Below, piece by piece: positions 1-38,800 of a stretch of DNA of 38,800 nucleotides. The stretch comes from Candidatus Kaiserbacteria bacterium. GTDB lineage: Bacteria > Patescibacteriota > Minisyncoccia > Phycocordibacterales > Phycocordibacteraceae. The notes beneath the pieces are model-generated. The model was not told where the DNA came from, ran no database searches, and was given only the letters and a program-made list of their open reading frames with translations. The translations under genes and the position numbers were made by a program. The stretch lies in the NCBI GenBank assembly GCA_029288835.1, contig JARIGN010000036.1, positions 1 through 38,800 on the forward strand, read 5' to 3'. Position 1 is the stretch's first letter, and the number at the start of each line of letters is the position of its first letter.

Positions 1-26
1 AACCCTGCGGGTTCCGGCGTCCTATA

Positions 27-359
27 TTAGTGCGTATGCTCTCTTTCAAAAAGGTGCCCTATGTCTTTTCTGAGTCTTTCCCACTGGGCTTGTTTTCTCA
101 CAGTGATCTTGTCGTGTACCCAGAAAGAGAGCACTTCTGGATCTTCCTCGGCCCACGTAACGAACTCTGACTCGCCGTCGCGCTGGTCGATGCCGAGGTA
201 TTCGACCAGCATGGTTTTGATGTCGTCCTTATGCAACAGAAGATAATGAAGGTTTTCTTGATGATCTTCGCCCTCTTCATCGGTGACGAAAAGCTGGTAG
301 CGAGCTTTTTGGAAACCTCTCTCGCCTTTGGTTACTCGGTGCTCTACGGTTACGCGCAC
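27..359 (-). CDS. Hypothetical protein, 110 aa
   Basis: I do not recognise this protein. It starts at GTG (357-359) with a clear Shine-Dalgarno GGAG about 7 bases upstream, which supports both strand and start. It is a soluble, charged protein rich in Glu, Asp, His and Lys, with no membrane segment or signal peptide. The order of secondary-structure-like segments (a beta-like N-terminus, a helical C-terminal third with QAQWERLRKDIGHLF) suggests a small compact domain. Its Shine-Dalgarno start differs from most genes further right, which look leaderless. It lies at the window edge, so its downstream neighbour is unknown. The overlapping plus-strand frame at 61-246 is judged a shadow. Confidence 0.6.
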   Translation of the reverse strand: MRVTVEHRVTKGERGFQKARYQLFVTDEEGEDHQENLHYLLLHKDDIKTMLVEYLGIDQRDGESEFVTWAEEDPEVLSFWVHDKITVRKQAQWERLRKDIGHLFEREHTH

Positions 360-479
360 TATCTTACTCCGACGCTATACTCCGTCCATAGATAGGATAG
401 CATTTGAGGGAAGATGAAGGAGGCTCTAAGCTTACAGCTTCAGTACACCTTGCGGATTTTTCATTTCGCTTCGCTCCAC

Positions 480-626
480 AGCCTTTTTAGGCTCTCGGCT
501 ACCGCCGCGGGTAGTTTGCGATGCGTTCGCGCACAAGCCGCTCACGCATAACGCAAACTCTTTCGAGCCCTGGACGACGATAAGGTGTGGGGCACCTTAT
601 CGTTGAAGGCCGCTCCTTGGGCGGCC
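480..626. other. Cluster of perfect hairpins in intergenic DNA
   Basis: The roughly 500-base gap between the first two genes holds six inverted repeats in about 150 bases: AGCC/GGCT (480-483, 490-493), CTACC/GGTAG (499-503, 510-514), AGTTTGCG/CGCAAACT (513-520, 552-559), TGCG-TTCG-CGCA (522-533), an 11-bp stem ACGATAAGGTG/CACCTTATCGT (577-587, 593-603) and GGCCGC/GCGGCC (608-613, 621-626). The density and a TTCG tetraloop-like hairpin suggest a structured RNA or a palindromic repeat element. I could not match it to tmRNA, RNase P, SRP RNA or any riboswitch I know. No strand can be assigned. The flanks 360-479 and 749-810 show no gene. Confidence 0.45.
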
Positions 627-748
627 AAATGCTCACTCTGTTCACATTTGTCCCCGAAGTACGGCGGAATTGGAACCAGCTAGTAAGTGAGATGTTTGCT
701 TGGGAGAAGTTAGGCAGAGATTTGGATGTAGCACAAAAAACTAAATAA
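587..748 (+). CDS. Possible small ORF or gene remnant
   Basis: A short frame opens after a stop at 581-583, with a GTG at 587 and an ATG at 629, and ends at TAA 746-748. From the ATG it encodes 39 residues including FVPEVRRNWNQLVSEMF and ending DLDVAQKTK, a composition that looks protein-like with an amphipathic helix. No convincing Shine-Dalgarno or -10 site precedes it, and its first half overlaps the hairpins at 577-626. It may be the 3' end of a degraded gene or mere chance. I assign no function. Confidence 0.2.
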   Translation: MGHLIVEGRSLGGQMLTLFTFVPEVRRNWNQLVSEMFAWEKLGRDLDVAQKTK

Positions 749-810
749 ATGTCATAACAGGGTGAGCCAATGAGACTACCTTTTGTGATTAGAACTAAGA
801 AATAATTATT

Positions 811-851
811 AAAAGAAAACCGCCCGGAGGAGCGGAGAAGCTTCTCCGGGC
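811..851 (-). terminator. Rho-independent terminator of the 866-1393 gene
   Basis: Read on the minus strand, an 8-bp stem GCCCGGAG/CTCCGGGC (844-851 with 822-829) is followed by GG and a T-rich run TTTTCTTTT. It lies 15 bases after the stop codon of the minus-strand gene ending at 866. Confidence 0.8.
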
Positions 852-865
852 TCTCAATCGAGCGG

Positions 866-1393
866 TCAGTACTCTAGCAAGAAATCTGGGTTTTGAAGAT
901 ATTCACGGAAGCTAGGATGCTCATCCCACATCTTGTTCTGGTGCACGGCCTCTTCGTATATTCTGTCCATGCACTTATCTATGAACCACGCTGGTACAAC
1001 AAAGGAGCCATAGAGCCATCTTCCTTCCTCGTAGCACGTAAGTGCGTTATGTCTCACAGCCCATTCTAGGCTATGTATAAAACCCCGGAAGGCCCGTAGA
1101 GCGAAATGGTTGTGACGAGGATTGTCGAATGGCCCTCCATGCTGCTCGTACCCCTTGGTGATGTCACGAGCCCATCCAGCCAAGTATTGAACTAGCTGGT
1201 GGTGGACTGGGATACACCCTGTCATCTTGCCGCATGGAGTAAAAGCCATGTCGATTGCGCGGAAGAGAGCATGACCCTCGGGATCAGGTGGGAGAGTTGT
1301 CTTTAGTGTACTTAAGTCTAAAGTGCCGTAGACCTGGAACAGTATGTCGTTCCACAAACGCCTACGATCAGCTTCTTCCTGTTCATAAGTCAT
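866..1393 (-). CDS. Hypothetical protein, 175 aa
   Basis: This is an unrecognised soluble protein. The start ATG (1391-1393) has a purine-rich AAGGGA about 7 bases upstream, and a good terminator follows the stop, so the frame is very likely real. The protein is unusually rich in His, Trp, Tyr and Cys, for example YEQHGGPFDNPRHNHFALR around residues 81-99. It appears largely helical and has no signal peptide or membrane segment. It stands as a single-gene unit with its own terminator, between intergenic DNA on both sides. Its residue bias and Shine-Dalgarno start set it apart from the core genes to the right, so acquisition by transfer is possible but unproven. Confidence 0.65.
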   Translation of the reverse strand: MTYEQEEADRRRLWNDILFQVYGTLDLSTLKTTLPPDPEGHALFRAIDMAFTPCGKMTGCIPVHHQLVQYLAGWARDITKGYEQHGGPFDNPRHNHFALRAFRGFIHSLEWAVRHNALTCYEEGRWLYGSFVVPAWFIDKCMDRIYEEAVHQNKMWDEHPSFREYLQNPDFLLEY

Positions 1394-1678
1394 TCAAGTT
1401 CCCTTTCTCAAGCCCTCTTTCAACGGCAGAGGGTACAGCCGTAGTCCGGCATAATTATGTTATTAAAAATATATAAAGTCAAGTATATCCACGAGCTTGG
1501 TTTAGAATTTATTATTACTTTTCCTCAATCTCAATACTGGACCAGCCAGAACATTGTTTAAGATTCCAAAAAATGATATTTCCTCAAAAAATTAAGTTTG
1601 ATGGAAAAAAGTTTGACACCACTAAAATATCTCTTGTTTACAAGCTAAATCAGTCAAGTAGTACTGATTTGCCAAATT

Positions 1679-1754
1679 TGGTCCGCCCACCAGGGCTCGA
1701 ACCTGGGACCTTATCCTTAAAAGGGATCTGCTCTACCGACTGAGCTATGGGCGG
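1679..1754 (-). tRNA. tRNA-Lys(UUU)
   Basis: All arms fold on the minus strand. The 7-bp acceptor stem is CCGCCCA/TGGGCGG, the D arm GCTC/GAGC, and the anticodon loop CTTTTAA carries anticodon TTT at positions 34-36, giving lysine. The T arm is CCAGG-TTCGAGC-CCTGG, the discriminator base is A, and the 3' CCA is encoded (1679-1681). The outermost anticodon-stem pair is a G-A mismatch. It lies 58 bases downstream of the delta-like polymerase gene on the same strand. The region 1394-1678 upstream of the next gene is AT-rich, with nothing else I can identify. Confidence 0.95.
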
Positions 1755-1812
1755 ATGTCTTTCGATACTAGCAGAAACAACGGGAAAATTCGAGCAGCGA
1801 GGCGCCGAAAGA

Positions 1813-2469
1813 TTAAGAACGGAGCGAGAGCGCAAATCGCTCGAGCGCAAGAGAAAGCGGGAGACTGTCGTTGCGAGAGTCAGAAAGAAGCTCAATGAGC
1901 TGTCGTGAGAGCGCTCGTGCCTCACTCGGCGTCCATACCCTACTTCCCTTCTGCATCAGGTCGCGCGCTTTCCAGTGAAGAAGACCGTGAAGCATTTCCG
2001 GAAAGTCGCCGGCGCGCTCAGCTTTTATAAGTTCTTTCCAAAGCGCCGGCCCGTCTTTCGCGCCGAGCGCATTCACGAGCGCGCTATTAAAGCCGCGGGC
2101 AGGTTTTTTATGAATAATACTTTCTTCAAACACTTTCGCTGCGTGGGGCTGAATTTTTTTAAGGCGGGGAGCGGTGAGTTTCGGCGCGAGTATGGCAATA
2201 GGGTTCGCTGAAGCCGCAAGCGCGGGAAGCATTTCAAGCACTAGCTCGCCTGCCTCGCTTTCTAAAAAAGGATCATCGAGCAGTACGAGGGTTTTGGTAT
2301 AAAAAAGTCCTTGGGCTTGAAGGGCATTCGCGAGCGCTTCCTGGGTGAGATCCTCTGCCTCTATTCGTATATAGGAAGCGTCAGGCACTTTTGCACGCGT
2401 AGCCTGCACCCACTGGAATGCTTTCGACCGAATCTTTGCAGGATTGGTTCCGTGGAAGAGGTAGATCAT
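1813..2469 (-). CDS. holA: DNA polymerase III delta subunit-like protein
   Basis: The N-terminus MIYLFHGTNPAKIRSKAF matches the opening of the HolA delta subunit, the part of the clamp loader that opens the sliding clamp. Next comes a region resembling the delta ATPase-like fold (LANALQAQGLFYTKTLVLLDD, then AILAPKLTAPRLKKIQPHA), with no Walker motif, as expected for delta. The C-terminal helical part (LLHWKARDLMQKGSRVW) resembles the collar region. At 218 aa it is much shorter than the usual 330-340 aa, so the collar seems reduced. The start is supported by a TACAAT box 6 bases upstream. The tRNA-Lys gene follows on the same strand. The family call is from pattern, not alignment. Confidence 0.6.
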   Translation of the reverse strand: MIYLFHGTNPAKIRSKAFQWVQATRAKVPDASYIRIEAEDLTQEALANALQAQGLFYTKTLVLLDDPFLESEAGELVLEMLPALAASANPIAILAPKLTAPRLKKIQPHAAKVFEESIIHKKPARGFNSALVNALGAKDGPALWKELIKAERAGDFPEMLHGLLHWKARDLMQKGSRVWTPSEARALSRQLIELLSDSRNDSLPLSLALERFALSLRS

Positions 2470-2475
2470 GCGCCT

Positions 2476-2481
2476 ATTGTA
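2476..2481 (-). promoter_or_regulatory. -10 box TACAAT, 6 bases before the delta-like gene
   Basis: TACAAT on the minus strand ends 6 bases before the ATG at 2469. There is no Shine-Dalgarno between, so the mRNA is predicted to be leaderless. Confidence 0.6.
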
Positions 2482-2489
2482 GCAAAGAG

Positions 2490-2514
2490 CGCGACTCGTG
2501 TGGGACGAGTCGCG
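2490..2514 (-). terminator. Strong hairpin after the small membrane gene
   Basis: A perfect 10-bp stem CGCGACTCGT/ACGAGTCGCG with a 5-base loop lies between the minus-strand gene ending at 2545 and the promoter of the next gene. The following T tract is weak (CTCTTTGCT), so termination is likely but not certain. Confidence 0.5.
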
Positions 2515-2544
2515 AGTGGGCGCCGAAGCACCGTACGAAAGGGG

Positions 2545-2745
2545 TCATATGCCCAGAAAGTACATGAGGCTCTTGAAGCCCAGGCGAAGACCGTCGCCAG
2601 CATAGCCGAACATGATGACGAGAACAGGAACAGCTATTCCGATAAACAGGATCCTCTTCCATAGACCCTCGTCAAATCTCCTGACCTCGTCGTCCGCGGG
2701 ATCCAGCTCCTCGCTCGTTATTAAAGGGAATCTTACCGCTCCCAT
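2545..2745 (-). CDS. Small single-pass membrane protein, 66 aa
   Basis: This is an unrecognised small protein. An acidic N-terminus (EELDPADDEVRRFDEGLWK, residues 12-30) is followed by one hydrophobic segment, about residues 32-48 (ILFIGIAVPVLVIMFGYAG), and a short tail. The start is well supported: GGGGAGG lies about 5 bases before the ATG at 2743-2745, one of the few strong Shine-Dalgarno sites in the window. A palindromic CCATATATATGG lies further upstream at about 2781-2792. It sits between polA and the delta-like gene on the same strand, with a hairpin after it. The function is unknown, perhaps a small membrane anchor or accessory subunit. Confidence 0.6.
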   Translation of the reverse strand: MGAVRFPLITSEELDPADDEVRRFDEGLWKRILFIGIAVPVLVIMFGYAGDGLRLGFKSLMYFLGI

Positions 2746-2826
2746 GAGAACCTCCCCAATTTAACAAGCACTGCCTGTGCCCATATATATGGTACACCCG
2801 CCTGAGCCGTAAAGTTTCGTTGTGCA

Positions 2827-5343
2827 CTAGAGTGGGTGCATCTCTCCCCAGTTTGGGCCGGTCTTTGGTTCAGCGACGAGAGGGACCCCTCGTGTGTCGT
2901 GACCATCCATCACGGCCTCCATTATCTTTTCAATCTTTGGAGCAAAGTCTTTAACGCGATTCTCGCGCACCTCAAACACGAGCTCGTCGTGCACCTGCAG
3001 GAGCAAATGTACGTCTTCGCTAGCGTTTTCTTTTTCGACCATTTCATTAATGCGCACCATCGCGAGCTTCACGATATCGGCGCCTGTTCCTTGGATGGGT
3101 GCATTGATAGCCATGCGCTCTGCGGCCGCACGAATAAATGGAAGCGGCGAACGAATGCCGGAGAAGTCACGGCGTCTTCCGAAAACCGTTTCGGTGTAGC
3201 CATGCTTGCGGGCGAAGCCGCGCGTCTCTTCGAGATATTCTGCGAGACGCTTAAAGGTATTGAAATATTCATCATGGAACTCGTGTGCCTCTGCGGTGCT
3301 TGTTCCGAGCTGCGCGCGCAGTGCATTTACGCCCATGCCATAGAGCACGCCGAAGTTAATGATCTTTGCGCGGCGACGCATTTCGCGGTCAACCTTGTCA
3401 GACGCAACGCCGAACACCTGCGAAGCTACTTCCGTGTGTACGTCGCGACCATTCTTAAAGATGTCGCACATGAGCGGATCGCCGGAAAGCATTGCGGCGA
3501 GACGCAGCTCGATTTGTGAATAGTCGAAGCCGAGGAGCGTGTACTCTGGCCGTGCAATGAATGCATCGCGTATCGCGCGTCCACGCTCACTGCGTATAGG
3601 GATATTCTGAAGGTTTGGGTTCTGCGAAGCCATGCGGCCCGTGGTCGTGCCGGCAGAAATAAATTCAGCATGGAGTCTTCCCTTTTCGTCGAGCAGTGGC
3701 GGCAGCGCTTCAATATAGGTAGAGAGAAGCTTTTGCACCTGGCGATACTGGAGAATTTCTTCCACAATTGGGTGCAGCTCGCGGATTTTCTCGAGCTCAC
3801 TTTCGCGTGTGGAGCGCTGCCCTGTCGCCGTTTTCTTTTGGCCTTTTGCCTTGAGGCCGAGGTCGTCAAAGAGCACTTCCCCGAGCTGCCGCGGCGAACT
3901 AATGAGGAACTTCTTCCCGGCCATTTCATAAATCTTGGCTTCGCTCGCCTCGAGCTCAGCGCGATACTTTGCGCGCAAATCTTCCAGAATATTCTTATCA
4001 ATCAGCACGCCGCACTCCCGCATTTTCTCGAGCACCGGAATGAGCGGCTTCTCTATCTCGTCATACACCTCTTGGAGCCTGCCGGTATTTTTTATTTTTT
4101 CCTGAAGCACTTCGTATGCCTGGGTGAAGTCGCGCTTTTGTGCAAAAGAAAGTACATCATCGAGAGAAGGGTTCGTGAGGTCAGAGGAAAGCAGCCAGGT
4201 CATCACCTTTGCTTCGGCGAGCGCTTGCGGCGCAATGTTTTCTTCGGTCACCTCGCTTGAAACTGCACCGTCAATGCCGTCGGCATTAGCTTCCTCGCTT
4301 TCACCAAAACCCAGCTCGTCATCCTTAAAACCTTCCTCACTTTTTTCAGGACCTGCCCCGCCAGGGCCGCCGAGCACGGCACGAGCACGCTGCCGAATGG
4401 AGCGGAAGCCAAGCTCGTCAAAGAGTGCGAGCACCTTTGGAAGGATTTCATCGTGGGTGCAAAGCGTGTTCTCGAGCGCAAAATCGATCGGAGCGTCCGT
4501 GCGAATGGTCGCGAGCATCTTTGAGAAAATCGCATCTTCTTCGTGATCTTTCAGGAGCTGAATGATGCGCGCCTTTATTCCCTTTTCGAGAAACGCTTCG
4601 TCGCCTCCTCCCTTGCCACTCTTCTTCAAAACTTTATAGATATTTTCAATGGTACCGAAATTTGTAATGAGCTCAGTCGCGGTCTTTTCACCGATTCCAG
4701 GAATGCCGATGATGTTATCAGAAGGATCACCGCGAAGGCCTTTATAGTCGGGAATAAATTCCGGCAGGAAGCCGTAGCGCTCCTCGACCGCTTTTTCGTC
4801 ATAGAGAATGGTGTCGGTGAGGCCTTTGCGGAGCGTGTACACGCGCACCCGCTTCCCTTCAATGAGCTGCATGGTGTCCATGTCACCTGAAGCGATTATG
4901 ATCTCGAGCTCTTTATCTTTCTTCAGCATTTCCACAATCGTGCCCAAAATATCATCAGCCTCAAATCCTTCTTTTTCATATATGGGTATGCAAAAGGCCT
5001 CAAAAACCGCGCGGGAAGTGGAAAGCTGCGTCGCAAGTGCGGTGTCTATCTTAGTGCGTGTCGCCTTATAGTCGGCATACGCTTCATGGCGAAGCGTCGG
5101 CTTTGGAAGGTCATAGCAGGCGGCGAGATAGTCCGGCTTCAGGTCTGCAATAATGCGCAGCAACATGGTCGAAAGACCATAGAGCGCTCCGGATGGCTCA
5201 CCGCTTGGGGTCGTGAAGTCCGGAAGCGCGTGATAGGCACGGTGAATGATCGCATGTGCGTCGAGTAGTACGATGCGCTTTAGTTTTTTGCTCGAGGCTT
5301 TTTTTGCTGCAGTGCCTGCAGTTTTTGCTGCTCCTTTAGGCAT
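2827..5343 (-). CDS. polA: DNA polymerase I
   Basis: Family A polymerase, used to fill gaps and remove primers. The N-terminal 5'-3' exonuclease domain (about residues 20-290) shows ADDILGTI, GDMDTMQL and GDPSDNIIGIPGIGEKTA. An acidic linker follows, and then the polymerase domain with motif A DYSQIELRLAA, the O-helix RRRAKIINFGVLYGM and motif C VHDELVFEV. Between them only a remnant of the 3'-5' exonuclease fold is left, without its acidic catalytic motifs, so proofreading is probably absent; the total is 838 aa against about 930 in E. coli. The ATG at 5343 overlaps the end of tsaE by 8 bases, suggesting translational coupling. An ATG at 5364 is an alternative start. No promoter is seen directly before it. 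Confidence 0.95.
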   Translation of the reverse strand: MPKGAAKTAGTAAKKASSKKLKRIVLLDAHAIIHRAYHALPDFTTPSGEPSGALYGLSTMLLRIIADLKPDYLAACYDLPKPTLRHEAYADYKATRTKIDTALATQLSTSRAVFEAFCIPIYEKEGFEADDILGTIVEMLKKDKELEIIIASGDMDTMQLIEGKRVRVYTLRKGLTDTILYDEKAVEERYGFLPEFIPDYKGLRGDPSDNIIGIPGIGEKTATELITNFGTIENIYKVLKKSGKGGGDEAFLEKGIKARIIQLLKDHEEDAIFSKMLATIRTDAPIDFALENTLCTHDEILPKVLALFDELGFRSIRQRARAVLGGPGGAGPEKSEEGFKDDELGFGESEEANADGIDGAVSSEVTEENIAPQALAEAKVMTWLLSSDLTNPSLDDVLSFAQKRDFTQAYEVLQEKIKNTGRLQEVYDEIEKPLIPVLEKMRECGVLIDKNILEDLRAKYRAELEASEAKIYEMAGKKFLISSPRQLGEVLFDDLGLKAKGQKKTATGQRSTRESELEKIRELHPIVEEILQYRQVQKLLSTYIEALPPLLDEKGRLHAEFISAGTTTGRMASQNPNLQNIPIRSERGRAIRDAFIARPEYTLLGFDYSQIELRLAAMLSGDPLMCDIFKNGRDVHTEVASQVFGVASDKVDREMRRRAKIINFGVLYGMGVNALRAQLGTSTAEAHEFHDEYFNTFKRLAEYLEETRGFARKHGYTETVFGRRRDFSGIRSPLPFIRAAAERMAINAPIQGTGADIVKLAMVRINEMVEKENASEDVHLLLQVHDELVFEVRENRVKDFAPKIEKIMEAVMDGHDTRGVPLVAEPKTGPNWGEMHPL

Positions 5344-5830
5344 AAGTGATTTGGCGCGAGCCATCCTCGAGATGCTCGAGCACGATACGCACCGACGCAT
5401 GCTCCGCGATGCCAAGCACATGCTCCGGCCATTCCAGCATGATGAGCGTGCCCGCGTGGCTCATCACTTCCCCGAAGCCGAGGGAGGTGAGGTCACCCGC
5501 GCTTTGAAGGCGGTACGCATCAATGTGCACGAGCCGATGAAACCGGTTTCGCGGATCGTGCTTTAGGTCTTCGTCACCGGTACCGGGCGTGGTGGAGGTG
5601 GGCTCGATGCTATAGATCTTTTCAATGACGAAGGTGGGGCTATTCACCACCTCCCCCACGCCAAGCGCCTTAGCCACGGCCTGTGTGAAGGTAGTTTTGC
5701 CGGCTCCGAGCTCACCCGAAAGGGTCACCAACGTGGCGTGCTGCGCTTCCGCAGGAAGCGCAGCAATAAAGGCTGCAGCTTCCTGCTCCATATCCTCAAG
5801 GCCAGTGATGATTTTAGTGAGCGTGTCCAT
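5336..5830 (-). CDS. tsaE: tRNA threonylcarbamoyladenosine biosynthesis ATPase TsaE
   Basis: TsaE is the P-loop ATPase that works with TsaB and TsaD to make t6A at position 37 of ANN-decoding tRNAs. The Walker A motif GELGAGKTTF lies near residue 39 and is followed by NSPTFVIEKIY, with VHIDAYRL and later LIMLEWPEH, the family order. At 164 aa it is slightly long because of an insert of about 20 residues rich in Thr, Asp and Pro (residues 75-95). It heads an operon with polA, whose start overlaps its stop. A TATAAT box lies 8 bases before the ATG, back to back with the promoter of the PilB-type gene. Confidence 0.93.
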   Translation of the reverse strand: MDTLTKIITGLEDMEQEAAAFIAALPAEAQHATLVTLSGELGAGKTTFTQAVAKALGVGEVVNSPTFVIEKIYSIEPTSTTPGTGDEDLKHDPRNRFHRLVHIDAYRLQSAGDLTSLGFGEVMSHAGTLIMLEWPEHVLGIAEHASVRIVLEHLEDGSRQITYA

Positions 5831-5838
5831 TACGTTCC

Positions 5839-5844
5839 ATTATA
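5839..5844 (-). promoter_or_regulatory. -10 box TATAAT of tsaE
   Basis: A perfect TATAAT on the minus strand ends 8 bases before the tsaE ATG. No Shine-Dalgarno lies between, so the transcript is predicted to be leaderless or nearly so. Confidence 0.65.
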
Positions 5845-5857
5845 CGCTTGTGCGCGG

Positions 5858-5863
5858 TATCAT
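5858..5863 (+). promoter_or_regulatory. -10 box TATCAT of the PilB-type gene
   Basis: TATCAT ends 6 bases before the ATG at 5870. Only 14 bases separate it from the opposing tsaE box, so the two promoters overlap in a 39-bp divergent gap. Confidence 0.5.
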
Positions 5864-5869
5864 AACACC

Positions 5870-7543
5870 ATGCCCGCCCATTTTGACACGGAAGCAGAAG
5901 ACGCGAAGCTTGCGGCCGTCCATCAACGCGAAGAAGAAGACTTGACCCGCATCCTCGCGGAAAAGAACGGCCTTCCCTACACCGACCTCAGCATTGTGCC
6001 TCTAAACATGGACGCTATACGCGTCGTTTCTGAAAAAGATGCCCAGGAAGCGCAGGCAGTGGCATTTGATAAGAACGGGCGCCACCTTATGCTCGCCATT
6101 CGTACTCCTGAAAACGACGCACTCAAGCAGCTCCTCCACACCCTCCAGACTGACGGTTTTGAAGTTGAGCAATACTTAATCTCACAAAACAGCTATGAGC
6201 TGGCGATGAAGCGGTACGAAGACCTTTCGCTCGCCAAAAGTGCCACTGCCGGTGTCTTTAATATTTCTGACGATGAGCTACACAAGCTTTCAGAAGAACT
6301 AAATACCCTTCCCGCACTTCGCGCCCATCTCACGCAGGTCCTCACCGAGCGCAAACAGTCTGAGGTATCCCTTCTTTTTGAGTACGTTATCGCTGCGGCC
6401 TTTGGCATGAAAGCATCGGACATTCACCTCGAGCCAGAAGATGGCATGGCGCGCCTCCGTTTCCGCCTCGACGGGGTGCTCCAGGACGTCTTTTCTTTTG
6501 ATCCTCACGCGTACAAACTCCTTAACTCACGCATAAAAATACTTTCCGGCCTTAAGCTCAATATCACCGACCGTGCACAAGATGGTCGTTTTAGTGTTGT
6601 CCTCGGTGGAACCGAAGTGGAGATCCGCACGTCACTCATTCCCGGAAACTATGGCGAGTCCATCGTGATGCGTATCTTGAATTCAAACGACATCAAGCTC
6701 ACGCTTGATAATAAAGGTATTCATCCAAAACTTTTGAAAAGGCTTCGTGAAGAAGTGAAGCGCCCAAACGGTATGCTCCTCACTACCGGCCCAACTGGCT
6801 CAGGAAAAACCACCACGCTCTATGCCTTTTTGAGCGAAATCTATTCTCCGGGCATTAAGATCATTACCTTGGAAGACCCGGTTGAGTACCATCTCCAAGG
6901 CATCGTGCAGACGCAAGTAAATAATGAAGACTATACCTTTGCTTCCGGACTTCGCTCGGTGCTCCGCCAGGATCCTGACATCATCATGGTGGGCGAGATT
7001 CGTGATGCTGAAGTTGCCGAGACAGCCATTCAGGCCGCACTCACCGGCCACTTCGTGCTCACCACCCTCCACACCAACAACGCAGCAGGCACCTTCCCGC
7101 GCCTTGTTGACCTCGGCGCAGACCCTAAGTCATTTGCTTCCGCTATAACGGTGGCGATGGCACAGCGCCTCGTACGCACGCTTAACCCCGAGACACGCTC
7201 AATGCGCCCGGCAACCGATGAAGAAAAGAAGACTATGGAAAAGATTTTTGAAAACCTCACGGATGAAACCCTTCGTCCGGCAAACTTTGACATGGTTGGC
7301 GCTGCAAATCCAAAAGATGCGGATGACTCAGGCTACAAAGGCCGTACCGGCCTCTATGAAGCGGTCTTTATGGACGAAGAGCTTGGCGTATTCCTCCGCG
7401 ATAATCCAAGCGAAGGCGATATTGCAAAAAATGTGGCGCGACAAGGATACCTCACGATGGCGCAAGATGGTGTATTAAAAGCACTTGCAGGCGAAACAAC
7501 ACTTGAAGAAGTGTTTAGCGTCGTTGACTTGCCACGCGGCTAA
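5870..7543 (+). CDS. pilB: PilB/GspE-type secretion ATPase
   Basis: A type IV pilus assembly or type II secretion ATPase (557 aa) that powers pilin polymerisation at the inner membrane. An N-terminal MshEN-like region (residues 20-110) precedes the ATPase core: KASDIHLEP near 181, Walker A GPTGSGKT at 307-314, Asp box ITLEDPVEYH near 332, Walker B DPDIIMVGEIRD at 368-379 and His box LTTLHTNNA. The zinc-binding tetracysteine loop normally before GYKGRTGLYE is replaced by a cysteine-free stretch (residues 474-488). I chose ATG 5870, not the longer frame from 5738, because the longer form runs through the divergent promoter and into tsaE. No other pilus genes are in the window. PilB and GspE cannot be told apart here. 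Confidence 0.88.
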   Translation: MPAHFDTEAEDAKLAAVHQREEEDLTRILAEKNGLPYTDLSIVPLNMDAIRVVSEKDAQEAQAVAFDKNGRHLMLAIRTPENDALKQLLHTLQTDGFEVEQYLISQNSYELAMKRYEDLSLAKSATAGVFNISDDELHKLSEELNTLPALRAHLTQVLTERKQSEVSLLFEYVIAAAFGMKASDIHLEPEDGMARLRFRLDGVLQDVFSFDPHAYKLLNSRIKILSGLKLNITDRAQDGRFSVVLGGTEVEIRTSLIPGNYGESIVMRILNSNDIKLTLDNKGIHPKLLKRLREEVKRPNGMLLTTGPTGSGKTTTLYAFLSEIYSPGIKIITLEDPVEYHLQGIVQTQVNNEDYTFASGLRSVLRQDPDIIMVGEIRDAEVAETAIQAALTGHFVLTTLHTNNAAGTFPRLVDLGADPKSFASAITVAMAQRLVRTLNPETRSMRPATDEEKKTMEKIFENLTDETLRPANFDMVGAANPKDADDSGYKGRTGLYEAVFMDEELGVFLRDNPSEGDIAKNVARQGYLTMAQDGVLKALAGETTLEEVFSVVDLPRG

Positions 7544-7565
7544 TAGTTTTCGCACAAATCCTGTT

Positions 7566-7707
7566 CAGTACCCTCCAGGCACGTTTTCCAATAAAGGAAA
7601 ATGAATGAGTCGCCTGAGGATGATCCCAGCACTCCACTACAAGAGTGGCACCAGGAAGTCCTTGGGGAAACACCCTAAAGCCGTCAAGCCTTGCCTAGAG
7701 GGTACTG
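7566..7707. ncRNA. Candidate structured RNA between pilB and ruvB
   Basis: The 264-base gap before ruvB contains a 142-base block closed by a perfect 10-bp inverted repeat, CAGTACCCTC (7566-7575) and GAGGGTACTG (7698-7707). Inside are CAGGC/GCCTG (7576-7580, 7612-7616), which encloses TTTTCC/GGAAAA (7584-7589, 7596-7601), and then CCACT/AGTGG (7634-7638, 7644-7648). A closing stem with nested hairpins is the architecture of a folded RNA. I could not match it to RNase P, SRP, tmRNA, 6S or a known riboswitch. The strand is uncertain: no T run follows either end. A 60-codon frame at 7605-7787 overlaps it but looks non-coding. Confidence 0.4.
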
Positions 7708-7782
7708 CACACGATAAAAAAAGAAAATCCTCCCCATTTACGAGAAGGTACAGCACATTCAGCCAAAACACTTTGAATGTGA

Positions 7783-7788
7783 TATAAT
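7783..7788 (+). promoter_or_regulatory. -10 box TATAAT upstream of ruvB
   Basis: A perfect TATAAT lies 19 bases before the ruvB ATG, giving a short leader of about 12 bases. No Shine-Dalgarno site is visible in that leader. Confidence 0.6.
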
Positions 7789-7807
7789 ACTAGCATAGTA
7801 GAACTTT

Positions 7808-8851
7808 ATGTCAAGTGGCTCATCTATACCTTCAGCAGGAGCGGGAAATATGGCTCAAACAGGCGGTATTGGCTCGCCTGTAGGAAATTGGACACCCGCC
7901 GGCGACCGCATGCTGGACGCTACCCTGCGCCCATCGGTCTGGGATGAGTATGTAGGCCAGTCCCACGTCAAAAACAACCTGAACATTCTCATTTCTGCGG
8001 CCAAAAAGCGTCAGGCAATGCCCGAGCATGTTCTTTTTTATGGCCCGCCGGGTGTCGGAAAGACCACTCTTGCGCACCTAGTTGCTGCCTCGCTTGATGC
8101 GCCTTTGAAAACAACCTCGGGTGTCGCGCTTGAGCGTGCCGGCGACCTAGCCGCCATCCTCACCAACCTCGAGCCAGGCTCCATTCTTTTCATAGACGAG
8201 ATCCACCAGCTTTCTCATAAGATCGAGGAGCTTCTGTACCCTGCACTTGAGTCGGGCACGCTCGACATCGTGCTTGGGAAAGGTCCTTCAGCACGCACGG
8301 TCGAGCTCGCGCTTCCTCCTTTTATGTTGGTTGGGGCTACCACCCGCGTCGCGCAGCTTTCTTCCCCGCTCCGCTCCCGTTTTGGCGGCGGCGTATATCA
8401 GCTTGATTTTTATTCTGACGAAGACCTCCGCTCTATCATTGCGCGCTCCGCAACACTTCTCGGCCTCGATGCACCTAGCGAAGTGGTAGAAAAGATCGCG
8501 AGCCGCAGTCGTGCGACGCCACGTGTTGCGAATTCCCTCTTGAAGCGCGTGCGCGATTATGCGGAAGTGCATGAGAAAGAACTTTCTGCAGAGGTGTGCG
8601 AGCTTGCCTGCGCAATGTTTGGCATCGACTCGCTCGGCCTTACGAAAGACGACCGCCGTTATTTGCAGACACTACAGGATTCTTTTAAAGGCGGCCCCGC
8701 TGGTATTCGCGCGCTTGCCTCTGCACTCCATGAAGACCCAGACACGGTCGAAAACGTCTACGAGCCATACCTTCTGCGACTCGCTTTCATCGAACGCTCC
8801 GCCCAAGGCCGCCGCCTCACCACCAAAGGCCGCGAATATCTCCAAAGCTAA
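7808..8851 (+). CDS. ruvB: Holliday junction branch migration helicase RuvB
   Basis: RuvB is the AAA+ motor that drives branch migration with RuvA. This 347-aa protein shows LRPSVWDEYVGQ, Walker A GPPGVGKTT (near residue 79), Walker B FIDEIHQL, sensor I GATTR and an arginine-finger segment SSPLRSRFG. The winged-helix C-terminus GGPAGIRALASALHEDPDTVE is typical of the family. The first 30 residues are a Ser/Gly-rich extension; an inner ATG at 7850 is a possible alternative start. It begins a run with yebC and ruvC, the common ruvC-yebC-ruvB grouping. ruvA is not in the window. Confidence 0.96.
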   Translation: MSSGSSIPSAGAGNMAQTGGIGSPVGNWTPAGDRMLDATLRPSVWDEYVGQSHVKNNLNILISAAKKRQAMPEHVLFYGPPGVGKTTLAHLVAASLDAPLKTTSGVALERAGDLAAILTNLEPGSILFIDEIHQLSHKIEELLYPALESGTLDIVLGKGPSARTVELALPPFMLVGATTRVAQLSSPLRSRFGGGVYQLDFYSDEDLRSIIARSATLLGLDAPSEVVEKIASRSRATPRVANSLLKRVRDYAEVHEKELSAEVCELACAMFGIDSLGLTKDDRRYLQTLQDSFKGGPAGIRALASALHEDPDTVENVYEPYLLRLAFIERSAQGRRLTTKGREYLQS

Positions 8852-8876
8852 GAGTGCTTTTTGGTGAAGCTTTTTG

Positions 8877-8882
8877 TATACT
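8877..8882 (+). promoter_or_regulatory. -10 box TATACT of yebC
   Basis: GTATACT ends 6 bases before the yebC ATG at 8889. It fixes the start and predicts a leaderless transcript. Confidence 0.6.
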
Positions 8883-8888
8883 TGCCGC

Positions 8889-9455
8889 ATGTCGGGACAC
8901 AATAAATGGGCACAAATAAAAAGGCAAAAGGGAGCCAATGACGCGGCAAAGAGCCGTATGTTTTCCCGCATGGGCCAACTCATTGCGCTTGAGTCGAAGA
9001 AATCTAATGGAAATATGACTGCGCCAGGGCTTGTGTCTGCTATCGCACGCGCGAAGGCCATCAATATGCCGAAAGACACTATTGATCGCGCTATTGCAAA
9101 GGGCGCGTCGAAAGATGCAGGCAGTCTTGAGCAGGTGGTTTATGAGTTTTATGGCCCAGGAGGCGTTGCGCTGATTATTGATGCGCTCACCGATAACAAG
9201 AACCGCACCACGCAGGAGATAAAGCACCTTATCTCGAAGAACGGCTTTGAGCTCGGCGCGCAAGGAAGCGCGCAGTGGGCTTTTTCAAAAGCGGGCGATG
9301 GTTCGCTTACGCCAAATGAGCCCCTCATGGATGTATCTGGTTCTGATGAAGAAAAGCTTGGTGAACTGCTTTCAACCTTTGGCGAACATGAAGATGTGCA
9401 GCAAATTTATACGAATGCTCGCGGATACGAACGCGTGAACGAAGAGGAAGAATAA
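8889..9455 (+). CDS. yebC: YebC/TACO1 family protein, short form
   Basis: The N-terminus MSGHNKWAQIKRQKGANDAAKSR (positions 1-23, broken only by a few family-variable residues) is the YebC signature, followed by GLVSAIARAKAINMPKDTID and YEFYGPGGVALIIDALTDN. Members act as DNA-binding regulators or as translation factors that relieve ribosome pausing. It has 188 aa against about 240 in most bacteria; the missing part is mainly in the third domain, where only QWAFSK and the EHEDVQQIYTNA tail remain. The start at 8889 is chosen by the MSGHNKW motif and the -10 box, not the longer frame from 8874. It lies between ruvB and ruvC. Confidence 0.93.
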   Translation: MSGHNKWAQIKRQKGANDAAKSRMFSRMGQLIALESKKSNGNMTAPGLVSAIARAKAINMPKDTIDRAIAKGASKDAGSLEQVVYEFYGPGGVALIIDALTDNKNRTTQEIKHLISKNGFELGAQGSAQWAFSKAGDGSLTPNEPLMDVSGSDEEKLGELLSTFGEHEDVQQIYTNARGYERVNEEEE

Positions 9456-9473
9456 GTTTAGAAGGATACAGGG

Positions 9474-9479
9474 TACAAT
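9474..9479 (+). promoter_or_regulatory. -10 box TACAAT of ruvC
   Basis: TACAAT ends 6 bases before the ruvC ATG, with no Shine-Dalgarno between. Confidence 0.6.
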
Positions 9480-9485
9480 TAGTCT

Positions 9486-9968
9486 ATGCGTGTTCTCGCT
9501 ATTGACCCCGGCTATGACCGCCTTGGCATGGCGGTAGTGGAAGGTGACCCCAGCAAACCTACCCATATATGGAGTGACTGCGTCACACCGGAGAAAGGCG
9601 CGCCTGCGGCGCGCCTCAGCGAAGTCTTCACCGCCATCACTAGCGCCATTGAGCAGCACTCGCCTGAATACCTCGCTATTGAGCAGCTTTTTTTCAGCAC
9701 AAATGCCAAAACGGCCCTTAAAGTCGCCGAGGCGCGCGGTGTCATCCTAGCGGCGGCAGGCGTAAAAGACCTTGAAGTACGTGAATTCTCTCCCCAGGAA
9801 GTGAAACTCGCTGTCACCGGCTATGGCGCCGCAGACAAAAAGGCAGTAGCAGCTATGGTTCCCAAACTTATTTCTCTTCCCCCATTGGCTCCGCCGAAGC
9901 AGCGCCTCGATGATGAGCTCGACGCGATCGCGCTCGGCATCGCCGCACTTTCGCGCCGCACGCACTAA
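9486..9968 (+). CDS. ruvC: Holliday junction endonuclease RuvC
   Basis: RuvC resolves Holliday junctions left by RuvAB. The RNase H-like fold and its four acidic catalytic residues are visible: Asp7 in LAIDPGYDRLG, Glu66 in LAIEQLFF, and Asp143 and Asp146 in DDELDAIALGIA. NAKTALKVAEARGVIL and FSPQEVKLAVTGYGAADK are typical. The length, 160 aa, is close to the family norm of about 170. Its own TACAAT box lies 6 bases upstream, although it follows yebC by only 30 bases. Confidence 0.95.
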   Translation: MRVLAIDPGYDRLGMAVVEGDPSKPTHIWSDCVTPEKGAPAARLSEVFTAITSAIEQHSPEYLAIEQLFFSTNAKTALKVAEARGVILAAAGVKDLEVREFSPQEVKLAVTGYGAADKKAVAAMVPKLISLPPLAPPKQRLDDELDAIALGIAALSRRTH

Positions 9969-9975
9969 ATTCATC

Positions 9976-10012
9976 TTATCCACATGCCGCATTCTCCACA
10001 CTTTGCAAAGTG
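9976..10012. promoter_or_regulatory. Lone DnaA box and a 14-bp palindrome
   Basis: A perfect DnaA-box match TTATCCACA occupies 9976-9984, directly after ruvC. A perfect palindrome CACTTTGCAAAGTG follows at 9999-10012, which could be an operator half-site pair or a hairpin. The rest of the 120-base gap has the short inverted pair TACC/GGTA and an AT-rich stretch before the next start. Confidence 0.4.
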
Positions 10013-10088
10013 CAGAGGCTTTTGGTACACATAAAGGGTCACCGTACCACTGCGGTATTTAGCGAAAATAATTAACTTTGTTGTATTT

Positions 10089-10298
10089 ATGGCTGATGAT
10101 GAAGTCTTGAACGACGACGAGCTCGAGGACGAAGCGGATCCCTTGGATCCTGTCGACCCGCTCGCAGCACCACTCGAACCAGGTCTCGATGATTTCGAGC
10201 TCCCTGACGAGGACGACCTAGAAGAGGATGAGGACGACCTTGATCCTGACCTTCTTGCGTCAGAAGGGTTCGGTATCGAAGAAGACGAGGAACTCTAA
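10089..10298 (+). CDS. Small highly acidic protein, 69 aa
   Basis: This is an unrecognised protein in which well over a third of residues are Asp or Glu, with repeated DDELED, EDDLEEDEDD and IEEDEEL blocks and Pro-Leu-Asp-Pro spacers. It is probably disordered, with no signal peptide or membrane segment. A strong terminator follows 18 bases after the stop, so it is the end of a transcription unit. No clear Shine-Dalgarno precedes the ATG; TTGTATTT lies directly upstream. Similar acidic proteins can mimic nucleic acid or bind basic partners, but that is speculation here. Confidence 0.7.
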   Translation: MADDEVLNDDELEDEADPLDPVDPLAAPLEPGLDDFELPDEDDLEEDEDDLDPDLLASEGFGIEEDEEL

Positions 10299-10310
10299 AA
10301 TTTTCCTCTG

Positions 10311-10337
10311 AAAAAAGCTCCCGTGGGGAGCTTTTTT
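10311..10337 (+). terminator. Strong rho-independent terminator
   Basis: GCTCCC (10317-10322), loop GTG and GGGAGC (10326-10331) are flanked by six A and six T, so it could work in both directions. It ends the acidic-protein unit just before the penicillin-binding protein promoter. Confidence 0.9.
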
Positions 10338-10342
10338 CGTGT

Positions 10343-10348
10343 TAGGAT
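10343..10348 (+). promoter_or_regulatory. -10-like box TAGGAT of the penicillin-binding protein gene
   Basis: TAGGAT ends 6 bases before the ATG at 10355, just past the upstream terminator. It is weaker than the TATACT boxes but keeps the same spacing. Confidence 0.45.
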
Positions 10349-10354
10349 TTACAC

Positions 10355-12676
10355 ATGCCAAAAAAGCAGCGCGTGCCAAAGAGCGCCAAACCTAAAAAGT
10401 CCCTTTCCCTTGGTGCACGGTTCGACGCCTTCTACACGCACTTTTTCCATAATCCACATCCACTCTTCAAAGTTCTTTTTGTATTTGTTGGTTTTTGTTT
10501 TGTCACGCTCGGCATCTTTTTTCTGTGGGCAGCCCTTTCTCCGCTTCCTGACGTAAACGCATTTATTGAGCAAAAGTCTGCCCTTTCTACTAAAATCTAT
10601 GACCGCACTGGCCAGACGGTACTCTATGACATGAATACTGACGTTAAGCGCACGGAGATTCCGCTCGCGAGCACGTCACCGTATGTGCAGCAAGCTACCA
10701 TCGCTATTGAAGACGCTAATTTCTATCACGAAGGCGCCATCTCCTTCACCGCTATCATCCGCTCCGCAATCACGGACCTTATTCATGGTTCTTTTGTGCA
10801 GGGTGGTTCTACCTTGACCCAGCAGGTTGTTAAAAACAGCCTTCTTACCCAGAAGAAAAGCGTGCTACGCAAGATCCATGAGTGGGTTCTTGCCTGGAAA
10901 CTCGGGCAGATTTACTCAAAGAACCAGATTCTCGAGCTGTACCTTAATAGCGCCCCCTATGGCGGAAACCTCTACGGGGTTGAAGCTGCGAGTCGTGCAT
11001 ACTTTGGCATTGATGCGAGCCAGCTCGATATCGCACAGGCAGCATACCTTGCGGCTATGCCGCAGTCCCCAACCTACTATTCACCCTATGGAAACAACGT
11101 AGCAGCGCTCTCTGCCCGCAAGAATCAGGTGCTTTCTCGTATGCTTCAGCTCGGCTACATAAATCAGGAGCAATATAACCAGGCGAAGAATGAGCAGGTC
11201 TCCTTTGATCCGCAGCAAAATAGCTCCATCATCGCGCCGCATTTCGTTTTCTATATCGAACAGTATCTTGAGAATAAATATGGTCCGGATGTTGGCACCC
11301 AGGGACTTACCGTTGTGACCACACTTGATAGCAGCCTGCAGTCTTCAGCAGAGTCTATTGTTAATAAATATGCGCTTGCAAATGCAAAAACTTTTAACGC
11401 AAGCAATGCATCCCTGGTTGCTATAGATCCAAAAACTGGGCAGATTCTCGCTATGGTGGGTTCGCGTAATTACTTCGACACGCAGATAGATGGCGCCTAT
11501 AACGCAACGCTCTCTCTTCGCCAGCCTGGTTCATCCTTTAAGCCTATTGTCTACGCTGCGGCACTCAATGAAGGCTATACGCCACAGACGGTTGTGTGGG
11601 ACCTTCCAACACAGTTCTCTACCTCCTGTGCCCCAAGCGACACCTATAACGACACGCCGCCGTGTTATTCTCCACAAAACTATGACAACAAGTTCCGAGG
11701 CCCGATGACCTTTACCACGGCACTCGCCCAGTCAATTAACGTGCCTGCTATCCAGGTGCTCTATCTCGCAGGTATCCAAAACGTCATCAACCTTGCGAGC
11801 AGTATGGGAATTAGCTCACTAGGTGATCCAAACCACTACGGCCTCACGCTTGCCCTTGGTGCTGCGGAAGTGAGCCTTTTGCAGCTCACGGATGCCTATG
11901 GTGTATTTGCTGATGACGGCCAGTATAATCCACCAACCGGAATCCTAAAGATTACCGACACGAACGGCACCGTCCTTGAACAGTTTACGCCACAGCCAAA
12001 GCAGGTACTTGATGCGGGTGTCGCTCATGATGTTTCGTACATGCTTTCTAATAACGCTGCGCGTCAGCCTGAGTATCCTCCTCAAAATCCATTCAATTTC
12101 CCTGGCTATGATGTTGCGGCAAAGACGGGTACCACGAACGATTCTCGTGACGCATGGACGGTGGGCTACACGCCTTCTATCGTCGTGGGTACCTGGGCTG
12201 GAAATAATGACAACACACCAATGGTGAAGGAAATTGCAGGTTATATTGTAGCTCCAATGTGGAATGCCTTTATGCAGGTTGCCCTTTCAAAGTCACCGGT
12301 TGCCTATTTTGGTGAGCCACGCACGATTCCTGATAACGCTCCTGCAGTTTTGAGGGGCGTCTATAACGTACCTATGGACGATGGCACCACCGCAGTCCAT
12401 TCCCTTCTGTATTGGGTGCATGCCCATAGTCCACTTTCCGGCCAGCCAAGCATCCCGGCAAGCGATCCGCAGTATGCCTATTGGGAATACCCTGTGCAGC
12501 AGTGGCTTGCATCAGGCGGCTATGTTTCTTCAGGTTCTTCTACTCCATCACAAACGACGCCAGGAACCACTACCACGGGCACTTCGGGCACTTCCTCAAG
12601 CTCAAATTTCAATGACCTTCTCCCAAATATAGTGAATCCTTTAGATTCACCGGTGCCTGCTCCTCAGAATCAGTAA
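10355..12676 (+). CDS. pbpA: Class A penicillin-binding protein (transglycosylase/transpeptidase)
   Basis: A bifunctional peptidoglycan synthase of 773 aa. A basic cytoplasmic tail and one membrane segment (about residues 38-60) lead to the GT51 glycosyltransferase domain with IAIEDANFYHEGAI (catalytic Glu119), GGSTLTQQVVKN and ELYLNSAPYGGNLYGVE. The transpeptidase domain has the SxxK motif at Ser393-Lys396 (GSSFK), SIN near residue 454 and KTGTTN near 592. The C-terminal tail from about residue 730 is Ser/Thr/Gly/Pro-rich and probably disordered. It is a single-gene unit between a terminator and the convergent DUF721-like gene. The symbol is approximate because pbpA and mrcA/ponA naming differ. 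Confidence 0.95.
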   Translation: MPKKQRVPKSAKPKKSLSLGARFDAFYTHFFHNPHPLFKVLFVFVGFCFVTLGIFFLWAALSPLPDVNAFIEQKSALSTKIYDRTGQTVLYDMNTDVKRTEIPLASTSPYVQQATIAIEDANFYHEGAISFTAIIRSAITDLIHGSFVQGGSTLTQQVVKNSLLTQKKSVLRKIHEWVLAWKLGQIYSKNQILELYLNSAPYGGNLYGVEAASRAYFGIDASQLDIAQAAYLAAMPQSPTYYSPYGNNVAALSARKNQVLSRMLQLGYINQEQYNQAKNEQVSFDPQQNSSIIAPHFVFYIEQYLENKYGPDVGTQGLTVVTTLDSSLQSSAESIVNKYALANAKTFNASNASLVAIDPKTGQILAMVGSRNYFDTQIDGAYNATLSLRQPGSSFKPIVYAAALNEGYTPQTVVWDLPTQFSTSCAPSDTYNDTPPCYSPQNYDNKFRGPMTFTTALAQSINVPAIQVLYLAGIQNVINLASSMGISSLGDPNHYGLTLALGAAEVSLLQLTDAYGVFADDGQYNPPTGILKITDTNGTVLEQFTPQPKQVLDAGVAHDVSYMLSNNAARQPEYPPQNPFNFPGYDVAAKTGTTNDSRDAWTVGYTPSIVVGTWAGNNDNTPMVKEIAGYIVAPMWNAFMQVALSKSPVAYFGEPRTIPDNAPAVLRGVYNVPMDDGTTAVHSLLYWVHAHSPLSGQPSIPASDPQYAYWEYPVQQWLASGGYVSSGSSTPSQTTPGTTTTGTSGTSSSSNFNDLLPNIVNPLDSPVPAPQNQ

Positions 12677-12716
12677 GACACTGAAGATACTTTCAGTTGC
12701 TACTCTTTGGGATAAT

Positions 12717-12968
12717 TTAACGAATTGAACGTACCTGTACGTCTCGCGCACGAATTCTTTCGAGAAGCTCTCCCTGTCTCATAAGGAGTTGTGACTTTAT
12801 AAGAGGAGAAACGGCGAGCTTCAATTCTTCATTTTTATACTGCACTTTCACCAGAGAAAGTTCACATCCTAGTATTGAGCAAATCTCCTCGACGCAAATC
12901 TTTCGTATTTGCGCCTCACGAACACCCGGGACCTTATAATTCAGTAATAAGTCTCCAAGCGTTTTCAT
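12717..12968 (-). CDS. Small DUF721/DciA-like protein, 83 aa
   Basis: The C-terminal half (VKVQYKNEELKLAVSPLIKSQ, then LLERIRARDVQVRSIR) resembles the core of DUF721/DciA, which helps load the replicative helicase in bacteria without DnaC. The usual pattern is an N-terminal helix, then a strand-strand-helix-helix unit with a final basic stretch; here only that core is present. It lies just after dnaN and near dnaA, where a replication role fits. A TATACT box lies 10 bases before the ATG (12979-12984). The frame is probably real, and the family call is tentative. Confidence 0.5.
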   Translation of the reverse strand: MKTLGDLLLNYKVPGVREAQIRKICVEEICSILGCELSLVKVQYKNEELKLAVSPLIKSQLLMRQGELLERIRARDVQVRSIR

Positions 12969-13021
12969 AAGTACTTTAAGTATACCTTAGAACATCTTTA
13001 GAAAGTGATGAATATGTTTAA

Positions 13022-13109
13022 AAGAAAAGGCTCTGCGCAGCGCGACGGCGCGAGCAGGAGGAAATAAATGCAACGCAGGCATTTATTGGCAAATTTTCTT
13101 TCAGAAAAT
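13022..13109 (-). terminator. dnaN terminator region with three hairpins
   Basis: Downstream of dnaN on the minus strand come ATTTTC/GAAAAT (13093-13098, 13104-13109), the perfect 9-bp AATAAATGC/GCATTTATT (13063-13071, 13079-13087) and a GC-rich stem GCTC-GCGC/GCGC-GAGC (13030-13038, 13048-13055). The last is followed on the minus strand by TTTTCTTTT, a good intrinsic terminator. Confidence 0.7.
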
Positions 13110-13154
13110 CTGCATCCCGTACTTTTCGTTAAATATATTCACCACTTCCCACAC

Positions 13155-14255
13155 CTACTGATTCATCGGCATTACAAGATACAAAAATGTTGCGTCGCCA
13201 ACCCCTTTAATAACCATAGGCCTTCCTATACCACTTGCCGATAGGGTAATGCTTTCAGTTGAAATGAGAGAAAGAGGAGCGGTTAAGTAGCGGTGATTAA
13301 AGGAGAGCTCGATGCCTTCTCCTGAAATGGCGGCAGGAATTGATTCTGAAGAATCTCCCACGTCATTGTTTTGCGCCATAATACCAATTTTCTTTTCGCC
13401 CGCAGCAAATGAAAGGCGCACCTTCTGGAATGCATCAGAAAAGACTGCAGACCGGCGGAGTGCGGACTCAAAATCCTTTCGGAGCAGCGTTGCTTCAGAA
13501 ACAAAGGATTTTGGAATGATTTGCTGGTAGTCAGGGTAGGAAACCGTCACGAGGCGCGTGGTCACCATCATGGACGGGCTTGAAAAGGCGCATTGGTGCT
13601 CGTCGCTACGCACCTCAATGGTCTCGTCCGGAATAATCTGCATTATCTCTAGGATATTTTTTGCGGGAATAAGGAGTGAAAAAGGCGCAGTGGTGCCTGA
13701 AACAGAGACTTTCTTTTCAGCAAGCCTAAAGGAATCAGTGGCTACCGCTTTTATAGAGCCACCTTCTGCTGAAATGAATACTGAAGCGAGTTCTGGGCGG
13801 ACCGTTGATGGGGATGCACACGGTGCAACTATCTGGATAAGGTTTCGTATGACACTTCCGCTAATTGAAAAATTAGCCTGTGACGCTTCAGGAAAAGGAA
13901 TAATGGGGAAATCCTCATAGGGAAGTGTTTTAAGCGTACTACGGCCTGTTCCGGTGGAAATAACGACCGTATCACCGCCATGCTCTATCGTGATAGTACC
14001 GCTTCCTGAAAATGATCCGGTGATCTCGCGAAAAGTGTTCGCTGGTACTGCCACCACACCTGCTTCTTTAATAGTGCCGTTTATCTTTCTATCAATTCCT
14101 GTTTCGAGGTTTGTTGCACGAAGCTTGATTCCATCATCCCCTGCTACGATAACTATCCCTGCAAGAACTGGTAGTGTCGTTGATCGACGTTCAGCAAATC
14201 GAGATACATCCACAACCGCTTCTGCTAGTTCTTTTTTGTCGAGTGAAATAATCAT
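13155..14255 (-). CDS. dnaN: DNA polymerase III beta sliding clamp
   Basis: DnaN forms the ring that tethers the replicative polymerase. The 366-aa sequence has the three-domain clamp layout: LAEAVVDVSRFAERRSTTLPVLAGIVI at the start, ATNLETGIDRKI, VPANTFREI, then EMNTEASS-equivalent middle-domain ELASVFISAEGGSIKAVATDSFRLA, and the C-terminal end FLYLVMPMNQ matching the usual VMPMR/L tail. It lies downstream of dnaA on the same strand, separated by the 382-base putative origin. No strong -10 was found; an AATAAT-like site lies about 8 bases upstream. Terminator hairpins follow. Confidence 0.96.
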   Translation of the reverse strand: MIISLDKKELAEAVVDVSRFAERRSTTLPVLAGIVIVAGDDGIKLRATNLETGIDRKINGTIKEAGVVAVPANTFREITGSFSGSGTITIEHGGDTVVISTGTGRSTLKTLPYEDFPIIPFPEASQANFSISGSVIRNLIQIVAPCASPSTVRPELASVFISAEGGSIKAVATDSFRLAEKKVSVSGTTAPFSLLIPAKNILEIMQIIPDETIEVRSDEHQCAFSSPSMMVTTRLVTVSYPDYQQIIPKSFVSEATLLRKDFESALRRSAVFSDAFQKVRLSFAAGEKKIGIMAQNNDVGDSSESIPAAISGEGIELSFNHRYLTAPLSLISTESITLSASGIGRPMVIKGVGDATFLYLVMPMNQ

Positions 14256-14637
14256 ACATGCTTATTATTAAGGGTGTGGATAGGTGGAAAAACCTAATAT
14301 CTCCAGTATATATGCTCTTATACGAGATTCCTATTTTTGAAAACCTGTTGAAAAAGGTGAATAAAACGCCTGTAAACCCTAGTGATTTCGGATAACCTTA
14401 AAAACGAGCATTTTTCTCCCCACTTTCCCCTGTTCTTTTCCTCACCTTTTCCCGTGCCCTATCCCGAGCTTTTCCCCAGGGTTATGTGCACCTTATCCAC
14501 TGATTTATCCCCATTCAGGAATTTGGGTATGAATCTAGAGAAACAGCACTTATTACTTAAAACTGTGTAAGACATGGCCAAGCGGCCCCGGAGCGCACAC
14601 TCGAGTAGATCCTCACTCAAGACACCGTATCTAGAGA
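14256..14637. other. Putative replication origin (dnaA-dnaN gap)
   Basis: The gap holds three DnaA-box-like sites: TGTGGATAG (14275-14283), TTATCCACT (14493-14501) and TTATCCCCA (14505-14513), each one mismatch from TTATCCACA or its complement. Around 14260-14340 the sequence is AT-rich with repeated TTATTATTAA and TATATA tracts, a possible unwinding element. Pyrimidine-rich TTTTCCCC tracts fill 14405-14480. The copy ATCTAGAGA occurs at 14533-14541 and 14629-14637. A near-perfect hairpin (CTCGAGT...ACTCAAG, 14600-14621) may end dnaA transcripts. Gene order is that of many bacterial origins, but origin function is inference. Confidence 0.55.
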
Positions 14638-16005
14638 TTACACAAGGAAACTGCGGATATCTTGGATTTCTTTGGCTAGTTCGCTGTCGGTCCCTACTTC
14701 CCTCTTCACCTTTTCACAGGAGTGGATAACAGTGGTGTGGTCGCGGCCGCCAAGCTTGGTGCCGATGGTTGGGTACGAAACGTTAAAGTCCTCACGAAGA
14801 ATATACATAATCACCTGGCGTGGGCGCACCACTTCCCTTCTGCGGGTCTTCTCATAGATACTGTCTTCATCAATGCCGTAAAATTCGGCCACCTTGGAGA
14901 CAATGTGCTTTACGGACACATTCTTCTGCGGGCGGGAGAAAGAACGCAATGACTGGCGAATTTCAGCCAAATCAGGCGGTGTTCCCTTCATCTGGGTCTG
15001 GCAAACTACGGAGTTAATTACACCCTCAAGCTCGCGAATACTGCCCGGTACTGCCGTGGCAATGTATTCAATAGACTCATCACTCAAGGTAATACCATGG
15101 AGCGCCACTTTTTTGCGCACAATAGCAATGCGTGACTCAAAATCTGGCTCGCTGATGTCGATGGTCATACCGCTCGAGAGACGACCCTTCAAACGGTCGG
15201 TAATATCAGCGATTGCAACCGGTGGACGGTCGGATGAAAAAATAATCTGCTTGTTGTTGTCGTGGAGGGTGTTAAAAAGGTGGAAGAGTTCTTCGGCACT
15301 TTTGTCCTTTTTGGCCAAGAATTGCACATCATCCATGATTAAAAGGTCATATTGGCGGTACTTTTCCTTGAAACGGTTCGCCGTTCCCTGCTGGATGGAG
15401 TCAGTGAAGTCCATGGCGAAGCGCTCCGAGGTCAAATAAAAGACTTTTCGGCCTGGATAGAGCTTTTTAAACTGGTTTCCGATGGCCTGAATGAGGTGCG
15501 TCTTCCCGCGACCCGTGTCTCCATAGATGAAAAGCGGGTTATACGTGATACCTGGGCGCTCAATTGCTGCTTTTGCCGCCGCATAGGCCATTTCATTGAA
15601 GGAACCAATGACAAACGAGTCAAAGGTATAGCGCGGGTTTAGGTTATCGCTCTTGTTTATGTAGAATTCGTCGAGCGGTAGCTCAACGGTAGGACGTGGA
15701 GCGACGGCGCGGCGCACTTCCTTGCTCTTTCGAGCCATGTCCTTCACGATTACATACTCAATATTGCGGTATTCATAGGAAATATCACGAATAATCTTCA
15801 AAAGAAGGCTGTGGAACTTTTTCTGGTACCAGTCCTTATAGAATGGGCTTGGCACGCCGATGTGCACTATACCGTCTTCCACCTTGATGATGGCGCTATT
15901 CTTGAACCATGTATTAAAATTTGCAGAGGAGATGGAGAGTTCGACCTGTGTGAGCACCTGTTCCCAAAGTTCGTGAATGTTCGTGCGATCAAGGGTCTTG
16001 TCCAT
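14638..16005 (-). CDS. dnaA: Chromosomal replication initiator DnaA
   Basis: DnaA binds DnaA boxes and opens the origin. The 455-aa protein has domain I (DRTNIHELWEQVLTQVELSI), a short linker, the AAA+ domain with YTFDSFVIGSFNEMAYAAA, Walker A GDTGRGKTHL and Walker B LLIMDDVQFL, and domain IV with the DNA-binding signature GGRDHTTVIHSCEKV. I start it at 16005 (MDKTLDR), not the longer frame from 16032, because a TATACT box ends 7 bases upstream and would lie inside the longer form. It is divergent from rpmH across a gap that holds a perfect DnaA box, which suggests autoregulation. Confidence 0.97.
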   Translation of the reverse strand: MDKTLDRTNIHELWEQVLTQVELSISSANFNTWFKNSAIIKVEDGIVHIGVPSPFYKDWYQKKFHSLLLKIIRDISYEYRNIEYVIVKDMARKSKEVRRAVAPRPTVELPLDEFYINKSDNLNPRYTFDSFVIGSFNEMAYAAAKAAIERPGITYNPLFIYGDTGRGKTHLIQAIGNQFKKLYPGRKVFYLTSERFAMDFTDSIQQGTANRFKEKYRQYDLLIMDDVQFLAKKDKSAEELFHLFNTLHDNNKQIIFSSDRPPVAIADITDRLKGRLSSGMTIDISEPDFESRIAIVRKKVALHGITLSDESIEYIATAVPGSIRELEGVINSVVCQTQMKGTPPDLAEIRQSLRSFSRPQKNVSVKHIVSKVAEFYGIDEDSIYEKTRRREVVRPRQVIMYILREDFNVSYPTIGTKLGGRDHTTVIHSCEKVKREVGTDSELAKEIQDIRSFLV

Positions 16006-16012
16006 GGGAAGT

Positions 16013-16018
16013 AGTATA
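16013..16018 (-). promoter_or_regulatory. -10 box TATACT of dnaA
   Basis: GGGTATACT on the minus strand ends 7 bases before the chosen dnaA ATG. No Shine-Dalgarno site lies between. Confidence 0.6.
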
Positions 16019-16118
16019 CCCGTCTTCATCAAAGAGGGATAGCGTTTTGGTCGAGATCAAGAAAATATGAAATTCTAAGACTCTTTCTTGCATACTTTTC
16101 CGCAACCTGTTATTATCC

Positions 16119-16127
16119 TGTGGATAA
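16119..16127 (-). promoter_or_regulatory. Perfect DnaA box between dnaA and rpmH
   Basis: TGTGGATAA on the plus strand is the exact complement of the consensus TTATCCACA. It lies 7 bases before the rpmH -10 box, where bound DnaA could repress rpmH or form part of the origin. Confidence 0.65.
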
Positions 16128-16133
16128 CTCACC

Positions 16134-16139
16134 TATAAT
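16134..16139 (+). promoter_or_regulatory. -10 box TATAAT of rpmH
   Basis: A perfect TATAAT ends 8 bases before the rpmH ATG at 16148, so the transcript would be leaderless or nearly so. Confidence 0.65.
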
Positions 16140-16147
16140 TTTTACGT

Positions 16148-16312
16148 ATGCCGAAGCGAACATACCAGCCTAAAAAGAAGAAGCGCGCGACCACGCACGG
16201 TTTTCTCGCACGCAGCGCTACGCCAGGTGGCCGTAACGTGCTCCTTCGCCGTCGCCGTAAGGGTCGTGCAGCGCTCACCGTAGCTAAGCCTCTTGCAAAG
16301 CGCGCAAAATAG
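16148..16312 (+). CDS. rpmH: 50S ribosomal protein L34
   Basis: This is a 54-aa, very basic protein. [38 protein letters not shown] and the following ALTV match the L34 signature. L34 sits deep in the large ribosomal subunit. The start is fixed by the family motif and the TATAAT box. It leads the conserved rpmH-rnpA-yidC group, divergent from dnaA, with rnpA 28 bases downstream. The C-terminus is a few residues longer than in E. coli (46 aa). Confidence 0.96.
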
Positions 16313-16340
16313 CGCCTTTTGCTGCGCACAGTACGAGCGT

Positions 16341-16667
16341 ATGCGCCGTATTTCCCTCTCACGGGCGCAGTTCACCGCAGTTTCTAATGACAAACGTGCT
16401 CGCCGGTCATCGAGCGAGCACTTTTCCGTGGTTATTTCGAGCACTGGCGTAGGAGTGGCAGTCGTGGTGTCTAAAAAGGTAGCGAAAACCTCGGTGGCGC
16501 GGCACCTTTTGAAAAGGCGTGTGCGGGAAGCTACAGCAGAAGCCCATTTCTCTTCTGCAGAGTCTGCCGTAATAGTCTATGCGCGTGCAGGAGCGGCGGC
16601 ACTTTCTTTTGCACAGATCACTGCTGAGCTAGCGCCGCTCCTGCAAGGAGCTCCTGTAGCGAAATAA
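16341..16667 (+). CDS. rnpA: Ribonuclease P protein component
   Basis: RnpA assists the RNase P RNA in removing tRNA 5' leaders. From ATG 16341 it is a 108-aa basic protein with the family core VVVSKKVAKTSVARHLLKRRVREA (residues 45-68 approximately, shown here as one run split by the conserved KKVAKTS and RHLLKRRVRE parts). It has FSVVIS before it and ITAELAPLL at the end. I prefer MRRISLSRAQF over the longer start at 16293, which would overlap rpmH. The position after rpmH and before yidC is standard. Confidence 0.9.
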   Translation: MRRISLSRAQFTAVSNDKRARRSSSEHFSVVISSTGVGVAVVVSKKVAKTSVARHLLKRRVREATAEAHFSSAESAVIVYARAGAAALSFAQITAELAPLLQGAPVAK

Positions 16668-16722
16668 GAAAAATCTTAGCGTTATCGGATGTACTGCGGT
16701 ATCCTGTACCCATACCTTATAT

Positions 16723-17505
16723 ATGATTGCCTTCTTCCGCACCATTCTCTACATTCCAATCTATAACGCACTCATTTATCTCGTGGGGCTTATGCCGCAT
16801 GGTGATGTAGGCCTCGCGCTCATCTGTGTGGTGCTTTTAGTGCGCCTCATCATCCTCCCGTTCAGCCTTTCCATGGTGCATACCCAGAAAGCAATGCAGC
16901 TCATCTCACCGCAGATTAAGGAAATTCAGGAAAAGTATAAGGATGATAAGGAAGCGCTCGCGAAAGAGACTTTTGCCCTCTACAAAAAGTATAAAATCAA
17001 TCCGTTCGCGAGCATTTTGACGATGTTCATCCAGATTCCAGTCCTCTTTACGCTCTATTTCATCGTACGAAACAAGGCGCTCTACCAGGTAAACACCTCG
17101 CTCCTCTACCCTTTTGTACATGTGCCTGCAGTTCTCTCCCCGCTTTTCCTCGGCATCTTGGTTATCTCCAGTCCAAATATTATTCTTGCCATTCTTGCGG
17201 GCCTTAGCCAGTTTGCGTATGCCTACTGGGGTATTCCGGTTCCTGCAGCCGCTTCCCCAAGCGCAGCGAGCAACAAAAACAAAGCAAAGAACGGTAAAAA
17301 CGATACGACAGGCTCCATGCAGGAGGAATTCGGTCGTGCAATGACCATGCAGATGCGCTACGTGCTCCCTATTCTTATTGCGTTCATTGCCTACAGTTCC
17401 GGCGCTATCGCTCTTTATTTCATCACCAGCAACATCGTGATGCTTGCACAGTTTTTTCTCGCCGGTCTTATTCGAAAACCAACCCTCGATCCTGCTAAAG
17501 TGTAA
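16723..17505 (+). CDS. yidC: Membrane protein insertase YidC/Oxa1
   Basis: YidC inserts membrane proteins, alone or with SecYEG. The 260-aa protein has five hydrophobic segments (about 3-22, 27-50, 100-118, 138-165 and 215-245), with a charged cytoplasmic loop MQLISPQIKEIQEKYKDDK, and lacks the large periplasmic P1 domain of E. coli YidC, like Gram-positive SpoIIIJ types. The hydrophilic-groove arginine is expected in VRLIILPFSL (near residue 46). A Lys/Asn/Ser-rich loop at 180-198 is unusual but plausible as a cytoplasmic loop. It closes the rpmH-rnpA-yidC unit and converges on the next gene. Confidence 0.95.
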   Translation: MIAFFRTILYIPIYNALIYLVGLMPHGDVGLALICVVLLVRLIILPFSLSMVHTQKAMQLISPQIKEIQEKYKDDKEALAKETFALYKKYKINPFASILTMFIQIPVLFTLYFIVRNKALYQVNTSLLYPFVHVPAVLSPLFLGILVISSPNIILAILAGLSQFAYAYWGIPVPAAASPSAASNKNKAKNGKNDTTGSMQEEFGRAMTMQMRYVLPILIAFIAYSSGAIALYFITSNIVMLAQFFLAGLIRKPTLDPAKV

Positions 17506-17543
17506 TAGTTAAGAAATAGGCACCTAAAATAAAACCGTGGCTG

Positions 17544-18800
17544 CTACTGCGCAAGTGTGTACGCCCAAAGCGAGCTGTCTTTCTTGTTTCTAAAGATTAA
17601 AACCTGTGAGTTAGGGTCAATCGTGAGGTTTACCGCATCAATATCTACCTTTCCGGTCGAAGAAGGATCAACAACAAGTGTTGCAAGGCGAGTTCCAAGG
17701 TCTATGCGCCAGATTTTATCGGTAAAGGACGCTGCGCCTTGGTACCAGTCGTCAGGAAGTGTCGCGCCGTCAGGAATACTGGAAGGAATAGCACAGTATA
17801 GGTCAGTATTATTTTGATCCCACACGCATTTCTCCGCGAGGGTAGCGAGCGGAAGAGTTGTTACCGCGCCGGTTGAGAGATCGAGGGCCGCCATGTGAAG
17901 TGTGGTGCCATCGGTGTAGCTATACAAAAGTACTTTACCGTTCGGGCTTGGAAGCAATATGAGTCCTGAAAGTGGGCCAAGAATTGGCGTAAAGGTATTG
18001 CCAGAAATAGCGAAAGCATAGCCATCAAGGTGCGCAGAGTCTTTGGTGGTGGCGATAAGGCCTGCGCCAGCCGGGTGAATAGCAAGCGCGCTCATCGGTG
18101 ACGTAAACACTGTTTTTACATTCGTTCCATCAGGATTTCCAACGCTCCCAATAGAGCTGTCACCGTTTGCCGTTAGTACAAAGACCGACTTTTGCCCGAG
18201 CACCGAAACCTGCGCGAGGTCCTGGTCGAGGAAATAGCCGCCGTTTCCGTCGTAGGGGAGCGCATAGGTGTTTATATGGGAAGTGCCTGCCGCCTGGGCA
18301 AGGAACTGCACAAAAGCCATTGAACCATCAGGAAGCCATGAGGCGGTCTGGATACCCGGCAATGTTTTGGCGGAAACACGCGAAAGCTTTCGAGAAAGCG
18401 CGAGGTAGGAATACACGTTGCCACTTTCACGGTCGATATAGCGCACTTCTACGTCCCCGGGCGTGTACGTGGTTTGCGTTTGTGGGGTACTGGAGGAATG
18501 AGCCGAAGTGACTGAGCTGGTGGCGATACCTGCAGGTATATCAAGTGCCACTTCCCCGCCCGCAACAGGGCCTGGCGTTATTTCTATGAGGTTAGGCGCC
18601 ACTTCCTTCCCCGCTACTGCTGCGCCAGTGCCGGGTTCAGTGGTTGTGGTGTTGAGTGCTTGCCCTGAGCTAGTGTCGCCGAACGGGTTACCGGGAGTTG
18701 CCGTAAGTTTTGGCTGCGGGCGCAACAAGAAAAAGAGAAAAACGATCAAAAGCAGCACCAGAAGGACCATTGCAATCACGATGAGTTGGTTGCGTTTCAT
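17544..18800 (-). CDS. Membrane-anchored beta-propeller-like protein, 418 aa
   Basis: An N-terminal membrane segment (residues 5-27, LIVIAMVLLVLLLIVFLFF) is followed by a Ser/Thr/Gly-rich stretch (30-120) and then repeated short beta-strand units such as ASWLPDGSMAFVQF, ALAIHPAGAGLIATT, LILLPSPNGKVLLYS and LYCAIPSSIPDG. These resemble TolB- or WD40-like blades. It is probably exposed outside the membrane as a scaffold. It starts only 2 bases after the stop of the pilin-like gene, so it is translationally coupled as the last gene of the secretion-like locus. The exact function is unknown. Confidence 0.7.
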   Translation of the reverse strand: MKRNQLIVIAMVLLVLLLIVFLFFLLRPQPKLTATPGNPFGDTSSGQALNTTTTEPGTGAAVAGKEVAPNLIEITPGPVAGGEVALDIPAGIATSSVTSAHSSSTPQTQTTYTPGDVEVRYIDRESGNVYSYLALSRKLSRVSAKTLPGIQTASWLPDGSMAFVQFLAQAAGTSHINTYALPYDGNGGYFLDQDLAQVSVLGQKSVFVLTANGDSSIGSVGNPDGTNVKTVFTSPMSALAIHPAGAGLIATTKDSAHLDGYAFAISGNTFTPILGPLSGLILLPSPNGKVLLYSYTDGTTLHMAALDLSTGAVTTLPLATLAEKCVWDQNNTDLYCAIPSSIPDGATLPDDWYQGAASFTDKIWRIDLGTRLATLVVDPSSTGKVDIDAVNLTIDPNSQVLIFRNKKDSSLWAYTLAQ

Positions 18801-18802
18801 AT

Positions 18803-19987
18803 CTAGGAGCCTGAAGGGAGATTGCTTTTAAGTTCTGCGCAGCACTGCATGTTTGCATCAAGGCTCTGACAGCATCCGCTTGGCACACCCTGATACCCTT
18901 CCCCAGCGAGTTGAGAACAACTGCTTCCCTTCGGATCAGGCTCTATATTTGTGTAATTGGTGCATGCCAAAGAGTCCTGTGCAGCCTGCGAAGATGCGGG
19001 AACTTGGCAGGTCACAGACGAACCAGATGCATCACCTATTACCGTACCCCCTTTGCTCGTGCAGTCTTGTGCCGAGGAAGCAGTTACTGCCGCTTGAGGT
19101 CCGGTAGATGCAGAAGCACTTCCGCTCACCGCTGGATCTGATTTAAGGTTGCTCAAATCCGTACCCAAATTCAAACTCAAGATCTTTGGATTAATGATAC
19201 TGAAAACAACTACCGGAGAAAGAATAAGTACGAGACCCGCAATGGCGGTACCAATAAGGCGGCGTGCGTCCTTTGTTTCTGTGACACTGTCACCGCCCAT
19301 GTACATAATGCCGGCGCGCATTATTTGGAGCACGGCAAGGGTCGCGGCGATGCCGATGCAGTACTTATAAAGTGCGTTAAAAAATGCTGAAAGGCCTTGA
19401 GCATTGGTAACAATAGAGGAATCATTAAATATGGGTAGGTTGGTGAGAGGAACGAAGTTTCCGCTTCCTGAGGTAGTATTACCGGCTACGCTTGGAAGTA
19501 CCTGCTGAATTTGCTGAAGTTGTTGCTGGGACGCTCCGGCGGTTTTGGCATTCTGATAAGCTCCACCCGCATCTTTTTGTTCATTTTGTGCATCAATTGC
19601 AGCAGCGGCAGTGTCACCTTTATTGGTATCTTGGGTATATTTAGCTTTCCAGTACTGTACCCCCATATCGTTTACTTTTGCGTCTGCTGCAGCAATTGCG
19701 GTGGTACTGCCCCCACTTGTTCGAAGTTGGTTATCCGCAGTAATAGCTTCTTGAAGCTGAGCATCAGCATTGTCAACGTTTATCTGATCGGTAGCAGCTT
19801 GTGCTGCTGCGGTATCCCCATTGGCTCGAGCGGTCTTTTCAATTTGCAACTCTTTTTGAGCGTCTGCATTGTCCTGTTGAGCTTTTTGATCCGCCGTAGC
19901 GCTTCCTTGAACTGCTGTTTGCGCATGAACCATGCTTACAAAGCTAAAAAAGAGGAGGGAAAAGGAGAATACAAAAAATCTTTTCAT
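18803..19987 (-). CDS. VirB2/TrbC pilin-like protein with coiled coil and Cys-rich tail
   Basis: A signal peptide (1-22, ending VHAQ) leads to a Gln/Ala/Asp-rich region (25-145) with repeats of DNADAQ and GDTAAA, likely a coiled coil. Next comes a unit with two membrane segments, FFNALYKYCIGIAATLAVLQI and RLIGTAIAGLVLILSPVVV, with IMRAGIMYMGGDSVTETKDA between, which is the layout of VirB2/TrbC-type T4SS pilins. The last 110 residues contain eight cysteines in four isolated and two paired positions (GCC, QCC). It has 394 aa; VirB2 proteins are about 100. I use the ATG at 19987, not 20038, because a TATAAT ends 6 bases before it and the signal peptide begins there. Confidence 0.7.
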   Translation of the reverse strand: MKRFFVFSFSLLFFSFVSMVHAQTAVQGSATADQKAQQDNADAQKELQIEKTARANGDTAAAQAATDQINVDNADAQLQEAITADNQLRTSGGSTTAIAAADAKVNDMGVQYWKAKYTQDTNKGDTAAAAIDAQNEQKDAGGAYQNAKTAGASQQQLQQIQQVLPSVAGNTTSGSGNFVPLTNLPIFNDSSIVTNAQGLSAFFNALYKYCIGIAATLAVLQIMRAGIMYMGGDSVTETKDARRLIGTAIAGLVLILSPVVVFSIINPKILSLNLGTDLSNLKSDPAVSGSASASTGPQAAVTASSAQDCTSKGGTVIGDASGSSVTCQVPASSQAAQDSLACTNYTNIEPDPKGSSCSQLAGEGYQGVPSGCCQSLDANMQCCAELKSNLPSGS

Positions 19988-19993
19988 ACGTTC

Positions 19994-19999
19994 ATTATA
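19994..19999 (-). promoter_or_regulatory. -10 box TATAAT of the pilin-like gene
   Basis: TATAAT ends 6 bases before the ATG at 19987 and contains the stop codon (19995-19997) of the upstream gene. Confidence 0.65.
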
Positions 20000-21023
20000 A
20001 GCCGAAGAGGCCGGTGTTGTTTTGGCTGCCAAAGACAACTGAAACCGTACTGTTTGCGGTAGCGTTTGAGCTTGAGTCGGATGCTGTATAGCTTATTACG
20101 GCCGTGCCGCCTCCTGAGCCGGTATTGCGCACGGTGAGTTCAGGGGCAGAGCCACTCTCTTCACCATTCATGCTCCAGTCAGAGGTGGGTGTGCCGGCAA
20201 AGTAGTACGGCACACCGAGGAAGGTGTCTTCTACGTCCGGCATCGTGTAGCTATCACTAAGAGCAACGTCATACAGAGGTCCTACGAGCGGTCCTTCTGC
20301 ATAGATGCGCGTAACGGGATCCACAGGTGATACTGTAGTCTCTGCTTGTGCTGCTAGGGTGCCATCCTGGCTTGTTACCGTCACCGAAACTGTCGCGTCA
20401 CGGTATTCCTGTGGCGCCTCAGCATTGAGGACGTTCTTTCCTATTCCGGAGTCTTGGTCGAGCACTTGGTCGCCAAGGCTCCAGGTATAGACGAGTTTCG
20501 AAGGGTCAATGGCCACGTTTGCCGAAGTGCGTAAGTCAGGCACTGCGATAAGGCGAACCTCTCCCTCTGATGGAACGAGAGCTGCGCCTTCATAAAAAGG
20601 ATGTGTGGTTGAAACTGGTTCTTCGACCAGTGCTACGGTTGCAGGGCGCAGGGTGAGTGACTGGGAATAGGTTTGCCCTCCAGAAACTGCCTTCACGGTA
20701 ATGTGCGTGGTACTACCAGGGCCCTGCAAAGGAACAGGCACACCTGTCGAACCGCTTCCTTTATATATAGTGGTGCCATTAACCGAGACACTTATAATCG
20801 CACCAGCGATATCAAAGACGGTACTGTTAGGGGTGACGGTAACGGTTGAATACGGAGTTGGATATTGCGGTGACACATCCACCGTGAGCGCGGGAACCTG
20901 TGCAGAAGCGTCAGCGGCCGCTGCAGTGCTTGGATCAACACTTTGCGCCCATACCCTTCCAAGCGGAAAGAGTGAAAGTGCAAAAACAAACGAAAGGGCG
21001 ATAGAAGAGAGAACGCGAAGCAT
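19995..21023 (-). CDS. Secreted beta-rich protein, 342 aa
   Basis: A signal peptide (1-26, ending VWA-Q) precedes a Thr/Ser/Val-rich extracellular protein with PKD- or Ig-like strands such as DVSPQYPTPYSTVTVTPN, KLVYTWSLGDQVLDQ and ATVSVTVTSQDG. The central SDWSMNGEESGS and the C-terminal TGSGGGTAVISYTASDSS are further beta-like elements. There is no membrane anchor. It lies between the 167-aa membrane protein and the pilin-like gene, whose promoter overlaps its stop codon, so a surface or apparatus-associated role is likely. I do not recognise the exact family. Confidence 0.7.
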   Translation of the reverse strand: MLRVLSSIALSFVFALSLFPLGRVWAQSVDPSTAAAADASAQVPALTVDVSPQYPTPYSTVTVTPNSTVFDIAGAIISVSVNGTTIYKGSGSTGVPVPLQGPGSTTHITVKAVSGGQTYSQSLTLRPATVALVEEPVSTTHPFYEGAALVPSEGEVRLIAVPDLRTSANVAIDPSKLVYTWSLGDQVLDQDSGIGKNVLNAEAPQEYRDATVSVTVTSQDGTLAAQAETTVSPVDPVTRIYAEGPLVGPLYDVALSDSYTMPDVEDTFLGVPYYFAGTPTSDWSMNGEESGSAPELTVRNTGSGGGTAVISYTASDSSSNATANSTVSVVFGSQNNTGLFGL

Positions 21024-21029
21024 ACCGAT

Positions 21030-21035
21030 AGTATA
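21030..21035 (-). promoter_or_regulatory. -10 box TATACT of the secreted 342-aa gene
   Basis: GTATACT on the minus strand ends 6 bases before the ATG at 21023, with no Shine-Dalgarno between. Confidence 0.6.
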
Positions 21036-21087
21036 CCGCTTGAATGCAATTCTTTTTATCTTTTAGGAAATAACCGTGTAAAAGTGG

Positions 21088-21591
21088 CTATGCGGCAAGG
21101 CGTTGTGAAGTAGAAACAGTATGATTAGGTCTTTGTGCCATAGCGTTCTGTGCGGCTAATTTTGCACGCTCAGCCCGAGCTTCTCCATCTTTGTCCTTCA
21201 CTTCTTTCTTATATTTTTCCAGGGCGTCTTCATATTCCTTCTTGTCGGCTTGGCGCGCCTTCATAATGATCCGGATCATGCCTGCTGTGCGGGAAGGAAG
21301 ATTTTCAACGACCGGTATAAAGCTCGCCGCACACATGGCAAGGAAGGTGAGCGAGGTGGTTTGCGCGTTCTTACCACTAAATAAACCGCAAAAAAGAAAC
21401 GTCATAGCATTTGAAATCATGTCGAGCATCGCAATAACAAAGGAGGCAACGAAAACGATAGGCATGAGCACAACCACCCCATCCGCAAGGAGTAGCAAAA
21501 ACTCAACTACGTCACAGGCGACGGCCGTAGTAAGTAAATAGACCTCCACAAGCTCAGAAACTGTCTTTTTCTTGACCGGAGGCGCTGTCAT
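21088..21591 (-). CDS. Membrane protein of the secretion locus, 167 aa
   Basis: Hydrophobic segments occupy about residues 20-37 and 40-70 (LLLLADGVVVLMPIVFVAS onwards), with a third at 77-95. A highly charged cytoplasmic tail (108-167) follows, with a Lys/Glu-rich helix DKKEYEDALEKYKKEVKDK that may form a coiled coil. No named family is recognised. It is encoded between VirB4 and the secreted 342-aa gene, with its own TATACT box, which makes an inner-membrane component plausible. Confidence 0.65.
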   Translation of the reverse strand: MTAPPVKKKTVSELVEVYLLTTAVACDVVEFLLLLADGVVVLMPIVFVASFVIAMLDMISNAMTFLFCGLFSGKNAQTTSLTFLAMCAASFIPVVENLPSRTAGMIRIIMKARQADKKEYEDALEKYKKEVKDKDGEARAERAKLAAQNAMAQRPNHTVSTSQRLAA

Positions 21592-21597
21592 GCAGCT

Positions 21598-21603
21598 AGT
21601 ATA
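21598..21603 (-). promoter_or_regulatory. -10 box TATACT of the 167-aa gene
   Basis: GTATACT on the minus strand ends 6 bases before the ATG at 21591. Confidence 0.6.
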
Positions 21604-21608
21604 CTCCT

Positions 21609-23429
21609 TTAGGCTGCTTCTGCTTCAGCATTTCGTGCTTTTTCATCACGAATAGCGAGGAGTTGTGAAGGATCAGAGGTAATTATTTGGTCTTCGGTGT
21701 AGGAAGCGACCACTTTTATGGCCACATGCTTAAGTCCTGCAAAGAAAAGCCCCTCCCCCACCCCACTTTCGAGGAGCAAATACTTTTCTTCATCGGTCAG
21801 GTTAAAGGTTTGCTGGAGTACGTCGATGGTGGTTGGAGACTGTTTGAGCAAAAGCTGGATAGAAGAGTTCGTGAGGATTGGTTTTCCATAAGGCGAGCGT
21901 AAGAAGTCTTCCACATCCTGGGTAATGGTGGAGACGCCGAGGTAGTATTTACGGCCACGCTTCGCAAGGCTGTAGAGGAATGAAGCAGTATCTTCTGATT
22001 TCATCATCCACCATGCCTCGTCAATGATGAGCAGGCGCTTTTTGAGCTCATGGCGAATAGCATTCCAGATGAAGTGCGTCACGATATACATCGCCACTGG
22101 CTTGAGCTCATCTTCCATGTCACGCACGGAAAACACAATAAATTGCTTGCTTATATCGACGTTTGTCGGCTGGTTGAGGAAGCCGGAATAGGTACCCCTC
22201 GTGTATTTAGAAAGGCGCTGCATGAGCGACTCGCTGCCTTCCATACCTGAAAGCACGCTTTCAAAGTCGGAAAGGAGTGGTGGCTCGACACCGGTAAAGT
22301 CTGCTTCGCCGGTAATGTCCTTCAGCGCATAGGTTTCTGATATCGCGCGATCAATAATAGCGTCTTCTTCAGGTGTGAGGCCCCCAAGCATAATGCGGAA
22401 AAGGCCGACGAGGTTAATAATATTGGAACGTAAAATGTCAGCAGGTTCTTCATCTTCCTTCACTGGTGGTAGGTCAAACGGGTTAATGTGATGCTCAGAA
22501 GATAAGGAAATATTGAAAAGACGGCCACCAGTAGCCTGAGCAAGGTATTCATACTCGCGCTCAGGGTCAATAACGATCACATCAACGTCAAACATGAGCG
22601 AGCGGAGGATTTCAAGCTTCACGGCATAGGATTTCCCCGAACCAGACTTCGCAAAGGTCACAGAATTATAGTTTTCAAGGGAAAAACGGTCGAAAAGGAT
22701 CAGTGAAGAATTATGGCGGTTTATGCCGTACAAAATGCCGCGGTCGCTGGTGAGGTCAAAGGAAACAAAGGGAAAAATAGAGGAAAGTGCTGAAGAGGTG
22801 AGCTTCGTGTTTACCTGAAGCTCATCGTTCGCAAGCGGAAGGGTCGAGCGGAAGCCTTGTTCCTGCTGGAATAGAGCTGGTTTTGTGTAGATGAGCTTTG
22901 AGTCTAGGATTCCGCGCACGTCTGCTTCCGTCTTATTAAGTTCTTCTTCTGTTGAGCCATAGAGGGTTATATAAAGACCGGTATCAAAAAGGTGTTCTTG
23001 AGCCTGCTGTAGCTCATCGCGGAGGTTCTCAATGTCCTGGTATGCGGTGTCGAGCATCGGGTCGCGCACCAAGCCCTTCTCTTCCCTATCAGAAATCTGG
23101 CTTTGTACCTCAGCAACCTTTCTCTGGAAGCTGCGGAGTGCCTGGGCCGTATCAATAGGATGCACGAAAATCCCTACATCCAGCACCTTGTCGAGGTTAA
23201 TGATAGGCATGAACCAGCTGTCAGCGAGGAAGCGAGGGTAGGAGATCGTATAAAAGGTGCGGGAGAGTTTTTCGCCTATGACGAGATCCTTTGAATTTAT
23301 CTTAAGGCCTGCCGGCGCAATAGTGTCAGCAAGATCGAGGGTGCCCTGCGCATAAATATCTTTCGGAAGCACGGGCGCTAGTGCCGTCGTGTCTTCTTTT
23401 TTCTTATTCAAAAAATCAAGGAGCGCCAT
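21609..23429 (-). CDS. virB4: VirB4/TraC-type T4SS ATPase
   Basis: VirB4 is the universal ATPase of type IV secretion systems. The 606-aa protein has an N-terminal CagE/TrbE/VirB-like region (about 40-210, containing VLDVGIFVHPIDTAQALRSF and a coiled coil) and a RecA-like motor. Walker A AKSGSGKS lies at 260-267, IDPEREYEYLA follows, and Walker B LLIIDEAWWMM lies near 445. ISTITQDVEDFL-like residues (VSTITQDVEDFL) mark the sensor segment. The preceding 207-aa gene may supply further N-terminal TraC-like functions. A TATACT box 6 bases upstream fixes the start. Confidence 0.92.
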   Translation of the reverse strand: MALLDFLNKKKEDTTALAPVLPKDIYAQGTLDLADTIAPAGLKINSKDLVIGEKLSRTFYTISYPRFLADSWFMPIINLDKVLDVGIFVHPIDTAQALRSFQRKVAEVQSQISDREEKGLVRDPMLDTAYQDIENLRDELQQAQEHLFDTGLYITLYGSTEEELNKTEADVRGILDSKLIYTKPALFQQEQGFRSTLPLANDELQVNTKLTSSALSSIFPFVSFDLTSDRGILYGINRHNSSLILFDRFSLENYNSVTFAKSGSGKSYAVKLEILRSLMFDVDVIVIDPEREYEYLAQATGGRLFNISLSSEHHINPFDLPPVKEDEEPADILRSNIINLVGLFRIMLGGLTPEEDAIIDRAISETYALKDITGEADFTGVEPPLLSDFESVLSGMEGSESLMQRLSKYTRGTYSGFLNQPTNVDISKQFIVFSVRDMEDELKPVAMYIVTHFIWNAIRHELKKRLLIIDEAWWMMKSEDTASFLYSLAKRGRKYYLGVSTITQDVEDFLRSPYGKPILTNSSIQLLLKQSPTTIDVLQQTFNLTDEEKYLLLESGVGEGLFFAGLKHVAIKVVASYTEDQIITSDPSQLLAIRDEKARNAEAEAA

Positions 23430-23435
23430 AGCAAA

Positions 23436-23441
23436 AGTATA
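23436..23441 (-). promoter_or_regulatory. -10 box TATACT of virB4
   Basis: GTATACT on the minus strand ends 6 bases before the ATG at 23429, inside the 33-base gap after the TraC-like gene. Confidence 0.6.
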
Positions 23442-23462
23442 CGCTAGGGTGGAGTGTTGTGG

Positions 23463-24086
23463 CTAGGCTGCCACACGGATAGGGTCTTCCATGTCGCCTA
23501 GGTTGAAGGAGCGATACATGAGCTCAATCACTTCTTCCGTCCCTAGTGGGATAGCGCGTATACCTGAAGCACCGAGTCCGGAAGCCACGAGCGCCATACG
23601 CTGCTCAAGCTGCACGCGATACTCCTCAAAAGAGTCCTGCTGCTCCCCTTTTTCATCTTTTTTTCCAAAACCAAAGCTTTTTACGACGTCTTCCGTACCG
23701 CTCGGCGCAAACGGTACCACCACATAGAACATTTTGGTCATAATATCGGCACCTTCGATGAAATTATGAATAAAGGAAATGTATTCACGGAGCTGGAGGC
23801 GCATGAGCTCGGTGGTTTGCATGTCGAGGCGCTCCTGCAGGAGGGCTAGATAGGGGCGAATATCCATTTTCCGTGAGTGCACTGCTATTTGCACGCTGAA
23901 ATCAAGGGTATTAAGGAATGACTGAAACCCACCAATAACCGCGCGCTGTTCATCTTCCGATTTAAGGGAGAAGTTAATGGAAGAACACATCAAAATCCCA
24001 CGATAGCCGCCATCTTTAAGGATAACGACCCCATTGCGAATCTCCTGGACCGGTACAAAATCTTGGGCTGCTTTAGATGCGGGCAT
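23463..24086 (-). CDS. TraC-like conjugation protein, 207 aa
   Basis: A soluble protein that opens with DFVPVQEIRNGVVILKDGGYRGILMCSSINF and continues with SEDEQRAVIGGFQSFLNTLDF and QIAVHSRKMDI, a pattern common before VirB4 in these genomes and resembling the N-terminal domain of TraC/VirB4. A helical middle (ERLDMQTTELMRLQLREYI) and MFYVVVPFAPSG follow. No Walker motif is present. It lies between prgI (18 bases) and virB4 (33 bases). It may be a detached VirB4 N-terminal domain or an adaptor that pairs with it. No clear promoter or Shine-Dalgarno was found, so it is probably cotranscribed with prgI. Confidence 0.7.
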   Translation of the reverse strand: MPASKAAQDFVPVQEIRNGVVILKDGGYRGILMCSSINFSLKSEDEQRAVIGGFQSFLNTLDFSVQIAVHSRKMDIRPYLALLQERLDMQTTELMRLQLREYISFIHNFIEGADIMTKMFYVVVPFAPSGTEDVVKSFGFGKKDEKGEQQDSFEEYRVQLEQRMALVASGLGASGIRAIPLGTEEVIELMYRSFNLGDMEDPIRVAA

Positions 24087-24104
24087 AATGGCGTATTTCT
24101 TAGG

Positions 24105-24515
24105 TTATTCGGCTTCCTGCGGCGCGTTCACGTCCTTAATATCGAGAGACCACGCGAGGTCGCGCAGCTTGCTTTCGGATAGGCCAAGCTTGGTGCGGTG
24201 CTCGGGAAGTGCCACTACCGGCTTTTTTGCTTCTGGAGCAGGGTCCTTTTTCCATAAATAGAGTCTTCCGCTCACGAAATAGTTAAACGCTGCTTCCATT
24301 ATTTCAAGAAAACTCTTTCCGTTCAGCTTATAAAACGCGAGCGCGAGTGCGAAAAGCGCGACAGGAATGGAGAGAATCCAGCCGAGAGTGCCGAGGGTGA
24401 GTATAAGGGTAACGCAAATGCCTGCGCCGCCTGCAACAAAGATAAATTGTTTCCACGTGAGCGGGCCAAATATCTTATCCTCCACTTCAATGAACTGCGG
24501 TACCTGGTATTCCAT
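24105..24515 (-). CDS. prgI: PrgI family protein
   Basis: PrgI-family proteins are small inner-membrane T4SS components similar to VirB3, found in Gram-positive conjugation systems. The 136-aa protein opens with the typical YQVPQFIEVEDKIFGPLTWKQF, then two membrane segments (about 24-42 and 44-62) and FLEIMEAAFNYFVSGRLYLWKK. The C-terminal tail of about 45 residues is charged and cytoplasmic. Placement just before the TraC-like gene and VirB4 is the usual VirB3-VirB4 order. A TATACT box lies 7 bases before the ATG. Confidence 0.85.
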   Translation of the reverse strand: MEYQVPQFIEVEDKIFGPLTWKQFIFVAGGAGICVTLILTLGTLGWILSIPVALFALALAFYKLNGKSFLEIMEAAFNYFVSGRLYLWKKDPAPEAKKPVVALPEHRTKLGLSESKLRDLAWSLDIKDVNAPQEAE

Positions 24516-24522
24516 TACTAGT

Positions 24523-24528
24523 AGTATA
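24523..24528 (-). promoter_or_regulatory. -10 box TATACT of prgI
   Basis: GTATACT on the minus strand ends 7 bases before the ATG at 24515. Confidence 0.6.
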
Positions 24529-24545
24529 CCGCATCCTCTTCCCTG

Positions 24546-25592
24546 CTATTCAATGGGTTCGCGGTATGGGTCTATGCCGTATTGCTTCAACACATCATGG
24601 AGTGCGTCGCGATTGCTTTGAGCCGGTGGTGTCACAATACCTGGCATGGCAGAAGGTGTTGCTGGCTGTGGAGGAAGCGATGTTTGGGTAGGTGTGGGAG
24701 GCACGATAGAGGCAGGAGGTGTTTGGGGTACAGCGGGAGGAATAAATGGTGTCGGTGCTACTGCAGGAGCTGGCTGCGCAGCGGGTTGTGGGGCTAAAGT
24801 AAAGGCAGGAGCCAGCGGAGCAGCTTGTGGCGCAGGAGCGGTGTGTGAGCCGGCAGGATGCTGGTAATGTTCGGAAGCTGCTTGTGCCATCGCCATATCC
24901 TCTTTCATGGTGCGGGCATGCGGCGCTTGAATTGGGCCGCTCTGCGGCTGTGGCAATGCGCTCGGTCCCGCAGATGCCTGAGCATACTGGGACATATTGC
25001 TAGTAGGAATATGCTGCACGGGCTGTGGTGTGGGTGCGTAGACAGGGGCAGGGGTTGCTACAAATGCCGGCGCTATCGCTACGGCGGCAGGCGGCATCGA
25101 GCCAGGAAGTGGCGCAGACACGGTTGGTATAGCTGGAGCAGGAGCCGCAGTCGGAGCCGAAACTGGAATAGAAACAGGATTCGGGGCAGGAGCGGGTGCT
25201 GAAGCGATGGCGGGCGCTTGAGTTGGCGCGGCAGTGCTCACCGATCCAGCATCTTCTTCATCTGGCCCAGTCTCCTCTTCTGGAGGCGCATTCTTCATTT
25301 TTTCCCGAAGAGGAATGAACACCAAAGTATTAAGTTCCTCAACAATTGCCCCAAGGCTTTCCTGCGGCACTCCAACTGACTTAAGTTCTCCAACAAACTG
25401 CTGCGGACTCATGAAGCCGAGAAGCATGTTAGTGGTTTCTCGATATACCGCTCCAACGGTATCAGTGTGAAGTTTGTACTTTACGCCAAGCTGCTCAACA
25501 AGTGATGTTAGGGTATCCTCAGCAATATATTCTCGAAGAGTATAAGGAAGTTTCCTAAATGCCGCATCAAATTGTTCAGTAGTAAGTATCAT
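24546..25592 (-). CDS. Pro/Ala-rich protein of the secretion locus, 348 aa
   Basis: The first 110 residues form a helical domain (FDAAFRKLPYTLREYIAED, LGFMSPQQFVGELKSVGVP, LREKMKNAPPEEE) that looks like a compact fold. Residues 115-325 are a low-complexity run of Ala, Pro, Ser, Val and Gln with APAP and PTP motifs, likely an extended or disordered linker. A short conserved-looking end, NRDALHDVLKQYGIDPYREP, closes it. There is no signal peptide or membrane segment, so it is probably cytoplasmic. A folded head, a long flexible arm and a terminal peptide suggest a tether or adaptor, but that is inference. TATAAT lies 6 bases upstream. Confidence 0.7.
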   Translation of the reverse strand: MILTTEQFDAAFRKLPYTLREYIAEDTLTSLVEQLGVKYKLHTDTVGAVYRETTNMLLGFMSPQQFVGELKSVGVPQESLGAIVEELNTLVFIPLREKMKNAPPEEETGPDEEDAGSVSTAAPTQAPAIASAPAPAPNPVSIPVSAPTAAPAPAIPTVSAPLPGSMPPAAVAIAPAFVATPAPVYAPTPQPVQHIPTSNMSQYAQASAGPSALPQPQSGPIQAPHARTMKEDMAMAQAASEHYQHPAGSHTAPAPQAAPLAPAFTLAPQPAAQPAPAVAPTPFIPPAVPQTPPASIVPPTPTQTSLPPQPATPSAMPGIVTPPAQSNRDALHDVLKQYGIDPYREPIE

Positions 25593-25598
25593 AAAAGT

Positions 25599-25604
25599 AT
25601 TATA
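25599..25604 (-). promoter_or_regulatory. -10 box TATAAT of the Pro/Ala-rich gene
   Basis: TATAAT on the minus strand ends 6 bases before the ATG at 25592, within the 20-base gap after the TrbL/VirB6-like gene. Confidence 0.65.
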
Positions 25605-25612
25605 ATACTACG

Positions 25613-28306
25613 TTATGGTTGTTGAGCTTGGGGTCCTTGTTGCTGTCGCGCTCTACTTATTGGTTGATTGTCACGGCCCCGAATTCTTCTGCCATCCCAC
25701 TGGCGGCTTGGGTTTTGCCCAGCAAGATATCTATCCATCGATTCAAATTCTTTTTGTTTACGTTCCCTTTCCTGTTGATCTGCTGGCGGGTTATCTAGGA
25801 AATGCTGGTATCTCGCCTGAATCCTTTCCATGAGCGCTTCTCGTTCCTCCGTGTTAATAGCTCCATCTTTTGTTACTATGGCCGATAATTTTTCAGCATT
25901 GAGTGCATCAACTACCTCATCCTCAAGTAACTCATTTGCTTTGAAATCGGCAAACTGCTTACCATTCATTGCACGTGCAATTCTACTTAATTGTTCCCGA
26001 TTTCCATCATTATTTATAATATTTCGCGCCTTACTAATACGACGAGCATCATTAAATTGCTTTTGCATGGTATTTGTAAGAGAAGATTTCTTAGAAAGAT
26101 TCGTGAGAATTCCATCATCAATAAGCGATGAACCAGTGGCGGCATCTACTCGAGCAAGAACTGCTTTTGCAAATTCCGGCGCAATTTGTCCTGCAAGAGC
26201 TAGCTCATCTTCCTTCATTGCTTTAATCATTTTATCAATTTCTTCATTATTTAAACCTTCCGTACTGAAGCGAGCAGCAGTAAGTCTATGCTTAAAGTCG
26301 GAATCAAGATTATTGTTACCCGCAATTGCTTTCATTTGATCAGTAGAAAGACTCTTAGCTGCTACATTCATTTGCTCATTTGAAAGTCTGAGCTCAGAAA
26401 GTGTCTTTCCAATTTCCTCATTAGACATTTTTTGCATAGCCATTTCCATCTTTTCTCGTTCCTCCGCTGAAGCACCCATTTTAAGACCTTCTTGGATGGC
26501 TTTTTTGTTTTCAGCCTCATGTGCGACGTGAGTAGTATGTTTTTTTCGTTCCTCATCCGCTTTCTTTTTGTCAGAATAACCTTTTGTACCAGGAAGGCTT
26601 GCGTCACGGGCTTTGTTCAAACCTCCCTCGATTCCAGCACCGAACATGTTATCGAAACCACCTGCCAGTGCCCCAGTAATACCGCCTGCATTACGCATTT
26701 TTCCAATTGTAGACGCATATAGTTTGCTTGATCCATTGAAAACCCTTCCTGCAGTTTGGCGATAGCCGAATTGTGCTCCATATGCCCCCAAACGAACAGG
26801 TGCCATAAATGTTTTCCTGGTTGCGTATGCAGCGCTCTTAGAAGCAAAATCTGCACCAATAGCCCCCATACTTTTTGCCACCATTTGTGAGGCAATCATA
26901 AAGCCAGTAACGAGCGCGAAGAAGAGGATAGCACTACCATAGTCGGATTTACCTGAGGTAAATACGCCGAGAATGGTAGTGGCGCTACTCCCGTTTGCGA
27001 AAGTACGCTGCAGCGAAAGCATTATTTTTAAGCTCACCAATATTAAAAGGAGATAGACCGGCGCATAAAATGCTTGACTTATGAGCGTTTTACTCCAGCG
27101 TGTCCACTGGCTATTTAGAGGTGGTATAGCAAGTGCTACAAGTCCCACGGGAGAAAGGATTAGCACTAACACAAGTACAATTGCACGAATTACAAGTAGT
27201 ATGGCGCCAAAAAGAAGTACAAAACAAGTTATACCCATAAAAATAGCAAGACCAATAAAGGCTATTAATTTTTGGGTATTGTTTCCAGCAGCAAAGCTTT
27301 TTACCGCATCGCTAAAGCTTGTAGACAATACATTACTCACTCCAGAAATTAATCCTGAACTTTGAGATGCGGTATCAAAAAGATTACTAAGTCCAGCAGC
27401 TTGGAGTATCTCAGATGAAATACCTACATTTGTACTGCAAGGCTGGTTATTGGAGGGACTGCCACTCCCAGGGTTACAGAGTGATCCTTGTCCCGCCTGG
27501 TTATATATTGCTGCACTCAATACATTTGAGATATCAATAACTGCTTCTGCTCCGAAAAGACTAAAGTTCAACAAAAGCGCGACGATTATTAGGGTTGGAA
27601 TAGATTTTCGAGTAGAAGCAGGATTTAAATCTAGGATCATGAGAAGTCCCATGAATATGAACCCAAATATAAGTACAATATTTCCTATGTCTCTCAGAAT
27701 TCCCCATGCCGTAAGAAGACCTTGTGAGTTACCAAAATAAAGTCCGAACTGGAACACTGTTATAACCACTACCCAGTTAAAGAAAGCACCTATAAGTGAA
27801 AGGAAGAAACCGATAAATTCAACCGCAAGAAGAGCAATAATTGCTACCCAGCCAATCAAACAATCTCCCCAGGTAGAGGGGTTCAAAGAACATGACTGTA
27901 CAGCTGGAGCAGCTGCCACTGAGGTAACATTTCCTTTCGCGTCCGTAGCTGTAGTTTCAGAGACATTTGTGGTCGGATTTACCACCTGATTTACCGCACT
28001 TCCATCTTTATTAGTTATTGTACAGACATCACTCCCGCTGCTTAGGTCTAGTGAAGCTACGACAGCACAGTCAGCGGTTTGATTAGTTGTAGAATTTGTA
28101 TAGCAAGTATCTCCACTAAATCCTTTGCAAGAGACTGTTTTCCACTGAGGGTCACTTTCAATTTTTTGTTCAGGAAGTTCACCGCTAAGTGGTTGGTTAT
28201 TTGCAGCTTGCGCATGCACGAGAGAAAAAGGAAGAAATAAGAAAAGAAATAGAGAAAATATAAGATTTAGCTTTAAGAAACTGTTTTTGTGTGAGAGGGT
28301 TTCCAT
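25613..28306 (-). CDS. TrbL/VirB6-like polytopic membrane protein
   Basis: This 897-aa protein has a signal-like N-terminus (1-33, ending VHAQ), a Cys-containing external part (40-150), and then seven or so membrane segments between about 155 and 520, for example IVLIFGFIFMGLLMILDLN and IRAIVLVLVLILSPVGLVA. TrbL/VirB6 proteins form the inner-membrane channel of T4SSs and show this layout. Residues 560-897 are a large charged, helical, soluble tail with repeated heptad-like blocks (EEREKMEMAMQKMSNEEIG, LTNLSKKSSLTNTMQKQF) ending in a Gln/Pro/Arg-rich stretch. The tail is far longer than in TrbL. It starts 4 bases after the preceding gene's stop, so it is coupled to it. Confidence 0.75.
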   Translation of the reverse strand: METLSHKNSFLKLNLIFSLFLFLFLPFSLVHAQAANNQPLSGELPEQKIESDPQWKTVSCKGFSGDTCYTNSTTNQTADCAVVASLDLSSGSDVCTITNKDGSAVNQVVNPTTNVSETTATDAKGNVTSVAAAPAVQSCSLNPSTWGDCLIGWVAIIALLAVEFIGFFLSLIGAFFNWVVVITVFQFGLYFGNSQGLLTAWGILRDIGNIVLIFGFIFMGLLMILDLNPASTRKSIPTLIIVALLLNFSLFGAEAVIDISNVLSAAIYNQAGQGSLCNPGSGSPSNNQPCSTNVGISSEILQAAGLSNLFDTASQSSGLISGVSNVLSTSFSDAVKSFAAGNNTQKLIAFIGLAIFMGITCFVLLFGAILLVIRAIVLVLVLILSPVGLVALAIPPLNSQWTRWSKTLISQAFYAPVYLLLILVSLKIMLSLQRTFANGSSATTILGVFTSGKSDYGSAILFFALVTGFMIASQMVAKSMGAIGADFASKSAAYATRKTFMAPVRLGAYGAQFGYRQTAGRVFNGSSKLYASTIGKMRNAGGITGALAGGFDNMFGAGIEGGLNKARDASLPGTKGYSDKKKADEERKKHTTHVAHEAENKKAIQEGLKMGASAEEREKMEMAMQKMSNEEIGKTLSELRLSNEQMNVAAKSLSTDQMKAIAGNNNLDSDFKHRLTAARFSTEGLNNEEIDKMIKAMKEDELALAGQIAPEFAKAVLARVDAATGSSLIDDGILTNLSKKSSLTNTMQKQFNDARRISKARNIINNDGNREQLSRIARAMNGKQFADFKANELLEDEVVDALNAEKLSAIVTKDGAINTEEREALMERIQARYQHFLDNPPADQQERERKQKEFESMDRYLAGQNPSRQWDGRRIRGRDNQPISRARQQQGPQAQQP

Positions 28307-28310
28307 ATTA

Positions 28311-29876
28311 TTAGGTTCCTAGCCCGCACCTATTCGCCTCAGCCGAAAGCTGGTTCATCTGGGTGAGAAGTGTGGGAGCAGTTGAGGTTGAGCCGCTACT
28401 ATCCTGGCTCTGGTTCGCCGCATAGGCTATGTCAGATGCGCTCGGGAGTGTACCGAGGAGAGTCGTGTAGGAAGTCGAGATAGTCGAAAGGGTGGCGGAT
28501 TGGTCAGAGGTGCTGCTCGCAATAGACTGCATCTGTGTTTGCATATTTTGGAGTGTAGTAATACCTGAAGTTGCCAAAGAAATTTCCGTAGATGCTTGCT
28601 GAATCACGGGCTGCACCGTCGACGCTATGAGGGACTGCGCATTTGGCATGCAGGCGCTGCGAGAAAGCGCCGCGTTCGCTGCGAGTGCAGCATTGTTAAT
28701 GATGTTCCAGTTAGCAATGAATCCTTGGAGCTGGGTTATCTGTTGGGTGATGGTCGAAGAAAACTGTGAAGAAAGCGTCGTGTTGATAGAGGTTTGGGTA
28801 GGATCCGTTTGAGTAAAGTAGGTTGACCCTGCGGGGGTAGTTGCCGTGGCGCCGGTAACAGGGTTAGTGATGGTTGTTGCAGAGGTAGAGGGCTTAGATG
28901 TACCAGAAAGACCTCCCGAACCCACCACTTGGTTAATGAGCTGGCTAAGAATTGAGCCAAGGAGTTCACCAAAGGTGTGCGTGTTCACGAGTGAATCCAC
29001 GCCTGAGCCAAGAGATTTGTCGAGTGTTGCTTTTATGGTCGCACCTGGAGTCTTAATCGGACTATTTGGGCAGCCGCTGTTTGCAGAAAGCGACGTCAAT
29101 GAGGTGAGTACTTGGTTTATTCCTGCTACTGAAGTGACCTGAGTTGGCTTCCCTGTTGTCGTGGTATTACAGGTGCCACGGGATGAAGCAAATCCCTGGC
29201 CCCAATTCATCTCGTCAAGCTTCAGGCTCTTCGCATTTTCTACCACAGAGGCAAGGCCATTCTGGGCGATCATGGTAGCGCCAAAAGGATTATTGGCAGG
29301 ATTTGACCATGCGTTCATTTCAGCAGTGAGTCCTCCCCCATGAACAAGATCGCCGTTATAGAGTGCAGTAGGGTTTGAGCTATATTTATTTAACGTATAG
29401 GCGTTTTGAGTAAAATATCCGGTAGGGCTTGTAGACTGTAAATAGCTGTTCCCTACGGCTGTTGCGACTGCAGTCTGATACGGAGATTTAATAGAGCCAT
29501 TGGTCTGGAGCTGCTGGATAAAACTGTTTGCCGCAGTGTCGCCTGCGGTTTTAAGGTCAGCGGCAAGATTCGTAGTATAGCCTGCACTACCGTTTGGTCC
29601 CTTGTTAATTGAGTTAACCGTACTTTTAACGACTGACTGCAGTAAGGATTTAGATAGTGCCCAAGCAAGGGGGTTAAGGATGTAGGTGAGGAAGTGGTTG
29701 GCAACATCATTAATGGCGCCAATAGTATTTTGTACAAGGTTCGTTGGGTCAATAACTATGTCACCGACTCCAAAAATTGCTTGTGCAGGCTGGGCAAAAC
29801 CAATCGAGACAAAAAGGATAAGACTCAGCGCGATGGTTGAAAGCTTTTTGGTGAGTGAGCGTGAAGTTGTATTCAT
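28311..29876 (-). CDS. TrbJ/VirB5-like secreted protein, 521 aa
   Basis: After a signal peptide (1-33, ending PAQA) the mature start IFGVGDIVIDPTNLVQNTIG resembles the TrbJ/VirB5 opening, where a DPTN-x-x-QN motif is typical. VirB5/TrbJ proteins are minor pilus or adhesin components. Long helical, Ser/Thr/Gln/Ala-rich stretches follow, with four isolated cysteines and a helical end (TTLQNMQTQMQSIASSTS). At 521 aa it is over twice the usual size, so large insertions are present. It is the second gene of a tight run: 3 bases after the 353-aa gene and 4 before the TrbL-like gene. Confidence 0.6.
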   Translation of the reverse strand: MNTTSRSLTKKLSTIALSLILFVSIGFAQPAQAIFGVGDIVIDPTNLVQNTIGAINDVANHFLTYILNPLAWALSKSLLQSVVKSTVNSINKGPNGSAGYTTNLAADLKTAGDTAANSFIQQLQTNGSIKSPYQTAVATAVGNSYLQSTSPTGYFTQNAYTLNKYSSNPTALYNGDLVHGGGLTAEMNAWSNPANNPFGATMIAQNGLASVVENAKSLKLDEMNWGQGFASSRGTCNTTTTGKPTQVTSVAGINQVLTSLTSLSANSGCPNSPIKTPGATIKATLDKSLGSGVDSLVNTHTFGELLGSILSQLINQVVGSGGLSGTSKPSTSATTITNPVTGATATTPAGSTYFTQTDPTQTSINTTLSSQFSSTITQQITQLQGFIANWNIINNAALAANAALSRSACMPNAQSLIASTVQPVIQQASTEISLATSGITTLQNMQTQMQSIASSTSDQSATLSTISTSYTTLLGTLPSASDIAYAANQSQDSSGSTSTAPTLLTQMNQLSAEANRCGLGT

Positions 29877-29879
29877 ACG

Positions 29880-30941
29880 CTATTGGGAGGATGGAGCTCC
29901 AAGCTGGGACTCAGTCTTTTGTGCATTATTAGTTGCATTGATGAAGAAATAGCCAGGATTACCCTTCTCAATGGTGACTTGCTCCTGAGAAAATACAGAG
30001 CTAACGCTCGCGAGCCCTGCAACCATTGCTTCAGAGTCATTTTCATACTGGGCAAGCCCGAAATAGGCACGAAGCGGGTCTGTATTGATCATGCTCATGT
30101 CGGTGATGTCGGCTCCAAGACGTGCCATGGCATTTGCGGTTGCGAGGTGTGCGTTTTCCATTTCTACCGGTACTGATACTTGCATGATAGCTGCAGAAAG
30201 CGACGTATAAGAGCTCCCAATTTTACCTAGGTTTGCCAAACCACTTGTGTCGTTCTTCTCTACTACAGCTGCAAAGTAGTCGAGTTCATTTTCAGTCGTA
30301 CGCGGATTATTTTTTGCAAAAGCATTTTCCATTGCCGCTGCGTATGTTTGGACTGCGTCAGGTCCGCTTCCTCCCTTCTGTATTTGATCCATAGAATACG
30401 CGTCCTTATGCTCGTTTTGGATAGCAAACTGCTGCAGGGCGCTTTGTGCCGCAGCACCCACCTCCTCTTCAGAAGGCTCAGCTCCATTGCTCGCAGCATC
30501 AGCGCTTTGGCTGAGGTATTGCTGGAGAAGCATTTGAGAAAACTGGTCGGTGAGGGAGCCAGGAGCTGGAAGCACGCCATCAAGCTGGCTTATGTCGGTG
30601 GAGGTCGCCTCCGTAGAAGAAGCGGTAGCCGCAGAAGGAGTAAGGAATTTAGCCTTTACGAGTCCTTGAGATACCGCTTCCCCATCGGTCATGTCAGGGC
30701 TAAAAGAGTGAGCGTTATTAGGATTAAGGCCATAGAGCTCCTCTTCCCAATCAGGAAGCCCGTCGCCGTCGCTGTCTCGTTGCGCGTATTCCTGAAGAAG
30801 TTGCTGGGTGGAGGCTGCATTTGCAAAGGAAGGGTTTAGAAAATTGAGATTTCCATAAGAAAGAAAAAGCGATCCGCCTATAAGTACGCCTGCTATGACA
30901 AGCGCACCGAGAACTCGGGCTTTTTGAGAGACTAATGCCAT
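29880..30941 (-). CDS. Membrane-anchored protein with a calcium-binding-type repeat, 353 aa
   Basis: An N-terminal hydrophobic segment (about 10-29) anchors the protein. Residues 56-75 (RDSDGDGLPDWEEELYGLNP) form a thrombospondin type 3 / EF-hand-like loop rich in Asp, a likely calcium site. The rest is helical, Ala/Ser/Gln/Glu-rich and probably extracytoplasmic. A Shine-Dalgarno AGAGG lies about 5 bases before the ATG, and a TATTAT box lies 12 bases upstream, so this gene has a normal leader, unlike most neighbours. It is the first gene of the secretion-like run. The function is unknown; calcium-dependent assembly or adhesion is possible. Confidence 0.7.
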   Translation of the reverse strand: MALVSQKARVLGALVIAGVLIGGSLFLSYGNLNFLNPSFANAASTQQLLQEYAQRDSDGDGLPDWEEELYGLNPNNAHSFSPDMTDGEAVSQGLVKAKFLTPSAATASSTEATSTDISQLDGVLPAPGSLTDQFSQMLLQQYLSQSADAASNGAEPSEEEVGAAAQSALQQFAIQNEHKDAYSMDQIQKGGSGPDAVQTYAAAMENAFAKNNPRTTENELDYFAAVVEKNDTSGLANLGKIGSSYTSLSAAIMQVSVPVEMENAHLATANAMARLGADITDMSMINTDPLRAYFGLAQYENDSEAMVAGLASVSSVFSQEQVTIEKGNPGYFFINATNNAQKTESQLGAPSSQ

Positions 30942-30986
30942 GGTACCTCTAAAATAATAGCATGTACCTCACTAAATCTTCAGAAA

Positions 30987-31006
30987 ACACACTATAGGTA
31001 TGTGTG
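30987..31006 (-). terminator. Weak hairpin after ksgA
   Basis: A short stem ACACA/TGTGT (30987-30991, 31001-31005) lies downstream of ksgA on the minus strand and is followed by TTTTC. It is a weak candidate; the same 86-base gap also holds the promoter of the 353-aa gene. Confidence 0.35.
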
Positions 31007-31027
31007 CATTAGTGGAGAAGTTTTACC

Positions 31028-31843
31028 CTACTGCAAAAGCTTCGAAAGCGAGAGCCAGGTCTCGAGCGGAAGGTCTTCTGCCCTTATGTTTGGCGAGAGC
31101 GAAAGTGTTGCAAAAGCCTCAGCCACCATTTCTGGCGCGAAAACAGTCGAAAGAGTGTTCGCAAGCTGCTTTCTTTTTTGTCCAAAACCGGCATGAAGCA
31201 CGGCGAAAAAATGCTCCTCTTCCTCTTTGGTTGCAAAAGGTGAGGCGATATCACTAATGCGCAGAACGGCTGAATCGACATTTGGCGCTGGTTTGAAGGC
31301 ACCTCGGGGAACAGTAAAGCAATAGCTCGGTTTTCCAAAGGCCTTTACCGAAAGTGACAAAATGCTCTCTTTTTTACTGCGCGCAATGCGCACGGCAACC
31401 TCCTTTTGTACCAAAAACGTTATACTTTCAGGCTTTTTTGAGGCCGTGAGGAACTTCCGGATGAGTTCTCCGGTGATGTAATAGGGGATGTTAGCTACCA
31501 CTTTGTAGGTTTCTGGAGTGTTTCCGAGGCCCGTAAGAGCGGGCATGTCGGCTGGCTCAAGGCTGCGAATGTCCCCAGCGATAAGCTCCAGCTTCCCTTC
31601 GGCGAGCTCAGTCGCAAATTTTTCCTGCAGACCCGGCAAAAGATCGGCATCAGATTCCACCGCCACCACCTTCCGCGCTTTAGCGAGGAGGACGCGGGTG
31701 AGCATGCCCGTTCCCGGGCCGACCTCAAGCACGCAGTCTTCCCCACTCACCTGCGCTGCCTCGACTATGCGCTCGGCAGTCTGGCTATGCATCAGGAAAT
31801 TTTGTCCAAAAGACTTCTTCGCAATAATAAAGGGGCGATCCAT
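31028..31843 (-). CDS. ksgA: 16S rRNA dimethyladenosine transferase
   Basis: KsgA/RsmA methylates two adjacent adenines near the 3' end of 16S rRNA during small-subunit assembly. The 271-aa protein shows KSFGQNFLMH, the SAM-binding motif VLEVGPGTGML (near residue 43), the acidic VAVESDADLL, the catalytic NIPYYITGELI and the C-terminal GFGQKRKQLANTL. I start at 31843 (MDRPFII) because a TATGCT box ends 6 bases upstream; the frame extends to 31861. It is the last gene of the right-hand block, and 86 bases separate it from the secretion-like locus. Confidence 0.96.
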   Translation of the reverse strand: MDRPFIIAKKSFGQNFLMHSQTAERIVEAAQVSGEDCVLEVGPGTGMLTRVLLAKARKVVAVESDADLLPGLQEKFATELAEGKLELIAGDIRSLEPADMPALTGLGNTPETYKVVANIPYYITGELIRKFLTASKKPESITFLVQKEVAVRIARSKKESILSLSVKAFGKPSYCFTVPRGAFKPAPNVDSAVLRISDIASPFATKEEEEHFFAVLHAGFGQKRKQLANTLSTVFAPEMVAEAFATLSLSPNIRAEDLPLETWLSLSKLLQ

Positions 31844-31849
31844 TGCTCT

Positions 31850-31855
31850 AGCATA
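31850..31855 (-). promoter_or_regulatory. -10 box TATGCT of ksgA
   Basis: TATGCT on the minus strand ends 6 bases before the ATG at 31843. Confidence 0.5.
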
Positions 31856-31895
31856 GCGCACTCTGCGCTTGAGACATGGCTCCTACAGCACTTCC

Positions 31896-33821
31896 CTATA
31901 CCTCGATGATCTCCTCGAACTCTTCAAAGGTTTCGCTGTAGTGCGTAAGGGCTGGGTCAATATCGCGCAGGAAAGAGGACGGCTCAGAAAGAAAATCAGT
32001 TCCATAGATGCGGCGGATGCGTGCAAAGGTTAAATAGAGGCGTTTCTCCGCGCGTGTTACCGCAACATAGAAAAGGCGGCGCTCTTCTTCCTCATCACGC
32101 TTTTCGCTGTTGCCCATGCCCTCGTGTGGAAAGAGTCCTTCTTCGAGACCACTCACAAAAACAGTTTCAAATTCTAATCCCTTCGCTGCGTGCACCGTCA
32201 TCAAATTTACGCCGCCGACATTTTCTTTTCGATCGAGCTCATCTTGGTCGGAGGCAAGTGCTGCGTCAGTAAGAAAAAGTGAAATGCCCTCTTGGCCAGG
32301 GTAGCCATCGTAGCGCGTTGCGAGCGTCGCGAGTTCGCGAATGTTACCGAGCCGTTCCTGGTCGTCTTCGCCTCCCTTCTCCAGCGCATCTTGTATACCG
32401 CTCTTCTCGATGACTAAGCGCACGAATGCAGAAGGAAGCGCAGTCTGCGATGCTTCGTTGAGTGCTTGTAAAATTTCTTCGAAGGCTGCAATTTTTGCGC
32501 GCTCGCTTGGCTTAAAATCTTCCGGTTTTCCGGCGACCATTTTCCCCAGCGTCACTTTTCCAATACCGCGCGGCGGATACTGCACGGCGCGTGTGCGATC
32601 GAGCTCGCGCGCGGGGTCTAGCGCAAGGCGCACCCACGAGAGCACGTCCTTGACTTCCTTTCGATCAAAAAACCGCGTACCTAAGAGCTTATACGGCACT
32701 CCTTCGGAAAGGAACGCTTCTTCCAACACACGCGACTGGAAATTGGTGCGGAACAAGACTGCAATTTTTTCCGCGCTCTGGCCTTGGCGAATGAGCTTGC
32801 GGCATTCGCGTGCAATGTACCTCCCCTCCCCTTCCGCATAATTTTCAGGATGAATGACGATGCGCTCGCCGTCAGGATTATCCGTCACCGATTTTTTCTC
32901 AATGCGATTTCGGTTGAGTTCAATGATGCTGTTAGCTGCTTCAACAATCGTCTTCGTCGAGCGGTAGTTGTGTTCCAAAATTATCGAGCGTGCGCTCGGA
33001 TATGTTTTTGTAAACTGGAGAAGGTTTTCGATGGTTGCTTGTCGCCATGTGTACACTGCCTGGTCGATGTCGCCCACCACAAATACATTCTGCTGTGGGG
33101 CGAGCATGAGGTGAATCAGATCTCCCTGCACGACGTTGGTGTCTTGGTACTCATCCACGTGAATATACGCGAAGCGGTTCTGCAAAGCGCGGCGCACCTC
33201 GGCGTGCTCCTTCATAAGTTTTACCGGGAGCGTAATGAGATCATCAAAGTCGAGCGCCTTCTCTTTTTTCTTTGCTTCCTCATAGCGCTTCCATACATCA
33301 GCGACAATGCGGCTGCGGAAACTTTCACGCCCGTGCTTATCATTGAAGCTTGCCGCATCAAGGCCTGCATTCTTCGCCTGGCTAATGCGGGAGAGTACAA
33401 AGCGTGGTGGCACTTCTTTGGGATCCACATCAAGGGCCTTGAGTCCTTCCTTAATCACCTTCTCCGAATCATCGCGGTCAAAGATGGTGAAGTAGCGAGG
33501 GATGCCGATGACCGTGCCGTGCTGCTGGAGGATTTCACGACCCAGTCCGTGGAAGGTGGCGATGAAGGGCATGGGCGAACCATAGGCCGACTCGGCATCA
33601 AGGCGCTTCGCGAGGCGCTCACGCATTTCTCGGGCTGCCTTGTTCGTAAAGGTGACCGCAAGGATGGAGTCTGCAGGAGTTCCCTGACGAATGAGGTGAT
33701 ATATGCGGGTGGTGAGGACATGGGTCTTCCCCGAGCCGGCACCGGCAAGCACCGAAACCGGCCCCTCGGTCGCGAGGACTGCTTCTTTTTGCCGCTCATT
33801 CAATCCATCAAGGTACGTCAT
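31896..33821 (-). CDS. uvrD: UvrD/PcrA-type ATP-dependent DNA helicase
   Basis: A superfamily 1 helicase of 641 aa, in nucleotide excision repair and replication restart. Motifs in order are LNERQKEAVLATEGP, motif I LAGAGSGKT (near 27), VTFTNKAAREMRERL, motif II HVDEYQDTN, motif III GDIDQAVYTWR, the LEHNYRST element, the VNLMTVHAAKGLEFETVF motif V and the final VAVTRAEKRLYL motif VI. It is somewhat shorter than E. coli UvrD (720 aa) with a reduced C-terminus. A TATAGT box lies 8 bases upstream of the ATG. It converges on nothing and is followed by ksgA 52 bases further. Confidence 0.95.
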   Translation of the reverse strand: MTYLDGLNERQKEAVLATEGPVSVLAGAGSGKTHVLTTRIYHLIRQGTPADSILAVTFTNKAAREMRERLAKRLDAESAYGSPMPFIATFHGLGREILQQHGTVIGIPRYFTIFDRDDSEKVIKEGLKALDVDPKEVPPRFVLSRISQAKNAGLDAASFNDKHGRESFRSRIVADVWKRYEEAKKKEKALDFDDLITLPVKLMKEHAEVRRALQNRFAYIHVDEYQDTNVVQGDLIHLMLAPQQNVFVVGDIDQAVYTWRQATIENLLQFTKTYPSARSIILEHNYRSTKTIVEAANSIIELNRNRIEKKSVTDNPDGERIVIHPENYAEGEGRYIARECRKLIRQGQSAEKIAVLFRTNFQSRVLEEAFLSEGVPYKLLGTRFFDRKEVKDVLSWVRLALDPARELDRTRAVQYPPRGIGKVTLGKMVAGKPEDFKPSERAKIAAFEEILQALNEASQTALPSAFVRLVIEKSGIQDALEKGGEDDQERLGNIRELATLATRYDGYPGQEGISLFLTDAALASDQDELDRKENVGGVNLMTVHAAKGLEFETVFVSGLEEGLFPHEGMGNSEKRDEEEERRLFYVAVTRAEKRLYLTFARIRRIYGTDFLSEPSSFLRDIDPALTHYSETFEEFEEIIEV

Positions 33822-33829
33822 GTCGTCAC

Positions 33830-33835
33830 ACTATA
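33830..33835 (-). promoter_or_regulatory. -10 box TATAGT of uvrD
   Basis: TATAGT on the minus strand ends 8 bases before the ATG at 33821. Confidence 0.5.
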
Positions 33836-33913
33836 GCAAAGTCGCTATAAACACCTTGCCACTCTGTCAAATGTGGGGCACAAAACGTTTTCAACAGTGC
33901 CTCTTGAGGTGCG

Positions 33914-33941
33914 TTGACCCGACCCCTGGGGAAGGTATACT
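33914..33941 (+). promoter_or_regulatory. Sigma-70-like promoter before the LysM-M23 gene
   Basis: TTGACC (33914-33919) and TATACT (33936-33941) are separated by 16 bases, the best -35/-10 pair in the window. Transcription should start near 33948. Confidence 0.7.
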
Positions 33942-33948
33942 GGTTAGG

Positions 33949-33987
33949 TTGCTTGAGATGGCAGTACGCAAGAAATGGCCAATATAA
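33949..33987 (+). other. Possible leader peptide (12 codons) with overlapping hairpin
   Basis: A short frame starts at TTG 33949 (7 bases after the -10) or ATG 33958 and encodes MAVRKKWPI from the ATG, ending at TAA 33985-33987. A hairpin AAATGGC/GCCATTT (33973-33979, 33988-33994) with a T run overlaps that stop. The frame is the same as the downstream peptidase gene, so this may be its interrupted N-terminus or a leader peptide with an attenuator-like hairpin. Confidence 0.35.
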
Positions 33988-34155
33988 GCCATTTTTGTAT
34001 TTGAAAGAATTCCCGATCCACCCCTTGTATCGCTTATTTATTCTACCCAGAATCCTTCCGACACTTCACCAGATATTAATGGTCGGAATGCATACTCCAG
34101 ACGCGGCAAAGTAGGGATTATCCTCCTGAGCGCGACTTCACTGGGCGTCGTTTTT

Positions 34156-35343
34156 ATGGGCCTTGCCCTCGCTTTTCCTGCCGTTGCGGGCGCTTTTTGG
34201 CCGCTTTCTAATACCCAAGCAGCAGGCTCCCCCGCCCCTCTTTTACATGACCCTAGCCTAAATCTCCTCCAGGCGCCTATGAGCACGGAAGTGGACGATG
34301 AATTCACGAGTAATGCCGTCTTCACGACCCCTGACGGCACTGCGCTTATGCCTGATACCACCGGAAATGGGATACTTGCTACCTCTTCTGTGGTGGAGGC
34401 AGCTCCAGCATCCGACGTCCTCACTTCCCCTTCAAGCGGTACTATCTCCCAATATACGGTGCAAAATGGTGACTCTATCTCAGAAATTGCCCAGAAATTC
34501 GGCGTTACGGAGCACACCATCCTTTGGGCAAACAATATTTCTGACCCAAGCACCATAAAGCCGGGTACGGTTCTCGTTATTCTTCCTGTTTCGGGTATTC
34601 AGCATACTGTTCGCTCCGGAGAGACCCTCTCTACCATCGCGGCTAAATTTGGCGCAGACGCAGGAGATATTGCCCAGTTTAATGGTCTTCCAGCAGATGG
34701 TTCTCTCGTAGCTGGATCAACCCTCATTATTCCGGGTGGTGAGCTCCCTTCTACTTCCCCAAGCTCAGCAAAGTCTTCAAAGACTGGTTCAAGTACCAGC
34801 ACAAATAACTCTTCAAATTCCTCAACGAAGAGCACATCAAGCGAAGAATCGAAGAGTACTCCTACGGTAGCTAAGTCTTCCAGTGCCGCCCCTTCAGGTC
34901 ATATGAACTATAGCGATGCCTCAGGTAACCCATACCGCGGCGGCGGCGGCTCAGCGCTCCATGGTTTCTTTGTAAATCCGCTTCCTGGGGCACTCTTGAC
35001 CCAAGGTCTCCACGGACTTGATGCTGTTGACCTCGGTGCTCCTTCAGGCACGCCTATACATGCAGCAGCAAAGGGAACCGTTATTCTTGCCCGCACCGGT
35101 GGCTGGAATGGCGGATACGGAAACTACGTCATCATTGATAATGGTAGTGGCATAGAGACGCTCTATGCGCATATGAGCTCTGTAAAGGCGGGAGTGGGTG
35201 ACTCTGTATCTGCAGGCGAAGTAATAGGTTATGTGGGTATGACGGGTGACGCGACAGGACCTCACCTCCACTTTGAGGTACGTGGTGCCCAAAACCCATT
35301 CTCCTACTGTGTTGAGATGACCGTGTGTGCGGATCCAAGCTAG
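34156..35343 (+). CDS. LysM-M23 peptidoglycan peptidase
   Basis: A cell-wall endopeptidase. From ATG 34156 (395 aa) a hydrophobic segment is followed by two LysM peptidoglycan-binding repeats (YTVQNGDSISEIAQKFGVTE near 97, HTVRSGETLSTIAAKFGAD near 149), a Ser/Thr-rich linker and the M23 domain with HGLDAVDLGAPSGTPI and the zinc-binding HLHFEV. Two cysteines near the end may form a disulfide. The frame stays open upstream to 33988, adding about 56 residues with a basic RRGK before the membrane segment, but no ATG, GTG or TTG start is available there. The true start is therefore uncertain. It converges on the next gene, only 6 bases away. Confidence 0.9.
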   Translation: MGLALAFPAVAGAFWPLSNTQAAGSPAPLLHDPSLNLLQAPMSTEVDDEFTSNAVFTTPDGTALMPDTTGNGILATSSVVEAAPASDVLTSPSSGTISQYTVQNGDSISEIAQKFGVTEHTILWANNISDPSTIKPGTVLVILPVSGIQHTVRSGETLSTIAAKFGADAGDIAQFNGLPADGSLVAGSTLIIPGGELPSTSPSSAKSSKTGSSTSTNNSSNSSTKSTSSEESKSTPTVAKSSSAAPSGHMNYSDASGNPYRGGGGSALHGFFVNPLPGALLTQGLHGLDAVDLGAPSGTPIHAAAKGTVILARTGGWNGGYGNYVIIDNGSGIETLYAHMSSVKAGVGDSVSAGEVIGYVGMTGDATGPHLHFEVRGAQNPFSYCVEMTVCADPS

Positions 35344-35349
35344 CATGCC

Positions 35350-36162
35350 CTATTCCTCAGTATGTGGTAGAGGCAGCTGAGCGTAATGCTGCACTACTTC
35401 TAAATACGGTTCTATTCCCGCGAGCCTAAAAATAGTAGTTTCACGAAATCCTGCTGCATCGAGAAGTTGCAGGTCGGCATCAAGCTCCTCAGGAGTCATT
35501 GTTTGCTCATCACCAAAGATACCCACCGAAGTGCAGCCAAGTGCCGCCTGCACTCCCTTTTTGCGGGCTGCTTCAGCGCGCAATGCGACATTCATATAAT
35601 TTAAGACGCGTGTATATTCGACCACACCATTATTTCGCAGTGTTGAGCGGTAGTACATGATCAAGCGGTTATGCTTGCTAAGATGGTTGAGATACGACAC
35701 TCCACCGAGGCGCGTGAGAAACCTCGCCCATCCAATGGCATACCAGTACTCTGCGGTAGTAAATTTGATGTTTTCTTTATTTAACGTAAGAAGCTTGCGG
35801 ATACGTTTTCGGTTTGAGAAAAAATGACGGGCATTATTTTTGAACAGCTCAACTTTAAGCACGGGAAGCTCGAGATCAAGGAGCACTTCAAGGGTTGGTC
35901 CGGTATAGGAGAGGAGATCCTCACGAAGCGCATCAAGTTCTTCTGGATTTGAAAAAGGCGATATCCAGTAGGAGTGAGGAAGTACGGGCCAATAGGCTGC
36001 TTCAAGGTTTGGGTTGATGGAAGCAAGGATTGCAGCGCGCTTTTTAAACTCATTGAAAGAGGTTGCGGCTATATAAATAGTCGCAGGCCAGGTAATAAAT
36101 TTTGCCGGCTGCAGATCCTGCTCCGGTCCACCAATACATTCCTCAAAGAAGTTAATCCGCAT
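35350..36162 (-). CDS. Hypothetical protein, possibly TIM-barrel-like, 270 aa
   Basis: I do not recognise a family with confidence. The order of short strands and helices (KFITWPATIYIAATSFNEF, AAYWPVLPHSYWISPFSNP, LEVLLDLELPVLKVELFKN, ALGCTSVGIFGDEQTMTPEEL, FRETTIFRLAGIEPYL) resembles a beta-alpha barrel such as a glycoside hydrolase-like fold, and GCTSVGIFGDE is an acidic-edged strand that could hold catalytic residues. There is no signal peptide, so it is probably cytoplasmic. The ATG at 36162 is preferred over 36189, since a TATACT box ends 6 bases upstream. Confidence 0.6.
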   Translation of the reverse strand: MRINFFEECIGGPEQDLQPAKFITWPATIYIAATSFNEFKKRAAILASINPNLEAAYWPVLPHSYWISPFSNPEELDALREDLLSYTGPTLEVLLDLELPVLKVELFKNNARHFFSNRKRIRKLLTLNKENIKFTTAEYWYAIGWARFLTRLGGVSYLNHLSKHNRLIMYYRSTLRNNGVVEYTRVLNYMNVALRAEAARKKGVQAALGCTSVGIFGDEQTMTPEELDADLQLLDAAGFRETTIFRLAGIEPYLEVVQHYAQLPLPHTEE

Positions 36163-36168
36163 GAGTAA

Positions 36169-36174
36169 AGTATA
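36169..36174 (-). promoter_or_regulatory. -10 box TATACT of the 270-aa gene
   Basis: GTATACT on the minus strand ends 6 bases before the ATG at 36162 and excludes the longer start at 36189. Confidence 0.6.
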
Positions 36175-36238
36175 CGTCACCAAAGGCATGTCACTTTACA
36201 GCGCGTCGTACCCATACGCGGGCACTATATGTTTGGGT

Positions 36239-37777
36239 TTATTCAAATCCAAACAAGCCGCGCGGACGATACTCGAGCGCTTCTAATACATGCTCAGTAA
36301 GAATCTCCTTGCTCTGTTCCAGGTCTGCGATAGTCCGCGCAACACGAAGTAATCGATAATAAGAGCGAGGAGATAAGGAAAATTTTTGTATGAGTGAAGG
36401 ACAAAGTGCTGCTGCCTTGGATGAAAGCACGTGTCCTTGATCGAAGTGTCCTTGAGATTTTTCGGTACTTCCCTGCTGTGCTCTCGTTTTAGCAAAAGTG
36501 CGAGCGTTGTGAACCCTTTCAGAAACGATCTCAGAAGATTCGGAAATACTCTTTGAAGAAAGTTCTTCAGCATCAAGGTGCGGAACCTCAATCCAAAGAT
36601 CGAAACGCTCTGCTATGGGCCGTGAAATCTTTCGCGCTTGTTTTTGGGTGTGTCGCACGATAGTTGCTGCATCTGCGCTGAGAGTTTCAGCGGGATTGAG
36701 TGCCCCAACCACAATGCAGTCAGCGGGAAACGTCAGGGTGCCCTTTGCGCGTGAAATCGTGACAATCTTATCCTCAAGGGGTTGGCGAAGTGACTCAAGG
36801 GTTTTGCTATCGAATTCAGTAAATTCATCCAAGAAAAGTACTCCATGATGCGCAAGAGAAAGTTCGCCAACACGGGGAAACGCTCCACCACCTACCATAG
36901 CTGTGTGCGAGATAGAGTGGTGGGGGGAGCGAAATGGAGCGTGGTAGTGGACTTTTGAGCTGTCTGCCCCGCCAATACTTGAATGAATTGCAGTTACTTC
37001 GACTACTTCATCAGGTGAAAGAAGCGGAAGTATGCCGGGAAGTGCACGAGCGAGCATCGTTTTACCTGTTCCCGGAGGCCCATACAGAATAAGGTTGTGT
37101 TTTCCTGCTGCACAAATCTCAAGCGCCCGTTTCGCTGTTTCTTGTCCCTGAATGTCCTTTAGATTAATAACAATGTCCTTAAGATGCTCTTCCCTATGTC
37201 CTTGAGAAAATCTCAGAGTAGAAGGCTTTAAAGGACGTGCTTCGGTCAGATGTGAAATAAGATCAGAAAAATTCCGGGGAGCATATACCGTAATACCTTC
37301 TACCAGTAGCGCTTCTCTAGCGTTTTCTTCCGGAACGAAAATTATTTGTATTCCTTCCTGCTTTGCGGCAAGCACCTGTGCCAATACCCCTTTTACAGGT
37401 TTGATGCTTCCATCGAGTGAAAGTTCTCCCGCGTATAAAGCAGGTTCTTTTGGCAGGGAAATCTCCCCAGCAGCCGCAAGATAGCAAAGGGCGAGAGGCA
37501 CATCATAGTGTGAGCCTTCCTTGCGAATGTCTGCAGGAGAAAGTGAAAGGATAATTCTTCTGTTTAAGGACTTCGGAGATGAAAAACCGGTATGACGAAT
37601 GGCGGCCGCGATACGATCACGGGATTCTTCAACAGATTTGGCGGGAAGCCCAACGATTGAAAATGAATGCAGACCTAAGGTAAGGTCTGCTTCAATAGTT
37701 ATTACTTCTGCTGATGCGCCGATTGGCTGTGCCGCATACAGTTTTGCGTAGCCACGTAGTTTTTTAGAGGTTTCCAT
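36239..37777 (-). CDS. comM: YifB/ComM family Mg-chelatase-like AAA ATPase
   Basis: ComM is a helicase that assists branch migration during natural transformation. The 512-aa protein has an N-terminal Lon-like domain ([37 protein letters not shown]), then the AAA+ core with Walker [27 protein letters not shown], the Walker [12 protein letters not shown] and a C-terminal helical part. The cysteine-rich NPCPCG element usual in this family is replaced by [13 protein letters not shown], with no cysteine, so the zinc-like loop is missing. A TAGAGT box lies 6 bases before the ATG. Linkage to DNA uptake fits the PilB-type and secretion-like genes but is unproven. Confidence 0.93.
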
Positions 37778-37783
37778 TCCCCC

Positions 37784-37789
37784 ACTCTA
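37784..37789 (-). promoter_or_regulatory. -10-like box TAGAGT of comM
   Basis: TAGAGT on the minus strand ends 6 bases before the ATG at 37777; the spacer is G-rich. Confidence 0.45.
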
Positions 37790-37853
37790 GCGTTTTAGGG
37801 ATCAAATAAGGATGAGGAAACTATATATTTTTCCTGAGTTTTCAGGGGTAAAC

Positions 37854-38207
37854 CTATTGTAGGTGTGTCTTGCAGGTTTTAGCAGCTGGATCAGCTTCGA
37901 GGCGGTCCTCTTCGATAATCTCTCCTCCAACTTCACAGGTGCCATAGCTCCCTGCTTCGATTCTCTCGAGCGCGGCAGTCACTTCTTGGTAACGTGCATT
38001 GAGCACGTCCACGATTGCACGATTTTCCTGGTATTCATCGAGGTGATCCGCCTGGTCATTAGGATCTGCCTCATTTTCCGTACCCACCTGAATGGCTTCC
38101 CAGGTTCCCGGTACTTCTTCAGAAGGTTTTGCAATAGTAGAAAGCTGCTCCTTGAGGGATTTTTTCTCCTCTTCAAGCGCCTGCCCAAATTTTTGTGTAT
38201 CAGTCAT
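37854..38207 (-). CDS. DksA/TraR family zinc-finger protein
   Basis: The 117-aa protein has an N-terminal helical pair (residues 1-85, a coiled-coil hairpin) and the C-terminal DksA/TraR finger. The finger has Cys91-x2-Gly94 and Cys112-x2-His115, so only two of four usual cysteines remain. GSYGTCEVGGEIIEEDRLEA (88-107) is the family signature. DksA-type proteins bind the RNA polymerase secondary channel and modulate initiation. Whether zinc is still bound is unclear. A TAAAAT box lies 6 bases upstream of the ATG. The truncated gene 38229-38749 lies 21 bases upstream. Confidence 0.85.
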   Translation of the reverse strand: MTDTQKFGQALEEEKKSLKEQLSTIAKPSEEVPGTWEAIQVGTENEADPNDQADHLDEYQENRAIVDVLNARYQEVTAALERIEAGSYGTCEVGGEIIEEDRLEADPAAKTCKTHLQ

Positions 38208-38213
38208 GGGAAG

Positions 38214-38219
38214 ATTTTA
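38214..38219 (-). promoter_or_regulatory. -10 box TAAAAT of the DksA/TraR-like gene
   Basis: TAAAAT on the minus strand ends 6 bases before the ATG at 38207. Confidence 0.5.
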
Positions 38220-38228
38220 GCATATCTC

Positions 38229-38749
38229 TTAGGAAGAGGTACTAAGTTTTGAAAGGAGGAGCTGGAAGGCTGTCTCATCGCGGGCGATGAGCAATGTTCG
38301 GCGGTCTGCATAGCCATAGATGATAAGTGTACGCCCTGCCCCATCCTTTAAGGCTCGGACACTCACCGTACCTAAGAGCTCATCTACAAATTGCTGTTCG
38401 GGTGCGCTTGACGTATCAAAAGAAGAGTTCGTAGTGGATCCCGTGTTTCCCTCTGGATATTCAGGATAAAGCGGCGCGAGACTTTGGAGCATGCTTGGTT
38501 CCCATTCAAGCATTCCTGCATAGGTTCGCTCATAAGAGGTTACGCGAAGTACGAAGAATGGAGCAGTCTGCGAACCTGCATGAACCAGACCGACCATACT
38601 TGAGGGATCAATGTTTCGTAAGAGTAGGTCGGGTGCCTGGAGGGTGAGCGCAGAAATGAATGCTCCTCCACTTGCGGGTGATTCAACAGTTCCCTGAGGA
38701 GTCGTTGTCGATTGATTTACATACACTGCGGTAATAGCATTTTCTGGAG
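38229..38749 (-). CDS. Partial hypothetical protein, N-terminus missing
   Basis: The frame runs off the true end of the sequence at 38749, where adapter begins; a GTG at 38726 is probably internal. The visible 173 residues include PENAITAVYVNQ, then ISALTLQAPDLLLRN, SYERTYAGMLEWEPSML, and a C-terminal FVDELLGTVSVRALKDGAG and ADRRTLLIARDETAFQLLL. The Ser/Thr/Gly-rich middle and the missing start suggest a membrane-anchored or secreted protein whose N-terminal segment is lost. No family is recognised. It lies just upstream of the DksA/TraR-like gene. Confidence 0.65.
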
Positions 38750-38800
38750 CTGTCTCTTATACACATCTGACGCTGCCGACGAATTCCATAAGGTGTAGAT
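38750..38800. other. Illumina Nextera adapter read-through (artefact)
   Basis: Bases 38750-38782 read CTGTCTCTTATACACATCTG and continue with the Nextera i5-side transposase adapter CGCTGCCGACGA. They are followed by 10 bases that look like a sample index (38783-38792) and GTGTAGAT, the start of the P5-side sequence. This is not biological and should be trimmed. Confidence 0.97.

Follow-up and report, generated by a model that had tools for sequence, protein, structure and literature searches.

A VirB2-like T4SS protein of a Kaiserbacteria genome with a conserved pilin core and variable, putatively disulfide-stabilised exported parts

Described pilins and the T4SS locus of the window

VirB2 pilins are processed and are small when mature, and VirB5 is an exported, helical protein of the pilus tip. 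The solved chains of Agrobacterium VirB2 (T-pilus) and of the Aeropyrum conjugation pilus subunit have 68-84 residues without added domains; these chains are two-helix hairpins, and a hairpin is predicted for the protein studied here, which is 394 residues long. In Patescibacteria, VirB2-like pilins with a pilin-family core have been described, encoded near virB4 and close to dnaA in a monoderm-type T4SS with TrsD, PrgI and VirB4 (Quinonero-Coronel 2025, PMC12102498). The present locus shares these traits. However, the available sections of that report describe no fused exported domains, Cys-rich tails or N-terminal helical regions for the VirB2-like proteins and arrays, and they state that no PrgB-type T4SS adhesin was detected in Patescibacteria. 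In Southlakia epibionticum, predicted pilins are likewise tied to a T4SS that is needed for epibiotic growth (Wang 2023, PMC10633639). According to the available part of that study, the pilins in the T4SS cluster of the epibiont are essential, as is the T4SS where tested. That pilin series lies inside the T4SS cluster, whereas here a single long protein is encoded at the operon and a short array elsewhere. Pilins of Patescibacteria are already published. A fitting description of Cys-rich or disulfide-bearing pilins from this group was not found in the open-licence literature, which is weak evidence that the variable Cys tails reported here are new.

The window is a stretch of 38,800 nucleotides from a Candidatus Kaiserbacteria genome (GCA_029288835.1, contig JARIGN010000036.1). 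Its T4SS operon, which includes the pilin-like gene, runs from 30941 down to 17544 and adjoins yidC, dnaA and dnaN of this Patescibacteria genome. The following members are relevant here.

17544..18800, (-) strand: membrane-anchored protein directly downstream of the pilin-like gene (35 of 35 named loci)
18803..19987, (-) strand: VirB2-like (T4SS_pilin-related) 394-aa protein with exported parts fused at both termini (ORF list; orthologues in 88 of 98 relatives)
19995..21023, (-) strand: exported protein directly upstream of the pilin-like gene (33 of 35 named loci; column identity)
21609..23429, (-) strand: VirB4-type ATPase (NF045971, 378.8 bits, over cut-off)
23463..24086, (-) strand: TrsD-like / VirB4 N-terminal-like protein (NF041427, E=6.5e-6, below cut-off)
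24105..24515, (-) strand: PrgI, VirB3-like (PF12666, 39.1 bits, over cut-off)
25613..28306, (-) strand: polytopic membrane protein, probably VirB6-like by position and hydrophobicity (ORF list; no match in the family search)

The pilin-like gene shares with canonical VirB2 genes a place in a T4SS locus, as its operon also encodes the VirB4-type ATPase and PrgI, both scoring over their cut-offs. The T4SS setting of an earlier sequence-only reading is supported. At the head of the operon, 29880-30941 encodes a protein with a weak match to bacterial TSP3 repeats (22.4 bits; cut-off 25). The VirB6-like gene is preceded by a gene for a conserved exported protein (28311-29876), whose start resembles what we take to be a TrbJ/VirB5 motif; no such Pfam match was found among 9 orthologues. 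The downstream neighbour (17544-18800) has exactly two cysteines in 31/32 orthologues, which are the pair 325/336 that is invariant by alignment.

Layout of the protein and its pilin core

The open reading frame begins with an ATG at 19987 and remains open for 394 codons; 7 bases separate this ATG from the stop codon of the upstream gene. The sequence-only reading had proposed a three-part protein, and its signal, helical region, two-helix core and eight-Cys tail with CC pairs were all located in the frame.

19922..19987, (-) strand: signal peptide, residues 1-22 (hydrophobic segment from residue 3; probable cleavage after VHA, by eye)
19493..19921, (-) strand: Ala/Gln/Asp-rich helical region, residues 23-165 (AlphaFold2 helices; searched alone, one weak match in 97 other genomes, E=7e-4, with internal stop codons)
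19142..19462, (-) strand: conserved pilin core, residues 176-282 (column identity, Pfam, mean model pLDDT 81)
19295..19402, (-) strand: core helix 1, predicted membrane helix 1, residues 196-231 (models and hydrophobicity)
19193..19285, (-) strand: core helix 2, predicted membrane helix 2, residues 235-265 (models and hydrophobicity)
18806..19186, (-) strand: species-variable C-terminal tail, residues 268-394, 127 residues (low pLDDT; searched alone, no match in 97 other genomes)
18839..19063, (-) strand: eight tail cysteines, residues 309-383, with a CC-x8-CC module at the end (positions; module count against shuffles)

The signal-like start reads MKRFFVFSFSLLFFSFVSMVHA/QT by eye. With 394 residues and fused parts, the protein departs from the canonical VirB2 size of about 100 residues without added domains. 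The hydrophobic segments of the core lie near residues 209-228 and 242-272, and its two helices are joined by the basic loop DSVTETKDARR, which is probably cytoplasmic. The tail cysteines are at positions 309, 327, 342, 357, 372, 373, 382 and 383, so that two CC pairs are among them, and a ninth cysteine (residue 210) is within the first membrane helix.

The core had been proposed to be VirB2/TrbC-like. The TrbC profile (TrbC/VirB2, PF04956; curated cut-off 27.9) matched the whole window protein with E=0.011 (16.3 bits) and the core alone with E=5e-4 (20.7 bits), and T4SS_pilin (PF18895; curated cut-off 26.6) matched the protein with E=0.13 (12.8 bits). The window protein itself is therefore below both cut-offs. 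However, a relation to both profiles was found through its orthologues: at E<=0.01, 31/34 orthologous cores matched T4SS_pilin and 30/34 matched TrbC, and the orthologue L110 reached 40.9 bits, over the T4SS_pilin cut-off. On these profile matches, the window protein is VirB2-like, related to the family via orthologues and without certified membership. Among other sequence searches, PHROGs gave nothing for the window protein, NCBIfam gave only a chance match to FtsL, and a PDB search with the core profile returned chance matches to a receptor and no pilin.

We also compared the predicted core, which is a hairpin of two long helices, with known structures. In a second-look ranking, the Aeropyrum conjugation pilus subunit was first (Z 7.0, rmsd 2.8, 72 aligned residues), and the Agrobacterium T-pilus chains had Z-scores of 5.3 and 5.1; pilus chains took ranks 1, 40 and 46. 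Generic helical hairpins reached scores of this level as well. Foldseek gave no significant match for the core model by its own E-values. Since unrelated hairpins score alike and the Foldseek E-values are not significant, the core homology rests on the profiles, and the fold agrees with it without being proof. Structure prediction as a check on the layout yielded a helical N-part and a core hairpin, but a tail of low confidence (AlphaFold2 pLDDT about 40-50).

A homologue of the core was present in 54/58 genomes of the genus and in 34/40 from other families, and in 95/105 genomes of a second, overlapping family sample. The two named loci without the upstream neighbour are at a contig end. The order upstream protein, pilin, downstream protein, yidC and dnaA is kept and also holds in most loci of other families; in L102, as an exception, the downstream gene stands before the pilin. 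Relatives at these loci carry the names Paceibacterota, Parcubacteria, Kaiserbacteria, other Patescibacteria or unclassified records. Mean column identity, which allows a rough comparison across differing sequence sets, reached 59% in the core (34 sequences), 50% in the upstream neighbour (12 sequences) and 55% in the downstream neighbour (11 sequences); over the full length of the pilin-like protein it was 17% (33 sequences).

Variable exported parts and tail cysteines

Compared with ten near relatives, the window protein showed 56-72% identity in the core and 22-38% in the tail. In many orthologues the tail begins with a low-complexity linker (by eye). Such a conserved core with variable attached parts fits the expectation for a surface in contact with a host cell. 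An N-region of more than 60 residues was found in 17/77 orthologous proteins; by eye, only the window protein and L085 have a very long helical one that lacks Cys. The latter comes from an independent single-cell assembly and has a comparable arrangement of long Cys-free N-region, core and Cys tail. The two N-regions match pairwise at E=0.002 along 54 residues, whose composition is biased. A search for homologues with the same three-part layout gave this comparable form in L085; orthologues in general carry other tails and mostly no long N-region. The protein had been regarded as an odd chimera. This was not borne out, because pilins at this locus generally have Cys tails within the genus, and the one unusual part is the long helical region at the N-terminus. 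These results show that the window protein belongs to a conserved group of pilin-like T4SS proteins with tails and is not a lone chimera.

The N-terminal region had been described as a Gln/Ala/Asp repeat of about 120 residues. The compositional bias was confirmed, but the region spans about 143 residues, and a sequence repeat was rejected: the best self-match scored 45 against a shuffle mean of 37.2, and 14.7% of 300 shuffles reached 45. In the AlphaFold2 model, the N-part forms long helices at 2-55, 59-90 and 95-149, with pLDDT exceeding 90 for most of residues 41-120. The fold search returned generic helical hairpins (F-BAR, AcrA-type and others) without a significant Foldseek match; VirB5 was not among the matches listed, and the Pfam search gave no VirB5 match in the window protein. 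VirB5 offers a possible analogy only, as an exported, helical protein at the tip (PMC12857230, in its available part); the searches showed no sequence or fold relation to it.

We next consider the cysteines. The number of tail cysteines was even in 77/77 distinct orthologues, ranging from 0 to 24, and 69 of these had at least two. The 77 were obtained from 96 full-length ORFs once identical cores were removed; four ORFs of the first set that had an open 3' end (L014, L032, L033 and L044) were excluded, and five loci without a core match in tblastn (L058, L067, L070, L073 and L074) were never counted. The 8/77 tails without Cys include L106, a truncated 119-aa ORF counted as zero. By BLASTP, the tails fell into 26 clusters, and 20 unrelated clusters carry Cys. 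In a held-out set of 41 loci, L194 had no core match and 15 of the remaining 40 were identical to earlier ones; tail Cys were even in 24/25 (21/22 of those with any Cys). The odd exception, L192 from another genus, has 13 tail Cys and one more just before core helix 1 (by eye). Single cysteines in the core occur in 23/77 orthologues. Counts in the N-region vary with the chosen start, to which the single odd values of L027 and L043 were attributed.

Among the same-locus controls, odd counts were found in 9/25 dnaN, 6/12 dnaA and 23/25 TrsD proteins, whereas parity was kept in the cytosolic VirB4 (0/26 odd) and in the downstream neighbour (1/32 odd). Since the last two are rarely odd, descent alone can hold parity, and the strength of the observation lies in the many unrelated tails. 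Even Cys counts by themselves are no proof. A CC-x(3-12)-CC module was present in 8/77 orthologous tails, compared with a mean of 0.39 and a maximum of 3 in 500 shuffles. VKOR is encoded in 55/58 genus genomes, including that of the window, and VKOR and a thiol-disulfide oxidoreductase have been tied to type IV pilins in the Patescibacteria phylum in the available part of an earlier report (PMC6744442). The earlier proposals of exported flanking parts and of tail cysteines that behave as paired are supported.

Possible roles of the tailed pilin

We lean slightly towards the reading that the protein is a T4SS pilin-family (VirB2-like) subunit whose lineage-specific domain, stabilised by disulfides, is displayed outside the cell and probably serves host contact. 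The computed results behind it are the core homology via orthologues, the position in the operon, the conservation of the core beside variable attached parts and the even Cys numbers. Against it stand the scores of the window protein below the pilin cut-offs, the generic level of the structural matches, the PDB profile search without a pilin, the odd tail of L192 and the tails without Cys. In such a mechanism, the protein would be exported by Sec, its core would form a membrane hairpin whose two ends face outwards, and the VKOR pathway would oxidise the tail cysteines. The N-terminal helices and the disulfide-locked tail may then be displayed on the outer face of a pilus or of the T4SS channel, touching the host cell. 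For the bulk of a filament, the short pilins of an array on another contig (C36) would be more suitable, leaving the 394-aa protein as a special subunit, at the tip, at the base or decorating the pilus. The tip or anchor role proposed from the sequence is a reasonable guess. Most likely, the protein is an exported contact module that is stabilised by disulfides and anchored by a T4SS pilin-type core.

The orthologues of other families bear on an unlikely alternative, in which the protein is no pilus subunit but serves the T4SS channel as a membrane-anchored wall factor. Its core would then be the anchor for exported domains that bind or cleave peptidoglycan, in place of the often missing VirB1. 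In the syntenic orthologue L056 (G091:C4), a peptidase M15_4 domain follows the core (PF13539, E=7.7e-13, over cut-off), in favour of such a factor. Four other syntenic orthologues from other families (L059, L060, L069 and L075) share H, H, D and HWH as invariant residues, a set that resembles LAS peptidases; tails of this type were found in 16/188 class genomes, and most follow a two-helix core (by eye, 15/16 ORFs extracted). However, Pfam does not recognise these four tails as peptidases, their H-x7-D spacing departs from what we take to be the LAS pattern, and hhalign of these proteins with L056 aligned the pilin core alone. The window tail has no detectable wall-related domain. A peptidase reading of it was rejected, as it has no Pfam match and by eye no H/D/HxH set, which places it outside LAS/M15.

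It is distinctly improbable that the protein is the major pilin of the operon and that both fused parts are cut off in maturation as propeptides or chaperone-like pieces. The known processing of VirB2 to a small mature form and the linker at the start of many tails would fit such a cleavage, but inspection by eye showed no conserved cleavage motif, and the even Cys numbers across many unrelated tails, together with the enzyme domain in one, suggest that the tails act. An assembly or frameshift artefact, which the sequence-only reading had named as a possible cause of the layout, is hardly credible: no point in its support was found, the frame is open over 394 codons, and long N-regions and Cys tails recur in orthologues from independent assemblies, with a layout in L085 that is comparable and Cys tails general among orthologues.

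The contact module remains our preferred reading, and a broader version of it is possible but doubtful. In Paceibacteria, the virB4-linked pilin may be a display scaffold, with a conserved core and exchangeable exported domains that are disulfide-rich in the genus and peptidase-like in other families. These domains would stand in for the adhesin (PrgB/VirB5) and the wall hydrolase (VirB1) that are missing, and would contribute to the choice of host cell. As Patescibacteria are dependent on host cells, a conserved core with species-specific, probably disulfide-locked exported domains is a testable candidate for the part that makes host contact. The tailed pilin would also link the VKOR pathway, already noted in the phylum (PMC6744442, available part), to the T4SS.

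A second pilin locus lies near gyrA in the genome of the window (L076, G000:C36). At the end of that contig, 12037-12732 encodes a PEP-CTERM-like protein (by eye), which may be due to misassembly or foreign DNA. The pilin genes at 9019-11946 comprise four for short pilins and one for a pilin of 471 residues, whose tail has 26 Cys, and T4SS_pilin matches were found in 57/58 genomes of the genus.
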